The notes under the pieces are model-generated. The model was given only the letters and a program-made list of their open reading frames with translations. It did no database searches and was not told where the DNA came from. From contig NZ_MTQN01000009.1 of the NCBI RefSeq assembly GCF_001984195.1, positions 310,001 through 374,000 of the forward strand: a DNA stretch of 64,000 nt. Direction: 5' to 3'. The DNA is from Kribbella sp. ALI-6-A (GTDB taxonomy: Bacteria; Actinomycetota; Actinomycetes; Propionibacteriales; Kribbellaceae). Both the position numbers and the translations under genes were made by a program. Shown in pieces: positions 1 to 64,000 of this stretch (its first letter is position 1; every line of letters starts with the position of its first letter).

Positions 1-2
1 TG

Positions 3-1355
3 ATCGTGCTGATCCAGCGGGTCTTCAAGGGGTTCATGGCCACGGTCGCCGTCCTGATCGGCCTGGTCGTCGGCACGCTGGTCGCCTGGGCGCTGGGTGA
101 CGCGCACTTCGACGCGGTCGCCGACTCCGGCTGGGTCGGGATCACCACGCCGTTCTACTTCGGCTGGCCGCAGTTCTCGGTCGCCGCGATCATCTCGATG
201 GTCGTCGTCATGCTGATCACCGCGGTGGAGACCACTGGTGACGTCTTCGCGACCGGTGAGATCGTCGAGAAGCGGATCGGCCGCGAGGACATCGCCCGGG
301 CCCTGCGCGCGGACGGCCTGGCCACCACGATCGGTGGCGTCTTCAACTCCTTCCCCTACACCTGCTTCGCCGAGAACGTCGGACTGGTCCGGCTGACCCG
401 GGTGAAGAGCCGCTGGGTGGTCGCCGCGGCCGGCGTGATCATGATCCTGCTCGGTCTGGTGCCCAAGGCGGGCGCGATCGTGGCCGGCATCCCGCATCCG
501 GTGCTGGGCGGTGCCGCCCTGGCGATGTTCGCCACCGTGGCCGTCGTCGGCTTCCAGACCCTGACCAAGGTCGACTTCCACGACCACCGCAACGTCGTGA
601 TCGTGGCGACCAGCGTCGGCCTGGCGATGTACGTCACCGCGCAGCCGCAGGTCGCCCAGGCGGTGCCCGGCTGGGCCGAGATCATCTTCGGCAGCGGGAT
701 CACGCTCGGCAGCCTGACCGCGATCGTGCTGAACATCGTCTTCCACCACGTCGGCAAGGACTTCGGCCCGGCGGTGGCCGGCCAGCCCGGCGCGAGCACG
801 GTCCGGCTGGACCAGGTCAACGAGATGAGCCGCGAGGAGTTCGTCGAGACCTTCGCCGGGCTCTTCCAGGGACCGCGCTGGATGGTCGAGCGTGCCTGGG
901 ACATGCGGCCGTTCGCCGACACCCACGCGCTGCGGCGCTCGTTCCAGGAGGCGTTGTTCTCCGGGTCGCACGAGGAGCAGCGCGAGCTGATCGAGTCCTA
1001 CCCGCAGCTCGGGTCGCAGCTCGTCGCCGACGGTCTGAGCGGCGAGGCGTCGCTGCGGGACCAGGCCGCGCGCGGGCTGACCTTCCTGGCCGAGCCGGAA
1101 CGCGACGAGCTGGCGACGATCACCGAGCAGTACCGCGAACGCTTCGGCTTCCCGCTGGTGATCTCGGTACGCGACGCGGACTCGTTCGCCCGGATCGTCG
1201 AGCAGGGCCGCGAACGCCTCGGCAACTGCGAGAACCAGGAGCACGCCGCCGCCCTGCTGGAGATCGCGAAGATCGCCGGCTACCGGTTCGACGACTTCCT
1301 GACCGACGCCAATCCCATCCACAGCGCAAGGACCCGCTGGAGCAGCAACCGATGA
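3..1355 (+). CDS. NCS2 purine permease fused to an OHCU-decarboxylase-like domain (5' partial)
   Basis: The reading frame is open at the window edge, so the N-terminal transmembrane half lies outside. The first ~255 visible residues are an NCS2 (xanthine/urate) permease: hydrophobic helices, the conserved VETTGD segment and the substrate-motif region FAENVGLV. From ~residue 280 a soluble domain follows that matches the OHCU decarboxylase family along its length (RPF, a helix-rich core, ERFGFPLVISVRD). Where the family has the catalytic His of HPxL/HPxI this domain has Tyr (YPQLG, codon 999-1001), and the usual EQ has become DQ (codon 1059-1061). It overlaps xdhA by 4 bp, so it is the upstream gene of the xanthine dehydrogenase operon. 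Role inferred: proton-coupled uptake of urate or xanthine; the C-terminal domain may be non-catalytic. Confidence 0.85.
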   Translation: MVLIQRVFKGFMATVAVLIGLVVGTLVAWALGDAHFDAVADSGWVGITTPFYFGWPQFSVAAIISMVVVMLITAVETTGDVFATGEIVEKRIGREDIARALRADGLATTIGGVFNSFPYTCFAENVGLVRLTRVKSRWVVAAAGVIMILLGLVPKAGAIVAGIPHPVLGGAALAMFATVAVVGFQTLTKVDFHDHRNVVIVATSVGLAMYVTAQPQVAQAVPGWAEIIFGSGITLGSLTAIVLNIVFHHVGKDFGPAVAGQPGASTVRLDQVNEMSREEFVETFAGLFQGPRWMVERAWDMRPFADTHALRRSFQEALFSGSHEEQRELIESYPQLGSQLVADGLSGEASLRDQAARGLTFLAEPERDELATITEQYRERFGFPLVISVRDADSFARIVEQGRERLGNCENQEHAAALLEIAKIAGYRFDDFLTDANPIHSARTRWSSNR

Positions 1356-2784
1356 GTACGACGATCAAGGTCAACGGCCAAGACCTCCCGCTCGGGGGCG
1401 CCTCCGTCCACACCACCACGCTCGACTGGTTGCGCGACCGCGGCCTGACCGGCGCCAAGGAAGGCTGCGCCGAGGGCGAGTGCGGGGCCTGCTCGGTGCT
1501 CGTCGCCCGCCCCGGCATCGACAGCCCGACCGAGTGGACCGCGATCAACGCGTGCCTGGTGCCGGTCGCGGCGCTGGACGGTCAGGAGATCGTCACGTCC
1601 GAGGGCCTGGGCACGAGCTCGGAGCTGCATCCGGTGCAGCGGGAGCTCGCGGTCCGCGGTGGATCCCAGTGCGGCTTCTGTACGCCGGGCTTCGTCTGCA
1701 GCATGGCGGCGGAGTACTACCGCCCCACCCGTACTGCTTCTGCTGAAGAAGACTGTGAGCACGGGCCGAACGGCTTCGATCTGCACTCGCTGAGCGGCAA
1801 CCTGTGCCGGTGCACCGGCTACCGGCCGATCCGGGACGCGGCGTACGCACTGGGAGACCCCGACGGCGACGACACGTTCGCCGCCCGCCAGTCGAGTCCT
1901 CCTCCCCCGCCGGCGCCTACACGACTCACGGTGAACGGTGCGGAGTTCGTCCGGCCGGAGCAGCTGGACGACGTACTGGAGTTGATCGCCGAATGTCCCG
2001 AGGCGAAGGTCGTGGCGGGGTCGACCGACACGGGCGTCGAGGTGAACCTGCGCGGCGTGCGGCCTTCCCTGGTCGTCGCTGTCGATCGGCTGCCGGAGCT
2101 GCGGGAGTTCTCGATCGACGACGAGCAGGTCCGGATCGGCGCCGCGCTGACGCTGACCGAGGTCGAGCGCCTGCTCGCCGGGCGGGTCCCGCTGCTGGAA
2201 CAGCTGTTCCCGCAGTTCGCCTCGCGGTTGATCCGCAACGGGGCGACGATCGGCGGCAACCTCGGCACGGGGTCCCCGATCGGCGACACTCCGCCCGCGC
2301 TGCTCGCGCTCGACGCCTCGCTCGTCCTCGCTTCCCGCCGCGGCGAGAGAACTGTCGCCCTGGCCGACTACTTCACCGGATACAGGGAAACACTCAAGGC
2401 GCCGGACGAGCTGATCCGTGCCGTCCTGATCCCGTTACCGCTCGCGCCGCTGACCGCGTTCCACAAGATCGCCAAGCGTCGCTTCGACGACATCTCCAGT
2501 GTCGCGGTCGGCTACGCGCTCGACGTCGTGGACGGCGTCGTCCGCGAGGCCCGCATCGGGCTCGGCGGTGTCGCGGCCACGCCGATCCGCGCTCGCGCGA
2601 CGGAGCAGGCGCTGGTCGGTCGCCCCTGGACCGAGCGCACGGTCCGCGAGGCCGCCGCGGTGATGGCTACCGAAGGCACCCCGTTGGACGACCACCGCGC
2701 CAGCGCGTCGTACCGGTCGGCGATGCTCGGCCAGTCGCTCCTCCGCTTCCACGCCCAGCAGCTCCACGTCGAGGGGGTCAGCGC

Positions 2785-2788
<4 letters not shown>
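1352..2788 (+). CDS. xdhA: xanthine dehydrogenase small subunit (2Fe-2S and FAD)
   Basis: At 478 aa this has the usual length of the bacterial XdhA subunit. The N-terminal ferredoxin domain shows Cys39, Cys44, Cys47 and Cys68 for the first cluster; Cys107, Cys110, Cys152 and Cys154 (CGFC and LCRC) bind the second. A linker with a PPPPPAP stretch leads to the FAD domain (~185-360) with VAGSTDTG and RNGATIGGNLGTGSPIGD, then the CO-dehydrogenase flavoprotein C-terminal domain. The subunit passes electrons from the molybdenum site on XdhB to FAD and then NAD. The ATG overlaps the permease stop (ATGA), and its own stop overlaps the xdhB start in the same way, which suggests translational coupling. 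Confidence 0.95.
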
Positions 2789-5140
<2,352 letters not shown>

Positions 5141-5148
<8 letters not shown>

Positions 5149-5980
5149 GATGGAATGGATGCGAGCGGTTCAGCGCCTCCGGGAGCAGCGGCTGCCCGGA
5201 GTGCTGGTCACCGTGGTCTCGGTGCGTGGGCACTCACCGCGCGAGGCCGGAGCCAAGATGGTGGTCTCCGCCGAACGGACCTGGGCGACGGTCGGCGGCG
5301 GCAATCTGGAGATGGTTGCCGTCGACCGCGCCCGCGCGATGATCGCCGAGGGACCGACTCAGCCCGAGGTGCTGGAGTTCGCGCTGTCGGACAAGGCGCC
5401 GTACCAGCAGGCAGTGCAGTGCTGTGGCGGTGAGGTGAAGTTGCTGCTCGAGCCGCTGCCGGTCGTGCCGTCCGTCGCGATCTTCGGTCTCGGGCACGTC
5501 GGCCTCGAGCTCGCGCGCATCCTTGCGCGGCACGACCTCGAGCTGCACCTGGTCGACTCGCGACCCGATCAGCTGACACCCGAGCGGCTGTCCGTCCTGG
5601 ACGACGCCGTCGCCGGGGTCCACGTCCATCAGGTCCCGGTGCTGCCCGAGCTGGTGGTCGGCGAACTGCCACCCGGCACGCACGTCCTGGTGATGACCCA
5701 CGACCACGCGGAGGACGCTGCCCTGTGCGACGCGGCCCTGCGCAGCGGGCACCTGGCGACGATCGGCCTGATCGGCTCCAGCGCGAAGTGGGCGCGGTTC
5801 CAGCGCAAGCTCGCCGAGGACGGCAACTCGCCCGAGGCGATCGCCAGGATCACCACCCCGATCGGCCTGCCGGACCTGTCCGGCAAGGAGCCGGCCACGA
5901 TCGCTGTCAGCGTCGCGGCCCGCCTGCTGCAAATGTTCATTGCCGAGCGCACCACCGCGCCGGCCCAGCGTGAGGCATAA
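5141..5980 (+). CDS. xdhC: xanthine dehydrogenase accessory protein XdhC
   Basis: The 279-aa protein has the XdhC N-terminal domain (VTVVSVRGHSPREAGAKM, then QCCGGEVKLLLEPLP) and a Rossmann domain beginning VAIFGLGHVGLELA. XdhC proteins bind molybdenum cofactor, help sulfurate it and insert it into the large subunit. The GTG start overlaps the xdhB stop by 8 bp; an alternative ATG at 5150, 1 bp after that stop, would shorten the protein by three residues, and neither has a strong Shine-Dalgarno sequence. Its place directly after xdhAB supports the assignment. Confidence 0.92.
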
Positions 5981-5982
5981 GA

Positions 5983-7275
5983 ATGACCCTGTTCCGAGGC
6001 ACGTTCCTCGACACCCCTGACAACCCGTTCACCGGTGGTTCGTTGCGAGTGGCAACCGACGCCGCCCTGCTGGTCGAGAACGGTGTGATCCGTGCCCGCG
6101 GCCCCTTCGCGGAGCTGCGCCGCGCGCACCCGGCCGAGCAGGTCGTTGACCTGACCGGCGGGCTGGTGCTGCCCGGGTTCGTCGACACCCACGTGCACTT
6201 CCCCCAGATCCGCGCGGTCGGCGGGATGGGCATGCCGTTGCTGGAGTGGCTCGACCGGTACGCGCTGCCGGAGGAGGCCAAGATGGCCGACTCCGCGTAC
6301 GCCGCCAGTGTCGCCGACGAGTTCGTCCGTGGCCTCGTGGCCGCCGGTACGACGAGCGCGATGGTCTTCGGCGCCCACTACGTCGACGCGATGGACACGC
6401 TGTTCACCGCCGCGGCCCAGGTCGGGCTGCGAATCACCAGCGGCCTGGTCGTCAGCGACCGGTTGCTCCGGCCCGACCTGCTGACGACGCCCGAGCGCGC
6501 CCACGCCGAGTCGATCGCGCTGGCCTCCCGCTGGCACGGCGTCGGCCGCAACCGGTACGCCGTGACGCCGCGCTTCTCGCTGTCGTGCACCGACGAACTG
6601 CTCGAGGCGTGTCACGCCGTCCTGACCGAGGTCCCCGACGCGTGGTTCACCTCGCACCTCAACGAGAACGAGGCGGAGATCGCCACCGTCGCCGAGCTGT
6701 TCGGCGGCAGCGACTACCTCAGCACGTACGACCGGCACGGCCTGGTCGGCCGCCGGAGCGTCTTCGCCCACAACGTCCACCCCACCGACGTCGAGCTGAA
6801 GCTGCTCGGCACGAGCGGCGCCACCGTGGCGCACTGCCCCACCAGCAACGCCGCGCTCGGGAGCGGGCTCTTTCCGATCGGCCGGCATCTCGACCACGGC
6901 GTTCGCGTCGCGCTCGGGTCGGACGTCGGCGCGGGCACCGGATTCTCGCTGCTGAAGGAAGGGCTCCAGGCGTATTTCTGCCAACAGCTGCTTGGCGACC
7001 ACGGCCACCCGCTGACGTCGGCCCACCTGCTGCACCTGGCCACCACCGCCGGGGCCACGGCGCTCGGCCTCGACGCAGAGATCGGCGATCTGAGCGTCGG
7101 TAAACGCTTCGACGCCCAACTGCTGCGCCCGGCGGACAACTCCCCGCTCGGCGTGGGCATCACGCACGCGGCCGACGCCGAGGACGTGCTGGCCAGGATC
7201 TTCACGCTCGGCACCCCGGCCGACGTCCGTGCCGTCTGGATCGACGGCGAACTGCTGACCCCTGAGGAGGCCTGA
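5983..7275 (+). CDS. guaD: guanine deaminase
   Basis: A 430-aa amidohydrolase that converts guanine to xanthine, the substrate of the enzyme encoded just upstream. Metal-ligand motifs are in order: VDTHVHFPQ, the HLNENEAEI segment, FAHNVH and GSDVGAGTG with the metal-binding Asp. The FPQIRAVGGMG and PTSNAALGSGLFP stretches are typical of GuaD and separate it from cytosine or adenosine deaminases. It starts 2 bp after the xdhC stop, so it is in the same operon. Confidence 0.92.
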   Translation: MTLFRGTFLDTPDNPFTGGSLRVATDAALLVENGVIRARGPFAELRRAHPAEQVVDLTGGLVLPGFVDTHVHFPQIRAVGGMGMPLLEWLDRYALPEEAKMADSAYAASVADEFVRGLVAAGTTSAMVFGAHYVDAMDTLFTAAAQVGLRITSGLVVSDRLLRPDLLTTPERAHAESIALASRWHGVGRNRYAVTPRFSLSCTDELLEACHAVLTEVPDAWFTSHLNENEAEIATVAELFGGSDYLSTYDRHGLVGRRSVFAHNVHPTDVELKLLGTSGATVAHCPTSNAALGSGLFPIGRHLDHGVRVALGSDVGAGTGFSLLKEGLQAYFCQQLLGDHGHPLTSAHLLHLATTAGATALGLDAEIGDLSVGKRFDAQLLRPADNSPLGVGITHAADAEDVLARIFTLGTPADVRAVWIDGELLTPEEA

Positions 7276-7277
7276 CC

Positions 7278-7784
7278 GTGGACCTGCGCGCGTTCAACGC
7301 TGTGCCCGACGAGCGGCTCAGACCGATGCTCGCCGCCTGCTGCGACGTCGACCGCTGGGTCGACCGCGTGCTCGCCGGCCGCCCGTACGACGACGTCGCG
7401 GCGCTGACCGAGGTCGCGGACCAGGCGGCGCGCGACTTCGACGAGAGCGAGGTCGAGCGAGCGCTCGCGGCACATCCACGGATCGGTGATCGCGCGGACG
7501 GCGAAAGCACCGAGGCGTCGTGGTCGCGCGACGAGCAGGCCGGCGTCGGCGAAGACACCGGCGTCCGGGCTGCGCTTGCCCAGGGCAACCGTGAGTACGA
7601 GCAGCGGTTCGGCCGGGTCTTCCTGATCTGCGCGACCGGCCTGTCGGCCGGCGAGCTGCTCGCGGAGCTGCGCCGGCGGCTGGGCAACGACGAGACCACC
7701 GAGCGGGGCGTCGTACGGGACGAGCTGCGCAAGATCGCCGTGCTGCGGCTCGGCAAGGTCGTCGACCAGGAGATCTCGGTATGA
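7278..7784 (+). CDS. uraD: OHCU decarboxylase
   Basis: This 168-aa protein decarboxylates 2-oxo-4-hydroxy-4-carboxy-5-ureidoimidazoline to S-allantoin, the last step of urate breakdown to allantoin. The catalytic motif is intact: HPRIG with the essential His, followed by SRDEQAGV carrying the Glu-Gln pair. It also has YEQRFGRVFLICATG, the short-type equivalent of the FGFPFI segment. The GTG start has GAGGAGG (7264-7270) upstream. It overlaps the next gene by 4 bp. It is the canonical counterpart of the degenerate domain fused to the permease at the start of the window. Confidence 0.93.
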   Translation: MDLRAFNAVPDERLRPMLAACCDVDRWVDRVLAGRPYDDVAALTEVADQAARDFDESEVERALAAHPRIGDRADGESTEASWSRDEQAGVGEDTGVRAALAQGNREYEQRFGRVFLICATGLSAGELLAELRRRLGNDETTERGVVRDELRKIAVLRLGKVVDQEISV

Positions 7785-8137
7785 GCACCGTCAGCACGCA
7801 CGTCCTGGACACCGGCCTGGGCCGGCCCGCGCGCGGCGTACCGGTCAGGCTGTCGCGGATCGCCGACGAGCGTCCGGGTGACCGGGCCGCCGATCTGGTG
7901 GTCGAGCTCGGGTCCGGCTGGACCGACGAGGACGGCCGGATCAAGGACCTCACCCCGCACGGGCTCGCGCCCGGCACGTACCAGCTCCGGTTCGACGTCG
8001 CCGCCTACGCGGCCGCGTCCGGCCAGGAGATCTTCTTTCCCGAGGTCACCGTGACCTTCACGATCACCGACGAGCGGCACCACCACGTCCCGCTGCTGCT
8101 CAGTCCGTTCGCGTACTCCACCTATCGAGGGAGCTGA
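7781..8137 (+). CDS. uraH: 5-hydroxyisourate hydrolase (transthyretin-like)
   Basis: A 118-aa protein that hydrolyses 5-hydroxyisourate, the product of urate oxidase, to OHCU. The N-terminal STHVLDTGLGRPARGVPV and the C-terminal YRGS tetrapeptide are the hallmarks of the hydrolase branch of the transthyretin fold. The ATGA overlap with uraD and the downstream urate oxidase place the three enzymes of urate degradation side by side. Confidence 0.95.
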   Translation: MSTVSTHVLDTGLGRPARGVPVRLSRIADERPGDRAADLVVELGSGWTDEDGRIKDLTPHGLAPGTYQLRFDVAAYAAASGQEIFFPEVTVTFTITDERHHHVPLLLSPFAYSTYRGS

Positions 8138-8141
8138 TCCG

Positions 8142-9047
8142 ATGGCGATCCACCTGGGAGCCAACCAGTACGGCAAGGCCGAGAGCCGCGTCGTCCGCAT
8201 CTACCGCGACACCCCGCGGCACCAGATCCGCGACCTCAACGTGTCGTCGGCGTTGCGCGGCCGGTTCGAGGACGCCCACATCAGCGGCGACCAGGCCGAG
8301 GTGCTGCCGACCGACACCCAGAAGAACACCGCGTTCGCGTTCGCCAAGGAGAAGGGCGTGGGCGCGATCGAGGACTTCGCGCTCACTCTCGGCGACCACT
8401 TCCTCGCCGCCACCCCGGCCGCCGACGGCGCGCGGATCGCGGTCGAGGAGTACCCGTGGGAGCGGATCCTGGTCGACGGCCAGGAGCACGACCACTCCTT
8501 CGTCCGGTCCGGCGCCGGCGTCCGGACCACGGTCGTCAACGTCGAGGGCCGCGGCAGCGAGCGGACAGCGTACGTGGTGTCCGGGATCAGCGACCTGGTG
8601 GTGCTGAAGTCCACCGGCTCGGAGTTCCACGGCTTCCGCAAGGACAAGTACACGACGCTGCCGGAGACCAACGACCGGATCCTCGCGACGTCGCTGGTGG
8701 CCCGGTGGCGCTACGACCACACCGAGGTCGACTGGGACAAGTCGTACGACGAGATCAAGGCCCTGCTGCTCGAGCAGTTCGCCAGGATCCACAGCTACGC
8801 GCTGCAGCAGACGCTGTACGGCATGGGAGAGGCGGTGCTCGAGCGGCACCCCGAGGTCGCGGAGATCAAGTTCTCGGCGCCCAACAAGCATCACTTCCTG
8901 GTCGACCTGAGCCCGTTCGGCGTGGAGAACCCCGGTGAGGTGTTCATCGCCGCGGACCGGCCGTACGGGTTGATCGAGGCGACCGTCGTCCGCGACGACG
9001 CCAGCGACGCGGGCAGCGCCTGGCACGCCGTTCCCGGCTTCGTCTGA
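8142..9047 (+). CDS. pucL: urate oxidase (cofactor-free uricase)
   Basis: The 301-aa protein oxidises urate to 5-hydroxyisourate with O2 and without a metal. It has both tandem T-fold halves, the TDTQKNTAFAFAKEKG segment with the conserved Thr and Lys of the active site, and the C-terminal SAPNKHHFLVDL. A strong GAGGGAG ribosome site precedes the ATG. It sits 4 bp after uraH, consistent with one transcript from the permease to the following amidohydrolase. Confidence 0.95.
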   Translation: MAIHLGANQYGKAESRVVRIYRDTPRHQIRDLNVSSALRGRFEDAHISGDQAEVLPTDTQKNTAFAFAKEKGVGAIEDFALTLGDHFLAATPAADGARIAVEEYPWERILVDGQEHDHSFVRSGAGVRTTVVNVEGRGSERTAYVVSGISDLVVLKSTGSEFHGFRKDKYTTLPETNDRILATSLVARWRYDHTEVDWDKSYDEIKALLLEQFARIHSYALQQTLYGMGEAVLERHPEVAEIKFSAPNKHHFLVDLSPFGVENPGEVFIAADRPYGLIEATVVRDDASDAGSAWHAVPGFV

Positions 9048-9054
9048 GGCCGGC

Positions 9055-10422
9055 GTGCGGACGAGCGCCGGACCGATCGTCGTCGACGGGGCGACGGTGG
9101 TCACCCTCGATCCGGACCGGCGCGAGTTCGCGACCGGGCATGTTGTTGTCGAGGGCAACCGAATTGTCGCTGTCGGCGCCGGACCGGCACCGGCGCACGA
9201 GGGCGCGAGGGTGGTCGACGGGCGTGGGTGTCTGCTCACGCCCGGCCTCGTCAACACTCACCAGCATCTGTATCAGTGGGTGACGCGCGGGCTCGCGCCT
9301 GATGCCGGGCTGTTCGAGTGGCTGACGACGCTGTACCCGGCGTGGGCGGGCATCGACGAGGAGTCGGTGCACGTCGCGGTGACGGGCGCGCTCGCTCAGC
9401 TCGCGCGGACCGGGTGCACGACGGCGGCGGATCACCACTACGTCTTCCCTCGCGCGGGTGGGGACGTGTTCGCGGCGGAGATCCTCGCCGCGGCCGAGGT
9501 GGGACTGCGGTTCCATCCTGCGCGGGGTTCGATGGACCTCAGCGTCAAGGACGGCGGGTTGCCGCCCGACACGGTAGTGCAGGACCGCGACGAGATCCTG
9601 CGCGCGACCGAGGCGGCGATCGACCGCTGGCACGATCCTTCCCCCGGCTCGATGCTCCAGGTCGCCGTGGCGCCGTGCTCGCCGTTCACCGTGACCGGCG
9701 AGCTCATGCGCGAGGCGGCCGAACTCGCCCGCCGGCGAGGCGTGCGGCTGCACACGCACCTGGCCGAGACGACCGACGAGGCCGACTGGTGCGAGCACCG
9801 ATTCGGCTGTACGCCGTCGGAGTACGCCGAAGAGCTCGGCTGGACCGGGTTGGACGTGTGGTTCGCGCACGGCATCCACTTCGGCGACGCGGAGATCAAG
9901 CGGCTGGGGCAGACGGGCACCGGCGTCGCGCACTGTCCCAGCTCCAACGCGCGACTCGGCGCCGGGATCGCCCGCGTGGCCGACCTGCGCGCCGCTGGGT
10001 GCCCGGTCGGGCTCGGGGTGGACGGTGCCGCGAGCAACGAAGCCGGCAGCCTGCTCGAGGAGGTCCGCCACGCCGTCCTGTTCGCCCGGGCCCGGGGTGG
10101 CCCTCGATCCTTGGACGTCCGGTCCGCCTTGGAACTGGCGACCCTGGGAGGCGCACGCCTGCTCGGCCGCGAGCACGAGATCGGCTCGATCGAGGTCGGC
10201 AAACTGGCCGACCTCGCGGTGTGGCGGCTCGACACGCTCCCGCACGCGGGGATCGCCGATCCGGTGGCGGCGCTCGTCCTGGGCGCTCCCCCGCCGCTCG
10301 AACTCCTGCTGGTGAACGGCCGGCCGGTGGTCGAGCGCGACACGGTGATCACCGTCGACGAGTCCGCCGTGGCCGCCCAGGTCGCACAAGCCCAGCAGGC
10401 CCTCCTCGCCAAGGCGAGGTGA
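9055..10422 (+). CDS. 8-oxoguanine deaminase-like amidohydrolase
   Basis: A 455-aa amidohydrolase of the AtzB/TrzN-SsnA branch. Metal-site motifs are TPGLVNTHQHLYQW, HTHLAET, FAHGIHF, HCPSSNARLGAG and GVDGAASNE. The DAGLFEWL and CTTAADHHYVFP segments resemble proteins annotated as 8-oxoguanine deaminase, which make urate directly. The GTG start lies 7 bp after the uricase stop, so the product would feed the neighbouring enzyme. A hydroxyatrazine-like or other aminohydrolase substrate cannot be excluded from sequence alone; the purine context favours 8-oxoguanine. Confidence 0.75.
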   Translation: MRTSAGPIVVDGATVVTLDPDRREFATGHVVVEGNRIVAVGAGPAPAHEGARVVDGRGCLLTPGLVNTHQHLYQWVTRGLAPDAGLFEWLTTLYPAWAGIDEESVHVAVTGALAQLARTGCTTAADHHYVFPRAGGDVFAAEILAAAEVGLRFHPARGSMDLSVKDGGLPPDTVVQDRDEILRATEAAIDRWHDPSPGSMLQVAVAPCSPFTVTGELMREAAELARRRGVRLHTHLAETTDEADWCEHRFGCTPSEYAEELGWTGLDVWFAHGIHFGDAEIKRLGQTGTGVAHCPSSNARLGAGIARVADLRAAGCPVGLGVDGAASNEAGSLLEEVRHAVLFARARGGPRSLDVRSALELATLGGARLLGREHEIGSIEVGKLADLAVWRLDTLPHAGIADPVAALVLGAPPPLELLLVNGRPVVERDTVITVDESAVAAQVAQAQQALLAKAR

Positions 10423-10506
10423 GGACCCGCGTCCCGCCACCATCCGCCTCCCGATCGGCGCCGTCCCTCTCGTCCAGGCCGGCGCCATCCCCCTCTCCGT
10501 GCACAG

Positions 10507-11751
10507 TCAGCTGCGGGGCTTCCGTTTGGCGAGCGTCGCGAGCACGGTGGAGTCCAGGCCGGTCAGCTTGTCGACCTCCGCCTGGTCGGCAGCCCCGCAC
10601 TCAACGGCACGCAGCACGAAGCCCGCGAGCGCCGCCGCGGTCGCCGGCTCGTCGAGATACCCCGACTCCCCCTCCCCGGCGTACGCCCGCAGGCGCGCAC
10701 CGGCGGCCTCCAATCCCTCACGATAGAACGAGTACGTCGCCAGGAACCGGCTCGGAAGCTGGGCAGGATGCATGTCCCACCCTTGGTAGATGCCTCGCTC
10801 CAGCGACCGCCGGACCAGCCGCGCGTGCAGCCGCCAGGCCGCGTGCACGGCGTCGCGATCGCCCACCGGCAGGACATTGGTCGAGCCGTCGGAGACGAAC
10901 ACGCCGGTACCGGCCGCAGCCAGTTGCATCACGTTCTTGGCGTGATCCGCGACCGGATGCTCCATGCTCTGGTACGCCGCCGCGACGCCGAGCGAGGCCG
11001 AGTAGTCGTACGTGCCGTAGTGCAGCCCGGTCACCCGCCCCGCGCCCGCGCCGATCATCCGCGCGATCAGCGCCGTACCGTCCGGCCCGAGAATCGCTTG
11101 CGGCGTCTCGACCTGGATCTCGAAGGTCAGCCGGGGTGTCGCACGAGCCCGTTCCACCGCGTCCAGAACGACGACCATCGCCTCGATCTGCTCGACCGAC
11201 GTGACCTTCGCGAGCGTGATCACGAAGCCGTCCGTCAACGCCCCGGCCGATGCCAGCTCGCCGACGAACAGATCCAGCGTGCGCACCCCGCGCCGGCGGC
11301 TCGGCGCCTCCAGCGACTTGATCCGCAGACCGTGGTACGGCGGCGCGGTGCCCGCCTTGACCGTCTCCGCCAAGGCCCTCGCCGCGCCGATCGCCGCGGC
11401 GTCCTCCTCGTCGTCGGACCGGGTCCCGTAGCCGTCCTCGAAGTCGATGCGCAGGTCCTCGATCGGCTCGTCGTCCAGCTTGGCGACGGCCCGGTCGTAC
11501 ACCCCTTCGGCTGCGGGCAGCTCCACCGCGGCCGCCAACTCGTCTGCAGATCCTCCGTAGGACGCCAGAGCGGCCTTCGCCTCGGCGGCCCAAGCCGCTA
11601 CCGTGCCGGCGTCGTACTGGTCGGCGGGAACGTAAACGGTGTGAACCGGCTGCCGAACCCCGCGATCCCCGGGATAGCGCGCCGCCAGTACGGCGTCCGC
11701 CGTGGCCAGCCGTCGGTCCAGCTCATCGGCGAGAGCGTCGAGCTCCGTCAT
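10507..11751 (-). CDS. CitE-like aldolase/lyase family protein (DUF6986-type)
   Basis: This 414-aa protein resembles HpcH/HpaI-CitE TIM-barrel lyases: RIDFEDGYG with acidic metal ligands, LTFEIQVETPQAI with the conserved Glu, and GLHYGTYDYSASLG. Members are often found beside allantoin and glyoxylate genes in actinomycetes, but the substrate is unknown to me. The start is the ATG preceded by GGTGG; the longer open frame crosses the divergent promoter and the IclR gene and was rejected. It runs convergently to the purine operon and divergently from the IclR gene, which probably controls it. Confidence 0.75.
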   Translation of the reverse strand: MTELDALADELDRRLATADAVLAARYPGDRGVRQPVHTVYVPADQYDAGTVAAWAAEAKAALASYGGSADELAAAVELPAAEGVYDRAVAKLDDEPIEDLRIDFEDGYGTRSDDEEDAAAIGAARALAETVKAGTAPPYHGLRIKSLEAPSRRRGVRTLDLFVGELASAGALTDGFVITLAKVTSVEQIEAMVVVLDAVERARATPRLTFEIQVETPQAILGPDGTALIARMIGAGAGRVTGLHYGTYDYSASLGVAAAYQSMEHPVADHAKNVMQLAAAGTGVFVSDGSTNVLPVGDRDAVHAAWRLHARLVRRSLERGIYQGWDMHPAQLPSRFLATYSFYREGLEAAGARLRAYAGEGESGYLDEPATAAALAGFVLRAVECGAADQAEVDKLTGLDSTVLATLAKRKPRS

Positions 11752-11778
11752 CCGTCCACCCCATTCAGAACGCTTCAA

Positions 11779-11793
11779 TTCCGTATCGCGGAT
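11779..11793. promoter_or_regulatory. candidate IclR operator 1
   Basis: TTCCG-TATCG-CGGAT is a 15-bp near-palindrome with one arm mismatch. It lies 28 bp upstream of the aldolase start in the divergent intergenic region. The same architecture recurs at 11853-11867, with centres 74 bp (about seven helical turns) apart, and a lone CGGAA half-site occurs at 11810-11814. Confidence 0.5.
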
Positions 11794-11852
11794 ACTAATA
11801 TCTACAGTGCGGAACCAGCAAGCTCTTGAGCTTCCAGCATCTGACGTTAGAC

Positions 11853-11867
11853 TTCCGCCATCCGGAA
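11853..11867. promoter_or_regulatory. candidate IclR operator 2
   Basis: TTCCG-CCATC-CGGAA is a perfect 5-bp-arm palindrome directly before the ribosome site (AAGGAGA, 11871-11877) of the IclR gene. A possible promoter, TTGAGC (11826-11831) and TAGACT (11848-11853) with a 16-bp spacer, overlaps it, so bound protein would block the regulator's own transcription. Confidence 0.5.
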
Positions 11868-11881
11868 ATGAAGGAGACACC

Positions 11882-12652
11882 GTGACGGAAGCCAACGGCA
11901 GCGCGCGCACCGCCCGCTCCGGCAGCGTGCAGTCCATCGAGCGCGCCTTCGGCCTGCTCGAGATGATGGCCGACGCCGGCGGCATGATGGGTCTGTCCCA
12001 GCTCGCCACCGCCTCCGGCCTGCCCCTGCCGACGATCCACCGGCTCGTCCGTACGCTCGTCGACCTCGGCTACGTCCGCCAGGAGCCGTCGCGCCAGTAC
12101 GTGCTGGGCCCGAAGCTGATCCGGCTCGGTGAGACCTCCTCGCACATGCTGAGCGTCTGGGCGCGGCCGCACCTGGCCCACCTGGTCGACGAACTCGGCG
12201 AGTCGGCCAACCTGGCCATGCTCGACGGCGACCAGGTCGTGTACCTGGCCCAGGTCCAGTCGCGGCACTCGATGCGGATGTTCACCGAGGTGGGCCGCCG
12301 GGTTCTGCCGCACTGCACCGCCGTCGGCAAGGCGATCCTGTCCCAGCTGCGTGAGCCTGAGGTCCGGGAGCTGCTGCAACGCACCGGGATGCCCAAGCAC
12401 ACCGAGACCACCATCACCGATGTCGAGGAGTTCGCGGCCCAGCTGCGCAAAGCCGAGCAGGACGGCTACGCCACCGACGAGGGCGAGCAGGAGCTCGGCG
12501 TACGCTGCATCGCCGTACCGGTGCCCGACGTACCGTCCCGGCTCGCGTTGTCCATCTCCGGACCGGCCGGCCGGATGACCGAAACCCTGGTGGACCAGGC
12601 GATCCCACTGCTCGCGCAGGCGGCTCGATCCTTGTCGGACGACCTGCGCTAG
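11882..12652 (+). CDS. IclR-family transcriptional regulator
   Basis: A 256-aa repressor-type regulator. Residues ~15-75 form the winged helix (SVQSIERAFGLLEMMADAGG, then LSQLATASGLPLPTIHRLVRTLVDLGYV); the rest is the IclR effector domain with the characteristic LPHCTAVGKAIL and the C-terminal RCIAVPVPD. The GTG start follows AAGGAGA by 4 bp, and the longer open frame upstream was rejected for lacking family similarity. Position next to the purine cluster suggests a role like Streptomyces AllR, sensing a ureide or glyoxylate intermediate; this is inference. Confidence 0.88.
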   Translation: MTEANGSARTARSGSVQSIERAFGLLEMMADAGGMMGLSQLATASGLPLPTIHRLVRTLVDLGYVRQEPSRQYVLGPKLIRLGETSSHMLSVWARPHLAHLVDELGESANLAMLDGDQVVYLAQVQSRHSMRMFTEVGRRVLPHCTAVGKAILSQLREPEVRELLQRTGMPKHTETTITDVEEFAAQLRKAEQDGYATDEGEQELGVRCIAVPVPDVPSRLALSISGPAGRMTETLVDQAIPLLAQAARSLSDDLR

Positions 12653-12814
12653 GGACGTTCACACCTTCCACCGGGCGAAGCGATGCAGGGTGTTGTGCGG
12701 ACCGGTCAACTGGCCCATGATGAAAGCGCGACGCGCCGTGGTGCCCAGCACCCTCCGGCCGCCGTGAGCTCAGACAGCGGGCTGCAGTGACCGAGTTCTC
12801 GGAGGGCCCCCGTT

Positions 12815-13507
12815 GTGACGATTTCCGTGGTGCCGGCCCGGCGGACCCGGGACTTCGCCGAGCTCGCGATGCACCTGCACCGGCTCGACTCCGTCGACGA
12901 CGTCGCCGGCGCGATCGTTGGTGAGGGCTCGCGGATCCTTGCCGGCGGGGCCGTCAGCATTCTGCTCAACCACCGGCATCACCTCGTGCCCCAAGCCGCG
13001 AGCCACCCCGCCCTCCGCGCGGCGGACAGAGTCCAGCTCGAGCTGGAGCAGGGGCCGGCGATCGGCCTCACCGCCGGCTGCGGCGCCGTTCACTGCCCCG
13101 ACCTCGCCGCGAGCGACGAGTGGCCGTTGTGGTCGCCGGTTGCCGTCGCGCACGGCTGGCGCAGCTGGGTCACCCTGCCACTGCAGAGCCGCAAACAGCA
13201 CCTGCTCGGCGTACTCAGCTTCGCGCATCCCCGGCCGCACGCGATCAGCGCCGAATTCGGCTGCTATCTGCGGGACTTCTCGATTCACGCGGCGATCGCG
13301 CTCGACACCACGGACACCCGGCACAACCTGCAACGCGCGATCGAGGCGCAGACCCGCGTGGGCCACGCCGTCGGCGTACTGATGGAGCGCTTCACGCTGG
13401 ACGCCGACCAGGCGTTCGCGGTGCTGCGCCGGTACTCGCAGGACCGTAACCGCAAGCTGCGCGACGTCGCCGGCGAAGTCGTGCACACCCACCGCCTGCC
13501 GCGGTGA
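12815..13507 (+). CDS. GAF-ANTAR regulatory protein 1
   Basis: In this 230-aa protein residues ~15-155 form a GAF sensor domain (QAASHPALRAAD, LEQGPAIG, LPLQSRKQHLLGVLSF) and ~165-225 an ANTAR RNA-binding domain (GHAVGVLMERFTLDADQAFAVLRRYSQDRNRKL). ANTAR proteins bind paired hairpins in nascent RNA and prevent termination. GGAGG lies 9 bp before the GTG. A close paralogue follows immediately. The 162 bp upstream (12653-12814) show no clear promoter or hairpin. Confidence 0.85.
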   Translation: MTISVVPARRTRDFAELAMHLHRLDSVDDVAGAIVGEGSRILAGGAVSILLNHRHHLVPQAASHPALRAADRVQLELEQGPAIGLTAGCGAVHCPDLAASDEWPLWSPVAVAHGWRSWVTLPLQSRKQHLLGVLSFAHPRPHAISAEFGCYLRDFSIHAAIALDTTDTRHNLQRAIEAQTRVGHAVGVLMERFTLDADQAFAVLRRYSQDRNRKLRDVAGEVVHTHRLPR

Positions 13508-13597
13508 AGGACGCACAGTGGGACGACGGATGCGATGGGGTACCGGTCGAGCGGCTCAGGCAGCGGGCCGGCCCGACGAGCGCCCGAAGGACCGATC

Positions 13598-14302
13598 GTG
13601 AGCACCGCTTCGCCGAGCGACCGGCTCGGCCAGTACGCCGACTCCGTGTGGCAGTGGCACCAACTGGAGACCGTCACCGACGTGGCGGTGGCCGTCACCG
13701 CCGCGGGACCCCGTCTGCATGACGGCGGCGGCGAGTTCGGGGTGCTGCTGAGCCACCAGCGCCAGCTCGTTCCGGAAGCGGCCAGCAGCACCGCCATGGC
13801 GCTGACGGACGGCTTGCAGGTCGAACTCCGCGAAGGTCCGGCGGTCGACGCGGCGCGCGACGCCTGCGCCGTCTACTGCCCCGACCTCGTCGATGCCCGG
13901 CTGTGGCCGCGCTGGGCGCCGATCGCGGTCGGGCACGGATGGCGATGCTGGGCGAGCTTGCAGCTGCTCAGCCGCCGCGAGCACGTGCTCGGCGTCCTCA
14001 GCTACGCCCATCCCGAGCCCGACGCCGTCACCCCGGAGGTGATCGAGCGGCTGAACGACCTGGCGGTGTACGCCGCGGTCGCGATCGACTCCGCCCGGAT
14101 CCGCCAGAACCTGCGGGTCGCCGTCGACGCCCAGACCCATGTCGGTCAGGCGGTCGGCCTGCTGATGGAGCGCTACGGGCTGACCGACGACCAGGCGTTC
14201 GCCGTCCTGCGCCGCTACTCCCAGGACCAGCAACGCAAACTGCGCGACGTCGCGTCGGACCTGCTCGAGACGCGCCGCCTGCCGGCGCGCCCCGAGCAGT
14301 AG
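13598..14302 (+). CDS. GAF-ANTAR regulatory protein 2
   Basis: A 234-aa paralogue of the preceding protein with the same layout: GAF domain (VELREGPAVDAA, WPRWAPIAVGHGW, LGVLSYAHPEP) and C-terminal ANTAR domain (GQAVGLLMERYGLTDDQAFAVLRRYSQDQQRKL). The start is the GTG with GAAGG upstream; an earlier ATG at 13535 would add residues unlike the paralogue. Its end is 4 bp from the convergent catalase end, with no separate terminator. The pair looks like a tandem duplication with strong divergence in the sensor and strong conservation in the RNA-binding part. Confidence 0.83.
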   Translation: MSTASPSDRLGQYADSVWQWHQLETVTDVAVAVTAAGPRLHDGGGEFGVLLSHQRQLVPEAASSTAMALTDGLQVELREGPAVDAARDACAVYCPDLVDARLWPRWAPIAVGHGWRCWASLQLLSRREHVLGVLSYAHPEPDAVTPEVIERLNDLAVYAAVAIDSARIRQNLRVAVDAQTHVGQAVGLLMERYGLTDDQAFAVLRRYSQDQQRKLRDVASDLLETRRLPARPEQ

Positions 14303-14306
14303 CGGG

Positions 14307-15188
14307 TCACTCCTTCTTGAGTTTGTCCTGAGCTCTTCCGGCCAGCTTCTCCATCGTGTTGGGCAGGTCGGTGGTGCCGTAGAAGCGGGCGTCGGGACGG
14401 GTCGGCGGCGGCATCGGCGCGGTCGTGGTCGGCCCGTCGTGGTAGCTGAACTCGCCGTTGCCGTCGGGCGTCGGACCGTGGGCCCAGCTGCCCTCGCTCG
14501 CGGTCTGCCCGTCGCTGAAGTTCAGGTACTGGTACGAGACGTCGGTGTGCTCCTTGGACTGCGGGAAGTTGCTCGGTACCGGCAGCTTCTCGGCCCCTTC
14601 CTCGCGTAGCTCGGCCGCCGCGGCCAGCCACATGTTCTGGTGCATCGTGTCCCGCGCCAGCAGGAACGACAGCAGATCGCGAACGCCGTGGTCGTCGGTC
14701 ATGTGGTAGAGCCGCGCGACCTGCACCCGGCCCTGCATCTCCGCGTTGGCGTTGGCCTGGAAGTCGGCCAGCAGGTTGCCGCTGGCGGTGATGTAGCTGC
14801 CCTGCCAGGCGTTGCCCATGCTGTCGGTGGCCCGGGCGCCGGCCCCGGCCACGATCGCCTGCTGGATGTCGGTTCCGCCCACCACCGCGGCGACCGTCGG
14901 GTCGTCCTGGACGGCGTCCTCGGTGATGCCCAGCGGGGCCTTCTCCAGCAGTTGCGCGATCATCGTGGCCAGCATCTCCACGTGCCCGATCTCCTCGGCG
15001 CCGACGCCGAAGACCAGGTCGCGGTACTTGCCCGGTGTGTGCATGTTCCAGCCCTGGAACATGTACTGCATCGCGACGGTGATCTCGCCGTACTGCCCGC
15101 CGAGCACTTCCTGCAACTTGCGTGCGTAGACCGCGTCGGCGCGATCCGGGGTCGACTTGAACTGCAATTCCTGACGATGAAAGAACAT
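14307..15188 (-). CDS. manganese catalase
   Basis: The 293-aa protein disproportionates H2O2 at a di-manganese centre in a ferritin-like four-helix bundle. Ligand-bearing segments are visible in order: EVLGGQYGEITVAMQYM, FGVGAEEIGHVEML, and NAEMQGRVQVARLYHMTDDHGVRDLL followed by RDTMHQNMW. The C-terminal tail is rich in Pro and Gly (TTTAPMPPPTRP). The ATG has GAGGAGG upstream, and a SigB/F-like promoter lies 36 bp before the start. It is probably a general-stress gene. Confidence 0.92.
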   Translation of the reverse strand: MFFHRQELQFKSTPDRADAVYARKLQEVLGGQYGEITVAMQYMFQGWNMHTPGKYRDLVFGVGAEEIGHVEMLATMIAQLLEKAPLGITEDAVQDDPTVAAVVGGTDIQQAIVAGAGARATDSMGNAWQGSYITASGNLLADFQANANAEMQGRVQVARLYHMTDDHGVRDLLSFLLARDTMHQNMWLAAAAELREEGAEKLPVPSNFPQSKEHTDVSYQYLNFSDGQTASEGSWAHGPTPDGNGEFSYHDGPTTTAPMPPPTRPDARFYGTTDLPNTMEKLAGRAQDKLKKE

Positions 15189-15223
15189 TCGCCGCCTCCT
15201 CGGGGCTTTGTCGAGGGCGCAGA

Positions 15224-15250
15224 GTTCCCCTCGCGATCCCCGGCAAACAC
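15224..15250 (-). promoter_or_regulatory. SigB/SigF-type promoter of the Mn catalase gene
   Basis: Read on the minus strand: GTGTTT (15250-15245), a 15-bp spacer and GGGAAC (15229-15224), close to the GTTT-N13/15-GGGTAT pattern of actinobacterial general-stress sigma factors. The -10 ends 36 bp before the catalase ATG. Confidence 0.55.
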
Positions 15251-15363
15251 GCGATCGGTGTTCGGTCACGACGGTCTGCGACCAGCCGTGCGGCGGCATG
15301 CCGAGGGCGTCCGGCCCGGCGTCGAACAAGCAACGCCGGGCGGGACGCCCAGGGGGTGACAAC

Positions 15364-15975
15364 TCAGGTGTTGCGGACGTTCGCGGCCGACTCACGAGCG
15401 TCACTGCGGACGTCGTCGGCGGCGGACTTGCCTTCGTCCTTCACTTCCGCGGCAGCGTCGGCCGCGGTCTCCTTGACGTGCTGGACCGCTTCCTGCGCGG
15501 GCTCCTGCAGGTTCTCCTTGAGTTCCTGCGCGATGCCGGAGGCCTGCTCCTTCAGCGGATCCAGCGCCTTGTCCTTCGCCTGCTCGGCCAGCTCCTGCTC
15601 CTTGGCCGTCGCCGGCAGCGCCGCGGACAGCACGTAGCCGAGCGCGAAGGCGACCACGCCGGCGGCCAGCGGGGCACCGCGGGTCCGCTCCTTCGCGGCG
15701 CTGGGTGCCGACCCGACGGCGTGCCCGACCTTGCTGCCGACGTCCTGCACGGCTGATCCGGCCGACTGCACCGACGAACTCGTGCCGCCGCCCAGCGACT
15801 CGGCCTTGCCCATCACCCGATGCTTCAGCCGGTCGACGCCGGCCCGGGCACGATCAGTCCGGCGCTGCACGATCGCGCTCGGGCTCACCTTTTCGGTCAG
15901 CGCGTCGACGTCCCGGCCGAGGTTCTGCCGGGTCTGCTCGATGTCGCGCCTCAGTTCTTGCGTGTCTTCAGCCAT
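15364..15975 (-). CDS. DUF3618-type envelope stress protein
   Basis: A 203-aa protein. The N-terminus (EDTQELRRDIEQTRQNLGRDVDALTEKVSP) matches the DUF3618 signature; a transmembrane helix (~105-123, PLAAGVVAFALGYVLSAAL) follows, then a charged Ala/Glu/Lys-rich helical tail likely to form a coiled coil. Function unknown; such proteins occur beside Holin-X genes. Its start overlaps the end of the upstream membrane-protein gene by 25 bp, making a tight three-gene operon. Confidence 0.75.
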   Translation of the reverse strand: MAEDTQELRRDIEQTRQNLGRDVDALTEKVSPSAIVQRRTDRARAGVDRLKHRVMGKAESLGGGTSSSVQSAGSAVQDVGSKVGHAVGSAPSAAKERTRGAPLAAGVVAFALGYVLSAALPATAKEQELAEQAKDKALDPLKEQASGIAQELKENLQEPAQEAVQHVKETAADAAAEVKDEGKSAADDVRSDARESAANVRNT

Positions 15976-16415
15976 TCCGCGTCCTCCTTGAGGGTCTCGA
16001 CCGTCTGCTCCGGCTTCGGATTGACGTTCTTCAGCTCCTTGCGCCCGGTGCTCGCGAGCACGGCCGCCACGATGCCCCAGACGACCGCCACGATCAGCGC
16101 CGCCCAGGCCAGGTGCATCACTTCACCCAGCGCCCACATCGCCGTCAGCGACAGGAACAACGCCAGCATCCAGCCGGCGAACGCCGCCCCGCCGAGCAGT
16201 CCGGCGCCCTTGCCCGCCTGCTTGGCCTCGGCCTGCAGCTCCAGCTTGGCCAGCGCGAGCTCCTGGCGGGTCAGCGTGCCGAGGTCCGAGGTCAGGTGCG
16301 TGACGATCTCGCCCAGCGACGCATCGCCGTACGACGGAGTGCCGGCCGGCCGGCTGGTGTCGCCGTACGAGGTGGCCGGGTCTCCCGGGCCGCCCGCGGC
16401 GTACGATCCGGCCAT
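15951..16415 (-). CDS. Actinobacterial Holin-X family membrane protein
   Basis: A 154-aa protein with a Gly/Ser/Pro-rich N-terminus, an amphipathic helix (LGEIVTHLTSDLGTLTRQELALAKLELQ), and two transmembrane segments (~82-105 and ~108-130). The arrangement fits the Holin-X family, named for holin-like topology; there is no phage context here. The ATG is 1 bp beyond the upstream stop codon. Function in the envelope or stress response is inferred from the operon only. Confidence 0.72.
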   Translation of the reverse strand: MAGSYAAGGPGDPATSYGDTSRPAGTPSYGDASLGEIVTHLTSDLGTLTRQELALAKLELQAEAKQAGKGAGLLGGAAFAGWMLALFLSLTAMWALGEVMHLAWAALIVAVVWGIVAAVLASTGRKELKNVNPKPEQTVETLKEDAEWLKTRKN

Positions 16416-16416
16416 C

Positions 16417-17193
16417 TCACTGCCCCGATCCGGGCCCGAACCGCGGCTGCACCGGAGCGCCCGGATCCAGGTCCGGCGCCGACGGCGACGGCTGCGGCGG
16501 CAGTCCGGCCGGAGGCGGCGGTGCCGGCGTTCCACCGGTCACCAGCGGATCACCCATTGCCGCACCACCGGTCGCCGGAGTACCGGGTGTCACGCCGGTC
16601 GCCATCGGGTCGCGGTAGCCCGGGCCCGCGGTCGGCATACCGGTCGTCGGAGCGGACGTCGTTCCGTTCGACGAGACTCCCGACGGCGAGTTGCTCGACG
16701 ACGAACTGGCCGCCGACATCGCCCGCGTCATCCGCCCGGCTGCCATGCCCGCCACCACGGCGCCGAGCAGGAACCGGCCCGGACGCCTGCGGGCGATCCC
16801 GCGCACGTCCTCGAGGATGTCGGTGAACTCCCGGCCGTCCAGGAATCCCACCGCCCGGTCGGTCCAGTCCGCGCCGTGCCGGGCCAGCTGGCCCGCCAGA
16901 CCCGAACCGTGCTCGGCCATCCCGCGCAGCTCGTCACCCATCGACCGCAGACCGTTCACAGCCGAGTCCCGCTGCTGCCCGGCCTGGCGGCCGAGTTCGT
17001 CCCGGGTCTGTCCGAGCAACTGCTGCGCCTGCTCCCGGACGTCGGCAGTCACGTCGGCCGCACCGCTCTTGGCGGTCTCCGCGACGTCGCGGGCCGCGCC
17101 AGCGGCGTTGTCCTTGAGGTGTTTGGCCTCGTCGCGCGCGGTGTCCACGCCTGAACCACCGGACGCCGTACCGACCTGTTGGTTGGTCGTCAT
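16417..17193 (-). CDS. hypothetical Ala-rich helical protein with Pro/Gly tail
   Basis: In this 258-aa protein residues ~18-75 look like the repeated amphipathic helices of LEA/CsbD-type stress proteins (DTARDEAKHLKDNAAGAARDV, then AETAKSGAADV). A short hydrophobic stretch (RFLLGAVVAGMAAGRM) lies near 150, and the C-terminal third is low-complexity Ser/Thr/Pro/Gly. I do not recognise a named family. It is first in the operon with the Holin-X and DUF3618 genes, behind a SigB/F-like promoter. Confidence 0.65.
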   Translation of the reverse strand: MTTNQQVGTASGGSGVDTARDEAKHLKDNAAGAARDVAETAKSGAADVTADVREQAQQLLGQTRDELGRQAGQQRDSAVNGLRSMGDELRGMAEHGSGLAGQLARHGADWTDRAVGFLDGREFTDILEDVRGIARRRPGRFLLGAVVAGMAAGRMTRAMSAASSSSSNSPSGVSSNGTTSAPTTGMPTAGPGYRDPMATGVTPGTPATGGAAMGDPLVTGGTPAPPPPAGLPPQPSPSAPDLDPGAPVQPRFGPGSGQ

Positions 17194-17223
17194 CTGACGT
17201 CTCCCTTCTGTGAGCCACCTAGG

Positions 17224-17248
17224 TATCCCCTTGCGCCGACCGCAAACC
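17224..17248 (-). promoter_or_regulatory. SigB/SigF-type promoter of the envelope-stress operon
   Basis: Minus-strand GGTTT (17248-17244), a 14-bp spacer and GGGATA (17229-17224), 31 bp before the ATG of the first gene of the operon. The -10 carries one extra A relative to GGGTAT. Confidence 0.45.
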
Positions 17249-17282
17249 GAAACGCCGCGATCGGGCTGGGTACCTGAGCGTC

Positions 17283-18590
17283 ATGAGCCTTCGACGGGAA
17301 GTCACCACACCGCTGCTGTACCTGTTCGTTCTCGGCGACGTCCTCGGCGCCGGCGTCTACGTGCTGGTCGGCCAGGTCGCCGCCGCCTCGGGAGGTGCGG
17401 TCTGGCTGCCGCTGGTGCTGGCCCTGCTGCTGGCGATGCTCACCGCGACCTCGTACGCCGAACTGGTGACCAAGTACCCGCGGGCCGGCGGTGCGTCGTA
17501 CTACGCGCATCGCGCCTTCGGGCCGTTCGCGGGTTTCCTCACCGGGTTCTGCATGCTGGCCGGCGGGATCGTGTCGGTGGCCGCGCTGGCCCGGGCCTTC
17601 GGCGGTGAGTACCTGGCCGAGTTCGTCACCTCGCCGCCGGCCCTGGTCGCCCTGCTCTTCCTGGCGGCGCTCGCGCTGCTCAACGCCTACGGCATCAAGG
17701 ACTCGCTGCGCGCGAATGTCGTTGCCACCGGCATCGAGGTGGGCGGGCTGCTGCTCGTCGTCGGCCTGGGCGCCTGGGTGATCGCCCGCGGCGACGCCGA
17801 CCTCGGCCGGCTGAGCGAGCTGAGCGGCTCGGGCACCGGCGCGGTCACCGCCACGCTGAGCGGCGCGGTGCTCGCGTACTACTCGTTCGTCGGGTTCGAG
17901 ACGTCGGTCAACGTGGCCGAGGAGACCAAGGACCCGCGCCGGTCCTACCCGCGCGCACTGTTCGGCGCGCTCGCCACCGCCGGGGTCGTCTACCTCCTGG
18001 TCGGGATCGTGGCCAGCGCCGTCGTGCCCACCGGCGAGCTCGCCGAATCCAGCGGGCCGCTGCTCGAGGTGGTCCGGGCCGCGGGCGGCGTACCGACGTG
18101 GATCTTCAGCGCGATCGCGCTGGTGGCGGTCGCGAACGGCGCCCTGCTGACCGGCATCATGTCGTCCCGCCTCGCCTACGGCATGGCCCGCGACGGGCTG
18201 CTCCCCCACGTTCTGACCCGGCTGCTGCCCGGTCGCGGTACGCCGTGGATCGCGATCGCGGTGACGTCCGGGCTGTCGCTGGTCCTCGCGGTGACCGGTG
18301 AGGTCGCGCAGCTCGCGTCGACGCTGGTGTTGCTGCTGCTCGTCGTGTTCATCTCGGTCAACCTCGCGGTGCTGGTCCTGCGGCGCGAACCGGTCGAGCA
18401 GGACCACTTCCGCGCGCCGACCGTCGTACCGGTGCTCGGGATCGCGTCCTGTCTGTTGCTGTTCACCCAGATCGAGGCCGCGGTCTGGCTGCGGGGCGGA
18501 ATCCTGATCGCCGTCGGCTTCCTGCTCGCCCTGTACGCCGCCCGCAAGAACCGGAACCGTAACCTGGACCGGTCCGACGTTCCGGCGTGA
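17283..18590 (+). CDS. APC-family amino acid permease
   Basis: This 435-aa transporter has about 12 transmembrane helices. The first helix contains the substrate-binding glycine motif (GDVLGAGVYVLVG), helix 6 reads YYSFVGFETSVNVAEETKDPRRSYPRAL, and the family's RAGGASYY segment is present. It probably imports an amino acid or related cation with protons; the substrate is not predictable. It is divergent from the envelope-stress operon, with an isolated GGGTAC 9 bp before the ATG but no -35 match. Confidence 0.87.
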   Translation: MSLRREVTTPLLYLFVLGDVLGAGVYVLVGQVAAASGGAVWLPLVLALLLAMLTATSYAELVTKYPRAGGASYYAHRAFGPFAGFLTGFCMLAGGIVSVAALARAFGGEYLAEFVTSPPALVALLFLAALALLNAYGIKDSLRANVVATGIEVGGLLLVVGLGAWVIARGDADLGRLSELSGSGTGAVTATLSGAVLAYYSFVGFETSVNVAEETKDPRRSYPRALFGALATAGVVYLLVGIVASAVVPTGELAESSGPLLEVVRAAGGVPTWIFSAIALVAVANGALLTGIMSSRLAYGMARDGLLPHVLTRLLPGRGTPWIAIAVTSGLSLVLAVTGEVAQLASTLVLLLLVVFISVNLAVLVLRREPVEQDHFRAPTVVPVLGIASCLLLFTQIEAAVWLRGGILIAVGFLLALYAARKNRNRNLDRSDVPA

Positions 18591-18674
18591 GACGGAGCGA
18601 ATGCGCTGCGCGAACGTGGGTAACGGAAGCCATCCGGCTGCTGGTCCAACCCCTGCCATCCCGGCCGGACTTCG

Positions 18675-19493
18675 GTGAGCAGGCTTGCCATGCGTCAATC
18701 ATCGCCACTTCCCGCCCGCACCGATCTCGACCGGCGACAGGAGTTGCGCGACCAGCGCGCCGCGGAGATCGAGCAGCTGCTCCGGCTCGGCGCCGAGGCC
18801 GGCACGCAACGCAGAGCGTCGTACCAGGACCGGGCCGTCGAACTCGGGTTGCCGATGGCCCACACTCTCGCCGCCCGGTACCGGCAACGAGGTGTCGACG
18901 GCGAGGACCTCGAGCAGGTCGCCTGCGTCGGCCTGGTGAAAGCCGTCCGCGGCTACCGGCCCGGCCCGGAGACCGACTTCCGCTCGTACGCCGTACCGAC
19001 GATCCGCGGCGAACTGCGCAAACACTTCCGCGACCGGGCCTGGATGGTCCGGCCGCCGCGCCGGATCCAGGACCTGCAGACCGCGATCAACGCGGTCGAG
19101 GGTGAACTGGCCGCCCGCCTGCAGCGCTGGCCGACGACCGACGACCTGGCGGAGGCGATCGGCGTACCGGCCGAGGAGATCCTGGACGCGCAGCGCGCGC
19201 AGGGCTGCTTCCGCCCGGTCTCGCTGGACGCCCGGCTGCGGTCGGCGCCGGATCTCACCCTGGAGAACGTGATCAGCGGCGACACCGACACCTACGCGCT
19301 GGTGGAGCACGTCGAGACGCTGCGCCCGGTCGTCGACAAGCTGCCCGAGCGCGACCGGCTGATCCTGCGGCGGCGGTTCGTCGACCACCGCACCCAGGCC
19401 GAGATCGGCGCGGAGATCGGCGTCAGCCAGATGCAGGTGTCGCGGTTGCTGCGCCAGATCATGCTCGTGCTGCGCTCGGCGCTCACCGCGTGA
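18675..19493 (+). CDS. SigB/SigF-like sigma factor 1
   Basis: In this 272-aa group-3 sigma factor region 2 is clear (DLEQVACVGLVKAVRGYRPG, then FRSYAVPTIRGELRKHFRD), region 3 follows, and region 4 has a full helix-turn-helix (TQAEIGAEIGVSQMQVSRLLRQI). The GTG at 18675 or the ATG at 18690 could be the start. It belongs with the general-stress/sporulation type. No RsbW-like anti-sigma gene lies beside it. A lone GGGTAA upstream (18617-18622) lacks a matching -35. Confidence 0.9.
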   Translation: MSRLAMRQSSPLPARTDLDRRQELRDQRAAEIEQLLRLGAEAGTQRRASYQDRAVELGLPMAHTLAARYRQRGVDGEDLEQVACVGLVKAVRGYRPGPETDFRSYAVPTIRGELRKHFRDRAWMVRPPRRIQDLQTAINAVEGELAARLQRWPTTDDLAEAIGVPAEEILDAQRAQGCFRPVSLDARLRSAPDLTLENVISGDTDTYALVEHVETLRPVVDKLPERDRLILRRRFVDHRTQAEIGAEIGVSQMQVSRLLRQIMLVLRSALTA

Positions 19494-19515
19494 GGCCGCC
19501 GTCCGCGAAGCGCTT

Positions 19516-19540
19516 GATTGCCCAGCGATTCGCGGGGTAC
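19516..19540 (+). promoter_or_regulatory. possible SigB/F-type promoter of the hemerythrin gene
   Basis: GATTG (19516-19520), a 14-bp spacer and GGGTAC (19535-19540), 62 bp before the hemerythrin ATG. The -10 is good but the -35 is imperfect. Confidence 0.35.
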
Positions 19541-19601
19541 CGGTTCGCTGTTTTCGCGGCCGCTGTTCGCGGGCCGCGCCGAGCCGAAAGGATGCACCCA
19601 C

Positions 19602-20159
19602 ATGGCGCAGGACGTCGTCGATCTGATCATGCAGGACCACCGTGAGGTCGAGCGGCTGTTCGACGAGCTGAAGGACAACCCCGAGAAGCGCAAGGGGCTG
19701 GTACCGGTACTGACCACGCTGCTGACCGCCCACAGCCGCGCCGAGGAGGCCGAGGTTTATCCCGCGGCCGCCGGTGAGGCCGACGAGGCCGACGAGGTCG
19801 CGCACAGCCAGGAGGAGCACGTCGAGGCCGACGAGCTGCTGGAGAAGCTGGCCGGTACCGACCCGGAGTCCGCCGAGTTCGAGAAGGTCCTGCAGAACCT
19901 GGTCGACGCGGTCACCCACCACGTCGAGGAGGAGGAGACCAAGGTGCTGCCCGGGATGCGGCAGAACCTGAGCGAGCAGCGACTGCTCGAGCTCGGCGAG
20001 GCGTTCGCCGAGAGCCGCAAGCAGCACCTCGGCGAGCAGCCCGACGACATCACCCGCGAGCAGCTGCAGCAGCAGGCGCGCAACGCGGACATCTCCGGCA
20101 CGTCGTCGCTCGGCAAGGACGCGCTGCAGAAGAAGCTGCGCGAAGAGGCCAGCGAGTAG
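19602..20159 (+). CDS. hemerythrin HHE-domain protein
   Basis: A 185-aa protein whose first ~130 residues are the HHE cation-binding domain with the iron-ligand pattern DHREVERLF, HSRAEEAEVYP, EEHVEADELL and THHVEEEETKVLP. The C-terminal tail (ITREQLQQQARNADISGTSSLGKDALQKKLRE) resembles a short Rho-N/SAP-like module. Likely role: O2/NO sensing or iron handling under stress. GAAAGGA precedes the chosen ATG; the 28 extra residues of the longer frame have no family match. Confidence 0.87.
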   Translation: MAQDVVDLIMQDHREVERLFDELKDNPEKRKGLVPVLTTLLTAHSRAEEAEVYPAAAGEADEADEVAHSQEEHVEADELLEKLAGTDPESAEFEKVLQNLVDAVTHHVEEEETKVLPGMRQNLSEQRLLELGEAFAESRKQHLGEQPDDITREQLQQQARNADISGTSSLGKDALQKKLREEASE

Positions 20160-20215
20160 GAGCGACCGGTCCGCCCGACCGGCCGAGGCAGCAGCGTGAG
20201 GGAGAGTGCCACCAG

Positions 20216-20575
20216 ATGTTCGACAGCGAGTCCGATCCGGCACTCTCCCGCGCTGCCACGGCGCTGAGCGAGGCCACCCGGTTGGAGCAGATCCGCGACG
20301 ACGAGTCGTCGGAGCGGTGGATGCTGCAGCTCGGCAGCCTGGCGACGGTGGTCGATGCGGGTGCTCGGCTGGCCACCTGTCTCGGTGAGCGGTTCGAGCA
20401 CTCCGCCGACACCCGGGCCTGGGGTGGCCCGCCGGCCCACGAGTCGCTCTCCGCGGCCAGTACGTCGGCACTGCAGGCGGCCGCGGCGCTGCACACCGCC
20501 GCCGCCCTGATCGCCGAAGCCCACGACCGGCTCCTGTCCCTTCCGCCCGCGCCGGCGCCGGAACCCCCGCACTGA
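20216..20575 (+). CDS. hypothetical small helical protein
   Basis: The 119-aa protein is Ala-rich, mostly helical by composition, and has a Pro-rich end. It has no signal peptide or transmembrane helix and no family I recognise. GGGAGAG precedes the ATG by 6 bp and codon use is like its neighbours, so it is probably real. It lies between the hemerythrin and the metallo-beta-lactamase-fold gene with short gaps, likely in the same transcription unit. Confidence 0.6.
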   Translation: MFDSESDPALSRAATALSEATRLEQIRDDESSERWMLQLGSLATVVDAGARLATCLGERFEHSADTRAWGGPPAHESLSAASTSALQAAAALHTAAALIAEAHDRLLSLPPAPAPEPPH

Positions 20576-20582
20576 TCGGCCG

Positions 20583-21404
20583 ATGATGGAACCGGACACG
20601 ACGCCCCGCGGTGGGCATGCCATCACCTTCGTCGGCAACGCCACCACGATCGTCCGGCTCGGCTCCTTCACGCTGCTGACCGATCCGAACTTCCTGCACC
20701 GCGGCCAGCGCGCCTATCTCGGCAAGGGACTCTGGTCACGCCGGCTGCAGGACCCGGCGCTCACGATCGCCGAGTTGCCGGCCCTCGACGCGGTCGTGCT
20801 CTCGCATCTGCACGGCGATCACTTCGACCGGATCGCGCGACGCGAGCTGGACCGCTCGGTCCCGCTGGTCACGACCGAGCACGCCGCGCGCCGGCTGGCC
20901 CGATCCGGCTTCGACACGCACGCGCTGAACACCTGGGACACCTGGCAGCTGACCACCGCGGACGAGACGTTGACCGTCGAGTCGATGCCCGGCATCCACG
21001 CGCGAGGCTTCCTCCAGACCCTGCTGCCGCCGGTGATGGGATCACTGCTCACCTACCAGGGCCCGACCGGTACGCCGTACACCGTCTATCTGAGCGGCGA
21101 CACGTTGACCGGCGACCATCTCGACGCGATCCGGGAACGTTGCCCGCAGATCGACGCGGCCGTCGTCCATCTCGGCGGGACCAGGATCCTGTTCTCGACG
21201 GTGACGATGGACGCGGTCCAGGGACTCGACTTCCTGCACCGGATCCGGCCCAGCGTCGCCATCCCGGTCCACTACGACGACTACCGGGTGATGAAGTCCC
21301 CGCTCGCGGACTTCCTCGCGGCGGTCAAGGCCGACCCGGAGCCCTGGCGGGTGGCGGCACCGGCGCGCGGCGAGACGATCGAGTTGAAGAGCTCCGCACG
21401 TTAG
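20583..21404 (+). CDS. metallo-beta-lactamase-fold hydrolase (UlaG/RomA-like)
   Basis: This 273-aa protein carries the metal motif SHLHGDHFD (HxHxDH), then MPGIHARG, VYLSGDT with the bridging Asp, and IPVHYDDY with the last His. The pattern fits the subgroup that includes UlaG and NAPE-phospholipase-D-like proteins. Substrate unknown. It starts 7 bp after the preceding gene. Confidence 0.8.
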   Translation: MMEPDTTPRGGHAITFVGNATTIVRLGSFTLLTDPNFLHRGQRAYLGKGLWSRRLQDPALTIAELPALDAVVLSHLHGDHFDRIARRELDRSVPLVTTEHAARRLARSGFDTHALNTWDTWQLTTADETLTVESMPGIHARGFLQTLLPPVMGSLLTYQGPTGTPYTVYLSGDTLTGDHLDAIRERCPQIDAAVVHLGGTRILFSTVTMDAVQGLDFLHRIRPSVAIPVHYDDYRVMKSPLADFLAAVKADPEPWRVAAPARGETIELKSSAR

Positions 21405-21433
21405 CCGGGGCCCGGGCGGGGAACCGGTCGGTA

Positions 21434-21760
21434 ATGATCGCATCGTTGCTCACCGCACCGCTGGCTGTCGTCGCGCTCGCCCAAGGCCCGGCCCTGGCCG
21501 CGCCCGCTGCTCCGGCCGTCGCGGACGGCGTCACCACGACCTCGATGACGATCCCCGCCGCGGACAGCCCGTCGCCCACCCCATCGCTGGGCTCCACGCC
21601 GCGCACCGGCGCCGACGGCGCCGGGGACAACGATGGTGACGCGGCGGACTTCTCGCAGACCGGGCTGGTCTTCATCTCCGCGGGAGCCATCGTGCTGGCC
21701 GTCGGCGGCTCGGTCGTCTTCTACCTGATCCGCCGCAACCGCCGTAGTACGTCGGCCTGA
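21434..21760 (+). CDS. small secreted, C-terminally anchored protein
   Basis: In this 108-aa protein the N-terminus MIASLLTAPLAVVALAQGPALAAPA is a signal peptide. A Ser/Thr/Pro-rich, then Asp/Gly-rich linker is followed by FSQTG, a ~21-residue hydrophobic helix and RRNRR. That order (xxxTG, helix, Arg tail) imitates a sortase signal, but the LPxTG or LAxTG consensus is not met. It may simply be a membrane-tethered wall protein. Ribosome site weak. Confidence 0.55.
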   Translation: MIASLLTAPLAVVALAQGPALAAPAAPAVADGVTTTSMTIPAADSPSPTPSLGSTPRTGADGAGDNDGDAADFSQTGLVFISAGAIVLAVGGSVVFYLIRRNRRSTSA

Positions 21761-21825
21761 GCAAATTCGCCGGATTCGCCCGCATGGGAGCGGACCGGCG
21801 GGGTACTCCCGGCCGGGAGGTTCAG

Positions 21826-22425
21826 ATGGCAACTGAACGCAAGGACATCACGCTGGTACCGATCCTGTCGCGTGGCCCGCATCGTGACCCGCGCCGGGGC
21901 GCCTGCTTCATGGAGTACGCGTCCCACCTGGCCGGCCTCGAATGGTCGGACCGGCCCAGCTGCACGCATCCCCTGCTGGCCCTGGTGGCCCGCGAGGTGA
22001 ACGACGAACTGTCCGACGCCGCCCGCGTCCAGCTCGTCCCGATGATCCCCACCGTGATCGGGCTGGTTCCGACCGACCCACGCTACGTACCGGCGCTGGT
22101 CGTGCGCTGCGTCACGCCAGTCCTGCCGGTGGTGTCACCGCAGTTCCGGCGGACGCTGATGGGTGCGCTGAGCAGGGCGCAGGACCTCCTGGCCGAGCTG
22201 GCGGCGAGTCCTGTCCCCCGGTGTGAGCCGACCGGCTATCTGGCCGAAGCGCCGCTGGTGCTCGCCGGGGCCATCCGCGCCGTCACCGACTTCCGGGCTC
22301 CGGACGGCGACGCTCTACTCCGCAGGCTGCTGTCCGAGGCCATCGACGAATCTCGCTCCTGGATGCCCGAGCCGGCCGAGCCCCGGGCAACTCCGCTGGT
22401 CATGACGCCGGCGACAACACGCTGA
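21826..22425 (+). CDS. hypothetical cytoplasmic protein
   Basis: A 199-aa protein with no recognised family. It contains a Cys-Phe-Met-Glu-Tyr segment ([20 protein letters not shown]) and a '[21 protein letters not shown]' type opening shared, as I recall, with uncharacterised actinobacterial proteins. GGGAGG lies 5 bp before the ATG. It ends 13 bp before ctaD and may be co-transcribed with it. Confidence 0.65.
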
Positions 22426-22438
22426 AGGGACCTTCGCG

Positions 22439-24184
22439 ATGGTGGATCTGGTCGAACGGCGGCAGGCCCCGGCTGTCGGTGAGCGCGCGACCCGGCGCAG
22501 TCTGGGGCAGGCGGCGGTACGCATCCTGACGACCACCGACCACAAGGTCATCGGTCACCTCTACCTGATCACGTCGTTCGTCTTCTTCCTGATCGGCGGG
22601 GTGATGGCGCTGCTGATCCGCGCCGAGCTGTTCTCGCCGGGATTGCAGATCGTGAACGAGGAGGTCTACAACCAGCTGTTCACGATGCACGGCACGATCA
22701 TGCTGCTGCTGTTCGCGACGCCGCTGTTCGTCGGCTTCGCGAACGTGATCATGCCGGTGCAGATCGGCGCGCCCGACGTCGCGTTCCCGCGGCTGAACAT
22801 GTTCAGCTACTGGCTGTTCCTGTTCGGCGGCCTGATCGCGTCGGGTGGGTTCCTGACGCCGCAGGGAGCCGCCGACTTCGGCTGGACGGCGTACACGCCG
22901 CTGTCGGACTCCGAACGCTCGCCGGGCATCGGTGCCGACCTGTGGATCATGGGGCTGTGGATGGCCGGTCTGGGCACGATCCTCGGCGCGGTCAACTTCA
23001 TCACCACGATCATCACCATGCGCGCTCCGGGCATGACGATGTTCCGGATGCCGATCTTCACCTGGAACACGTTCGTCACCTCGCTGCTGGTGCTGATCGC
23101 GTTCCCGATCCTGGCCGGCGCGCTGCTGATGCTGGAGGCCGACCGAAGACTCGGCGCGCACGTGTTCGAGGCCGCGAACGGCGGGCCGTTGCTGTGGCAG
23201 CACCTGTTCTGGTTCTTCGGCCATCCCGAGGTCTACATCATCGCGCTGCCGTTCTTCGGCATCATCACCGAGATTCTGCCGGTGTTCAGCCGCAAACCGG
23301 TCTTCGGCTACATCGGCCTGGTCGCCGCGACCATCGCGATCGCGCTGTACTCCACGGTGGTCTGGGCGCACCACATGTTCGTCACCGGAGCGATCAACCT
23401 GCCGTTCTTCTCGTTCATGACCTTCATCATCGCGGTGCCGACCGGGGTGAAGTTCTTCAACTGGATCGGCACGATGTGGGGCGGCTCGATCTCCTTCGAC
23501 ACCCCGATGCTGTGGGCCGTCGGCTTCCTGACGACGTTCCTGCTCGGCGGCCTGACCGGGGTGATCCTGGCGTCCCCCTCCCTGGACTACCAGCTGTCCG
23601 ACTCGTACTTCGTGGTGGCGCACTTCCACTACGTCGTGTTCGGCACGGTGGTGTTCGCGATGTTCGCCGGGTTCTACTTCTGGTGGCCGAAGATGACCGG
23701 CCGGATGCTCGACGAGAAGCTCGGCAAGCTGCACTTCTGGCTGCTGTTCATCGGCTTCCACACCACGTTCCTCGTGCAGCACTGGCTGGGCGTCGAGGGC
23801 ATGCCGCGCCGCTACGCGACGTACAACGAGTTCGAGGGCTTCACCACCCTGCACCAGGTGTCGTCGATCGGCGCGATGGTGCTCGGAGCCTCGACGCTGC
23901 CGTTCCTCTACAACCTCTACAAGTCCCGCCGGTCGCCGCGGGTGAACGTCGACGACCCGTGGGGCTGGGGCCGCTCGCTGGAGTGGGCGACCAGCTCTCC
24001 GCCGCCGCGGCACAACTTCGTCTCGCTGCCGCGGATCCGGTCCGAGAGCCCGGCGTTCGACCTGCACCACCCCGATGTCGCCAAAATGGAGTACGCCGAC
24101 AGCGGCGCGGGCGAGGACAACCTGCTCGACGCGGGCGAGGACCAGGGCCGGCTGAAGAACCTGAACGAGAACGACAACACTTGA
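22439..24184 (+). CDS. ctaD: cytochrome c oxidase subunit I
   Basis: This 581-aa heme-copper oxidase subunit has 12 helices. Ligands are visible: MHGTIM (heme a His), FGHPEVY (CuB His, cross-linked Tyr and the D-channel Glu), WAHHMF (two CuB His) and VAHFHYV (heme a3 and heme a His). GAPDVAFPR carries the D-channel Asp and PTGVKFF the K-channel Thr and Lys, so proton pumping should be intact. The C-terminus ends in an acidic tail (~540-581). No ctaC, ctaE or ctaF gene is nearby, so this may be an additional copy of subunit I. Confidence 0.95.
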
Positions 24185-24520
24185 CCCGCCGGGCCTGCAG
24201 CTGCTTCCCGCTCGACGCTCGGTCCAAACTCGGTGCGGATCACGATCTTGGGCCGAGCCGGGTTGCGACCAGGACTCGGTCCGGCAACGCGGAGCGCGCG
24301 GCATCCCCTCGATTCCGTTGCATCGTTACCGTTCAGGCGGCCGCAGGTCACGACGGCATGGCAGTTGGTTGCCAATGGCATCTAGTGACTGTTGCTGGTG
24401 GGGTGTGGATGGGAACTACTGGGCGTGGCGAAGCATTTGCGGTCAGTGATCGGCTCGACGACTGCACCCGATGCCGGGCTCGACGCCCCTCGCCTTCCAT
24501 GCCCGACAGTGGAGGTTGCT
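24185..24520 (+). other. intergenic region with conserved lectin upstream element
   Basis: No gene is supported in these 336 bp. The part from 24347 onward is shared, with substitutions, with the region before the second lectin gene (49511-49686, minus strand). The best conserved stretch begins GTCACG and contains TGGCA-N6-TGCCA-A-TGGCA followed by TCTAGTGACTGTTGC. A regulator site and promoter for both copies is likely. Confidence 0.5.
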
Positions 24521-25294
24521 TTGAGTACTCGCACTTTGTTGAAGCGCAGTGGCGCCATGCTGGTGGTCGCTGCTCTCGCGGCCGGTCTCGCACCCGCCGG
24601 TTCGGCGCAGGCCGCGCCCGCGCCGACGTCCGACAGCGCCTCGGCGGCGCCGGCCGATCTGCCGGTCGGCAAGCCCCGGCAGATCGTGAACCGGGTGCAG
24701 AACAAGTTGTGTCTGACGTTCGCGGTGACGCCGGACGGGATTCCGACCGCGGTGATGATCAAGTGCAACAAGGGGTCCAAGGGCAAGATCCAGCAGTGGA
24801 CCTACACCGCGGACCAGCAGTTGATGGTGTCGATGTCGAAGGACGTCGGTGGCGACCTTCCCAACGGCGCCTGCCTGGACACCGCGGCCGATCTGACCAC
24901 GGTGCAGGACAAGGCCCCGCTGCTGGTGCTGCCGTGCCGTGAAGGCGCGGGGCAGAAGTGGACCTACAACAAGGACACCGGCACGCTGATCAACAAGGCC
25001 AACGGCAAAGCCCTGTCCTCGATGATCGGCGTCGCCAAGCAGGCCATGCCGACCTCCACCGTCGTCCCCAACGGCGGCAAGGACCAGAAGTGGCAAGACG
25101 CCGGCATCCCCATGGAGACCCTGCTGGGTGCGGTGATCCAGCTGCTCGACGCACTCCTGGAAGCCCTCGGCCTGGAGATGCCCGACGAGTACGAGACCCG
25201 CGGCCTGGAAATGCTGAAGTCGATCGACGGCAAGGTCCAGGTCCCCGACCAGCTCAAGCAGCTCCCGAAGAAGATGGTGGAGATGGCCGGCTGA
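24347..25294 (+). repeat. inverted duplicate, arm A
   Basis: Upstream element plus lectin coding region, repeated in inverted orientation at 48737-49686, 23.4 kb away. The coding parts are the same length (774 bp) and differ at about 5 sites outside a ~107-bp block (25095-25201) that holds about 22 differences by my hand count. Confidence 0.85.
24521..25294 (+). CDS. secreted ricin-type lectin, copy A
   Basis: The 257-aa protein starts at TTG, 5 bp after GGAGG, with a signal peptide (LLKRSGAMLVVAALAAGLAPAGSAQA). A beta-trefoil domain (~45-195) follows, with QxW-type repeats QQWTY, QKWTY and QKWQD and the pairs of Cys expected of R-type lectins. A C-terminal helical region (ETLLGAVIQLLDALLEALGL) is not part of the trefoil. 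Probable extracellular carbohydrate binder; no catalytic domain. It is nearly identical to the gene at 48737-49510 except for one block near the 3' end. Confidence 0.8.
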   Translation: MSTRTLLKRSGAMLVVAALAAGLAPAGSAQAAPAPTSDSASAAPADLPVGKPRQIVNRVQNKLCLTFAVTPDGIPTAVMIKCNKGSKGKIQQWTYTADQQLMVSMSKDVGGDLPNGACLDTAADLTTVQDKAPLLVLPCREGAGQKWTYNKDTGTLINKANGKALSSMIGVAKQAMPTSTVVPNGGKDQKWQDAGIPMETLLGAVIQLLDALLEALGLEMPDEYETRGLEMLKSIDGKVQVPDQLKQLPKKMVEMAG

Positions 25295-25317
25295 CCTCGG
25301 CCACCCCCGACACAACC

Positions 25318-25347
25318 AGGGGCCGGAAGCAACCGCTTCCGGCCCCT
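25318..25347. terminator. bidirectional hairpin terminator
   Basis: Perfect 13-bp arms (AGGGGCCGGAAGC / GCTTCCGGCCCCT) around an AACC loop, between the convergent lectin A and LysR genes. Confidence 0.8.
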
Positions 25348-25356
25348 GCTGCTTGG

Positions 25357-26262
25357 CTAGGGCTCGTCGGCGACCGCCTCGAGCTCGGCCAGGAACGCCG
25401 TGACGGCCGGCCGGTCCCGGCTCCCGCTCCGGATCAGCACCCGCACGCGACGACGCAGGTCGATCCCGTCGAGCGCCAGCCGAACGGTTGGCGAGCCCTC
25501 CCGGTCGGCGACCAGGTCAGGGACGAGCGCGACCGCCCAGCCCGTGGCGGCGAGCGTGAGCGCGGCGAACGGATCGGCGATCGCAGCGGCGACGCGGGGC
25601 TCGAACCCCGCCGCGCGGCACAGCGAGAGCGTCAGTACGCCGAGAGACGACGCCGGGTCGAGCACCCATCGGTCGCCCGCCAGATCGCGGAGCTGCACGG
25701 TGAACGGCGACCCGCCGGCCAGCGGATGGCCTGGGCTGACCGCGACGCGGAGCGGATCGCTGGCCAGCAGCAGATCGACCAGGCCGGGCTCCGCTCGCTT
25801 CGGCGTACCGTCGTGGTCGTCGGACAGCGCGAGGTCGAGCTTTCCCAGCCTGACTTCTCGGGCGGCGTCGTCGGGAGCGACCTGGCTCAGGGTGATGAGT
25901 AGACCGGGATGTCGCTGTTGAAGCCGCGCGATGCTCCGCGCCAGCAGCGGAGGCCCGTGGTGCAGAGGCACACCGATCCGGAGCTCGCCGGCGACCTCGG
26001 CCCCGGGTGCCTTGACCTCCGCCTCCGCCTGCTCGAGCTCGGCGAGAACGACTTCGGTCCGGGCCACCAGTGCGTGGCCTGCCTCGGTCAGCGCGGCGCG
26101 GCGGTTGGTCCGGTCGAGGAGCGGGACGCCGAGGTCCCGCTCCAGTGCGGTGAGCTGCTGGGAGACCGCGGACCGGGTGTAGGCCAACGCATCAGCCGCC
26201 GCTGCGATCGAGCCGCGAGCCCCGACCTCGCGCAGCAGCACCAGCTTGCGAACATCGAGCAT
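25357..26262 (-). CDS. LysR-family regulator
   Basis: In this 301-aa protein the N-terminal helix-turn-helix is typical (MLDVRKLVLLREVGARGSIAAAADALAYTRSAVSQQLTALERDLG, read in pieces), followed by a substrate-binding-like effector domain (GELRIGVPLHHGPPLL to the end). It is divergent from an azoreductase-type gene with 114 bp between starts, the usual arrangement for a regulator and its target. Likely effector: a quinone or other electrophile, by inference from the target only. Confidence 0.87.
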   Translation of the reverse strand: MLDVRKLVLLREVGARGSIAAAADALAYTRSAVSQQLTALERDLGVPLLDRTNRRAALTEAGHALVARTEVVLAELEQAEAEVKAPGAEVAGELRIGVPLHHGPPLLARSIARLQQRHPGLLITLSQVAPDDAAREVRLGKLDLALSDDHDGTPKRAEPGLVDLLLASDPLRVAVSPGHPLAGGSPFTVQLRDLAGDRWVLDPASSLGVLTLSLCRAAGFEPRVAAAIADPFAALTLAATGWAVALVPDLVADREGSPTVRLALDGIDLRRRVRVLIRSGSRDRPAVTAFLAELEAVADEP

Positions 26263-26275
26263 CCGTCATCTCCAC

Positions 26276-26290
26276 TAACGGTTTCCGTAA
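26276..26290. promoter_or_regulatory. candidate LysR binding site
   Basis: TAACGG-TTT-CCGTAA, an inverted repeat with one mismatch, 13 bp upstream of the LysR start. Two further related hexamers (TTACCG and TTACGG) occur between it and the azoreductase gene. Confidence 0.35.
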
Positions 26291-26376
26291 GAACCTGTTA
26301 CCGCAGATTACGGCATCTCGCCCGGGGCCGGTGCGTTCCAGCTCGTGGAAGCACCGTTCACCCCGAAGGAGAAACC

Positions 26377-27054
26377 GTGTCACACCTGCTGCACCTCGAC
26401 TCCAGCCCGCGGCGCGAATCGGTGTCGCGCCAACTGACGGCCGCCTTCACGAAGGAGTGGCTGCGGCTGCGGCCGGAAGGCCGGTACACCTACCGGGACC
26501 TGGCGGCCGTACCGATCCCCCACGTCGACGAGGCTCATGTGGCCATCAGTCAGCGCTTGGAGACCGCTGGGGAGCGTCGGCTGCCCGAAGCGCGGGCCGC
26601 CGCCGCCACACCGGCCGAACGCGACAGCTGGAGCACGAGCTGGCAACTGATCGAGGAACTGCTCGCCGCCGACACCGTCGTGATCGGCCTGCCGATGCAC
26701 AACTTCTCCGTGCCGTCCGGGTTCAAGGCGTGGCTCGACCGGATCGCCGTACCGCCTCTTCTCGTCGACCGGGACAATGGCCGCGGTCCGCTGTCCGGCA
26801 CCAGCGTGGTTGTCGCCACCGCCCGCGGCGGCGCGTACGGACCCGGCACCCCTCGGGCCGGCTTCGACCACCAGGAGCCATGGCTGCGGGCCGCGTTCAG
26901 CATGCTCGGGCTCGACGACGACCTGACCTTCGTCCACGCGGAGCTGACGAAGTCGCAGCACATGGCGCACTTGTCGCACCTGCGCGGCGCGGCTGCCGAT
27001 TCGCTCGTCGCGGCGCAGCAGAGGCTGGTCGCGGAAGCAGGCCGCCTGTCCTGA
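26377..27054 (+). CDS. azoR: FMN-dependent NADH-azoreductase/quinone reductase
   Basis: This 225-aa flavodoxin-fold protein reduces quinones and azo compounds by two electrons. It has the phosphate-binding loop near the N-terminus (LDSSPRRESVSRQL), PMHNFSVPSGFKAWLDRI, which matches the AzoR signature, and TARGGAYG. The GTG start has AAGGAG 5 bp upstream; the open frame reaching back to 25909 runs through the LysR gene and is not coding. Controlled, presumably, by the divergent LysR protein. Confidence 0.85.
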   Translation: MSHLLHLDSSPRRESVSRQLTAAFTKEWLRLRPEGRYTYRDLAAVPIPHVDEAHVAISQRLETAGERRLPEARAAAATPAERDSWSTSWQLIEELLAADTVVIGLPMHNFSVPSGFKAWLDRIAVPPLLVDRDNGRGPLSGTSVVVATARGGAYGPGTPRAGFDHQEPWLRAAFSMLGLDDDLTFVHAELTKSQHMAHLSHLRGAAADSLVAAQQRLVAEAGRLS

Positions 27055-27279
27055 GCGTCGGCTGGGCGGTCCCGGAGGCTGCGGGTTCAACTCTCCGAGA
27101 CCTCGGCGCGCGGTCGGCTCGCGCGAACGGCGCGCCGTCACCGGCGAGGTTCCCCGCCGGATCCGCTCAAAACGCGGCGGCCGTGGCCGCGTCATCTGAT
27201 CCTCGCCGGGAGGCCGGGCAGGGTTCATGTCCGGCCGGTTCACTGACAGCTCCGCCCTTGTCACTGTGAGGAGTCAGTC

Positions 27280-28434
27280 GTGGATCGTCGGAGTTTTCTT
27301 CGTGCGGCAGTGATCGGTTCGTCGGCCTCGGTCGCCTTCGGGTTCAGCGTGACGCCGCAGGCGCTCGCGTTCCCCGCCCAGACCGGCCCCAGCCCGTACG
27401 GCGGCCTGCGGGCCGCCGACGCCAACGGGATCATGTTGCCGCAGGGCTTCACCAGCCGGGTGCTGGCCAGGTCCACCCGCGTCGTCAGCGGCACCAGCTA
27501 CACCTGGCACAACGCGCCGGACGGCGGCGCGTGCTTCGCCGACGGCACCGGCTGGATCTACGTGTCCAACTCCGAGGTGGGCAGCGGCAACGGTGGGGCC
27601 GGCGCGCTGCGGTTCAACAGCAGCGGGACGGTCACCGGCGCGTACCGCATCCTGTCCGGTACGACGCAGAACTGCTCCGGCGGCGCGACCCCGTGGGGTA
27701 CCTGGTTGTCGTGCGAGGAGACCGACCTCGGCTACGTCTGGGAGACCGACCCGTTCGGCACGAAGGCGGCGGTCCGTCGTCCGGCGATGGGCCGCTTCTC
27801 CCACGAGGCCGCCGCGGTCGATCCGGACCGGCGCGTCATCTACCTCACCGAGGACACCCCCGACGGCGGGTTCTACCGCTTCCGCCCGACCACGTGGGGC
27901 GACCTGTCGGCCGGCACCCTCCAGGTCCTGCGGGAGTCCGGCGGCGCGCTGTCCTGGGTCACCGTGCCCGACCCCGACGGCAGCCCGACCCGCACCCGCA
28001 GGCAGGTCTCCGGCATGAAGACGTTCAACGGCGGCGAAGGCTGCTACTACCGCAACGGCACCTGTTTCTTCACCACCAAGGGCGACAACCGCGTCTGGGC
28101 CTACAACGCGGTGAACAACACGATCGCCATCGCCTACGACGACAACCTCACCCCCAACCCGCCGCTGACCGGCGTCGACAACATCACCGGCACCTCCGCC
28201 GGCGACCTGTACGTCGCCGAGGACGGCGGCAACATGGAGATCTGCGTCATCACGCCCGCCGACGTCGTCGCCCCCTTCCTCCGCGTCACCGGCCAGTCCG
28301 GCTCCGAACTGTGCGGGGTCGCCTTCAACCCGGCCGGCAACCGCCTCTACTTCTCCTCCCAGCGCGGCACCAGCGGCTCGAGCAGCGGCGGCATCACCTA
28401 CGAGATCACCGGTCCCTTCCGCACCACCAGCTGA
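27280..28434 (+). CDS. Tat-exported PhoX/DUF839-family protein 1
   Basis: The 384-aa protein has a twin-arginine signal (DRRSFLRAA) and a beta-propeller PhoX/DUF839 body: GGATPWGTWLSCEET, RFSHEAAAVDP, YLTEDTPDGGFYRF and LYVAEDGG. PhoX enzymes are calcium/iron phosphatases; the acidic and Glu residues of these motifs are present. It is shorter than the classic PhoX (~600 aa), so activity on phosphomonoesters is uncertain. GAGGAG precedes the GTG start. The second member follows after a terminator. Confidence 0.82.
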   Translation: MDRRSFLRAAVIGSSASVAFGFSVTPQALAFPAQTGPSPYGGLRAADANGIMLPQGFTSRVLARSTRVVSGTSYTWHNAPDGGACFADGTGWIYVSNSEVGSGNGGAGALRFNSSGTVTGAYRILSGTTQNCSGGATPWGTWLSCEETDLGYVWETDPFGTKAAVRRPAMGRFSHEAAAVDPDRRVIYLTEDTPDGGFYRFRPTTWGDLSAGTLQVLRESGGALSWVTVPDPDGSPTRTRRQVSGMKTFNGGEGCYYRNGTCFFTTKGDNRVWAYNAVNNTIAIAYDDNLTPNPPLTGVDNITGTSAGDLYVAEDGGNMEICVITPADVVAPFLRVTGQSGSELCGVAFNPAGNRLYFSSQRGTSGSSSGGITYEITGPFRTTS

Positions 28435-28458
28435 CCACCCGCTGACCACGTGCGAACG

Positions 28459-28494
28459 AACCGCACCGGACCCCGCCGTGGGTTCGGTGCGGTT
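28459..28494. terminator. hairpin terminator after PhoX 1
   Basis: AACCGCACCG and CGGTGCGGTT form 10-bp perfect arms with a 16-bp loop, followed by TTGTTC. Confidence 0.65.
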
Positions 28495-28608
28495 TGTTCA
28501 GGCTGCGTTCGCCGCGGCGTCGTCGGAGCACTGGAGGATCGACGGGCGACGACGGCCGACTCGGGGAGCCTGCGCGCACCCTGCTGATCCACGCTCCAAG
28601 GAGTACCC

Positions 28609-30051
28609 ATGTCTCTCGATCGTCGTTCCGTTCTTCGCGGTGCCGCGGGTGCCGCCGGCGCCGCCGGCGTCGGACTCGTCACCGTCGGCGCCGTGCCGTC
28701 GCTGGCCGAGGCGACCCCCGCCCCGCGGCGTTCGCCGTTCCCCACGCACCGCCCGTTCCCGCCGCTGATGGACGACCCCAAGGGTCTGCTCGCGTTGCCG
28801 CCGGGCTTCAAGTACACGATCGTCACCAAGGCCGGTGAGACCAAGCTGACGACCGGTCAGCCGACGCCGGGATCGCACGACGGCATGGCCGTCTTCGGCG
28901 ACGGCCGGAACCACACGCTGATCCTCAACCACGAGATCGGCAGCAACAACGCGCTCGGCGTACCGCAGATCAAGGGCACCGTGTACGACGAAGGCGTCGG
29001 CGCCGCGGGCGGCTGCACCGTCATCTCCGTGGACCGCGACGGCCGCAACCGCGGCGAGTGGGTCGGCATCTCCGGCACGCTCACCAACTGCGCCGGCGGC
29101 CACACGCCGTGGGGCACCTGGATGACGTGTGAGGAGACCGAGAACAAGGCCAACGGCACCACCCGCCTGAAGGACCACGGCTATGTCTTCGAGGTCTGGG
29201 CCGACGGTAAGACCGCTCACCCGGTCCCGCTCAAGGCACTCGGCCGCTACGCCCACGAGGCCCTCGCGGTCGACCAGGACCGCACTCACATCTACCTGTC
29301 CGAGGACGCGTCCGGCCCCAACGGCCTGTTCTACCGGTGGAGCGCGCCGCGCGGCTACAAGCTCGGCCCGAAGAGCTGGCAGGACCTCGCCGACGCCGGC
29401 TTCGGCACGCTCGAGGCGATGGCGATCCTCGGTGGCGACGGCAAGCCGATCCCGGACGTCGCCTACCTGACGTCGGCCCAGCTGCTGCGCCCGTTCCGGG
29501 TCGCCTGGGTTCCGGTGCCGGATCGCGACGCGGTGTCGGTCTCGTGCCGCAAGCAGTTCACCGACGGCCAGGTCACCCGCGGCAAGAAGTTCGAGGGCGT
29601 CTACGGCACCGACGAGGGCGTGTACGTGGTCAACTCCTACGCCGAGTCGGGCACCGCCGACCTGCCGGCCGACGCCGTTCCGCACGACGGGATGGTCTGG
29701 TTCTACAACTACAAGGCCAGGACCATCCAGCTGGTCACGTACTTCCCGCACAACCCGGCCGCCGACCAGGGCAGCACCGCCCGGTACGACGACTACAACT
29801 TCGACAGCCCGGACAACGTGACCGTCACGCCGTGGGGCTCGCTCGTGCTCGCCGAGGACGGCAACGCCAGCAGCCACGTGCTCAGCTCCACGCCGGGCGG
29901 CCCGACGTACGCGATCGCCCGCAACATGCTCAACGAGTCGGAGTTCACCGGCCCGGCGTTCTCCCCCGACGGCAAGGTGCTGTACGTCAACCTGCAGTCG
30001 CCCGGCATCACCTTCGCCATCACCGGCCCCTGGCGCGACTACCTCGGCTGA
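28609..30051 (+). CDS. Tat-exported PhoX/DUF839-family protein 2
   Basis: This 480-aa protein has a twin-arginine signal (LDRRSVLRGAAGAAG) and the same propeller motifs as its neighbour: NHEIGSNN, GGHTPWGTWMTCEETE, RYAHEALAVDQ, YLSEDASG and LVLAEDGN. It resembles secreted alkaline phosphatase PhoX more closely than protein 1. AAGGAG lies upstream of the ATG. Two GTTC repeats 11 bp apart (28496-28511) are reminiscent of half of a PhoP box but weak. Confidence 0.84.
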   Translation: MSLDRRSVLRGAAGAAGAAGVGLVTVGAVPSLAEATPAPRRSPFPTHRPFPPLMDDPKGLLALPPGFKYTIVTKAGETKLTTGQPTPGSHDGMAVFGDGRNHTLILNHEIGSNNALGVPQIKGTVYDEGVGAAGGCTVISVDRDGRNRGEWVGISGTLTNCAGGHTPWGTWMTCEETENKANGTTRLKDHGYVFEVWADGKTAHPVPLKALGRYAHEALAVDQDRTHIYLSEDASGPNGLFYRWSAPRGYKLGPKSWQDLADAGFGTLEAMAILGGDGKPIPDVAYLTSAQLLRPFRVAWVPVPDRDAVSVSCRKQFTDGQVTRGKKFEGVYGTDEGVYVVNSYAESGTADLPADAVPHDGMVWFYNYKARTIQLVTYFPHNPAADQGSTARYDDYNFDSPDNVTVTPWGSLVLAEDGNASSHVLSSTPGGPTYAIARNMLNESEFTGPAFSPDGKVLYVNLQSPGITFAITGPWRDYLG

Positions 30052-30060
30052 CCGAGGCCG

Positions 30061-30090
30061 GCGGCACGGTGGCAGTCGTCACCGTGCCGC
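30061..30090. terminator. hairpin terminator between convergent genes
   Basis: GCGGCACGGTG and CACCGTGCCGC form perfect 11-bp arms with an 8-bp loop. It overlaps the last codons of the minus-strand isomerase-like gene. Confidence 0.65.
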
Positions 30091-30372
30091 AGGGTCGTTG
30101 GGGTGCGGGCTGAGCACGAGCACCTCGTCGGTCCGCCAGATCCGCAACGGCATCGAGGCGAGCGTCCGCTCCAGTTCTTCGGCGTCGTCGGCGGCGAAGA
30201 GCCCGATCGTGCGCCACTCCCCCGGCTTCAGCGGCGGCCGCCACAGGCGGAGCACCCGTCCTTCGGCGGCCAGCTCACGCGTGTGCGCGGCCTCGCGGGC
30301 CCGGACGTCGTCGACCTCCTGCGGCGACACGCCCTCCGGTACCCGAGTGGTCATCGTGACCAGGAACTCCAT
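30079..30372 (-). CDS. muconolactone-isomerase-family protein
   Basis: A 97-aa ferredoxin-like alpha/beta fold protein of the muconolactone delta-isomerase family (MEFLVTMTTRVPEGVS, HTRELAAEGRVLRLWRPP, LPLRIW-type end). The true enzyme acts in the beta-ketoadipate pathway; no other genes of that pathway are near, so it may act on a different lactone or have a non-enzymatic role. GAGGAGG precedes the ATG. The long frame upstream is antisense to the hydratase gene. Confidence 0.7.
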   Translation of the reverse strand: MEFLVTMTTRVPEGVSPQEVDDVRAREAAHTRELAAEGRVLRLWRPPLKPGEWRTIGLFAADDAEELERTLASMPLRIWRTDEVLVLSPHPNDPAAR

Positions 30373-30561
30373 GCCGGCCTCCTCAAGCTTCGGTCCACCC
30401 GACTTCGGTACGCCCAGCATCGGTCGGCCCGGCGGGTGCTCGCGCCGGTGAGCTCCCCTGGCAGGCAGTGCCCAGGGGGTTTCCCTGGCGCGACCTCGCG
30501 TCCGTTCGCGCGAGGCTCGGAGCGTGTACTCGGCCGAGTGCAGGACGGGAGCAGCAAGGCG

Positions 30562-31392
30562 ATGAGCGCAGCACAATTCGACGTCAGCGAGGTGTCCCCG
30601 TCGTACTGGCGGGTGACGTTCGGCAACGGTCCGGTGAACCTGATGGACCCGGACACCGTCGACCAGCTCGGTGAGCTCGTCGGGCGGATCGAGAACGACC
30701 CGGATCTCACGGTGGTCGTCTTCCGCAGCGAGACGCCGGGCTACTTCATGGCCCACTGGGACTTCCTGGCCGACAACTCCCGGGTGGCGGCGATGCAGCC
30801 CGGGCCCACCGGACTGCACCCGTACCTGGACAACTTCGTCCGGCTCAGCCGGTTGCCGGTGGCCACGATCTCGGAGATCCGCGGCCGGACCCGCGGCGCG
30901 GGCAGCGAGTTCGTGCTCGCCACCGACATCCGGTTCGCCTCCGAGCAGGCGGTGCTGGGCCAGTTCGAGGTCGGTGTCGGCGCGGTGCCCGGCGGTGGCC
31001 CGATGGCCCGGCTGGGACGCCTGGTCGGTCGCGGTCGCGCGCTGGAGATCCTGCTCGGCGGTGACGACGTACCGGCCGAGCTGGCCGCGGCGTACGGGTA
31101 CGTGAACCGGCTCGTCCCGGACGCCGACATCGAGCAGTTCACCGACGCGTTCGCCCGCCGGATCGCGGCCTTCGACAAGGTGGCGGTCAGCGGGATCAAG
31201 AAGCTGGTCGACGTCGCCACGCTGCCCGCCGACGAGGAGTTCGCGCCCGGACTGAGCGCGTACTTCGCCACCGCCGGCCGCCCCGAGCACCGGCCGTTCG
31301 TCAAGCTCCTGCTCGGCAAGGGGCTGCAGCAGCCCGACGGCATCGAGACCGACCTCGGCACGGCCATCGGGCAGCTGCGACAGGATCTCTGA
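30562..31392 (+). CDS. enoyl-CoA hydratase/isomerase-family protein
   Basis: A 276-aa crotonase-fold protein with the oxyanion-hole segments (FMAHWDFLAD and EIRGRTRGAGSEFVLATDIRFAS) and GQFEVGVGAVPGGG, where one catalytic Glu is expected. The usual second Glu is not obvious, so isomerase or hydrolase chemistry is possible. The C-terminal helix region is complete. It is divergent from the muconolactone-isomerase-like gene with 189 bp between them, and no CoA ligase or thiolase is adjacent. Confidence 0.8.
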   Translation: MSAAQFDVSEVSPSYWRVTFGNGPVNLMDPDTVDQLGELVGRIENDPDLTVVVFRSETPGYFMAHWDFLADNSRVAAMQPGPTGLHPYLDNFVRLSRLPVATISEIRGRTRGAGSEFVLATDIRFASEQAVLGQFEVGVGAVPGGGPMARLGRLVGRGRALEILLGGDDVPAELAAAYGYVNRLVPDADIEQFTDAFARRIAAFDKVAVSGIKKLVDVATLPADEEFAPGLSAYFATAGRPEHRPFVKLLLGKGLQQPDGIETDLGTAIGQLRQDL

Positions 31393-31402
31393 CGTCACCG
31401 CG

Positions 31403-32440
31403 TCAGAGGTGATCGGCGTCGACCACGGCCTGGGCGAAGCCCCGCGGGTCCTCCTGCGGCACGTTGTGGCCGACGTCGAGCACCCGATGGTCGTACTTGC
31501 CGGTGAACTTGGCCCGGTACGCCGACCCGTGGCCGGCCGGCGTGAACGGGTCGTACCTGCCGTCGATGGTGACGGTCGGGACGCCGATCGTCGGCCCGGC
31601 CTGCAACCGGCGCTCGATGGCGGTGTACAGGTGCTCCGCCGGGGCCAGGCCGAGCCGCCAGCGGTAGTTGCCAATGACAATCGGTACGAAGTCCGGGTTC
31701 TCGAACGCCGCCGCGGTGCGGTCGTACGTCGCGGTGGAGTAGTCCCAGGTCGGCGAGTTGAACCGCCAGACGAAGTCGCCGAACTCGTAGCGGTTCTCGG
31801 TCAGACCGAGCACGCCCCGCTCGGTGGTGAAGTAGTACTGGTACCACCAGGCGTTCTCCGCCTTGGGCGGCAGCGGCTTCCTGTTCGCGGCCAGGTTGGT
31901 GATCAGGTACCCGGTCACCGAGACCAGGGCCTCGCACCGCCGCGGCCAGAGCGCGGCGATGATGTCGGCGGTGCGCGACCCCCAGTCGTAGCCGGCCAGG
32001 ATCGCCTTACGGATCTTCAGCGCGTCCATCAGCGCGAGGATGTCGAGCGCGAACGCGGCCTGGTCGACGTCGCGCCGGGTGCGGTCGGACAGGAACCTCG
32101 TCGTCCCGTAGCCACGGAAGTACGGGACGATCACCCGGTAGCCCTCGGCGGCCAGCAACGGCGCGACCTCGACGTAGCTGTGGATGTCGTACGGGAAGCC
32201 GTGCATCAGGATCACCGGACGGCCGTCGGCCGGACCGGTCTCCACGTAGCCCACGTTCAGCACGCCGGCTTTGATCTGTCGCACCGGACCGAACCCCGTG
32301 CGGGGAGCCTTTGCTCCGGCGGCCTGCGCGGCCTCGGTGCCGAGCAGGCTCAGGTGGGTGGCGGCGACGGTCCCGGCCGCGAGCCTGAGGAATCCGCGAC
32401 GGCCGGGTTCGGATCGGCTGGGCGGCTTGCTGTTGTCCAT
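31403..32440 (-). CDS. Tat-exported alpha/beta hydrolase (epoxide hydrolase/dehalogenase type)
   Basis: In this 345-aa protein the N-terminus has a Tat motif (GRRGFLRLAAG) and signal peptide. The fold shows the oxyanion loop MHGFPYD, nucleophile elbow GYDWGS with Asp, an acid-bearing TIDGRYDPF and VGHNVPQEDP with the catalytic His. An Asp nucleophile indicates epoxide hydrolase or haloalkane dehalogenase chemistry. It is divergent from another exported epoxide hydrolase and ends 10 bp from the convergent hydratase. Confidence 0.83.
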   Translation of the reverse strand: MDNSKPPSRSEPGRRGFLRLAAGTVAATHLSLLGTEAAQAAGAKAPRTGFGPVRQIKAGVLNVGYVETGPADGRPVILMHGFPYDIHSYVEVAPLLAAEGYRVIVPYFRGYGTTRFLSDRTRRDVDQAAFALDILALMDALKIRKAILAGYDWGSRTADIIAALWPRRCEALVSVTGYLITNLAANRKPLPPKAENAWWYQYYFTTERGVLGLTENRYEFGDFVWRFNSPTWDYSTATYDRTAAAFENPDFVPIVIGNYRWRLGLAPAEHLYTAIERRLQAGPTIGVPTVTIDGRYDPFTPAGHGSAYRAKFTGKYDHRVLDVGHNVPQEDPRGFAQAVVDADHL

Positions 32441-32697
32441 CGATGACGCTCCTTCACGAACAGCTCGAGGGTCTTGCGACTCACGGTCGCCGAGTTGGTT
32501 GCCGGTCGCACCCGGGGATGTCCCTGGTCCCGTTGCCTGGCCCGGCGTTGGGCCCGTGGCCCGAGTACCGACCGACGGCGAGGCCAGGGACTGTCCCGGG
32601 CGCGAAGCGAGCGGCCGGCACGCGACCGTGGGTCCGAACCAGAAAGCCACACCCTCGTGAGGCGTGCTGTCACGCAGGACTGAGACAAGGAGCTTTG

Positions 32698-34017
32698 ATG
32701 GGTACGAGCGAGAACAACGGCCACTTCGGCACAGATCGTCGCGGGTTTCTCGGACTGGCGGCCGGCGCCGTGGTCGCCACGCAGCTCGGGCTTCCCGGGC
32801 AGGCGGCGGCGAGTCCGTCCGGCGGCCACCGCAAGGAGATCCCGGGCGTGCACCGGTTCCGCATCAAGGTGCCGCAGCGGGAGATCAACGATCTGCGGCA
32901 GCGGCTGCGGATGACGCGCTGGCCCGATCGGGAGACCGTCGCCGATCGCTCACAGGGCGCGCAACTGGCCAAGGTCCGCCCCTTGGTCGAGTACTGGGGC
33001 CGGCACTACAACTGGCGCAAGCTCGAGACGCGGCTGAACAACCTGCCGCAGTTCATCACCCGGATCGACGGCGTGGACATCCAGTTCGCCCACATCCGTT
33101 CGCCGCACGCCGACGCGCTGCCGCTGCTGATGACGCACGGCTGGCCGGGCTCGATCGTCGAGCTGCTGAAGGTGATCGGCCCGCTGACCAACCCGACGGC
33201 GCACGGCGGCCGCGCCGAGGACGCCTTCCACCTGGTGCTGCCGACGCTGCCCGGCTACGGCTTCTCCGGCAAGCCGACCTCGACCGGCTGGAACCCGGCC
33301 CGCACGGCCAAGGCCTTCCACCAGCTCATGCTCCGCCTCGGCTACCCCCGCTACGTCTCCCAAGGCGGCGACTGGGGCGCGATCATCTCCGAGGTGCTCG
33401 CGGTGCAGAAACCTCAGGGACTGCTGGGCATCCACGTCAACATGCCGGGCACGGTACCGCCGGAGATCCTGCGCCACCTGCGCAACTTCGACCCGGCCCC
33501 CGCGAGTCTGTCGGCGCGCGAGAAGATCGCGTACGACCGGCTGCTGCACTTCTACCACGACGGCTTCGGCTACGCGGCGATGATGAACCAGAGCCCGCAG
33601 ACCATCGGCTACGCGCTCGCCGACTCGCCGGTCGCGATGGCGGCGTACTACTACGACAAGATCGCCGAGTGGACCGACAGCGGCGGCGAGCCCGAGAAGG
33701 TGTTCTCGTACGACGAGATGCTCGACGCGATCTCGCTGTACTGGCTGACGAACACCGGCGCCTCGTCGTCACGCTCCTACTGGGAGGGCTACCAGGCCGG
33801 CGGCGGCCCGTTCGACGCCGTCGCGATCCCGGACCTCCCGGTGGCGGTCACGGTGTTCCCGGGCGAGATCTACCGCGCACCGCGCAGCTGGGGCGAGCGC
33901 ACCTTCGGCAACCTGATCCACTGGAACGAGGTCGACAAGGGCGGCCACTTCGCGGCGTGGGAGCAGCCGGAGATCTTCACGAAGGAGGTCCGGACCGCTT
34001 TCCGGACGTTGCGCTAG
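32698..34017 (+). CDS. Tat-exported epoxide hydrolase with EHN domain
   Basis: This 439-aa protein begins with a Tat signal (DRRGFLGLAAGAVVATQLG), then an epoxide-hydrolase N-terminal (EHN) domain (~57-165, FRIKVPQREINDLRQRLRMTRWP) and an alpha/beta hydrolase domain with THGWPGS, nucleophile elbow GGDWGA and KGGHFAAWEQPE bearing the catalytic His. The set resembles juvenile-hormone/microsomal-type epoxide hydrolases. AAGGA lies upstream of the ATG. The 257-bp gap to the divergent hydrolase shows no clear operator. Confidence 0.85.
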   Translation: MGTSENNGHFGTDRRGFLGLAAGAVVATQLGLPGQAAASPSGGHRKEIPGVHRFRIKVPQREINDLRQRLRMTRWPDRETVADRSQGAQLAKVRPLVEYWGRHYNWRKLETRLNNLPQFITRIDGVDIQFAHIRSPHADALPLLMTHGWPGSIVELLKVIGPLTNPTAHGGRAEDAFHLVLPTLPGYGFSGKPTSTGWNPARTAKAFHQLMLRLGYPRYVSQGGDWGAIISEVLAVQKPQGLLGIHVNMPGTVPPEILRHLRNFDPAPASLSAREKIAYDRLLHFYHDGFGYAAMMNQSPQTIGYALADSPVAMAAYYYDKIAEWTDSGGEPEKVFSYDEMLDAISLYWLTNTGASSSRSYWEGYQAGGGPFDAVAIPDLPVAVTVFPGEIYRAPRSWGERTFGNLIHWNEVDKGGHFAAWEQPEIFTKEVRTAFRTLR

Positions 34018-34032
34018 CCGGCAGGCCGCCGC

Positions 34033-34695
34033 TCATCGCACCCGGACCAGCCCTTGCTGGTAAGCGAAAACGACCAGCTGGGCGCGGTCGCGGGCTCGCG
34101 CCTTCATCATCGCCCGGTGAATGTGCGTGCGGACCGTCAGCGGACTCACGAACAGCCGCTCGGCGATCTCCTGGTTCGACAGGCCGTGGGCGGCCAGGGC
34201 GGTGATCTCGCGCTCCCGGTCGGTCAGCGTCACCAGCGAGCCGTGGGGCAGCTCGCCGCTGCTGCCGGGAGCGGACAGGAAGCGGTCGATGAGCGCGCGG
34301 GTGGCCGTCGGCGAGAGCAGCGCCTCGCCGCCGACCACCGTCCGGATCCCGGCGAGCAGGCCCTGCGACGTGACGTCCTTGCCGAGAAACCCGCTCGCCC
34401 CTGCCTCGAGCGCGCGGGCCACGTGCTCGTCGGTCTCGAACGTCGTCAGGATCAGCACGCGGGTGCTCGCCAGCTCGGGCGTCGAGCAGATGCGTCGCGT
34501 CGCGGCCAGCCCGTCGACGACCGGCATCCGAATGTCCATCAGGACCAGGTCCGGCCGGTGCAGCCGGGCCAGCTCGGCCGCTTGCTCGCCGTCCGCGGCC
34601 TCGGCGACGACCGTCATGTCGTCGCACGAGTCGATCAGCATGCGGAAGGTCGAGCGCAGCAGCGCCTGATCGTCGGCGAGAAGGATGTCGATCAT
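34033..34695 (-). CDS. NarL/FixJ-type response regulator
   Basis: In this 220-aa protein the receiver domain contains the phospho-acceptor Asp in DLVLMDIRMP (~residue 54), the conserved Thr in LTTFETDE and Lys in LGKDV. A LuxR-type helix-turn-helix lies at ~150-205 (LTDREREITALAAHGLSNQEIAERL). The ATG overlaps the kinase stop by 4 bp (ATGA), so the longer N-terminus was rejected. It pairs with the kinase and, through the operon, the MMPL exporter. Confidence 0.92.
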   Translation of the reverse strand: MIDILLADDQALLRSTFRMLIDSCDDMTVVAEAADGEQAAELARLHRPDLVLMDIRMPVVDGLAATRRICSTPELASTRVLILTTFETDEHVARALEAGASGFLGKDVTSQGLLAGIRTVVGGEALLSPTATRALIDRFLSAPGSSGELPHGSLVTLTDREREITALAAHGLSNQEIAERLFVSPLTVRTHIHRAMMKARARDRAQLVVFAYQQGLVRVR

Positions 34696-35849
34696 CGGGT
34701 CAGCCGGTCTTCCTGCCATGGAGCCAGCGGAATGGTGAGACGGACCGCGTACCGATCAGGCCCGGCCGGACCCGCCCGGACCGACCCGCCGACCGCGGCT
34801 GCGCGTTCGCGCATGCCGATCAGCCCGAAGCCTTCTTCTCCCACCGGAGCGGGGTGGGCAGAGGTGTTCACCACATGGACGGAGAACGTGTCCTCGTCAT
34901 AGGCCAGGGAAATCGTCACGACCGGATGGACCGCGTGTTTCGTGACGTTGGTCAGGGCCTCTTGGACGATCCGGAACGCCGTGAGCTCGACCAGCGGCGG
35001 TAACTGCCGCGTCGTACCGTCGCTGGCCACGTGGACGTCGATTCCGGCTGCCCGGCACGCTTCGACCAACTCCGGGAGTTGGTCGAGGCCCGGGGCCGGC
35101 GTGGTGCCCGGCGAGGAGTCGTCGCCGGGATCACGCAGCAGCCCGACGGTCGCTTTCAGCTCCCGCAGTGCGGCCGACGTGGAGCCGCTCAGCCCGGTGA
35201 GCAGCTCACCGACCTGCTCGGGACGCTTGGTCAGCAGGTGGGCCGCCGTCCCGGCCTGCGCGTTCGCGACGGCGAGGTGGTGCGCGACGACATCGTGCAG
35301 GTCCTGCGCGATGCGCAGGCGTTGCTCGCTCAGCCGGCGGCGCACCTCGTCGTCCCGGCTGCGTTCGGCGTCCTCGGCGCGAGCCTGCACCAGTTGAAGG
35401 TACGCCCGCTGGGTATGGGACATCCGTCCGGCGAACACCGCCGGCAGCAGCCACAGGGCGACGCCGACGGTCCGCAGCAGCAACGAACCTCCCGTCGGGT
35501 TCGCGTCGCTCGCCGCTCCGCCCGCGATCACCGCGCTCACCGCGATCGCCGTCCACCAGCCGGCCGCCCTGGGGCCACCGAGCACCGTCAGCCGATAGAG
35601 GCATCCGATCAGCGGAGCCAGCAGCAACGGCGTCGGCAGGTAGCCGGCCGCGCAGGCGGCCGCCTCGCAGCAGATCGCGACGACGGTCGCGGCCCGCGGA
35701 GAGCGGGCGGACACGAACAGGGCCCCGCTCGCGACCAGGCTCAGCATCGCACCGGGAAGCAGCTCGGCAGGCCGGAAGATGCCCTCGGTGCTGAGGCTGG
35801 CACCGAGTACGGCGAAGAGGAACGCGACCAGCGCGGCCAACACGTTCAT
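34692..35849 (-). CDS. sensor histidine kinase (HisKA_3 type)
   Basis: A 385-aa kinase whose N-terminal ~155 residues contain four or five transmembrane helices with little periplasmic loop, typical of intramembrane-sensing actinobacterial kinases. A coiled coil leads to the phosphorylated His in RIAQDLHDVVAHHL, and the HATPase domain has ALTNVTKHA and GFGLIGMRERAAAVGG. It is downstream of the MMPL gene by 22 bp and translationally coupled to the response regulator. Confidence 0.92.
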   Translation of the reverse strand: MNVLAALVAFLFAVLGASLSTEGIFRPAELLPGAMLSLVASGALFVSARSPRAATVVAICCEAAACAAGYLPTPLLLAPLIGCLYRLTVLGGPRAAGWWTAIAVSAVIAGGAASDANPTGGSLLLRTVGVALWLLPAVFAGRMSHTQRAYLQLVQARAEDAERSRDDEVRRRLSEQRLRIAQDLHDVVAHHLAVANAQAGTAAHLLTKRPEQVGELLTGLSGSTSAALRELKATVGLLRDPGDDSSPGTTPAPGLDQLPELVEACRAAGIDVHVASDGTTRQLPPLVELTAFRIVQEALTNVTKHAVHPVVTISLAYDEDTFSVHVVNTSAHPAPVGEEGFGLIGMRERAAAVGGSVRAGPAGPDRYAVRLTIPLAPWQEDRLTR

Positions 35850-35871
35850 CGGGCCGACACTACCGGGGCGA

Positions 35872-38055
35872 TCACCGCGCGCTCGGCACATGCGCCGGCT
35901 CCGGCCGCTGTTCGCTCAGCGACTCACCCTCCACGTCGACGCGCGGCAGCACCCGATCGAGCCATCGCGGCAGCCACCAGGCCCGCTCACCGAGCAGTTG
36001 CAGGAGGGCGGGCACCAGCGTCAGGCGGACCACGAAGGCATCGAAGAAGACCGCGCACGCGAGCCCGAGGCCGATCATCTTGATCAGTGGTTCGTCGGCC
36101 GCCGCGAAGCCGCCGAAGACCGCGATCATGATCACCGCGGCCGCGACGACGACCTTCGAGCTCTGCCGGAAGCCGGTGCCGATCGCGTCACGGGCCGGCT
36201 CGCCGTGCGCGTGGGCCTCGCGCATCCGCGACACGAGGAAGACCTCGTAGTCCATCGCCAGGCCGAACACGATGCCCACCAGGAGAATCGGCATCAGGCT
36301 CATCACCGGGCCGGTCTGCTCGACGCCGAGCAGATCCGCCGCCCAGCCCCACTGGAACACCGCGACGATCACTCCCAGCGCCGCGAACAGCGACAGCAGG
36401 AAGCCGAGCGCCGCCTTGACCGGAATCCAGATCGAACGAAACACCACCAGCAAAAGCAGCACGGCCAGGCCGATCACGATCGCCACGTACGGCACCAGCG
36501 CGGACTGCGTCTTGCGCGCCATGTCGATGTCCAGCGCGGTGACGCCGGTGATCTCGTAGCTGACGTGTCCGGCAGCCTCCACGCCCGCTCGCGCGGTCCG
36601 CAGCTGTTCCACCAGCTTCTCGGTGCGTTCGTCGGTCGGGCCGGTCGACGGCACGGCGGTGAGGATCGCCGTGTCGCCCGCCTGGTTGAAGGTTGCCTTG
36701 GACACCGATACGACGCCGCTGGTCGTCCTGATGCCGTCTGCCACGGTCGCCACCGCCGCCTTCGGATCCGCGGCGCCCCGCGCGTCGACCACCACCGTGA
36801 GGGGACCGTTGAATCCCGGGCCGAACGCTGCCGCACGGAGGTCGTACGCGCGTCGCTGGGTTTCCGTGACCGGCAGCGACGCATCCCCGGGCGTGCCGAG
36901 TTGCAGTGACAAGGCCGGAACGGCGATCGCGGCCAGCAGCGCGACACCGGCCAGCGTGATCACGAGCGGACGGCGCAGAACCAGCCGCATCCAGGGGCTC
37001 GCCACCGAGCGGCGAGCGGAAGGTTGCACACCGCCGCGACGTTGCGCTCGCGTCAGGACCCGGTCCGGGGCGAAGCCCAGCAACGCCGGAACCAGAGTCA
37101 GCGCCACCAGTACCGCCACGACCACCGCACCCGCGGCGGCCAGACCCATCTTCGCCAGCGACGGAATGCCCACCACCGACAGGCCGGCGAGCGCGATCAC
37201 CACAGTCGTCCCGGCGAAGGTCACCGCCGAACCGGCCGTTCCCACCGCGCGAGCGGCCGCCTGCTCGGCGTCGTCATGGCTGTGGCGCTCTTCCCGGAAA
37301 CGGGAGACGACGAACATCGCGTAATCGATTCCTACCGCCAGCCCCAGCATCAGGGCGAGGATGCCGCTGGTGATCGCCATCTCCAGCGGGCCGGCCACCG
37401 CCCAGACTCCGAGGAACGAGACAGCCACCCCGATGATCGCCGTGACAAGCGGCAGACCGGCCGCGACCATCGATCCGAACGTCATCAGCAGTACCACCGC
37501 GGCGATCGCGACTCCGGCGAGCTCCATGGCACTCATCCTGGTACCGGTCTTGAGCGCCGAGCCGGACATCTCCGCCGTCAACCCGGCCCGACGGGCCTGC
37601 TCCACCGCGGCGGCCAGCGCGGCCCGCGACTCCTCGGTCACCTCGGACGACGGCACCCCGTACGACACCGACGCGTAGCCGGTGGAACCGTCGGCGCTGA
37701 TGCTGCCTCCGGTCGACGGTGGGACGATCCGCGCCACCTGAGGACCGTCGGACAACGAGTCGAGCGCCGCGTCGACAGCTATCGCGTTCTGCGCCGACGT
37801 CAGCGCCTGACCCTGGGGAGCAACGAACACGATGGTCGCCGACGCGCCGTCCGCGGCGGCGCCGGGAAAGCGCTGCTCGATCAGGTCGAACGCCTGCTGC
37901 GACTCGATCCCCGGCATCGTCGCCCGGGTGGTGACCGGACCGTCCGACTCGACGGCGAGCAGCACCGTCCCACCGAGTGCGAGCAGCCACACCGCCACGA
38001 CGAACCACCGCCGGCGAAAGCACCAGCGACCAAGACGACTGAGCATGCCTGCCAT
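35872..38055 (-). CDS. MMPL-family RND exporter
   Basis: The 727-aa protein has two halves, each with one helix, an extracytoplasmic loop and about five more helices. Family motifs include LAVGIDYAMFVVSRFREE in the first half and VFGLAMDYEVFLVSRMREAH in the second, with the proton-relay Asp-Tyr pairs. MMPL proteins export lipids, siderophores or drugs. GGAGTG precedes the chosen ATG; the far longer frame crosses the minisatellite and the next gene antisense. It is first in an operon with the kinase and regulator. Confidence 0.9.
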   Translation of the reverse strand: MAGMLSRLGRWCFRRRWFVVAVWLLALGGTVLLAVESDGPVTTRATMPGIESQQAFDLIEQRFPGAAADGASATIVFVAPQGQALTSAQNAIAVDAALDSLSDGPQVARIVPPSTGGSISADGSTGYASVSYGVPSSEVTEESRAALAAAVEQARRAGLTAEMSGSALKTGTRMSAMELAGVAIAAVVLLMTFGSMVAAGLPLVTAIIGVAVSFLGVWAVAGPLEMAITSGILALMLGLAVGIDYAMFVVSRFREERHSHDDAEQAAARAVGTAGSAVTFAGTTVVIALAGLSVVGIPSLAKMGLAAAGAVVVAVLVALTLVPALLGFAPDRVLTRAQRRGGVQPSARRSVASPWMRLVLRRPLVITLAGVALLAAIAVPALSLQLGTPGDASLPVTETQRRAYDLRAAAFGPGFNGPLTVVVDARGAADPKAAVATVADGIRTTSGVVSVSKATFNQAGDTAILTAVPSTGPTDERTEKLVEQLRTARAGVEAAGHVSYEITGVTALDIDMARKTQSALVPYVAIVIGLAVLLLLVVFRSIWIPVKAALGFLLSLFAALGVIVAVFQWGWAADLLGVEQTGPVMSLMPILLVGIVFGLAMDYEVFLVSRMREAHAHGEPARDAIGTGFRQSSKVVVAAAVIMIAVFGGFAAADEPLIKMIGLGLACAVFFDAFVVRLTLVPALLQLLGERAWWLPRWLDRVLPRVDVEGESLSEQRPEPAHVPSAR

Positions 38056-38220
38056 GACGCGACACTCCACTTCTCCGGCGAACGTTGCGCACAGCCTTTC
38101 GGCCCGGCCCCGGTCGCGTCGTCGTGCAGGCGCAGGCTCCGGATACGGCAATCGCAGTACGGGGCGCGAAGGCACCGGGCTGATCCGCGCGGTCGGGCGT
38201 GCTCGATCGGCGCGGTCCAG

Positions 38221-38435
38221 GCGCGTTCGCAGGAGCCCCGGCCGGCGCGGATCCAGGCGCGTTCGTAGGAGCCTGGGTCGGCGCGGATCCAGGCGCGTTC
38301 GTAGGAGCCTGGGTCGGCGCGGATCCAGGCGCGTTCGCAGGAGCCCCGGCCGGCGCGGATCCACGCGCGTTCGCAGGAGCCCCGGCCGGCGCGGATCTAC
38401 GCGCGTTCGCAGGAGCCCGGCCGGCGCGCGGAGCG
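38221..38435. repeat. 36-bp tandem repeat (five full units plus one partial)
   Basis: Units begin at 38221, 38257, 38293, 38329, 38365 and 38401 (partial). Each starts GCGCGTTCG, has AGGAGCC in the middle and ends GCGCGGATC with two or three variable bases. Units 1, 4 and 5 share one central variant (CCCCGGCC), units 2 and 3 another (TGGGTCG). The length is a multiple of three and keeps frames open on both strands, but no start site or family supports a protein. It fills the 395-bp gap (38056-38450) between the MMPL gene and the next gene upstream. Confidence 0.9.
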
Positions 38436-38450
38436 GCGTGCGCGGCGCGT

Positions 38451-40010
38451 CTACCGGCGGGTGAGGCGGGCGTGGAAGATCGCCGCGCGGGCGGCGTTGG
38501 AGCCGCACGCGCCGTGCACTCCCCCGCCGGGATGCGCGGAGGCCGACGCCAGGTACAGGCCCTTCACCGGCGTCTCCGCCCGGCCGAGTCCCGGGATCGG
38601 GCGGAAGACCAGTTGCTGGTGGAGGGCCGCCGTGCCGCCGTTGACCGCGCCGCCGACGAGGTTCGCGTCGCGGGCCTCCAGGTCGGCCGGCGCCAGGATC
38701 CGGCGGCGCACGATGCGGCTGGCGAACCCCGGCGCGGCGCGTTCGACCTGGTCCTGCATCCGGTCGGCGAAGCGCTCCACCTCGTCGGCGGTCCACGCGC
38801 CGCTGAAGTCCGCGTCGCCGCGGATCCGTTGCGGGACGTGGGTGTAGGCCCAGACGGCCTCCGTACCGGCCGGTGACCGGGTCGGATCGGCCGTGGTCAT
38901 CTGACCCATCAGCAAGAACGGCTCGGCCGGAACCCGGCCGGCCGCGATCTGCGCCGCGGCGAGGCTGAGTGCGTCCACCGAGTCGGCGAGGTGCACCGTA
39001 CCGGGCGACTTGGCCGGCTTCTCCCGCCACGGGATCAGGCCGTCCAGCGCCCAGTCGACCTTGACCGTGCCCGGATCCCACTCGAAGCCCCGGATCGCAC
39101 GTTTCACCCGCCCGGGGACCGCGTCGGCGGGCAGCAGTTCGCCGTACAGGGCGGGGGCCGAGACGTCGGCGAGCACCGCCCGGCGCGCGGCCAGGAACTC
39201 CCCGCCGGCAGTCCACACGCCAGTGGCCCGTCCGCCCCGGACCTCGATGCCGGTGACACGGTTGCCGCACCGGATCACCCCGCCGCGGTCCTTCAGCCGA
39301 TTCGCCAGTGCCTGACTCAGTTGCCCGGCGCCGCCGCGAGGTACCGGATAGCCGAACTGCTGTCCGAGCATCACCAGCAGCCAGCCCATCAATCCCGAAC
39401 CGGCCGATTCCGGGCTGAGGTCGGCGTGCTGCGCGTTGGTTGCCAAGAGCATCTTCGCGGCCTCGCCCTGGAACCGCCGGTCGCCGAGCGACCGCACCGA
39501 CGACGCCAGCAGCCGGATCCGTTCCAGCCCGCGCCGGCCCAGCAGGTGCAGCGCGAGCGATCCGCCGGAGCGGACCGGCGGAAACGGATCGAGCAGCAGG
39601 CCGACCATGCCGTGCTGGATCCGCCGCCAGTCGTCGTACATCTCCAGCCAGCTGTCACCGTCACCCGGCGTGACCCGATCCAGCTCGGCGGCGGTGTCGA
39701 ACGGGTCGTCGTGCACGATCGCCCACCCGCCGTCGGTCATCGGGTTCCCGACCGCGGCCGGCGCGTTCGACCACTGCAGGCCCCAGCGGTCCAGCTCCAG
39801 CGCCTGGATCGTGGGCGAGACCGCGGCCAGCGGGTAGAACGAGCTGAACGTGTCGTGCACGAAGCCCGGCGCGACGTCCTCGGCGCTGCGGACCGCGCCG
39901 CCGATCTCGTCGTTCGCCTCGAGCAGCAGCACCTCCCAGCCCTGGTCGGCGAGCAAGTTGGCGGCGACCAGCCCGTTCGGCCCGGCGCCGATCACGATCG
40001 CGTCTGTCAT
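38451..40010 (-). CDS. phytoene-dehydrogenase-like FAD oxidoreductase
   Basis: A 519-aa flavoprotein with the N-terminal dinucleotide-binding motif AIVIGAGPNGLVAANLLADQG, the second-strand Glu (LLLEANDEIGG), PRGGAGQLSQALANRL in the middle and the FAD-contacting C-terminus GLYLASASAHPGGGVHGACG. It belongs to the CrtI/COG1233 group of carotenoid desaturase-like and amine-oxidase-like enzymes. No crtB or other carotenoid gene is adjacent, so the substrate is open. The 36-bp repeat array begins just beyond its stop codon. Confidence 0.85.
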   Translation of the reverse strand: MTDAIVIGAGPNGLVAANLLADQGWEVLLLEANDEIGGAVRSAEDVAPGFVHDTFSSFYPLAAVSPTIQALELDRWGLQWSNAPAAVGNPMTDGGWAIVHDDPFDTAAELDRVTPGDGDSWLEMYDDWRRIQHGMVGLLLDPFPPVRSGGSLALHLLGRRGLERIRLLASSVRSLGDRRFQGEAAKMLLATNAQHADLSPESAGSGLMGWLLVMLGQQFGYPVPRGGAGQLSQALANRLKDRGGVIRCGNRVTGIEVRGGRATGVWTAGGEFLAARRAVLADVSAPALYGELLPADAVPGRVKRAIRGFEWDPGTVKVDWALDGLIPWREKPAKSPGTVHLADSVDALSLAAAQIAAGRVPAEPFLLMGQMTTADPTRSPAGTEAVWAYTHVPQRIRGDADFSGAWTADEVERFADRMQDQVERAAPGFASRIVRRRILAPADLEARDANLVGGAVNGGTAALHQQLVFRPIPGLGRAETPVKGLYLASASAHPGGGVHGACGSNAARAAIFHARLTRR

Positions 40011-40065
40011 GGCCGCCCGGTGTCCACGAAGCGGTCGAGTCATGCGCGATGGGTACAGGCAGGGC

Positions 40066-40503
40066 ATGAGCGAGAACGAGTGCGTGATCAATGCGTCCGT
40101 CGACGACGTGTTCGCCGTCCTGACCGATGGCTGGTCGTACGCCGGCTGGGTGGTCGGTGCGTCCCGGGTCCGGGACGTCGAGCCGGCGTGGCCGCAGCCC
40201 GGCTCCAGCATCCACCACTCGGTCGGGACCTGGCCGCTGCTGATCGACGACACCACCACGGTCGAGGAGTACGTCCCGCTGTCGCTGCTGCGGCTCCGGG
40301 TGCGCGCCTGGCCGACCGGTGAGGGTCAGGTCGAGTTCGAGGCGACGCCGAAGGACGACGGCTGCCACCTGGTGATGCGCGAGCGCGCGGTGAAGGGACC
40401 GGCCGCGATGATCCCGCAGGCGGCGCTCGACCCGGTGCTGAGTCTGCGGAACACCGAGACCCTGCGTCGGCTCCGGCTGATCGCGGAGGGTCGCAAGACG
40501 TGA
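40066..40503 (+). CDS. SRPBCC (START-like) family protein
   Basis: A 145-aa polyketide cyclase/dehydrase-like lipid-binding fold with a typical opening (ECVINASVDDVFAVLTDGWSYAGWVVGA) and C-terminal long helix. It overlaps the following SDR by 4 bp (GTGA), so the two are one operon. An in-frame ATG at 40042 is possible but has no better ribosome site. A GGGTAC lies 10 bp before the start without a -35. Confidence 0.75.
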   Translation: MSENECVINASVDDVFAVLTDGWSYAGWVVGASRVRDVEPAWPQPGSSIHHSVGTWPLLIDDTTTVEEYVPLSLLRLRVRAWPTGEGQVEFEATPKDDGCHLVMRERAVKGPAAMIPQAALDPVLSLRNTETLRRLRLIAEGRKT

Positions 40504-41327
40504 TCGTCACGATCACCGGCGCCTCCAGCGGGATCGGCCGGGCCGCCGCGCTGGCCTTCGCGGCGCGCGGCGACACCGTCGTCCTGGCGGGCCGGTCGCG
40601 GACGAGCCTGGACCGGGTCGCCGCCGAGTGCCGAGACCGCGGGGGCGAGGCGGTCGTGGCGCCGACCGACGTGGCGGACCGGCAACAGGTCGAGGTGCTC
40701 GTCGACCTGACCGTCGCGCGCTGCGGCCGGATCGACGTGCTGCTGCACTGCGCCGCGGTGATGGCGTACGGCGAGTTCACCAAGATCCCACCCGAGGTCT
40801 TCGAGCGTGTCCTGCGGGTGGACATCGACGGGACGGTGCACGCGGCTCGCGCGGCGCTCCAGCGGTTCGAGGAGCAGGGCGAGGGTCACCTGATCCTGGT
40901 CGGCTCGGTCGTCGGCAAGATGGCACCGCCGTTCATGAGCGCGTACGTGATGAGCAAGTGGGCCGTGCACGGCCTGGCACGGGCGTTGCAGGCCGAGGTG
41001 CGGGCGACGCCCGGCGTGCACGTCAGTCTGGTGGCGCCGGGAAGCATCGACACACCGGTCTACCAGAACGCCGGCAACTACATCGGCCGGGTCGGTCAGC
41101 CGCCACCACCGGTCGGCGACGTCGACAAGGTCACCGCCGCGATCCTCTCGCTCACCGACCACCCCCGCCGGGAGCTGTCGGTCGGGTGGGCCAATCCCGT
41201 CATGATCCTGGGCTTCCGCTACCTGCCCGCCGCGTACGACGCGCTCGTCGTCCCGCTGATGAAACGGCTCGGCCTGTCCCGAACCACGACCCCACCGACG
41301 GAGGGCAACGTCTTCGAACCCCGCTGA
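40500..41327 (+). CDS. short-chain dehydrogenase/reductase
   Basis: A 275-aa SDR with cofactor motif TGASSGIGRA, an Arg after strand 2 (AGRSR) suggesting NADP preference, HCAAVMAYG in place of NNAG, catalytic Ser in LVGSVVG and YVMSK for the Tyr/Lys pair. The C-terminal extension of ~50 residues contains a hydrophobic segment (MILGFRYLPAAYDALVVPLM) that may touch membrane. The substrate is unknown; the coupled SRPBCC partner hints at a hydrophobic ligand. Confidence 0.83.
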   Translation: MIVTITGASSGIGRAAALAFAARGDTVVLAGRSRTSLDRVAAECRDRGGEAVVAPTDVADRQQVEVLVDLTVARCGRIDVLLHCAAVMAYGEFTKIPPEVFERVLRVDIDGTVHAARAALQRFEEQGEGHLILVGSVVGKMAPPFMSAYVMSKWAVHGLARALQAEVRATPGVHVSLVAPGSIDTPVYQNAGNYIGRVGQPPPPVGDVDKVTAAILSLTDHPRRELSVGWANPVMILGFRYLPAAYDALVVPLMKRLGLSRTTTPPTEGNVFEPR

Positions 41328-41330
41328 GAC

Positions 41331-41388
41331 GCGGGCTGCGCGGTCGCCGGACTCGCCGCCCTCGCGATCCGCGACCTGCGCAGCCCGC
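41331..41388. terminator. hairpin between convergent SDR genes
   Basis: GCGGGCTGCGC (41331-41341) pairs with GCGCAGCCCGC (41378-41388); the arms continue inward with GGTCG/CGACC. No T-run follows. Confidence 0.55.
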
Positions 41389-41396
41389 GCTGAGCC

Positions 41397-42290
<894 letters not shown>

Positions 42291-42365
42291 GTGCGAACTC
42301 CTGAACATCGTCGAACGACTGGTGGTCCGGCGGTACCCACGTCGGCCACCTCGTAGTCCGGTCGA

Positions 42366-42722
42366 TCAGTCCGCGCCCCACACGATGCAGAACTCGTTGC
42401 CCTCCGGGTCCCGCAAGCAGGCCCACAAATCGCCGTCGTAGATGTCGTCGGCCCTGGTCGCGCCGAGTTCGAGCGCCCGGTCGATCGCCGCCTCGCGGTT
42501 GTCGGCCGGCACCTTCAGATCCAGGTGGACGCGGTTCTTGCGGATCGACGGCGGGTCCGGAACCCGGCAGAAGTCCAGCCGGACCGTTGCCTCGTGCAAC
42601 TCGGTGTCCCCGTCGTTGCGCGGCCGCAGATCGCCGCCGAGCAACGACTGCCAGAACAGTCCCAGCGACAGCGGATCGGCGCAGTCGATGGCGACCGCCG
42701 ACAGCTGCGGTACGACGTTCAT
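42366..42722 (-). CDS. VOC-superfamily (glyoxalase-like) protein
   Basis: A 118-aa protein with two beta-alpha-beta-beta-beta modules (VAIDCADPLSLGLFWQSLLGG and NRVHLDLKVPADNREAAIDRALELGA) ending in LRDPEGNEFCIVWG. Metal-ligand positions His and Glu are present in the second module. Likely glyoxalase/bleomycin-resistance-type protein of unknown substrate. GGAGG precedes the ATG, and a SigB/F-like promoter lies 38 bp upstream. Confidence 0.82.
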   Translation of the reverse strand: MNVVPQLSAVAIDCADPLSLGLFWQSLLGGDLRPRNDGDTELHEATVRLDFCRVPDPPSIRKNRVHLDLKVPADNREAAIDRALELGATRADDIYDGDLWACLRDPEGNEFCIVWGAD

Positions 42723-42759
42723 GAAAACCTCCGAGTTCGGCACCGGTCGGGACCGACCG

Positions 42760-42785
42760 ATACCCCTTTCCGGCGGCGTGACACC
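42760..42785 (-). promoter_or_regulatory. SigB/SigF-type promoter of the VOC gene
   Basis: Minus-strand GGTGTC (42785-42780) and GGGGTAT (42766-42760), separated by 13 bp; the -10 is a full GGGTAT. It points away from the promoter at 42797. Confidence 0.45.
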
Positions 42786-42796
42786 GATCACGCTGT

Positions 42797-42821
42797 GTTT
42801 ACGATCGTGCACACAGGGCAC
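42797..42821 (+). promoter_or_regulatory. GTTT-N15-GGGCAC promoter of sigma factor 2
   Basis: GTTT (42797-42800), 15 bp, GGGCAC (42816-42821), followed by a leader of about 145 nt. The same pattern and spacing precede sigma factor 3 at 47641-47665, suggesting shared or auto-regulation. Confidence 0.5.
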
Positions 42822-42967
42822 AGGGAGCCCGCCGATCGAGAACCAAGGGTAGCGGCGGCCGGACACCGCTGACACAAACGTTTGACAGGTGGGTACGACT
42901 GCCGCCGTAGCACTGACCGCGGTCCAGGGATGCGGCCGCGCCGTGATGTGTTGTCCATCGCGAGGTC

Positions 42968-43801
42968 ATGACCATGCTCACTCTCACCGACTCCGGGGCC
43001 GGCACGGTCCCCACCCACTGCACCACCGTCGAGGAACGCGCCCAGCGCGAGGCGGCCACCCGCGAGCTGCTCGCTGCCAGAGCCCGCAGTACCGACCAGA
43101 CCGAACGCCAGGAACTGCTCGAGCGAGCCGTCGAGCTGAACCTCGAGATCGCCCGCGGGATCGCCCGCCGGTTCCGCGGCCGCGGCGCCGAGGACGACGA
43201 CCTCGAGCAGGTCGCGTGCCTGGGCCTGATGAAGGCCGCCAGCGGCTACCGCCCCGACGACGGCGTCCCGTTCATCGGGTACGCCGTACCGACGATCCGT
43301 GGCGAGCTGAAACGCTACTTCCGCGACTGCACCTGGACCGTTCGCATCCCGCGCAGCCTCCAGGAGCTCCAGGGCAAGATCGCCGCGGTGCTGCCGCTGC
43401 TGACCCAGGAGCTGGGCCGCGAACCGGCGGTCGAGGAGATCGCCGTTCGCCTCGGCGCACCCCTGGAGGACGTGCGGCAGGCCGAGGCCGCGCGGGGCTG
43501 CTTCAACGTGCTCTCGCTCGACCGGCCGACCGACGACGGCGAGCTGGTGCTGGGTGACGCGGTGGCCGACGACGAGGATCCCTACCTGCAGCAGCTCGAG
43601 ACGGTCGACATGCTCGGCCCGGTCGTCGCCGAGCTGTCGCCGCGCGACCGCCGCATCCTGGAGCTCCGCTTCGTCGAGAACTGGAAGCAGGCCGACATCG
43701 GGACGGAGCTCGGCATCAGCCAGATGCAGGTGTCCCGGCTGCTGACCAGGATCCTCGCCGAGCTGCGGAACCGCCTCGAGCCGGCGAGCGCCGCGGCCTG
43801 A
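42968..43801 (+). CDS. SigB/SigF-like sigma factor 2
   Basis: A 277-aa sigma factor with region 2 (DDLEQVACLGLMKAASGYRPDDGVPF, split by me, and YAVPTIRGELKRYFRDCTW), region 3 and region 4 (QADIGTELGISQMQVSRLLTRI). It is closely related to sigma factor 1 (18675) in every region, including the TIRGEL and SQMQVSRLL strings. No anti-sigma or anti-anti-sigma gene adjoins it. Confidence 0.9.
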   Translation: MTMLTLTDSGAGTVPTHCTTVEERAQREAATRELLAARARSTDQTERQELLERAVELNLEIARGIARRFRGRGAEDDDLEQVACLGLMKAASGYRPDDGVPFIGYAVPTIRGELKRYFRDCTWTVRIPRSLQELQGKIAAVLPLLTQELGREPAVEEIAVRLGAPLEDVRQAEAARGCFNVLSLDRPTDDGELVLGDAVADDEDPYLQQLETVDMLGPVVAELSPRDRRILELRFVENWKQADIGTELGISQMQVSRLLTRILAELRNRLEPASAAA

Positions 43802-43871
43802 CACGGAAGGTTCCACGCCGACCCGAGACCCCGGCCGATCGTCTGTGGCCGGCCGGTCGTCGGCCGCGGCA

Positions 43872-43911
43872 ATCGGGGTGGGTGCACTGTCCACTGTGCA
43901 CCCACCCCGAT
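43872..43911. terminator. bidirectional hairpin terminator
   Basis: Perfect 16-bp arms (ATCGGGGTGGGTGCAC and its complement) with an 8-bp loop, between the convergent sigma factor 2 and small-protein genes. Confidence 0.8.
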
Positions 43912-43918
43912 CACGCGT

Positions 43919-44170
43919 TCAGCTCTCCCGCTCCTTCCGCTCCGCCTCGGCCCTGGCCTCCGCGCCGGTCTCCCCCGCGTAGCCCTCGTCCTGCCCGGCG
44001 GCCCGTCCGACGAACGTCTGGTTCTCGCCGGTCCCGGTGGTGGCCTGCGTACCGCCGTCGGCCGCACCTCCGGTCTCGCGCGTCATGGCCACGTCGGTGT
44101 CGGCCGGCGCGTCGTCCTCGTTCAGTGCGTGGGACTGCCGCCACCGCTTCAGGCGATCGAGTACAGACAT
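43919..44170 (-). CDS. small acidic, probably disordered protein
   Basis: An 83-aa protein with a basic opening (MSVLDRLKRWRQSHALNEDD) and then a Gly/Ala/Glu/Asp/Thr-rich chain with almost no hydrophobic residues. I recognise no family. AAAGGGAA lies before the ATG, and it follows the next gene upstream by 15 bp, so it is probably translated from that operon. The composition suggests an intrinsically disordered stress protein. Confidence 0.6.
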   Translation of the reverse strand: MSVLDRLKRWRQSHALNEDDAPADTDVAMTRETGGAADGGTQATTGTGENQTFVGRAAGQDEGYAGETGAEARAEAERKERES

Positions 44171-44185
44171 CGGTTTCCCTTTCTC

Positions 44186-44824
44186 TCAGTCGGCATTTCG
44201 GCGCCCCTGACGACTGCCCTGGTAGGCCAGTTCGCGCAGTTGCCGCAGCCACGGCGGGCCCGGGACGGCATGGTCGGGGTGGTTCAGCACCGGATCGAAG
44301 GTGAGCACCTCGGTCGACGGCGAGAACAACTCCAGCTCGCCGATCCGCACCCACCGCGGTCGCGGACCGCTGATGGAGACGGTGAACCTCGACGGCGCCC
44401 GCTTGTGCAGCGCGTCGACCGACGCGTGGCCGATCCGGCGGCCCTCCGGCGTCAACATCAGCCACCAGTCGTGCCCAGCGACCTCGTACGGGCCGAGCGT
44501 TCCGTAGCGAGCAACGTTCCAGTCCGGCGCCGGGACCGGGATCCAGCGGCTCAGCCGACCGCGTCCCGCGCTCGAGAACAGGAAGTCCCACGGGGTCTGC
44601 TCGGGCTCCAGCCGCAGGGCGATGCCGAGGACGTCGGGCCAGCGTCCCGGCGTACCGGCGCCCTTGGACAGTTGCACGGTCGCCGGATAGACGCCCTTCG
44701 GCAGCACCGCGTTGACGCCACTGACCACCAACTGGCCGGTGAATCCCAGCCGTCGCGGATGCACGGCCGGTGCCTGCCGCACGCGGGCCAGCGCGGAGAA
44801 GAAGGCTGAGACAACAGTCCGCAT
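44186..44824 (-). CDS. hypothetical protein, weakly catalase-fold-like
   Basis: The 212-aa protein contains the segment LVVSGVNAVLPKGVYPATVQLSKGAGTPGRWPDVLGIALRL (read in pieces), which resembles the barrel strand region of catalase-family proteins where RMAxxL and DVRGMAVR occur, but I see no heme-ligand RxxxY motif or catalytic His. Function unknown. It lies 22 bp downstream of the epimerase gene and 15 bp upstream of the small acidic protein gene on the same strand. Confidence 0.55.
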   Translation of the reverse strand: MRTVVSAFFSALARVRQAPAVHPRRLGFTGQLVVSGVNAVLPKGVYPATVQLSKGAGTPGRWPDVLGIALRLEPEQTPWDFLFSSAGRGRLSRWIPVPAPDWNVARYGTLGPYEVAGHDWWLMLTPEGRRIGHASVDALHKRAPSRFTVSISGPRPRWVRIGELELFSPSTEVLTFDPVLNHPDHAVPGPPWLRQLRELAYQGSRQGRRNAD

Positions 44825-44846
44825 GACGCTCCTGCTCAGTCGGCGA

Positions 44847-45896
44847 TCACGGTCGGCGGCGATGGCTGATCGGGCCGTGGCGCAGCAGCTCGGCGACCTC
44901 GGAACGCACAGTGCGCTGCCGCAGTACGGCGGTGTCGCCGGCCGCGGCCTCGCGCATCCCGTCGACGATCTCCTGCAGCACGCTCATCGCGTCGACCTTC
45001 GGGAACCAGCCGAGTTCGTTCACGGCTCGGGAACTGTCCAGCGCGGGTGCGCAGCAGGCGAGGTCGAGCCAGCCGGGCGACACCGGCTGCAGGCGTGCCT
45101 GCCAGCTCGCCGCCATCACCCCGCGCACCAACGGCGCCGGCGCCTTCACCCAGCGCGCACCGAGCGCCTCGGCGATCAGCGCGGCGGAGATCGTCGTCGG
45201 CGCGGCCACGTTGAACGCTCCCACCGCGCGCTGCTCCAAGGCCCGGACCACCGCGTCCGCGAGGTCGTCGGCGTGGACCATCGCGATCGTCAGCCCGGCC
45301 GGCATCGGCAGTACCGGCACCGCCGCGAGGGTCCTGGCCGGCAGCAGGATCGGCACCCCGTAGCGCAGCAGCGCGCTGCCGATCGACCGCTGCCCGACGA
45401 TCCCCGGGCGCAGCCGCGTCACCGGCGTACCGTCGTAGGAGTCGAGCATTCGCTCCGCCGCGGACTTGTGCCGGCTGTACGACGACGTCGGTACGCCGTC
45501 GACCGGCCAGTTCTCGTCGACCGCCTGATCGTCGCGCTTGGGCGAGTACGCCCCGACCGACGACATGTGGACGAGCTGTCCGACGCCCGCCGCCGTGCAG
45601 GCGTCGAGGACTCGTTGCGTCCCGCCGACCCCGACGGCCTCCAGGTACCCGAGGTCGTGCGAGGGCTGGAACGCCCAGGCGAGGTGCACGACGGCATCCG
45701 CACCGAGGAATGCGTCACGCAACTCGTCCCGGCAGTCCGGCCGGGACAGGTCGATCGACATCCACCGAATCCCCTCGGTGGCCCGGACGGGGACCCGCCG
45801 GGCCACTCCGACGACGTCGTGCTCCCCGGTCGCCCGCAGCCGGCGGACCAGGGCGCTGCCCACGTTGCCGCTCGCGCCGGTCACGACAACACGCAT
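44847..45896 (-). CDS. NAD-dependent epimerase/dehydratase-family protein
   Basis: This 349-aa extended SDR has cofactor motif VTGASGNVGSALVRRL, an AWAFQPSHD stretch, catalytic Ser/Thr in HMSSVGAY and YSRHK with the Tyr/Lys pair. The C-terminal half is the variable substrate domain. No sugar-pathway genes are adjacent, so an atypical substrate is likely. GGGAGGA precedes the ATG. It leads a short operon with the two genes that follow. Confidence 0.83.
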   Translation of the reverse strand: MRVVVTGASGNVGSALVRRLRATGEHDVVGVARRVPVRATEGIRWMSIDLSRPDCRDELRDAFLGADAVVHLAWAFQPSHDLGYLEAVGVGGTQRVLDACTAAGVGQLVHMSSVGAYSPKRDDQAVDENWPVDGVPTSSYSRHKSAAERMLDSYDGTPVTRLRPGIVGQRSIGSALLRYGVPILLPARTLAAVPVLPMPAGLTIAMVHADDLADAVVRALEQRAVGAFNVAAPTTISAALIAEALGARWVKAPAPLVRGVMAASWQARLQPVSPGWLDLACCAPALDSSRAVNELGWFPKVDAMSVLQEIVDGMREAAAGDTAVLRQRTVRSEVAELLRHGPISHRRRP

Positions 45897-45976
45897 GGAT
45901 CCTCCCGGGGTGCTCGAAGACCTGCTGGGACCAGACCTTCAGGAAGGTGCCCGGTACCCGCGCACAATCCGCGTAC

Positions 45977-46360
45977 CTAGAAACCGGGCAGGAACAGGCA
46001 GAAGATGTGCCCGGCCGGGTCGGCGAGCACGCGTACGCCCTCCTTCTGCGGTTGCCAGTCCATCAGCGTCGCGCCGGCGTCTACCGCCTGCTGCTGGGCC
46101 GCTTCGAGGTCGTCCACCTGGAAGTCCAGATGGACCTGCATCTGCTGCTGGCCGGCCTCGCTCGGCCACCGGGGTGGGCGGTGGTCGGGGTCGCGCTGGA
46201 ACGACACCTTGCTGCTGCCGTCGGGCCCGCGCAACGACACCCAGTTGTCCTCGTCGGCCACGATCTCCCACCCCAGCAGGCGGCGGTAGAAGTCCGCCAG
46301 CCCGCGCGGATCAGGCGTGTCGAGCACAACACCCGACAGCGGGATCATCTTCTCGGCCAC
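45977..46360 (-). CDS. VOC-superfamily (glyoxalase-like) protein
   Basis: A 127-aa protein with both VOC modules: VVLDTPDPRGLADFYRRLLGWE and MQVHLDFQVDDLEAAQQQAVDAGA, ending VLADPAGHIFCLF. The GTG start is placed 4 bp after AAGGAGGG; the longer frame crosses the lipase gene. Similar in type to the VOC protein at 42366 but not a close paralogue. Role unknown. Confidence 0.82.
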   Translation of the reverse strand: MAEKMIPLSGVVLDTPDPRGLADFYRRLLGWEIVADEDNWVSLRGPDGSSKVSFQRDPDHRPPRWPSEAGQQQMQVHLDFQVDDLEAAQQQAVDAGATLMDWQPQKEGVRVLADPAGHIFCLFLPGF

Positions 46361-46443
46361 TGAACCCTCCTTCGGACGGCAATCCGGTACGGCGAGTCCG
46401 GTTGCCAGCCCGCCGACCGGGGAAACGCCGCCGCCGCGCGTGG

Positions 46444-47472
46444 CTAGGGACGGGAGAACAAACCACCCTTGGCGAGCCGGCTCTCGATCTGGCGGCGCTT
46501 GGCCGGATCGGCCAGCGTCTTGGCCGCCTGCTCGCGGTGCGTGGCCAGCGTCGGGCTCCACGCCGACTGGTCGGCCGCGGTGATCGTCTGCTTGCTTCCG
46601 GACAACAGCTTCACCAGGAGGTCGGCGACCGCGGTCTGCTCCTCGGCCCGCGGGTGGTAGCTGGCAGCCTTCAGCAGGTCCGGCGTCGCCCCCTGCAGCC
46701 ACGCCTTGTCCTTGGCGCAGACGTCGTGGCCTTCGGAGGGCTTGAAGACGTCGAGGTACTTCGCACCGCCCTGCTTGGCCGCGGCCTGGATCGCGGTGTT
46801 CAGCTCGGTCTCGGTGGCGTTCAGGTAGGCGTAGTCGCCCTTGGCCAGCGGCAGGTCGGGACAGTTGCCCTGGGCCGGCGCGATCCGGGGATAGCCGACC
46901 AGCACGATCGTGGCCTTCGGGGCGATCTTGGCCTTGACCGTCTTGAGCAGCTCGACCAGCCGGGTCTTGGTCTTGGCGACGTTCTCCTTCAACTGGTCCT
47001 TGCCGCCGGCGGAGAACTGCTTCTTGCAGGGTGCGCCGTCGGGGTCGGACTTCTGCAGGCTCGGGCAGACGGCGAGCAGGTCGGCGAACAGCCCGAAGTC
47101 GTTCGCGCCCAGCCCGATGGTGACCAGATCGGTCTGCTTGGTCAAGGCGTTCATCTGCGGCGGCACGAAGCCGGTCGGCGTCGCCTGCCCGGTCTTCACA
47201 TGGGTGGTGTCGGCGCCGCCGCAACTGACGTCGGTCACCTTCGGCACCTTCAGCTTCGGTGCGGCCAGCGCAGGGTAGTTACCTCCGCCGGAGCGCAGGC
47301 AGCCGAGATTGCTCAGGTCGAGTGGCGGGACCAGGGGGGCGGCGGTGTAGGAGTCGCCGAGGGCGACATAGTTCTTGAAGGTCGGAGCGGCCTCGCTCGC
47401 GGCGGCCGTACTGGCGCCGGCCGGCAGCAGCGCCGCCACGGCCAGGGGTGCGATCACGCGCAGAACATTCAT
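46444..47472 (-). CDS. secreted SGNH/GDSL lipase
   Basis: This 342-aa protein has a signal peptide (MNVLRVIAPLAVAALLPAGASTAAAS) and then GDSY (block I, catalytic Ser), a Gly in CGGADTTH (block II), GANDFG (block III) and a C-terminal SYHPRAEEQ with the catalytic His. Six or more Cys suggest disulfides, as in Streptomyces SGNH lipases. It hydrolyses esters outside the cell. The C-terminal ~60 residues (after the catalytic His) form a charged extension not needed for the fold. GGAGA precedes the ATG. Confidence 0.87.
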   Translation of the reverse strand: MNVLRVIAPLAVAALLPAGASTAAASEAAPTFKNYVALGDSYTAAPLVPPLDLSNLGCLRSGGGNYPALAAPKLKVPKVTDVSCGGADTTHVKTGQATPTGFVPPQMNALTKQTDLVTIGLGANDFGLFADLLAVCPSLQKSDPDGAPCKKQFSAGGKDQLKENVAKTKTRLVELLKTVKAKIAPKATIVLVGYPRIAPAQGNCPDLPLAKGDYAYLNATETELNTAIQAAAKQGGAKYLDVFKPSEGHDVCAKDKAWLQGATPDLLKAASYHPRAEEQTAVADLLVKLLSGSKQTITAADQSAWSPTLATHREQAAKTLADPAKRRQIESRLAKGGLFSRP

Positions 47473-47640
47473 CAGAGTCTCCGTTCGATGGTGGCGGGGA
47501 GGCGGCCCACCGACGGTGTACCCCGGCAATCCTAGGGTGTTCCGGCGCGCAAAAGCAGCACATCTCGACTACAGCATCAACAAATTACCTGACCGCTCAA
47601 CAGTTATTCACATCGGTCCGAAAAAGTTTCTCCGGCGACC

Positions 47641-47665
47641 GTTTAGGGCGCTATTTCCGGGGCAC
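47641..47665 (+). promoter_or_regulatory. GTTT-N15-GGGCAC promoter of sigma factor 3
   Basis: GTTT (47641-47644), 15 bp, GGGCAC (47660-47665). It sits at the edge of an A+T-richer stretch (about 47550-47640) in an otherwise very GC-rich region. Pattern and spacing equal those upstream of sigma factor 2. Confidence 0.5.
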
Positions 47666-47731
47666 CGCGATGCCACCACGACGATGGTCCAGAGATGCGG
47701 CCACGCTCGCGACGAGCTACGGAGTGGCCGG

Positions 47732-48481
47732 ATGCTGGACGTGCGCACTGGGTCTGCCGCACTGCGGGTTTCTCCTTCCACCGCAGCCGATCGGCGGCAC
47801 CACGACGACCTGACGCACGCCCTGCTCCAGCCCGGGCGGCCGGATCGCCAGGACGCGATACGGCGCGCCGTGGAACTCAATCTTTGCCTGGCCTTCGAAG
47901 TGGCCGCGCGATTCTCCGGGCGTGGCGTCGACGACGACGAGCTGCGCCAGATCGCCGCGCTCGGTCTGGTGAAAGCCGTCCGGACTTTCCAGGCCGACCG
48001 GGACAGTTCCTTTCTCGCATTCGCGCTGCAGACCGTCACCGGTGAACTGAAACGCTATTTCCGCGACCACGCCTGGCTGGTGCGGATTCCGCGCCGGCTG
48101 CACGAGGTGCTCGGCGACGTCCAGAAGATGGGCGGCGAGCACCCACCGGCGGGCATCGCGGCCCGGATCGACCGGTCCGAGCAGGAGGTCGAGGAAGCGC
48201 TGCAGGCGCGCAGTTGCCGGGAGGGTCTCCCCCTCGCCGAGCTGAGCGACCGCCCGGCCGATCTCGACGCCGAGGTGGAACGAATCGAGACCGCCGACCT
48301 GGTTCGGTCGGTGCTGGCCGAGCTCGATCCGCGGTCGCGCACGATCCTGTTCCTGCGGTACGTCGAGGAGCGCGGCCAGGCCGACATCGGCCGGGTCGTC
48401 GGGCTCAGCCAGGTCCAGGTGTCGCGCGAGATCCGCCGTGCGCTGACGCTGGCCCGCGAGCGGTCCGCGGAACTCGTCTAA
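47732..48481 (+). CDS. SigB/SigF-like sigma factor 3
   Basis: In this 249-aa protein region 2 is recognisable but diverged (DDELRQIAALGLVKAVRTFQAD, and LQTVTGELKRYFRDHAWLVRIPRRL), and region 4 has QADIGRVVGLSQVQVSREIRRAL. The usual YAVPTIRGEL has become FALQTVTGEL. GGAG lies 7 bp before the chosen ATG; another in-frame ATG is at 47684. It is the most divergent of the three sigma factors in the window. No anti-sigma gene adjoins it. Confidence 0.85.
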   Translation: MLDVRTGSAALRVSPSTAADRRHHDDLTHALLQPGRPDRQDAIRRAVELNLCLAFEVAARFSGRGVDDDELRQIAALGLVKAVRTFQADRDSSFLAFALQTVTGELKRYFRDHAWLVRIPRRLHEVLGDVQKMGGEHPPAGIAARIDRSEQEVEEALQARSCREGLPLAELSDRPADLDAEVERIETADLVRSVLAELDPRSRTILFLRYVEERGQADIGRVVGLSQVQVSREIRRALTLARERSAELV

Positions 48482-48526
48482 GGGGCCGCAGGCAAGGGCT
48501 CACAGCCAAAGGGGCCGCAGGCAAGG
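48481..48526. repeat. 17-bp direct repeat
   Basis: AGGGGCCGCAGGCAAGG occurs at 48481-48497 and again at 48510-48526, starting at the sigma factor 3 stop codon. Confidence 0.7.
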
Positions 48527-48544
48527 ACCCGCCCCCAATGGATG

Positions 48545-48581
48545 CAGGGGCCGGAGGCGCGTACGGCGCTTCCGGCCCCTG
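48545..48581. terminator. hairpin terminator after sigma factor 3
   Basis: Arms CAGGGGCCGGA and TCCGGCCCCTG around a 15-base GC-rich loop that can pair further. The arm sequence is nearly that of the terminator after lectin copy A. Confidence 0.65.
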
Positions 48582-48684
48582 CGGCTCAGCTGCTCCCGGC
48601 GGCCCGACGCTCACCGGGGCCTCCATCTCGCGCAATCGGCACACAGCTGAGCAGAGGATGGCTCAGGGTCGGGCAGTTCGCGAG

Positions 48685-48712
48685 GTGAGCCGGGTGAAAC
48701 CACCCGGCTCAC
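48685..48712. terminator. hairpin terminator after lectin copy B
   Basis: Perfect 12-bp arms (GTGAGCCGGGTG and its complement) with an AAAC loop, 24 bp beyond the lectin B stop codon. Confidence 0.75.
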
Positions 48713-48736
48713 GTCTCGCGGGACAGGTGGATCAGG

Positions 48737-49510
48737 TCAGCCGGCCATCTCCACCATCTTCTTCGGGAGCTGCTTGAGCTGGTCGGGGACCTGGACCTTG
48801 CCGTCGATCGACTTCAGCATTTCCAGGCCACGGGTCTCGTACTCGTCCGGCATCTCCAGACCCAGAGCCTCGAGCAGCGCGTCCAGCAGCTGCACGATGG
48901 CGCCGATCAGCGTCTCCATCGGGATGCCGGCGTCGCGCCACTTCTGGTCCTTGCCGCCGTTGGGGACGACGGTGGAGGTCGGCATGGCCTGCTTGGCGAC
49001 ACCGATCATCGAGGACAGGGCCTTGCCGTTGGCCTTGTTGATCAGCGTGCCGGTGTCCTTGTTGTAGCTCCACTTCTGCCCCGCGCCTTCACGGCACGGC
49101 AGCACCAGCAGCGGGGCCTTGTCCTGCACCGTGGTCAGATCGGCCGCGGTGTCCAGGCAGGCGCCGTTGGGAAGGTCGCCACCGACGTCCTTCGACATCG
49201 ACACCATCAACTGCTGGTCCGCGGTGTAGGTCCACTGCTGGATCTTGCCCTTGGACCCCTTGTTGCACTTGATCATCACCGCGGTCGGAATCCCGTCCGG
49301 CGTCACCGCGAACGTCAGACACAACTTGTTCTGCACCCGGTTCACGATCTGCCGGGGCTTGCCGACCGGCAGATCGGCCGGCGCCGCCGAGGCGCTGTCG
49401 GACGACGGCGCGGGCGCGGCCTGCGCCGAACCGGCGGGTGCGAGACCGGCCGCCAGAGCAGCGACCACCAGCATGGCGCCACTGCGCTTCAACAAAGTGC
49501 GAGTACTCAA
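48737..49510 (-). CDS. secreted ricin-type lectin, copy B
   Basis: A 257-aa protein with the same TTG start, signal peptide, beta-trefoil with QxW motifs (QQWTY, QKWSY, QKWRD) and helical C-terminus as copy A. Protein differences are few: Thr to Ser after the signal peptide, Thr to Ser in the second QxW, Gln to Arg in the third, and LLGAVIQ to LIGAIVQ in the helical part. Most silent differences cluster in one block (48830-48936). GGAGG lies 5 bp before the start. Confidence 0.8.
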   Translation of the reverse strand: MSTRTLLKRSGAMLVVAALAAGLAPAGSAQAAPAPSSDSASAAPADLPVGKPRQIVNRVQNKLCLTFAVTPDGIPTAVMIKCNKGSKGKIQQWTYTADQQLMVSMSKDVGGDLPNGACLDTAADLTTVQDKAPLLVLPCREGAGQKWSYNKDTGTLINKANGKALSSMIGVAKQAMPTSTVVPNGGKDQKWRDAGIPMETLIGAIVQLLDALLEALGLEMPDEYETRGLEMLKSIDGKVQVPDQLKQLPKKMVEMAG

Positions 49511-49686
49511 AGCAACCTCCACTGTCGGGCATGGAAGGCGAAGGGCGTCGAGAGCCCCGCATCGCTGAGAAGCCAGTATTTCGATCACTGACCGCGACGC
49601 GTCGCCACACTCAGTAATTCCCACCGGTTCGCCGACGGCAACAGTCACTAGATGCCACTGGCAACAAACTGCCACCCGTCCGTGAC
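48737..49686 (-). repeat. inverted duplicate, arm B
   Basis: Inverted counterpart of 24347-25294. The upstream ~175 bp are recognisably homologous but much more diverged than the coding region. Confidence 0.85.
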
Positions 49687-49965
49687 CCGCGCCCGCGTGG
49701 CAGGTCACGACGCAACGAGATCGCCGGACGCCCGTGCGTGGGCCGACAACAGTTCGTGCCGTCGCCGCGACCGACTCCAGCCGAGACCGTGACATGGCCC
49801 GCGAATACCCTGCCCTCCGCCTGGGAAGCATCCGGTCCCGTCCCCCGGTTGACGCACCGTCACGAAACTGCGTGCGCATCGATCGTCCTGGGTACTGGGG
49901 CGGTACCTTCTTCGTTCCAGTCCAACCACCGGCCGGGACCCTGATCGCTCGAGAAAGAGAAGCCC
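49511..49965. other. intergenic region before lectin B and the DUF4383 gene
   Basis: No gene is supported in these 455 bp. The lectin-proximal part carries the conserved upstream element (49638-49686), including TGGCA-N6-TGCCA on the minus strand. The right part serves the plus-strand gene at 49966, with AAAGAGAAG as ribosome site; a GGGTAC at 49890-49895 lacks a clear -35. Confidence 0.5.
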
Positions 49966-50424
49966 ATGTCCCAGTCCGCCTCCGCGCGCGGCGCGGCCCG
50001 TACTCCGATCCAGCTGGCGGCCATGGTCGTCGGTATCGTCTTCCTCGCCGTCGGCATTCTCGGGTTCATCCCGGGCATCACCACCAACTACGACACGATG
50101 TCGTTCGGCGGCCACCACTCCGATGCCTTGCTGCTCGGCATCTTCCAGGTCTCGATCCTGCACAACATCGTGCACCTGCTGTTCGGCGCCGCCGGTCTGG
50201 CGCTGGCCCGGACCGTCTCCGGCGCCCGCAACTACCTGATCGGTGGCGGTGTCGTCTACCTGATCCTGTGGATCTACGGCCTGGTCATCGACCAGAACAG
50301 CTCGGCGAACTTCGTCCCGGTCAACACCGCCGACAACTGGCTGCACCTGGTGCTCGGCATCGGCATGATCGGCCTCGGCGTCGCGCTGAGCCGGAACGTC
50401 ACCCGTTCAGCCGCTCACCACTAG
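49966..50424 (+). CDS. DUF4383 membrane protein
   Basis: In this 152-aa protein four transmembrane helices are visible (AAMVVGIVFLAVGILGFIPG, the HNIVHLLFGAAGLALA segment, YLIGGGVVYLILWIYGLVI and WLHLVLGIGMIGLGVAL), with the HNIVHLLFG motif typical of DUF4383. Function unknown. The conserved His residues in helix 2 and in NWLHL could bind a metal or heme. It is monocistronic: a terminator follows. Confidence 0.82.
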   Translation: MSQSASARGAARTPIQLAAMVVGIVFLAVGILGFIPGITTNYDTMSFGGHHSDALLLGIFQVSILHNIVHLLFGAAGLALARTVSGARNYLIGGGVVYLILWIYGLVIDQNSSANFVPVNTADNWLHLVLGIGMIGLGVALSRNVTRSAAHH

Positions 50425-50437
50425 CCACGAACGCGGT

Positions 50438-50476
50438 CACGGCCGCGCCGGAGGTCGAACCTCCGGCGCGGCCGTG
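50438..50476. terminator. strong bidirectional hairpin terminator
   Basis: Perfect 18-bp arms (CACGGCCGCGCCGGAGGT and its complement) with a CGA loop, between the convergent DUF4383 and phosphoesterase genes. Confidence 0.85.
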
Positions 50477-50494
50477 TGCTGTGCGGGCCTGCTG

Positions 50495-53251
50495 TCAGCC
50501 GTCGTTGTCCGCCGAGGGGATGACGGCCCCCGGGACGTCGGCCGGCGCGAAGATCTTGTCCTCCCCCGGGTACGGAGTCGACCAGTCATGGGCCTGGTAC
50601 CAGCCGAAGTGGTTCATCTGCGCCGGGTTCGCGAAGTCGGCCCGCGCGTCGGTCCCGGTGAGGTGCTGCTGGGTCTTCCAGCTGTCCCATTGCGCCGCGA
50701 CCGCCCGCTGCTCCGCCGGCACGACGGCCTTCGGCGCGGGTGCCGCGTTCGGGTTCTGCGCCGCGGGAACGTCCGCCCCACAGGCCGGCGCGGTGGCCAG
50801 TCCGGCGGTCAGCGACGTCCGGTTCGGCACCGCGGTGAACGGCGTGAAATCGGGCGTCTGGGTGAACGCCGTGGCCATCGGGGTGGCCGCGGTGTCCTTC
50901 TGGTTCATCGGCTTGATGCCGAGGATCTGCTCGATCGTGCGGATCATCGTGATCTGCGTGTAGTACCGGCTGTCGACGACGCCGTGCCGGGCGTACGGGC
51001 TGATGATCTGGATCGGCGCCCGGTGCCCGTCGACGTGGTCCAGGCCGGCCTGGGAGTCGTCCTCGACGACGAAGATCGCCGAGTCCTTCCAGTACTTGCT
51101 GTGCGAGATCTCGTCGACGATCTTGCCGGTGGCCAGATCGTTGTCGGCGACCTGCGCGGCACCGCTCGGCGGTCCACCCGTGTGGTCGCTGGACAGCCAG
51201 AACATGTTCAGGTTCGCCGGCCCGAACTTCTCGAAGTCCCGCTTCCAGATCTCGTAGCGGTACAGGTCCGGGACCGAGGTGTCGAACTTCGGGAAGCCGT
51301 GCACCGAGACGTCGTTCAGCGACGGGATCGGTGACGACGAGACCAGCGGGTAGGCGGTGTTCTGCCCGGTCGCGGCCATGGCCTTGGTGTCGCAGTACAG
51401 GTTCTGCCAGGTCGCACCGGCCGGCTTGGTCAGGAACTGCTGGAACTCGCCGAAGTTCCGTACGGTCTTGCCGGCCGCCTGCGCACCGGTCCAGATGAAG
51501 CCGCTCTGCTGGTGGCCGAGGGCGTCGTCCTCGGTGTCGTAGCTGCGCAGGTACTCACCGGCCGACGACTCGGTGTACTCCGGGTTGTCCGCCTGCATCA
51601 GCCAGTTGTGGCCCTCGGCGGAGTTCGTGCCGACGTCGTAGGTGTTGTCGTAGAGGCCGAACTGCTTGGTCATCGCGTGCTGGTTCGGCGTGACGTTCTC
51701 GCCGTACTGCGCGAGCGCCGGATCACCGTTGCCCTCGGCAATGTCACCGAACAGCTGGTCGTAGGTCCGGTTCTCCTTGACCAGCAGGAAGACGTGCTTG
51801 ATCGTCGACGGGTCGCCGATCCGCAGCGGCACAGGCACCGGCTTCTTGCTGCCCTGGCCCTTGTTCGCGACCCGCGCCGCGTGCTTGGTCCAGCCGTTCT
51901 GCTCGAACACCTTGGCCGTGCTTGCCTTCACGGCGTGGTCGTCAGGCAGCTGGAACCGGGTCAGGCTCGACGTCGTGTCGTGGGTGGCGCGGCCGGCCGC
52001 GGTGGTCTCCCGCCGGGCGTCGACACCGCGGGTGTTCGACACCACGACGTCCTTGCCGACGGTGGTGATCTCGGCCGGGAAGTAGTCCGTCGGCAGCAGG
52101 CCGACGTAGCTGACCGGCTCGAGGGCGTTGCGGTACCGGTAGACCGCGACCGCGTTCGCGCGGCCCAGCGTCACCAGCAGGTGGCCGTCGTCGGTCAGCG
52201 TGACGCCGTTGGGCTCGTAGCCCACCGAGGCCTCGGTCCAGGGCTGGGTGGCGATGGTCTGCATGACCTTGTCGCGCCGGGTGTCGATCACCGACACGGA
52301 GTTCGTGGCCGTGTTGGTGACGAACAGCGTGCCGTTCTTGGCGTACAGCGCGGTCGGATGCAGGCCGACACTGATGCTCGCCGGCACGGCGGCCGGGCGC
52401 GCCAGATCGATCACGCTCACGGTGCCGGTGGTGGTCGCGGCGGTGACCTGCGAGGCAGGCACCTGGGTGCCGTACGAGTTGATCGTGGGTTCCCCCGGCT
52501 TCGCCGGACGACCACCCTCGTTGCTGACGTAGAGCTTCGACCCGACCTGGATCAGGTCGCGCGGAGCGTTGCCCACGGCCCAGCTCTGCTTGACCGTGCC
52601 GGTCGCCGCGTCGATCGCGACCACCCGGTTCTGGCCGTTCACCGCGGAGTACACGGTCGAACTGTCCGCCGAGAACACGGCCTCGCCGACCAGTGCCTGC
52701 TTGGCGCCGTCGGCGGCGATCGTGACGAAGGTCGGGTCAGCGAGTGAACCGTCCGGCTTCACGGTGAACCGGCGGTACCCGTCCGCCTGGCCCAGCCACA
52801 GCTGCGAACCGTCGGGCGAGTACGTCGGGCCTTCCTGGCCGATGTCGTTGCCGGGGATGCGCAGGTCCGCCGCGGCGTTGTTGCCGACGTACTGCTGCAC
52901 CTTCCAGTTCTTCAGGTCGACGATCGCCAGCGCCATCCCGCCGTCGGTGATCGACGCGGCCAGGTGGCTGCCGTCGGGGCTGACCGTCGACGACATGATC
53001 TTGCCCTTCTGGAGGACGAGCCGGTCGCCGAGCGGCGCGAGGTACTGGTCGCTGGGCAGGACCTGGCCGTCCGCGGTGACCTGGCCGACCTGGTCGGTTC
53101 CGAACTGCTGGGTCGAGGCGACGGCGGTTCCGGCGACGGCGACCGCGAGCGCGGTCGTCGTGGCCGTCACCACGGTCGTACGCCGGCTGATACGCCGGCC
53201 GAGAAGACCGTGACGGCTCTTCTCGTCACGCCTACGGCGTGTTACCTGCAT
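50495..53251 (-). CDS. secreted beta-propeller/phosphoesterase protein
   Basis: This 918-aa protein has a long signal peptide with a basic head (to ~residue 45), then a YncE/NHL-type seven-bladed propeller (~60-440) and a C-terminal phosphoesterase domain of the phospholipase-C/acid-phosphatase family (~490-800): HVFLLVKENRTYDQLFGD with the metal-binding Glu-Asn, and VVEDDSQAGLDHVDGHRAP with Asp and His ligands. Likely hydrolyses phosphate esters at the cell surface. It begins 13 bp after the ABC permease stop, so it may be transcribed with the exporter. Confidence 0.85.
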   Translation of the reverse strand: MQVTRRRRDEKSRHGLLGRRISRRTTVVTATTTALAVAVAGTAVASTQQFGTDQVGQVTADGQVLPSDQYLAPLGDRLVLQKGKIMSSTVSPDGSHLAASITDGGMALAIVDLKNWKVQQYVGNNAAADLRIPGNDIGQEGPTYSPDGSQLWLGQADGYRRFTVKPDGSLADPTFVTIAADGAKQALVGEAVFSADSSTVYSAVNGQNRVVAIDAATGTVKQSWAVGNAPRDLIQVGSKLYVSNEGGRPAKPGEPTINSYGTQVPASQVTAATTTGTVSVIDLARPAAVPASISVGLHPTALYAKNGTLFVTNTATNSVSVIDTRRDKVMQTIATQPWTEASVGYEPNGVTLTDDGHLLVTLGRANAVAVYRYRNALEPVSYVGLLPTDYFPAEITTVGKDVVVSNTRGVDARRETTAAGRATHDTTSSLTRFQLPDDHAVKASTAKVFEQNGWTKHAARVANKGQGSKKPVPVPLRIGDPSTIKHVFLLVKENRTYDQLFGDIAEGNGDPALAQYGENVTPNQHAMTKQFGLYDNTYDVGTNSAEGHNWLMQADNPEYTESSAGEYLRSYDTEDDALGHQQSGFIWTGAQAAGKTVRNFGEFQQFLTKPAGATWQNLYCDTKAMAATGQNTAYPLVSSSPIPSLNDVSVHGFPKFDTSVPDLYRYEIWKRDFEKFGPANLNMFWLSSDHTGGPPSGAAQVADNDLATGKIVDEISHSKYWKDSAIFVVEDDSQAGLDHVDGHRAPIQIISPYARHGVVDSRYYTQITMIRTIEQILGIKPMNQKDTAATPMATAFTQTPDFTPFTAVPNRTSLTAGLATAPACGADVPAAQNPNAAPAPKAVVPAEQRAVAAQWDSWKTQQHLTGTDARADFANPAQMNHFGWYQAHDWSTPYPGEDKIFAPADVPGAVIPSADNDG

Positions 53252-53264
53252 GGGGTTGGTCCCT

Positions 53265-54611
53265 TCAGGGGGTGGACGGAAGCAGCTCGACGGAGCCGTC
53301 GAACTGCCAGAGCGGATTCGGTTCGTCGCCGGCCGGAGTCCGGACCAGGAAGTAGCCGTTGACTTCCTTCGGGCCGTCTCCGTCGGCGACGTACCGGCCG
53401 ACCGGATTGATGTCGAGTTGGTAGATGGCCGAGCCGGCGGCGGCGACACCTGGCACGTGCCAGCTCACGACGCACCGCCAGTCGTTGCCCGGGCCCCGCG
53501 CGGCGACCTGGTCGCCGCCCTTGGTGCAGGCGGCCGAGGTCTGCAACTGCTGCTCGGTGACACCCGGCCGGTTGAGCTGGGTGGTCTGCAGGCGGTAGAG
53601 ATGCGCGAACTCGGTCGCCAGCGCCCGCTGAACCTTGTCCTGCTCGATCCCCGAGCCGGTCGCTCCGGTCGCCGGCGCGACGACCAGTGTGGTGATCCCG
53701 AACAGGATCGCGAGCGGCAACGCACCGACGACGATCGCGCGGCGGCCGGAGCCGTCGTGGGCCGGGTTGGTGAAGTCACGGCGGACGAAGAGGTGGTACG
53801 CCAGGGCGGTCGCGGCGACGGCCCACGCGAGGCTGACCACGACGCCGATCAGCATCGGCTTCAGTTGCGCGGGCCCGGTGAACAGCCCGTTCCAGCTGAT
53901 GAACCCATAGCCCGGCAGCGCGAGCCGGACAGCGACCGGAACCGGCAGCATCTGGACGATCTGCATCGCCAGAGCTACCAGAGCCGGCAGCAACAGTCCC
54001 ATCGGAGACCGGCCGAGCGCGACGGATCCGAGCAGGCCGATCGCGGCCAGCGCCAGCGTCGGCGCGAGAGCGCAGGCCCAAGCGAGCACCACCTTGCCCG
54101 CGGCGTCGCTCGCCGACAGCACGTGGCCGTCGAGGCCGATCAGCGGGCGGTTGCCGACGACCGCGATGCCGCTGATCGCGCTCGAAACCACCAGCCCGAC
54201 GACCAGCAGCAGGATCACCGTGAGGCTGGCGAGCGCCTTCGCCACGAAGATCCGCCGCGGTGACCGGACGGCGACCAGCAGGTGCCGCCAGGTGCCGAGC
54301 CGGTCCTCCGACGCGAACACGTCGCCGGCGACCAGCGAGGTCAGCAACGGCAGTGCCCACGAGCCCGAGAATCCCAGCAGTACCAGTGGTCCGGCCCAGC
54401 CGGTGGCGTGCATCCACCGGCCGAAGAGGGTGTCGACCGGGAGTGAAGCCTGTCGGCTCACCACGGCGACGAACACCGCCGGCGCCAGCCAGCAGGCCAC
54501 GACCAGCAGGCGCACGCGCCACTGCGACAGGAGCTTCACCAGCTCGAAGCGGTAGCCCCGTGCCACCGAAACCTCAGTCACCACAGGCGTTTCGGCCACG
54601 ATCGCGGTCAT
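53265..54611 (-). CDS. ABC exporter permease with extracytoplasmic C-terminal domain
   Basis: A 448-aa protein. After a short cytoplasmic start, about six transmembrane helices occupy residues 35-290, with a seventh (~310-330, AIVVGALPLAILFGITTLVVAP). The last ~115 residues are polar, with two Cys and QFDGSVELL, and should lie outside the membrane. ABC-2-type permeases usually end at the last helix, so this domain is an addition. ATGA overlap with the ATPase gene. Confidence 0.82.
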   Translation of the reverse strand: MTAIVAETPVVTEVSVARGYRFELVKLLSQWRVRLLVVACWLAPAVFVAVVSRQASLPVDTLFGRWMHATGWAGPLVLLGFSGSWALPLLTSLVAGDVFASEDRLGTWRHLLVAVRSPRRIFVAKALASLTVILLLVVGLVVSSAISGIAVVGNRPLIGLDGHVLSASDAAGKVVLAWACALAPTLALAAIGLLGSVALGRSPMGLLLPALVALAMQIVQMLPVPVAVRLALPGYGFISWNGLFTGPAQLKPMLIGVVVSLAWAVAATALAYHLFVRRDFTNPAHDGSGRRAIVVGALPLAILFGITTLVVAPATGATGSGIEQDKVQRALATEFAHLYRLQTTQLNRPGVTEQQLQTSAACTKGGDQVAARGPGNDWRCVVSWHVPGVAAAGSAIYQLDINPVGRYVADGDGPKEVNGYFLVRTPAGDEPNPLWQFDGSVELLPSTP

Positions 54612-55531
54612 CGGCTGATCTCCAGATCGGTCGGTTCGGTGAGGGCGAGGAACGCGGCCTCGAGCGGCGACACCACCGGGGCCAGCTCTCGGACCGCGAT
54701 GTCCGCCTGGACGAGCCGCTTCACCAGCACGTCCAGCACCGGGACCGTCGCGGCGATCACCAGTACGTCGTGCTCGTCGACGATCCGGACTCCGGCGGTC
54801 CCACCGGCGACCGTGCGCGCGGCGCGCGGGTCGGAGGTGACGATCCGGTAGCCGAGCTCGTCGTTCTCGCCGGCCAGCTCGGCCAGCGGGCCGGAGAACG
54901 CGACGCGCCCGGTGGACAGGATCGTCACCTCCGAGCACAGCGCCTCGACGTCGTCCATCCGGTGGCTCGACAGGATCACCGCCGTCCCCTCCGCCGCCAG
55001 CCGGGTCAGTACGCCGTACACGTGGTGCTTGCCGGCCGGGTCGAGGCCGTTCGACGGCTCGTCGAGGATCAGCAGCCGGGGTTTCGTGAGCAGCGCCGCG
55101 GCGAGACCGAGGCGCTGGCGCATGCCGAGCGAGAAGCCACGGGTGCGGTCGTCGGCGACATCGGTCAGGCCGACCTGCTCCAGCACGTCGTCGATACCCA
55201 GCGCCGGTGCGCCGCGCAGGGACGCCAACGCCGCGAGGTTCTGGCGCGCGGTCAGAGACGGGTAGAGCCCGGGGCCGTCGACGAAGCCGGCGACGCCTTC
55301 GGGCACCGCGAGCGCACGGCCCACCGGTGTACCGAGGATTTCCAGCGTTCCGCTGTCGGCGACGGCCAGGCCGAGCAGCAGCCCGAGCAGGGTGGTCTTG
55401 CCCGCGCCGTTGGGGCCGACGAGTCCGTGGACCTGGCCGGCCGGCACCGTGAGCTCGACGCCGTCGAGGGCGACCACGTCCCCGAAGCACTGCCTGATCC
55501 CGCGAGCCCGGACAGCGAGCGGAGTGTCCAT
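54608..55531 (-). CDS. ABC transporter ATP-binding protein
   Basis: In this 307-aa protein the Walker A is GPNGAGKTT, the signature is FSLGMRQRL (the drug/bacteriocin-exporter variant of LSGGQ), Walker B is LLILDEPSNGLDP and the H-loop is SSHRM. The C-terminal ~90 residues are the extension seen in DrrA/BcrA-type exporters. AGGAAGG lies before the ATG. It forms an exporter with the coupled permease; the substrate is unknown. Confidence 0.9.
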   Translation of the reverse strand: MDTPLAVRARGIRQCFGDVVALDGVELTVPAGQVHGLVGPNGAGKTTLLGLLLGLAVADSGTLEILGTPVGRALAVPEGVAGFVDGPGLYPSLTARQNLAALASLRGAPALGIDDVLEQVGLTDVADDRTRGFSLGMRQRLGLAAALLTKPRLLILDEPSNGLDPAGKHHVYGVLTRLAAEGTAVILSSHRMDDVEALCSEVTILSTGRVAFSGPLAELAGENDELGYRIVTSDPRAARTVAGGTAGVRIVDEHDVLVIAATVPVLDVLVKRLVQADIAVRELAPVVSPLEAAFLALTEPTDLEISR

Positions 55532-55549
55532 GGTGGCCTTCCTGGCGAG

Positions 55550-55564
55550 TTCCTTGACCAGGAA
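55550..55564. promoter_or_regulatory. inverted repeat upstream of the ABC operon
   Basis: TTCCT-TGACC-AGGAA, perfect 5-bp arms, 18 bp before the ATPase start, with a third TTCCT nearby. Possible regulator site; it differs from the palindrome at the TetR start. Confidence 0.35.
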
Positions 55565-55632
55565 ACATTAGGCACGAATACATCTACCCACGGGAACAGC
55601 CAGTTGAACAACGAACGAACAGCGCCGGCGCC

Positions 55633-56211
55633 TCAGCCTGCGCGCAGGGCCCGCACCGCCAGCTCGGTCAGCTCGTCCGCATAGGCCTGGTCGAACTGGT
55701 GCGTACGCAGGATCCACCGGTGGTAGATCGGCCCGAAGACCAGCTCGGCGGCCAGATCCAGATCGATGCCGGCGGCAACTTGTCCGGCCCGTTGCGCCGA
55801 CTCCAGCCGGCGCTTCGTGGCCGCCAGCTGAGGCCCGAGCATCCGGGTCATCACCTGCTCGCTGAGCGCCGCGTCCTGCTGCATGTCGATCATCAGCGCG
55901 CGCAACGTCGCGGACGTGGACTCGTCGGCGAACTCGGCGACCGTCGCGCGCAGCACGACGCGCAGGTCCGCGGTCAGGTCGCCACTGTCGGGCCACTCGG
56001 CGTCGGGCTGGTCAGCAGCCAGGGCGTCGAGCACAACAGCCCCCTTCGACGGCCACCACCGGTAGATCGTCTGCTTGCCGACACCGGCCCGGGCGGCGAT
56101 GCCCTCGATCGAGGTCTTGGCGTACCCGAGCTCGGCGACGGACCCGGCGGCCGCGGCGAGGATCGCGGTGCGGGCCCGGTCGCTGCGCCGGCGCTGGTCT
56201 GGACTTCTCAT
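55633..56211 (-). CDS. TetR-family regulator
   Basis: A 192-aa protein with N-terminal helix-turn-helix (ILAAAAGSVAELGYAKTSIEGIAARAGVGKQTIYRWW, read in pieces) and a TetR C-terminal domain with a WILRTHQFDQAYADEL end. The ATG at 56211 gives the normal spacing to the helix-turn-helix but has no Shine-Dalgarno sequence, because a palindrome begins 2 bp upstream; the transcript may be leaderless. An ATG at 56258 is in frame but would put the palindrome inside the gene. Probable targets: itself, the divergent SDR and perhaps the ABC operon. Confidence 0.87.
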   Translation of the reverse strand: MRSPDQRRRSDRARTAILAAAAGSVAELGYAKTSIEGIAARAGVGKQTIYRWWPSKGAVVLDALAADQPDAEWPDSGDLTADLRVVLRATVAEFADESTSATLRALMIDMQQDAALSEQVMTRMLGPQLAATKRRLESAQRAGQVAAGIDLDLAAELVFGPIYHRWILRTHQFDQAYADELTELAVRALRAG

Positions 56212-56212
56212 G

Positions 56213-56238
56213 AACGAGACGATACGGTCCGTCTCGTT
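56213..56238. promoter_or_regulatory. TetR operator (9-bp perfect arms)
   Basis: AACGAGACG - 8 bp - CGTCTCGTT, an exact inverted repeat in the 51-bp gap between the TetR and SDR start codons. It covers the likely promoter regions of both genes. Confidence 0.75.
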
Positions 56239-56262
56239 GATATTCAAGCGAGAGGACATCGC

Positions 56263-57102
56263 ATGCGACTGTGGTTCATCACCGGAGCGGGGCGAGGACT
56301 CGGCCGGGCCTTCACCGAGGCAGCGCTGGAGCAGGGCGACCGGGTGGTCGCGACCATCCGGCAGGACGGCGTACTCGACGAGCTGGTCAAGCAGTACGGC
56401 GACCAACTGGTGCCGCGCCGGCTCGACGTCGCCTCCCGGGCCGAGGTTGAGGCCGTGGTCGCGGATGTCGTGGCGACGGTCGGTACGCCGGACGTCGTGG
56501 TGAACAACGCGGGCCACGGCTTGGTCGGCGCGGTCGAGGAGCTGTCCGAGGAGGAGATCCGGGCCCAGTTCGACGTCAACCTCTTCGGCGCGGTCTGGGT
56601 CACCCAGGCGGTCCTGCCGCACCTGCGGGCCCGCGGATCCGGCCGGATCGTGCAGGTCTCCAGCGTCGGCGCGGTCGGGCATCTGCCGTTGTTCGGCGCC
56701 TACAACGCGACCAAGTGGGCGCTCGAAGGGCTCAGCTCCGCCCTGGCTGCAGAGGTCGCACCGCTCGGCATCGGCGTACACCTGCTGCAGCTCGGCGGGT
56801 TCGCCACCGACTGGGCGGGGTCCAGCATGCGCTTCACCACCGCAGACCCGGCCTACAACGCGACTCGGGAAGGCATTCTCGGCATGCCGGCGTACCCGAC
56901 GCCGGAGATGGTCGCGGACGCCGAACCATCCACCGAGGACTCCCCCGCGGTCGCCGCGCAGGCCCTGCTCGCCCTGCTCGACGAGCCGGAGCCGCCGCTG
57001 CGCAAGATCATCGGCACCGGCGCCCACGACATGGTCAGGACCGCGCTGGAGTGGCGCCGCGACGACTACCGCCGCGACCCGGCCTTCACCTGGCCCGAGT
57101 AG
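56263..57102 (+). CDS. short-chain dehydrogenase/reductase
   Basis: A 279-aa classical SDR with TGAGRGLGRAF, NNAGHG, catalytic Ser in VSSVGAVG and YNATK. The overall type is the retinol-dehydrogenase-like/ketoreductase group with a 50-residue C-terminal extension. AGAGGA lies 6 bp before the ATG. Divergent from TetR across a shared operator, so it is the regulator's most likely target; such pairs often respond to a small aldehyde or ketone. Confidence 0.87.
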   Translation: MRLWFITGAGRGLGRAFTEAALEQGDRVVATIRQDGVLDELVKQYGDQLVPRRLDVASRAEVEAVVADVVATVGTPDVVVNNAGHGLVGAVEELSEEEIRAQFDVNLFGAVWVTQAVLPHLRARGSGRIVQVSSVGAVGHLPLFGAYNATKWALEGLSSALAAEVAPLGIGVHLLQLGGFATDWAGSSMRFTTADPAYNATREGILGMPAYPTPEMVADAEPSTEDSPAVAAQALLALLDEPEPPLRKIIGTGAHDMVRTALEWRRDDYRRDPAFTWPE

Positions 57103-57121
57103 CACAAGCCGGACCAGACCC

Positions 57122-57177
57122 AACCCGGCTGTGCCCTCACCGTCGCCTCCTGCGACGGCGAGCGGCACAGCCGGGTT
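57122..57177 (+). terminator. two-tiered hairpin terminator
   Basis: Outer arms AACCCGGCTGTGCC / GGCACAGCCGGGTT enclose a second hairpin CGTCGC-CTCCT-GCGACG, and TTTCTT follows. Confidence 0.75.
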
Positions 57178-57179
57178 TC

Positions 57180-57208
57180 TTGACGGCCGATTTCCAGCGC
57201 TGTAAATT
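57180..57208 (+). promoter_or_regulatory. sigma-70-type promoter of the sugar operon
   Basis: TTGACG (57180-57185), 17-bp spacer, TAAATT (57203-57208), 45 bp before the GTG start. Downstream, TTCGATCGATCAA (57226-57238) is a partial palindrome where the LacI-family regulator could bind. Confidence 0.6.
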
Positions 57209-57252
57209 CCCCGAGGGCGGTGCGGTTCGATCGATCAAAAGGGAGACGGCAC

Positions 57253-58539
57253 GTGAGTTCTGACGTCCGGCACACCACGATGCTGGGACGGCGGTCGTTT
57301 CTCGCCCGCGCTGCCGGAGTCGCGCTCGTGGGCGCGTTCGGAGCGGCGTGCTCTGCGCCGGAAAGCCGTGGCACGCTGCGGTTCTACGAGCAGAAGCAGG
57401 AGGTCATCGCCTACTTCGACAAGTTGCTCCGGGCGTTCGAGGCCGAGCACCCCGGCCTGTCGGTGGTGCACGACTCCACGTCGTCCATCGCTCCGCAGTT
57501 CGTCCGCAACGACCCGGCCGACGTCGGCTGCTTCAACGCGAACCTCGAGCTCGCCCGGTACGTCGAACGCGGTCAGCTGAGCGACCTGTCGCACCTCCCC
57601 TCGGCGGCGACCATCCGGCCGGACATCGGCAAGCTCGCCGAGCAGTACGCGACGTTCCCGGGCCGCACGTCGGTACTGCCGTACTCGCTGGCCGCGGCCG
57701 GGGTCATCTACAACCGCAAGATCTTCGCCGACCACCGCCTCCCGGTGCCGACGACGTGGACCGAGTTCGTCGACGTGTGCACCGAGCTGAAGCGCGCCGG
57801 CGTGGTGCCGGTCTACGCGACCGGCCGGACGACCTGGACGATCTGGCAGGGCCTGTTCGACTACTCGGTCGGCAGTCTGGTCGACACCGCCGAGTTCTTC
57901 CGCACGATGAAGGAGCTCGGCACCGACGTCGGCCCGGACTCCGAGGTGTCGTTCCAGAAGACGTTCGCGGTCGCGATGGAACGGGCGAAAACGATCTCGA
58001 CGTTCTTCAACGCCGACCAGGCGGTCCGCTCGTACGAGGACGGAAACCTTGCCTTCGGCAAGGGGCAGGCGGCGATGTACCTGCAGGGCCCGTGGGCGAT
58101 CGGCCAGATCGCGCTGGTCGATCCCAAGCTCGACATCGGCACCTTCGCGCTCCCGGTCAGCGAGAATCCGAACGACCGCAAGGCGCGGGTGAACGTCGAC
58201 CTCGGCCTCTACATCCCGCAGCGGTCGGCCGACGTGCCGGCGGCCGCCGAACTGGTCGAGTTCCTGATGCGGCCGGACGTGATCAACGCCTACAACCAGG
58301 ACAACCTGGCCTACGCGACCACCAAGACCGCTCCCCCGCAGCGCGACCCGCGCCTCGCGGGTCTGCAGACCTACGTCGACCGCGGCGCCTTCTACCAGGG
58401 CGCGGGCACCTTCATCCCGACCTCGATCCCGCTGGGCAACTACCTGCAGGCCGCGATCGGCAGCGGCGACTTCGACACGATGCTGCGCCAGCTCGACGCC
58501 GACTGGCGCCGGCTCGCCCGGCGTGGCGCGACCACGTGA
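57253..58539 (+). CDS. ABC sugar-binding lipoprotein
   Basis: In this 428-aa protein a signal peptide with a twin-Arg pair (GRRSFLA) ends in AFGAACS, a lipobox with the lipidated Cys. The mature part is a family-1-type solute-binding protein (FDKLLRAFEAEHPGLSVVHD, VLPYSLAAAGVIYNRKIF, FGKGQAAMYLQGPWAIG). It captures a sugar or oligosaccharide for the two permeases that follow. GGGAG lies 7 bp before the GTG. No ATPase gene is in the locus, so a shared MsiK-type ATPase is presumably used. Confidence 0.9.
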   Translation: MSSDVRHTTMLGRRSFLARAAGVALVGAFGAACSAPESRGTLRFYEQKQEVIAYFDKLLRAFEAEHPGLSVVHDSTSSIAPQFVRNDPADVGCFNANLELARYVERGQLSDLSHLPSAATIRPDIGKLAEQYATFPGRTSVLPYSLAAAGVIYNRKIFADHRLPVPTTWTEFVDVCTELKRAGVVPVYATGRTTWTIWQGLFDYSVGSLVDTAEFFRTMKELGTDVGPDSEVSFQKTFAVAMERAKTISTFFNADQAVRSYEDGNLAFGKGQAAMYLQGPWAIGQIALVDPKLDIGTFALPVSENPNDRKARVNVDLGLYIPQRSADVPAAAELVEFLMRPDVINAYNQDNLAYATTKTAPPQRDPRLAGLQTYVDRGAFYQGAGTFIPTSIPLGNYLQAAIGSGDFDTMLRQLDADWRRLARRGATT

Positions 58540-58585
58540 CCGCGTCCACGACCGCGCCGGCAGCCGTTCACGGAAAGGCCAGTTC

Positions 58586-59449
58586 ATGAAACGCCGCGTC
58601 GAACCGGTGTACTACCTGTTCCTCGTCCCGACGCTGGTGCTGTTCACCGCGTTCGTCGTCGGGCCGGCCCTGGTCGGCATCTTCTACAGCTTCACCGACT
58701 ACATCGGCGTCGGGACCTGGTCGTTCATCGGCCTGAGCAACTATCTCGCGCTGTTCGACGACCCGGCGATCCTGCAGTCGTACACGTTCACGCTCGGCTT
58801 CGCCGCCGTGACCGTGATCATCGCGCAGGTGATCGCGCTCGGCCTGGCGGTCGGACTGTCCAGCCGGATCCGCTTCCTGGCCTCGCTGCGCAGCGTCTTC
58901 GTGCTGCCGATGGTGCTGTCCGGCATCGTCGTCGCGTACGTGTTCAGCTTCCTGTTCTCGAACACGCTGCCGGCCGCCGCCACGGCGATCGGCTTCGCGC
59001 CGCTCGAGCAGAGCATTCTCGGCAATCCGGACCTGGCCTGGCTGTCGATCGTGATCGTCTCGGCCTGGCAGACGATTCCCGGGGCGATGCTCGTCTACAT
59101 CGGCGGCCTGACCGCGATCCCGGCCGACCTGTACGAAGTGAGCGCGCTCGACGGCGCCGGCCCGTGGCGGCAGTTCCGATCCATCACCGTGCCGCTGATC
59201 AGCGGCTTCATCGTGATCAACACGATCCTCGGGGTGAAGGGCTACCTCGGCGCGTACGACGTGATCGTCGGCCTCACCGGCGGCGGTCCGGGCACGTCCA
59301 CCCGCAGCGTCGCGGTGACGATCTTCGGCGGCTTCACCGGTGGCGACTACGCCTACCAGATGACCAACGCCACGATCTTCTTCGTGCTCACCGTGCTGAT
59401 CTCGATCGTCCAGCTCATCGCCACCCGAGGAAGGATGGTGCGGCTGTGA
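58586..59449 (+). CDS. sugar ABC transporter permease (MalF type)
   Basis: A 287-aa protein with six transmembrane helices. The ATPase-contact EAA loop reads YEVSALDGAGPWRQFRSITVPLI. GGAAAGG precedes the chosen ATG; the 21 residues of the longer frame are rejected as overlapping the upstream gene's end. It overlaps the next permease by 4 bp. Confidence 0.9.
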   Translation: MKRRVEPVYYLFLVPTLVLFTAFVVGPALVGIFYSFTDYIGVGTWSFIGLSNYLALFDDPAILQSYTFTLGFAAVTVIIAQVIALGLAVGLSSRIRFLASLRSVFVLPMVLSGIVVAYVFSFLFSNTLPAAATAIGFAPLEQSILGNPDLAWLSIVIVSAWQTIPGAMLVYIGGLTAIPADLYEVSALDGAGPWRQFRSITVPLISGFIVINTILGVKGYLGAYDVIVGLTGGGPGTSTRSVAVTIFGGFTGGDYAYQMTNATIFFVLTVLISIVQLIATRGRMVRL

Positions 59450-60321
59450 CCACCCTGCAGGCCGCGACCCCGCGGGACCGCCGGATCGGCCGGCGGCGGT
59501 CACGCCGGACCAACTGGCCGGTGACCGTCGTCCTCGCGCTCGCCTCGCTGACCGTGCTCGCGCCGTTGTACGTGACGGTGGTGATGGCGTTCAAGACCAG
59601 CGGGCAGTCGATCGACGGCAACGCGTTCTCCTGGCCGTCACCGTTGCATCCGGCAAGTTTCGCGCAGGCCTGGCAGCTGACCCGGTTCCCGGTGGCGTTC
59701 GCCGTCTCGGTCGCCGTGGCGGCCATCACGGTCGTGCTGACGTTGCTGCTCAGCTCGCTGGCGGCGTACGCGATCGCCAAGAACTGGTCGCGGCGGTTCT
59801 TCCGGTGGTCGTTCGTCTACCTGCTCGCCGCGATGTTCCTGCCGTTCCCGGTCGTCGCGCTGCCGCAGATCAAGCTGACCGCACTCACCGGCCTCGACAA
59901 CCCGGTCGGCGTCGGTATCCTGCACGCGATGTTCCAGCTGTCGTTCAGCGTGCTGCTCTACACCGCCTACCTGCGCTCGGTCCCGGCCGAACTGGAGGAG
60001 AGCGCCCGGATGGACGGCGCCTCGACCTGGCAGATCTTCCGGCAGATCGTGCTGCCGCTGCTCGGGCCGATGAACGCCACCGTCGGGATCTTCGCGTTCC
60101 TCGCGTCCTGGAACGACTTCATGCTGCCGTCGCTGATCACCGCCGATCCCGGGCTGCAGACACTGCCGGTCGTGCAGAACATCTTCCAGAGCGACTTCGG
60201 CACCGACTACAACGTCGCGTTCGCGTCGTACCTGATGACGATGGCGCCGACCGTCGTGGTGTACCTGTTCGCCCAGCGCTGGGTGATCAGCGGCGTCACC
60301 CAGGGCGCCGTCAAGAGCTGA
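59446..60321 (+). CDS. sugar ABC transporter permease (MalG type)
   Basis: This 291-aa protein has a basic N-terminus, then six transmembrane helices; the EAA loop is LEESARMDGASTWQIFRQIVLPLL. The GTGA overlap with the MalF-type gene fixes the start; the open frame runs back much further antisense-like inside that gene. It forms the heterodimeric channel with it. Confidence 0.9.
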   Translation: MTTLQAATPRDRRIGRRRSRRTNWPVTVVLALASLTVLAPLYVTVVMAFKTSGQSIDGNAFSWPSPLHPASFAQAWQLTRFPVAFAVSVAVAAITVVLTLLLSSLAAYAIAKNWSRRFFRWSFVYLLAAMFLPFPVVALPQIKLTALTGLDNPVGVGILHAMFQLSFSVLLYTAYLRSVPAELEESARMDGASTWQIFRQIVLPLLGPMNATVGIFAFLASWNDFMLPSLITADPGLQTLPVVQNIFQSDFGTDYNVAFASYLMTMAPTVVVYLFAQRWVISGVTQGAVKS

Positions 60322-60345
60322 CCAGCCACCACTCGAGGGAGTCCC

Positions 60346-62751
60346 ATGACCGACGTCGCCGACCGCACGGCCACCGAGCTGCCGGTGGTCAGGCCGTTGC
60401 CCGAGGCATCGCCGCGGGCCCGGACCGACCACCAGGTGACCGGCGACCACTGGCGGGTCACGGTGCTCGGCACCGGGCTGTTCCGGATCGAGTGGTCCGA
60501 CGACGGCGGGTTCGAGGACCGCGTCTCCACCTTCGCCGTACGCCGTGAGCTGCCGTCGGTGGACTTCACCGTCGAGCGCGACGACCGCGGTGTCGTGATC
60601 ACCACCGACCGGGCCCGGCTGCGCTACGACGGCAAGCCGTTCTCCACCCACGGACTGCTCGTCGAATGCCTCGGCCGCGACAGCGGACGCTGGCGCTACG
60701 GCGAACCGGCCAACGACCTCGGCGGTACGACGCGCACGCTGGACGACGTCGACGGCCGCACCGAGCTCGGACCGGGAGTGGTGGCACCGAACGGCGTCGC
60801 CGTACTGGATGATTCCGAGTCGTTCCTGTTCACCGACGACGGCTGGATCGGGACTCGTGAGCCCGGCCGGCGGGACCTGTACGTGTTCGCGTACGGACGC
60901 GACTTCACCGCCGCCGTCGAAGCTTTCTACGCGGTGTCGGGAGCTCCGACGCGACTCCCCCGCTGGGCGCTCGGCAACTGGTGGAGCCGGTACCACCCCT
61001 ACACCGCCGACTCCTATCTCGCGCTGATGGACCGGTTCCGCGACGAGCAGTTGCCGTTCTCGGTGGCCGTGATCGACATGGACTGGCACCGGGTCGACTC
61101 CGTGCCGCCGGAGTACGGCAACGGCTGGACGGGCTACTCCTGGGAGCGCTCGCTGTTCCCGGATCCGCCGGCGTTCCTCCAGGCCCTGCACGAGCGCGGA
61201 CTGCGCACCACGCTCAACCTGCACCCCGCGGACGGGGTCCGTGCCTTCGAGGACGCCTACCCCGCGATGGCCCGCGCGGTCGGTGTCGATCCCGACACCC
61301 AGGCGGCGATCCCGTTCGACCCGACGGATCCGGCGTTCCTGCGGGCGTACTTCGCCGAGCTGCACCACCCGCTCGAGGCCGAGGGCGTGGACTTCTGGTG
61401 GATCGACTGGCAGCAGGGATCCAGCTCGAACGCCGTCGGTGTCGACCCGCTCTGGCTGCTGAACCACTACCACCACCTCGACGCCGCCCGCGACGGACGT
61501 CCCGGCATGACCTTCTCCCGGTACGCCGGCCCCGGCAGTCACAGGTACGCCGTCGGCTTCTCCGGCGACGCGGTCGTCTCGTGGGCGTCGCTGGCCTTCC
61601 AGCCCGAGTTCACCGCGACGGCCGCCAACATCGGCTACTGCTGGTGGAGCCACGACATCGGCGGCCACACCCGTGGCGTCCGCGACGACGAGCTCGCCAC
61701 CCGGTGGGTCCAGTTCGGGGTGTTCTCACCGATCTCGCGGCTGCACTCGGCGAACAACCCGTTCATCCGCAAGGAACCCTGGGCGTTCCCGGCCGAGCAC
61801 CGCGCCGCGATGGGCGAGGCGCTGCGGTTCCGCCACCGGCTGGTGCCGTACCTGCACACGATGAACCACCGGGCCGCCGCGGGCACGCCGCTGGTCCGGC
61901 CGATGTACCACCTCGAGCCGCGCCGCTTCGAGGCGCACGGCGTACCGAACCAGTACGCGTTCGGTTCCGAGCTGATCGTTGCCCCGATCACCGAACCGCG
62001 CAGCCCGGAGTCCCTGCGCGGACGGGTGCGCGTGTGGCTGCCGGCCGGCACCTGGACCGACGTCTTCACCGGCACCGTCTACCACGGCGATCGGTCCGTC
62101 GAGCTGCATCGCGACACGGCCTCCATCCCGGTGCTGCTGCGCGAAGGCGGCATCCTGCCGCTCGCGGCCACGAGTGATCTCGACGCGACCCGCAACCCGG
62201 CGGCGTTCGAGGTGCTGGTCGCACCGTCGGCCGCCGGCGAGTTCGTCCTGGTGGAGGACGACGAGGACGACCGTGTGCTCGGCCCGGACGGCGGTCCCGC
62301 GGCGCGCACGGTGCTGCGCTGGGATCCGGACAGCGGCCAGTTCCTGATCGCTCCGGTCGACGGGCGTGCCGATGTGGTCCCGACCGTACGCGAGTGGACC
62401 TTGACGTTCCTGGCCAGGCTGCCCGGTGGTCAGGTCACCGTCGACGGCCGGCCGGTGGAGGTGACCGGCGTTGACGGCCGGTGGCGTGTCACGACCGAAG
62501 GACGGTCCGACCAAGGGCTCGTCGTCCGCGTCGAGGGCGATCGGCTGCGCGTCGGAACGACTCAGGACGACGCGATCCGCGAGCTTCTCGAACGCGCCCA
62601 GACCGGCAACCCGGAGAAGCTGGAGGCCTGGGACATCGTCCGCGGCGCACGCCCGGCGGCCGAGCGGATCGCGGAACTCGCGGCCGTCGACCTACCCGAC
62701 GCGGTCCGCGCCGCGGTGATCGAACTGCTGGGCGCTGTCGTCGACGACTGA
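60346..62751 (+). CDS. glycoside hydrolase family 31 enzyme
   Basis: This 801-aa protein has an N-terminal beta-sandwich (~1-200), a TIM barrel with nucleophile Asp354 in DFWWIDWQQG and probable acid/base Asp408 in GFSGDAVVSW, then C-terminal beta domains. LPFSVAVIDMDWH and GSHRYAVGFSGD are conserved GH31 segments. No signal peptide, so it acts on imported alpha-linked sugars (alpha-glucosidase or alpha-xylosidase). A last ~70 residues after the beta domain are unusual for the family and end inside a region also used by the LacI gene. Confidence 0.88.
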   Translation: MTDVADRTATELPVVRPLPEASPRARTDHQVTGDHWRVTVLGTGLFRIEWSDDGGFEDRVSTFAVRRELPSVDFTVERDDRGVVITTDRARLRYDGKPFSTHGLLVECLGRDSGRWRYGEPANDLGGTTRTLDDVDGRTELGPGVVAPNGVAVLDDSESFLFTDDGWIGTREPGRRDLYVFAYGRDFTAAVEAFYAVSGAPTRLPRWALGNWWSRYHPYTADSYLALMDRFRDEQLPFSVAVIDMDWHRVDSVPPEYGNGWTGYSWERSLFPDPPAFLQALHERGLRTTLNLHPADGVRAFEDAYPAMARAVGVDPDTQAAIPFDPTDPAFLRAYFAELHHPLEAEGVDFWWIDWQQGSSSNAVGVDPLWLLNHYHHLDAARDGRPGMTFSRYAGPGSHRYAVGFSGDAVVSWASLAFQPEFTATAANIGYCWWSHDIGGHTRGVRDDELATRWVQFGVFSPISRLHSANNPFIRKEPWAFPAEHRAAMGEALRFRHRLVPYLHTMNHRAAAGTPLVRPMYHLEPRRFEAHGVPNQYAFGSELIVAPITEPRSPESLRGRVRVWLPAGTWTDVFTGTVYHGDRSVELHRDTASIPVLLREGGILPLAATSDLDATRNPAAFEVLVAPSAAGEFVLVEDDEDDRVLGPDGGPAARTVLRWDPDSGQFLIAPVDGRADVVPTVREWTLTFLARLPGGQVTVDGRPVEVTGVDGRWRVTTEGRSDQGLVVRVEGDRLRVGTTQDDAIRELLERAQTGNPEKLEAWDIVRGARPAAERIAELAAVDLPDAVRAAVIELLGAVVDD

Positions 62752-63762
62752 ATCGGGCGCGGGGGCGCTCTCCCGGACGACGATCCGGTGCCCGACGGTG
62801 ACCTGCCGGCCGGGCGTCTGGTGGTCGTCCATGCGCTCCAGCAGCAGATCCAGCGCGCGCTGAACGAGGGCGTGCGTGTCCGGCTCCACGCTGGTGATGC
62901 TCGGCACCGTGCTCGCGCCGAGGTCGATCGCGTCCCAGCCGATCACGGCGACATCGCCGGGTACGTCGAACCCTCGTCTCGACAACGCACGGAGAGCACC
63001 GACGGCGGCGAGGTCGTCGCGGCAGAGCAGACCGTCGATGCTCAGCCCGGCATCGAGGGCCTCGCCGAGCGCGACCTCGGCGCCCACTGCGTCCCCCTCG
63101 CTCCGGGCGACCAGCAGCGACGCGTCGTACGGCAGACCGGCTTGTTCGAGCGCCTGGCGATAGCCCGCGATGCGCAGCTCCGACGGGCTGGAGAGTGGGC
63201 CGGTCTCGTGGCCGAGGAATCCGATCCGCCGGCGTCCGAGGCCCAGCAGGTGAGCCATCGCTTCTTCGGCAGCAGCCACGTTGTCGATGGCCACCTGGTC
63301 GGCCGTCGGCGGCCGCTGGTCCTCGCCGAGGAAGACAAGGGGGGTGTCGTGCCGGAGCAGTTCGAGCTCGGCCGCGGTCAGGGCCTGCGGGTGAAGCACC
63401 ATCCCGGCCACCACGCCGACCTCGAGATCGCGCAGTACCGCCCGCTCCCCCTCCGGGGTGCCGCCGGTCTCCTCGAGCAGCAACCGGTAGCCGCGGGCGG
63501 TGCTGACGCGGGCGAACACGTGCGCCAGCTCCGCGAAGTAGGGCCGCCGCAGATCAGGAACCGCCAGCGCGAGCAGACTCGAGCGCCCGGTCGCCAGACT
63601 GCGCCCGCTGAGGTTCGGCCGGTAGCCGAGCTCGTCGAGCGCCGCCTGCACGCGCTCACGCATCCGAGGGCTGACGTGCTTGTAGCCGCGGACCACGTTC
63701 GACACCGTTTTCATCGACACGCCGGCCCGCTCGGCAACGTCCTGCAGGGTGACCCTCTCCAC
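62692..63762 (-). CDS. LacI-family regulator
   Basis: In this 356-aa protein the helix-turn-helix and hinge are clear (VTLQDVAERAGVSMKTVSNVV and LDELGYRPNLSGRSLATGRSS), then a periplasmic-binding-protein-like effector domain ending ITSVEPDTHALVQRALDLLLERM. The GTG start has a weak AAGG upstream. Its last 60 bp lie antisense inside the end of the GH31 gene. Likely represses the sugar transport operon and is relieved by the transported sugar. Confidence 0.9.
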   Translation of the reverse strand: MERVTLQDVAERAGVSMKTVSNVVRGYKHVSPRMRERVQAALDELGYRPNLSGRSLATGRSSLLALAVPDLRRPYFAELAHVFARVSTARGYRLLLEETGGTPEGERAVLRDLEVGVVAGMVLHPQALTAAELELLRHDTPLVFLGEDQRPPTADQVAIDNVAAAEEAMAHLLGLGRRRIGFLGHETGPLSSPSELRIAGYRQALEQAGLPYDASLLVARSEGDAVGAEVALGEALDAGLSIDGLLCRDDLAAVGALRALSRRGFDVPGDVAVIGWDAIDLGASTVPSITSVEPDTHALVQRALDLLLERMDDHQTPGRQVTVGHRIVVRESAPAPDSVVDDSAQQFDHRGADRVG

Positions 63763-63797
63763 GGCAAAACCTTACCGGCCATAGCGCATTTCACGGC

Positions 63798-64000
63798 TCA
63801 GCGCGAAGACGGCCGCAGGTTCGCCAACGCCGCCTCGTCCAGCGGTCGCCCGGACTGGTGGGCGGCGTACAGGGCGGCGCCGATCACCGGGCGGTACAAC
63901 GGCGTCCGCAGGTCGTAGTCGTGATCGAGCCCGGCCACCGCGGCGGTGAACTCCCGCAACACTTCCGGAGCCGTGAGGACGCCGCCCGAGTACGACACCG
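63798..64000 (-). CDS. partial BadF/BadG-type sugar kinase-like gene (3' end only)
   Basis: The visible 67 residues end in LRTPLYRPVIGAALYAAHQSGRPLDEAALANL, which resembles the C-terminal PVxGAxLxA segment of the N-acetylglucosamine-kinase/BadF ATPase family. The start lies beyond the window edge. It ends 35 bp before the LacI start on the same strand, so the two are likely co-transcribed and the kinase would act on the sugar of this locus. Confidence 0.5.
   Translation of the reverse strand, partial: VSYSGGVLTAPEVLREFTAAVAGLDHDYDLRTPLYRPVIGAALYAAHQSGRPLDEAALANLRPSSR

Follow-up and report, generated by a model that had tools for sequence, protein, structure and literature searches.

A purine permease of Kribbella with a C-terminal OHCU-decarboxylase-like domain that has lost its catalytic histidine, a probable pseudoenzyme

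We find that an NCS2 purine permease of Kribbella sp. ALI-6-A carries at its C-terminus a domain related to OHCU decarboxylase (UraD) in which the catalytic His is replaced, and that this replacement is fixed among the fused proteins that we compared. The original prediction called this domain a pseudoenzyme attached to a transporter, and the comparisons support that well: His has been exchanged for Tyr or Phe throughout, the exchange of Glu for Asp is near-fixed, the fold is retained, purifying selection acts on the domain, and a true UraD is encoded in the same operon. Loss of a catalytic residue across a whole clade together with purifying selection is the pattern of a maintained pseudoenzyme, and decarboxylation of OHCU to (S)-allantoin has probably been lost in the fused domain. 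Our best guess at its role puts ligand-sensing regulation first, dimer stabilisation second and enzyme docking third.

The window, by which we mean the whole 64,000-nt stretch that was analysed, opens inside the fused gene, so the reading frame seen at 3-1355 is the 3' part of a longer gene whose protein (P0001) has 642 aa (Table 1). Pfam places Xan_ur_permease at residues 25-408 (357.6 bits) and OHCU_decarbox at residues 465-621 (121.5 bits, cut-off 24), and no domain beyond these two (PF00860 and PF09349) was found in P0001 at E 0.001, so there is no STAS domain. Among the NCBIfam models, residues 28-440 match TIGR03173 (522 bits, cut-off 414) and TIGR00801 (376 bits, cut-off 291.8), both of which are matched by 58/58 aligned fused proteins at E 0.001, and the OHCU-like domain scores 109.8 bits with TIGR03164, above its cut-off of 96.25. 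P0001 also contains the stretch ENVGLVRLTR, an instance of [QEP]NxGxxxxT[RKG], which we take to be the NAT signature in TM10 of NCS2 carriers. In its whole membrane domain, then, the protein is like the NCS2/NAT/SLC23 permeases (PbuX, UapA, UraA), and it is probably specific for xanthine or urate, but it differs from them in having a conserved C-terminal cytoplasmic domain. Mean consensus frequency among the fused proteins is 0.62 in the linker, 0.65 in the domain and 0.75 in the C-terminal tail. The tail motif DANPIxxAR, of which A, N, P, A and R are invariant among 13 Actinomycetes fusions (alignment A2), was seen neither in the stand-alone UraD of the same genome nor at the ends of the three Rubrobacter-like/f62 fusions that we inspected.

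Table 1. Features of the fused gene and of the genes that follow it, in window coordinates
Feature	Position	Strand	Basis or remark
Fused NCS2 permease / OHCU-decarboxylase-like gene, 3' part	1..1355	+	Start 573 bases before the window, L003:9427 = G000:C4:309427
NCS2 membrane domain, C-terminal part (to residue 440)	1..746	+	TIGR03173, xanthine permease subfamily, 522 bits
Linker from last membrane helix to OHCU-like domain (residues 441-464)	747..818	+	Conserved about as well as the domain
OHCU-decarboxylase-like domain (residues 465-621)	819..1289	+	PF09349 121.5 bits; TIGR03164 109.8 bits
Tyr525 codon TAC, His67 position (zebrafish numbering)	999..1001	+	Codon read and alignment
Asp545 codon GAC, Glu87 position (zebrafish numbering)	1059..1061	+	Codon read and alignment
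Arg620 codon CGG, Arg161 position	1284..1286	+	Codon read; Arg in 101/102 fused domains
Tail motif DANPIxxAR, C-terminal to OHCU-like domain	1305..1331	+	Alignment A2
Xanthine dehydrogenase small subunit	1352..2788	+	TIGR02963 432 bits, below cut-off 467; start overlaps fused-gene stop by 4 bases
Xanthine dehydrogenase molybdopterin (large) subunit	2785..5148	+	TIGR02965
XdhC accessory protein	5141..5980	+	TIGR02964
Guanine deaminase	5983..7275	+	TIGR02967
Canonical stand-alone UraD (HPRIG, DEQAG)	7278..7784	+	TIGR03180, UraD_2 type, 174.5 bits
5-Hydroxyisourate hydrolase	7781..8137	+	TIGR02962
Urate oxidase	8142..9047	+	TIGR03383
8-Oxoguanine deaminase	9055..10422	+	NF006055

We take His67 (zebrafish numbering), from the crystal-structure literature, and Glu87 to be catalytic residues of OHCU decarboxylase; our literature search found no mutational evidence on His67. 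Tyr in place of this His and Asp in place of this Glu had been claimed from the window alone, and both codons read as claimed; the Ser84 position is Ser542. To the question whether His-to-Tyr is fixed across the fusions, the answer is that the loss of His is fixed and that the replacement is Tyr or Phe: among 102 distinct NCS2-fused domains the position is Tyr in 93, Phe in 9 and His in none, counted as distinct sequences with exact duplicates merged and including many close relatives, so that these are not independent events. The opposite case, in which homologues usually have the His and the window carries a sporadic change, was looked for and is not what we see, and sporadic mutation or sequencing error as the source of Tyr525 is ruled out by the Tyr or Phe in every distinct fused domain. 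At the Glu87 position the same domains have Asp (97) or Glu (5), and at the Arg161 position Arg in all except one, which has a gap. His and Glu are both present in 137/146 stand-alone OHCU domains, counted in the same way; reading frames with a domain score <40 or a span <110 residues were left out of both sets. Because Tyr is replaced by Phe only, it is the aromatic ring that seems to be kept, with the hydroxyl dispensable.

The nine stand-alone exceptions are of three kinds. L144 is a fragment at a contig edge that bears the linker of a fusion, L234 and L236 are broken or deleted stand-alone domains, and L230-L233, L235 and L237 are a Streptomyces-type paralogue without the catalytic segment (L235 has a His in the aligned column). 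This last group is a second dead-looking OHCU decarboxylase, in six Streptomyces-like (f22) genomes, in which an OHCU-like domain lacks the segment with HPxIG and SxxEQ; the reading frames are L288:9952-10503 on the minus strand (184 aa) and those of the six loci just named. An Sdh_cyt-like (succinate dehydrogenase) gene adjoins the segment-less frame in 6/6 distinct loci, L288 and L289 being repeats of two. We took f22 as Streptomyces-like because its permeases group with that of Streptomyces sp. BHT-5-2.

That the domain keeps the fold of its family, as first supposed, is borne out by its PF09349 score and by its predicted structure. An AlphaFold2 model of the domain from 68 fused-clade sequences (67 of the 69 domain representatives plus the window's own) has pLDDT 88.8 and pTM 0.85, and it superposes on zebrafish OHCU decarboxylase (2o70) with Z 23.9 and rmsd 1.4 Å over 168 aligned residues; its best matches are OHCU decarboxylases, and the first unrelated row has Z 5.5. 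A full-length model, made from 57 of the 65 full-length representatives plus the window's own protein, has a pTM of 0.67, too low for a reliable domain arrangement. With the UraD enzymes (2o70, Klebsiella 3o7h, Agrobacterium 2o8i; TIGR03164) the fused domain shares the fold, Arg161, Pro68, Leu70 and the FG.P loop, but unlike them it has no catalytic His, has Asp for Glu, sits behind a permease and, in the genomes checked, is accompanied by a further OHCU-domain gene. Based on a few residues and the predicted fold, the pocket is probably retained. The SxxEQ stretch is remodelled and shortened in the Rhodococcus/Gordonia-type fusions, so conservation of the pocket is uneven.

A site that keeps the fold, an Asp and an Arg, and that scores above the TIGR03164 cut-off, might be an altered enzyme, with Tyr, Asp and Arg carrying out another reaction or a slow decarboxylation. 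We regard this as improbable, since Phe in place of Tyr in nine of the distinct domains removes hydroxyl chemistry and a true UraD is co-encoded; more generally, the Phe forms argue against hydroxyl chemistry at position 67.

The domain is under constraint. Pairwise dN/dS across 24 Kribbella genomes has a median of 0.102 in the permease part, 0.159 in the fused domain and 0.245 in the stand-alone UraD, the active enzyme (simple counting method; the 24 are the genomes common to 30 fused and 28 stand-alone loci, and the pairs are not independent). By this measure, constraint on the fused domain is no weaker than on the working enzyme. We set 36 fused domains against 19 of TIGR03164 type, naming columns by the consensus letter of the enzymes and the zebrafish number. 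The columns fixed in both sets with different residues are E23Q, H67Y, A71G, T81G, E87D and L162F, written from enzyme to fused domain. Columns newly fixed in the fused clade include R45, Q49, Q60 and L119, and enzyme-specific columns released in it include S25, P26, G72, E83, A91 and N108. Because columns are differently fixed and polar residues (R45, Q49, Q60) are newly fixed, we read this as new constraint, or re-specialisation, and not as decay.

The fusion occurs in many soil actinobacteria. It is found in 35/38 Kribbella genomes; no such permease was found in the remaining three at E 1e-40, and loss of the domain without loss of the permease was not seen among the 38. We scanned named genomes with peptide patterns chosen to omit the catalytic positions. 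The best 80 of 199 related loci belong to Kribbella, Nocardioides, Intrasporangiaceae, Geodermatophilaceae, Pseudonocardia, Mycobacterium, Rhodococcus, Gordonia and others, and the His67 position in these 80 is Tyr in 77, Phe in 3 and His in none (in one of them, L153, the Tyr lies upstream of a frame break). One record, L103, labelled Streptomyces sp. SID13031 (NZ_JAAGLV010000001.1, 953472 bases), is probably mislabelled and belongs to the genus Kribbella. A class sample had the fusion in 10/394 genomes. In a phylum sample of 396 genomes, scanned with the Pfam model and so without bias to fused forms, OHCU domains occur in 72 genomes, and 13 single-frame NCS2 fusion domains, each with Tyr or Phe at the His position, occur in 12, Rubrobacter-like genomes included; matches in open frames shorter than about 450 aa were judged too short for a fusion and mostly left out. 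The family f60 was taken as Rubrobacter-like because its L205 shares 103 consecutive residues exactly with an R. radiotolerans plasmid.

Among plasmids, 38/615 matching records cover at least 80% of the protein, and in the 60 records listed, annotated single-gene fusions occur only in Rhodococcus and Rubrobacter. The Rhodobacteraceae plasmid matches are in two pieces, spread over several genes where annotated, and a one-piece match in Rhizobium tropici was rejected as a fusion, being an unfused permease frame without an OHCU domain. No fusion with an intact His was found in the Kribbella set, the named loci, the class and phylum samples or the plasmid matches listed.

The fusion genomes compared in Kribbella and in the phylum sample also encode a second OHCU-domain gene. 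In the window, the genes 3' of the fusion lie on the same strand, nearly abut one another and are purine-catabolic (Table 1); the canonical UraD that had been noted 6 kb downstream in the same operon is there, with both of its motifs. A second OHCU-domain gene is present in 34/34 fusion-bearing Kribbella genomes, and all 28 of the 34 sequences examined have the His; in the phylum sample a His-bearing OHCU-domain gene is present in 12/12 fusion genomes. The named loci have a stand-alone UraD in 40/80, a count made in 18.5-kb stretches that miss some neighbours; it is partly low in Kribbella because the flank is only 9 kb, and in G019, a Kribbella genome, UraD lies about 9 kb from the fusion on the opposite strand. 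Because the short flanks undercount, we rely on whole-genome counts for co-occurrence. According to the accessible part of PMC4617892, the permease gene msmeg_1293 of M. smegmatis adjoins msmeg_1294 (OHCU decarboxylase) and is nitrogen-regulated with it, and the pair may belong here.

A branch with SH-aLRT 98 separates the 36 fused domains from the rest in the tree of 104 OHCU domains. Their neighbours are stand-alone enzymes of TIGR03164 type from Rubrobacter-like genomes and Deinococcus, and the UraD_2-type enzyme encoded in the window's operon lies far away. In a tree of 56 rows from which the catalytic columns were taken out, the fused clade has support of 100/99 and calls for one change from His to Tyr/Phe. 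Rows in the domain trees were thinned by identity, L144 and L230-L237 were omitted, and Kribbella is one row (L102). On these sequence trees the fused domain is shown to have a single-clade origin, and the loss of His is old and not local, being common to Rubrobacter-like genomes. An origin of the fused domain as a duplicate of the operon's UraD is ruled out, as the two lie on different major branches and match different NCBIfam models.

The state before fusion is likely that of Deinococcus and Priestia plasmids, where a permease gene is directly followed by a uraD with intact His. In Deinococcus the two genes overlap by 4 bases; in Priestia they share a frame, with 3 bases between them. Some Rubrobacter-like genomes hold both states next to each other, as in L201, where a fused permease is followed by an unfused one and by an intact UraD. 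The unfused neighbours of Deinococcus and Priestia suggest an old spatial coupling, and together with the presence of UraD within 1.5 kb of the fusion in 8/9 other fusion loci of the class sample they favour a docking platform, in which the domain would bring the real UraD, UraH or uricase to the transporter and so allow channelling. We think docking unlikely, though a rival to reckon with: the UraD of the window's lineage comes from a distant branch of the family, so one would not expect an ancestral UraD-UraD interface to have persisted.

The permease tree, in which the window's own permease is L256, needs four changes of label between fused and unfused (three of them forced) and carries long-branch warnings. 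Three Rubrobacter-like fusions, L206-L208, have permeases that group with unfused Deinococcus and Rubrobacter-like ones and domains (L182, L184 and L192 in the domain trees) that group with other fused domains. Movement of the domain from one permease backbone to another, which seems to have happened, would fit this conflict, as would fission or a second fusion. The domains of L206-L208 have retained Glu at position 87, but the Gln after it is Arg (SVRER in two). Unfused permeases of a Streptomyces clade nest inside the fused ones, subject to the same long-branch warnings; the members of this clade (L266-L270, L285, L290:4482-6140) are about 60% identical to the fused permease. By sequence this is an apparent loss of the domain, and since unfused permeases nest in the fused clade, transport presumably works without it. 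These permeases offer a natural control for the function of the domain.

This loss is what could be said for the domain being an evolutionary leftover, a harmless drifting fusion. We consider that highly improbable: the dN/dS of the fused domain is lower than that of the active UraD of the same genomes, a test of selection that already disfavours drift, and the fusion is kept in nearly all Kribbella genomes and across the phylum.

NCS2 carriers have cytoplasmic termini, so the fused domain should hang below the carrier as STAS hangs below SLC26. The likeness to SLC26/SulP proteins with STAS is one of position, a related membrane fold with a cytoplasmic domain directly behind the last helix, as far as the available part of PMC6497670 describes them; but the domain here is not STAS and the fused permease is not a member of that family. 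The same part of that source says that SLC4 and SLC23 hold no carboxy-terminal domains, and that deletion of STAS lowers SLC26 transport with dimers still forming. A structural module, which would stabilise the permease dimer or set its geometry with no ligand involved, has several points for it: the NCS2 carrier UapA is dimeric and its dimer is proposed to matter for function (PMC4837479, in the portion accessible), the OHCU-decarboxylase fold is dimeric in at least one enzyme crystal, the linker is conserved, and the newly fixed polar residues lie outside the catalytic triad. We hold it to be unlikely, if still a serious contender, as it leaves the Tyr/Phe at the His position, the Asp at the Glu position and the kept Arg161 unexplained, as the source of the crystal dimer, in the part available, considers it unlikely that the full-length plant protein forms this dimer, and as STAS, by analogy, is dispensable for SLC26 dimers.

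Our preferred explanation, which we rate at somewhat below an even chance, is that the dead OHCU-decarboxylase domain at the cytoplasmic C-terminus regulates an NCS2 purine (xanthine/urate-type) symporter, probably by ligand sensing. The pocket would be lined by an aromatic ring (Tyr, in some lineages Phe), an Asp and the old Arg. The retained Arg161, acid at 87 and aromatic residue at 67 are what one would look for in a pocket that binds a planar metabolite without turnover, and the pocket may still hold a flat metabolite of the purine pathway, be it urate, OHCU or allantoin. The conserved linker would then relay occupancy to the membrane domain, so that uptake is tuned to pathway flux. The remodelled SxxEQ stretch of the Rhodococcus/Gordonia-type fusions and the nested unfused Streptomyces permeases weigh against this explanation. 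More loosely, we entertain as possible the specific version of a metabolite-sensing transporter in which one ancient change of His to an aromatic residue gave a ring that stacks on the purine or ureide, and the resulting non-turnover sensor gates uptake.

OHCU-decarboxylase domains joined to a partner from the pathway are already known in active or presumed active forms: plant TTL (UraD-UraH), which is active according to the part of PMC2834698 that was available, the allantoin synthase 5z5m and Deinococcus UraD-PucL. The last of these (L241) keeps the catalytic His, unlike the NCS2 fusions. What seems new here is a single-origin pseudoenzyme module on a purine transporter, found from Rubrobacter-like genomes to Kribbella. 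Reuse of relatives of urate-pathway enzymes is seen in transthyretin, which derives from HIU hydrolase, and in the co-opted avian uricase (PMC4324301 and PMC10517255, as far as the accessible text of each goes); these are animal proteins and involve other enzymes. Our literature search, which mostly did not cover subscription journals, found no paper on the NCS2-OHCU fusion or its loss of His. The domain pair itself, we presume, may well be visible in domain databases.

The fused domain passes the cut-off of an NCBIfam equivalog model for UraD, which makes it a probable source of annotation error. A 665-aa fused permease on a Rubrobacter radiotolerans plasmid (L243:4588-6585) is annotated simply as uraD, a decarboxylase, and the equivalog-level score could cause such misannotation more widely. 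For the family, the finding is a C-terminal domain on an SLC23/NCS2 lineage (in Rubrobacter-like genomes, Kribbella, Nocardioides, Intrasporangiaceae, Pseudonocardia, Rhodococcus and Gordonia) that derives from an enzyme of the very pathway supplied by the carrier. The fusion offers a compact natural system in which to study the control of a transporter by a dead enzyme. If the metabolite-sensing reading is true, this carrier would be, to our knowledge, the first of the SLC23/NCS2 type to have a cytoplasmic regulatory domain built in.
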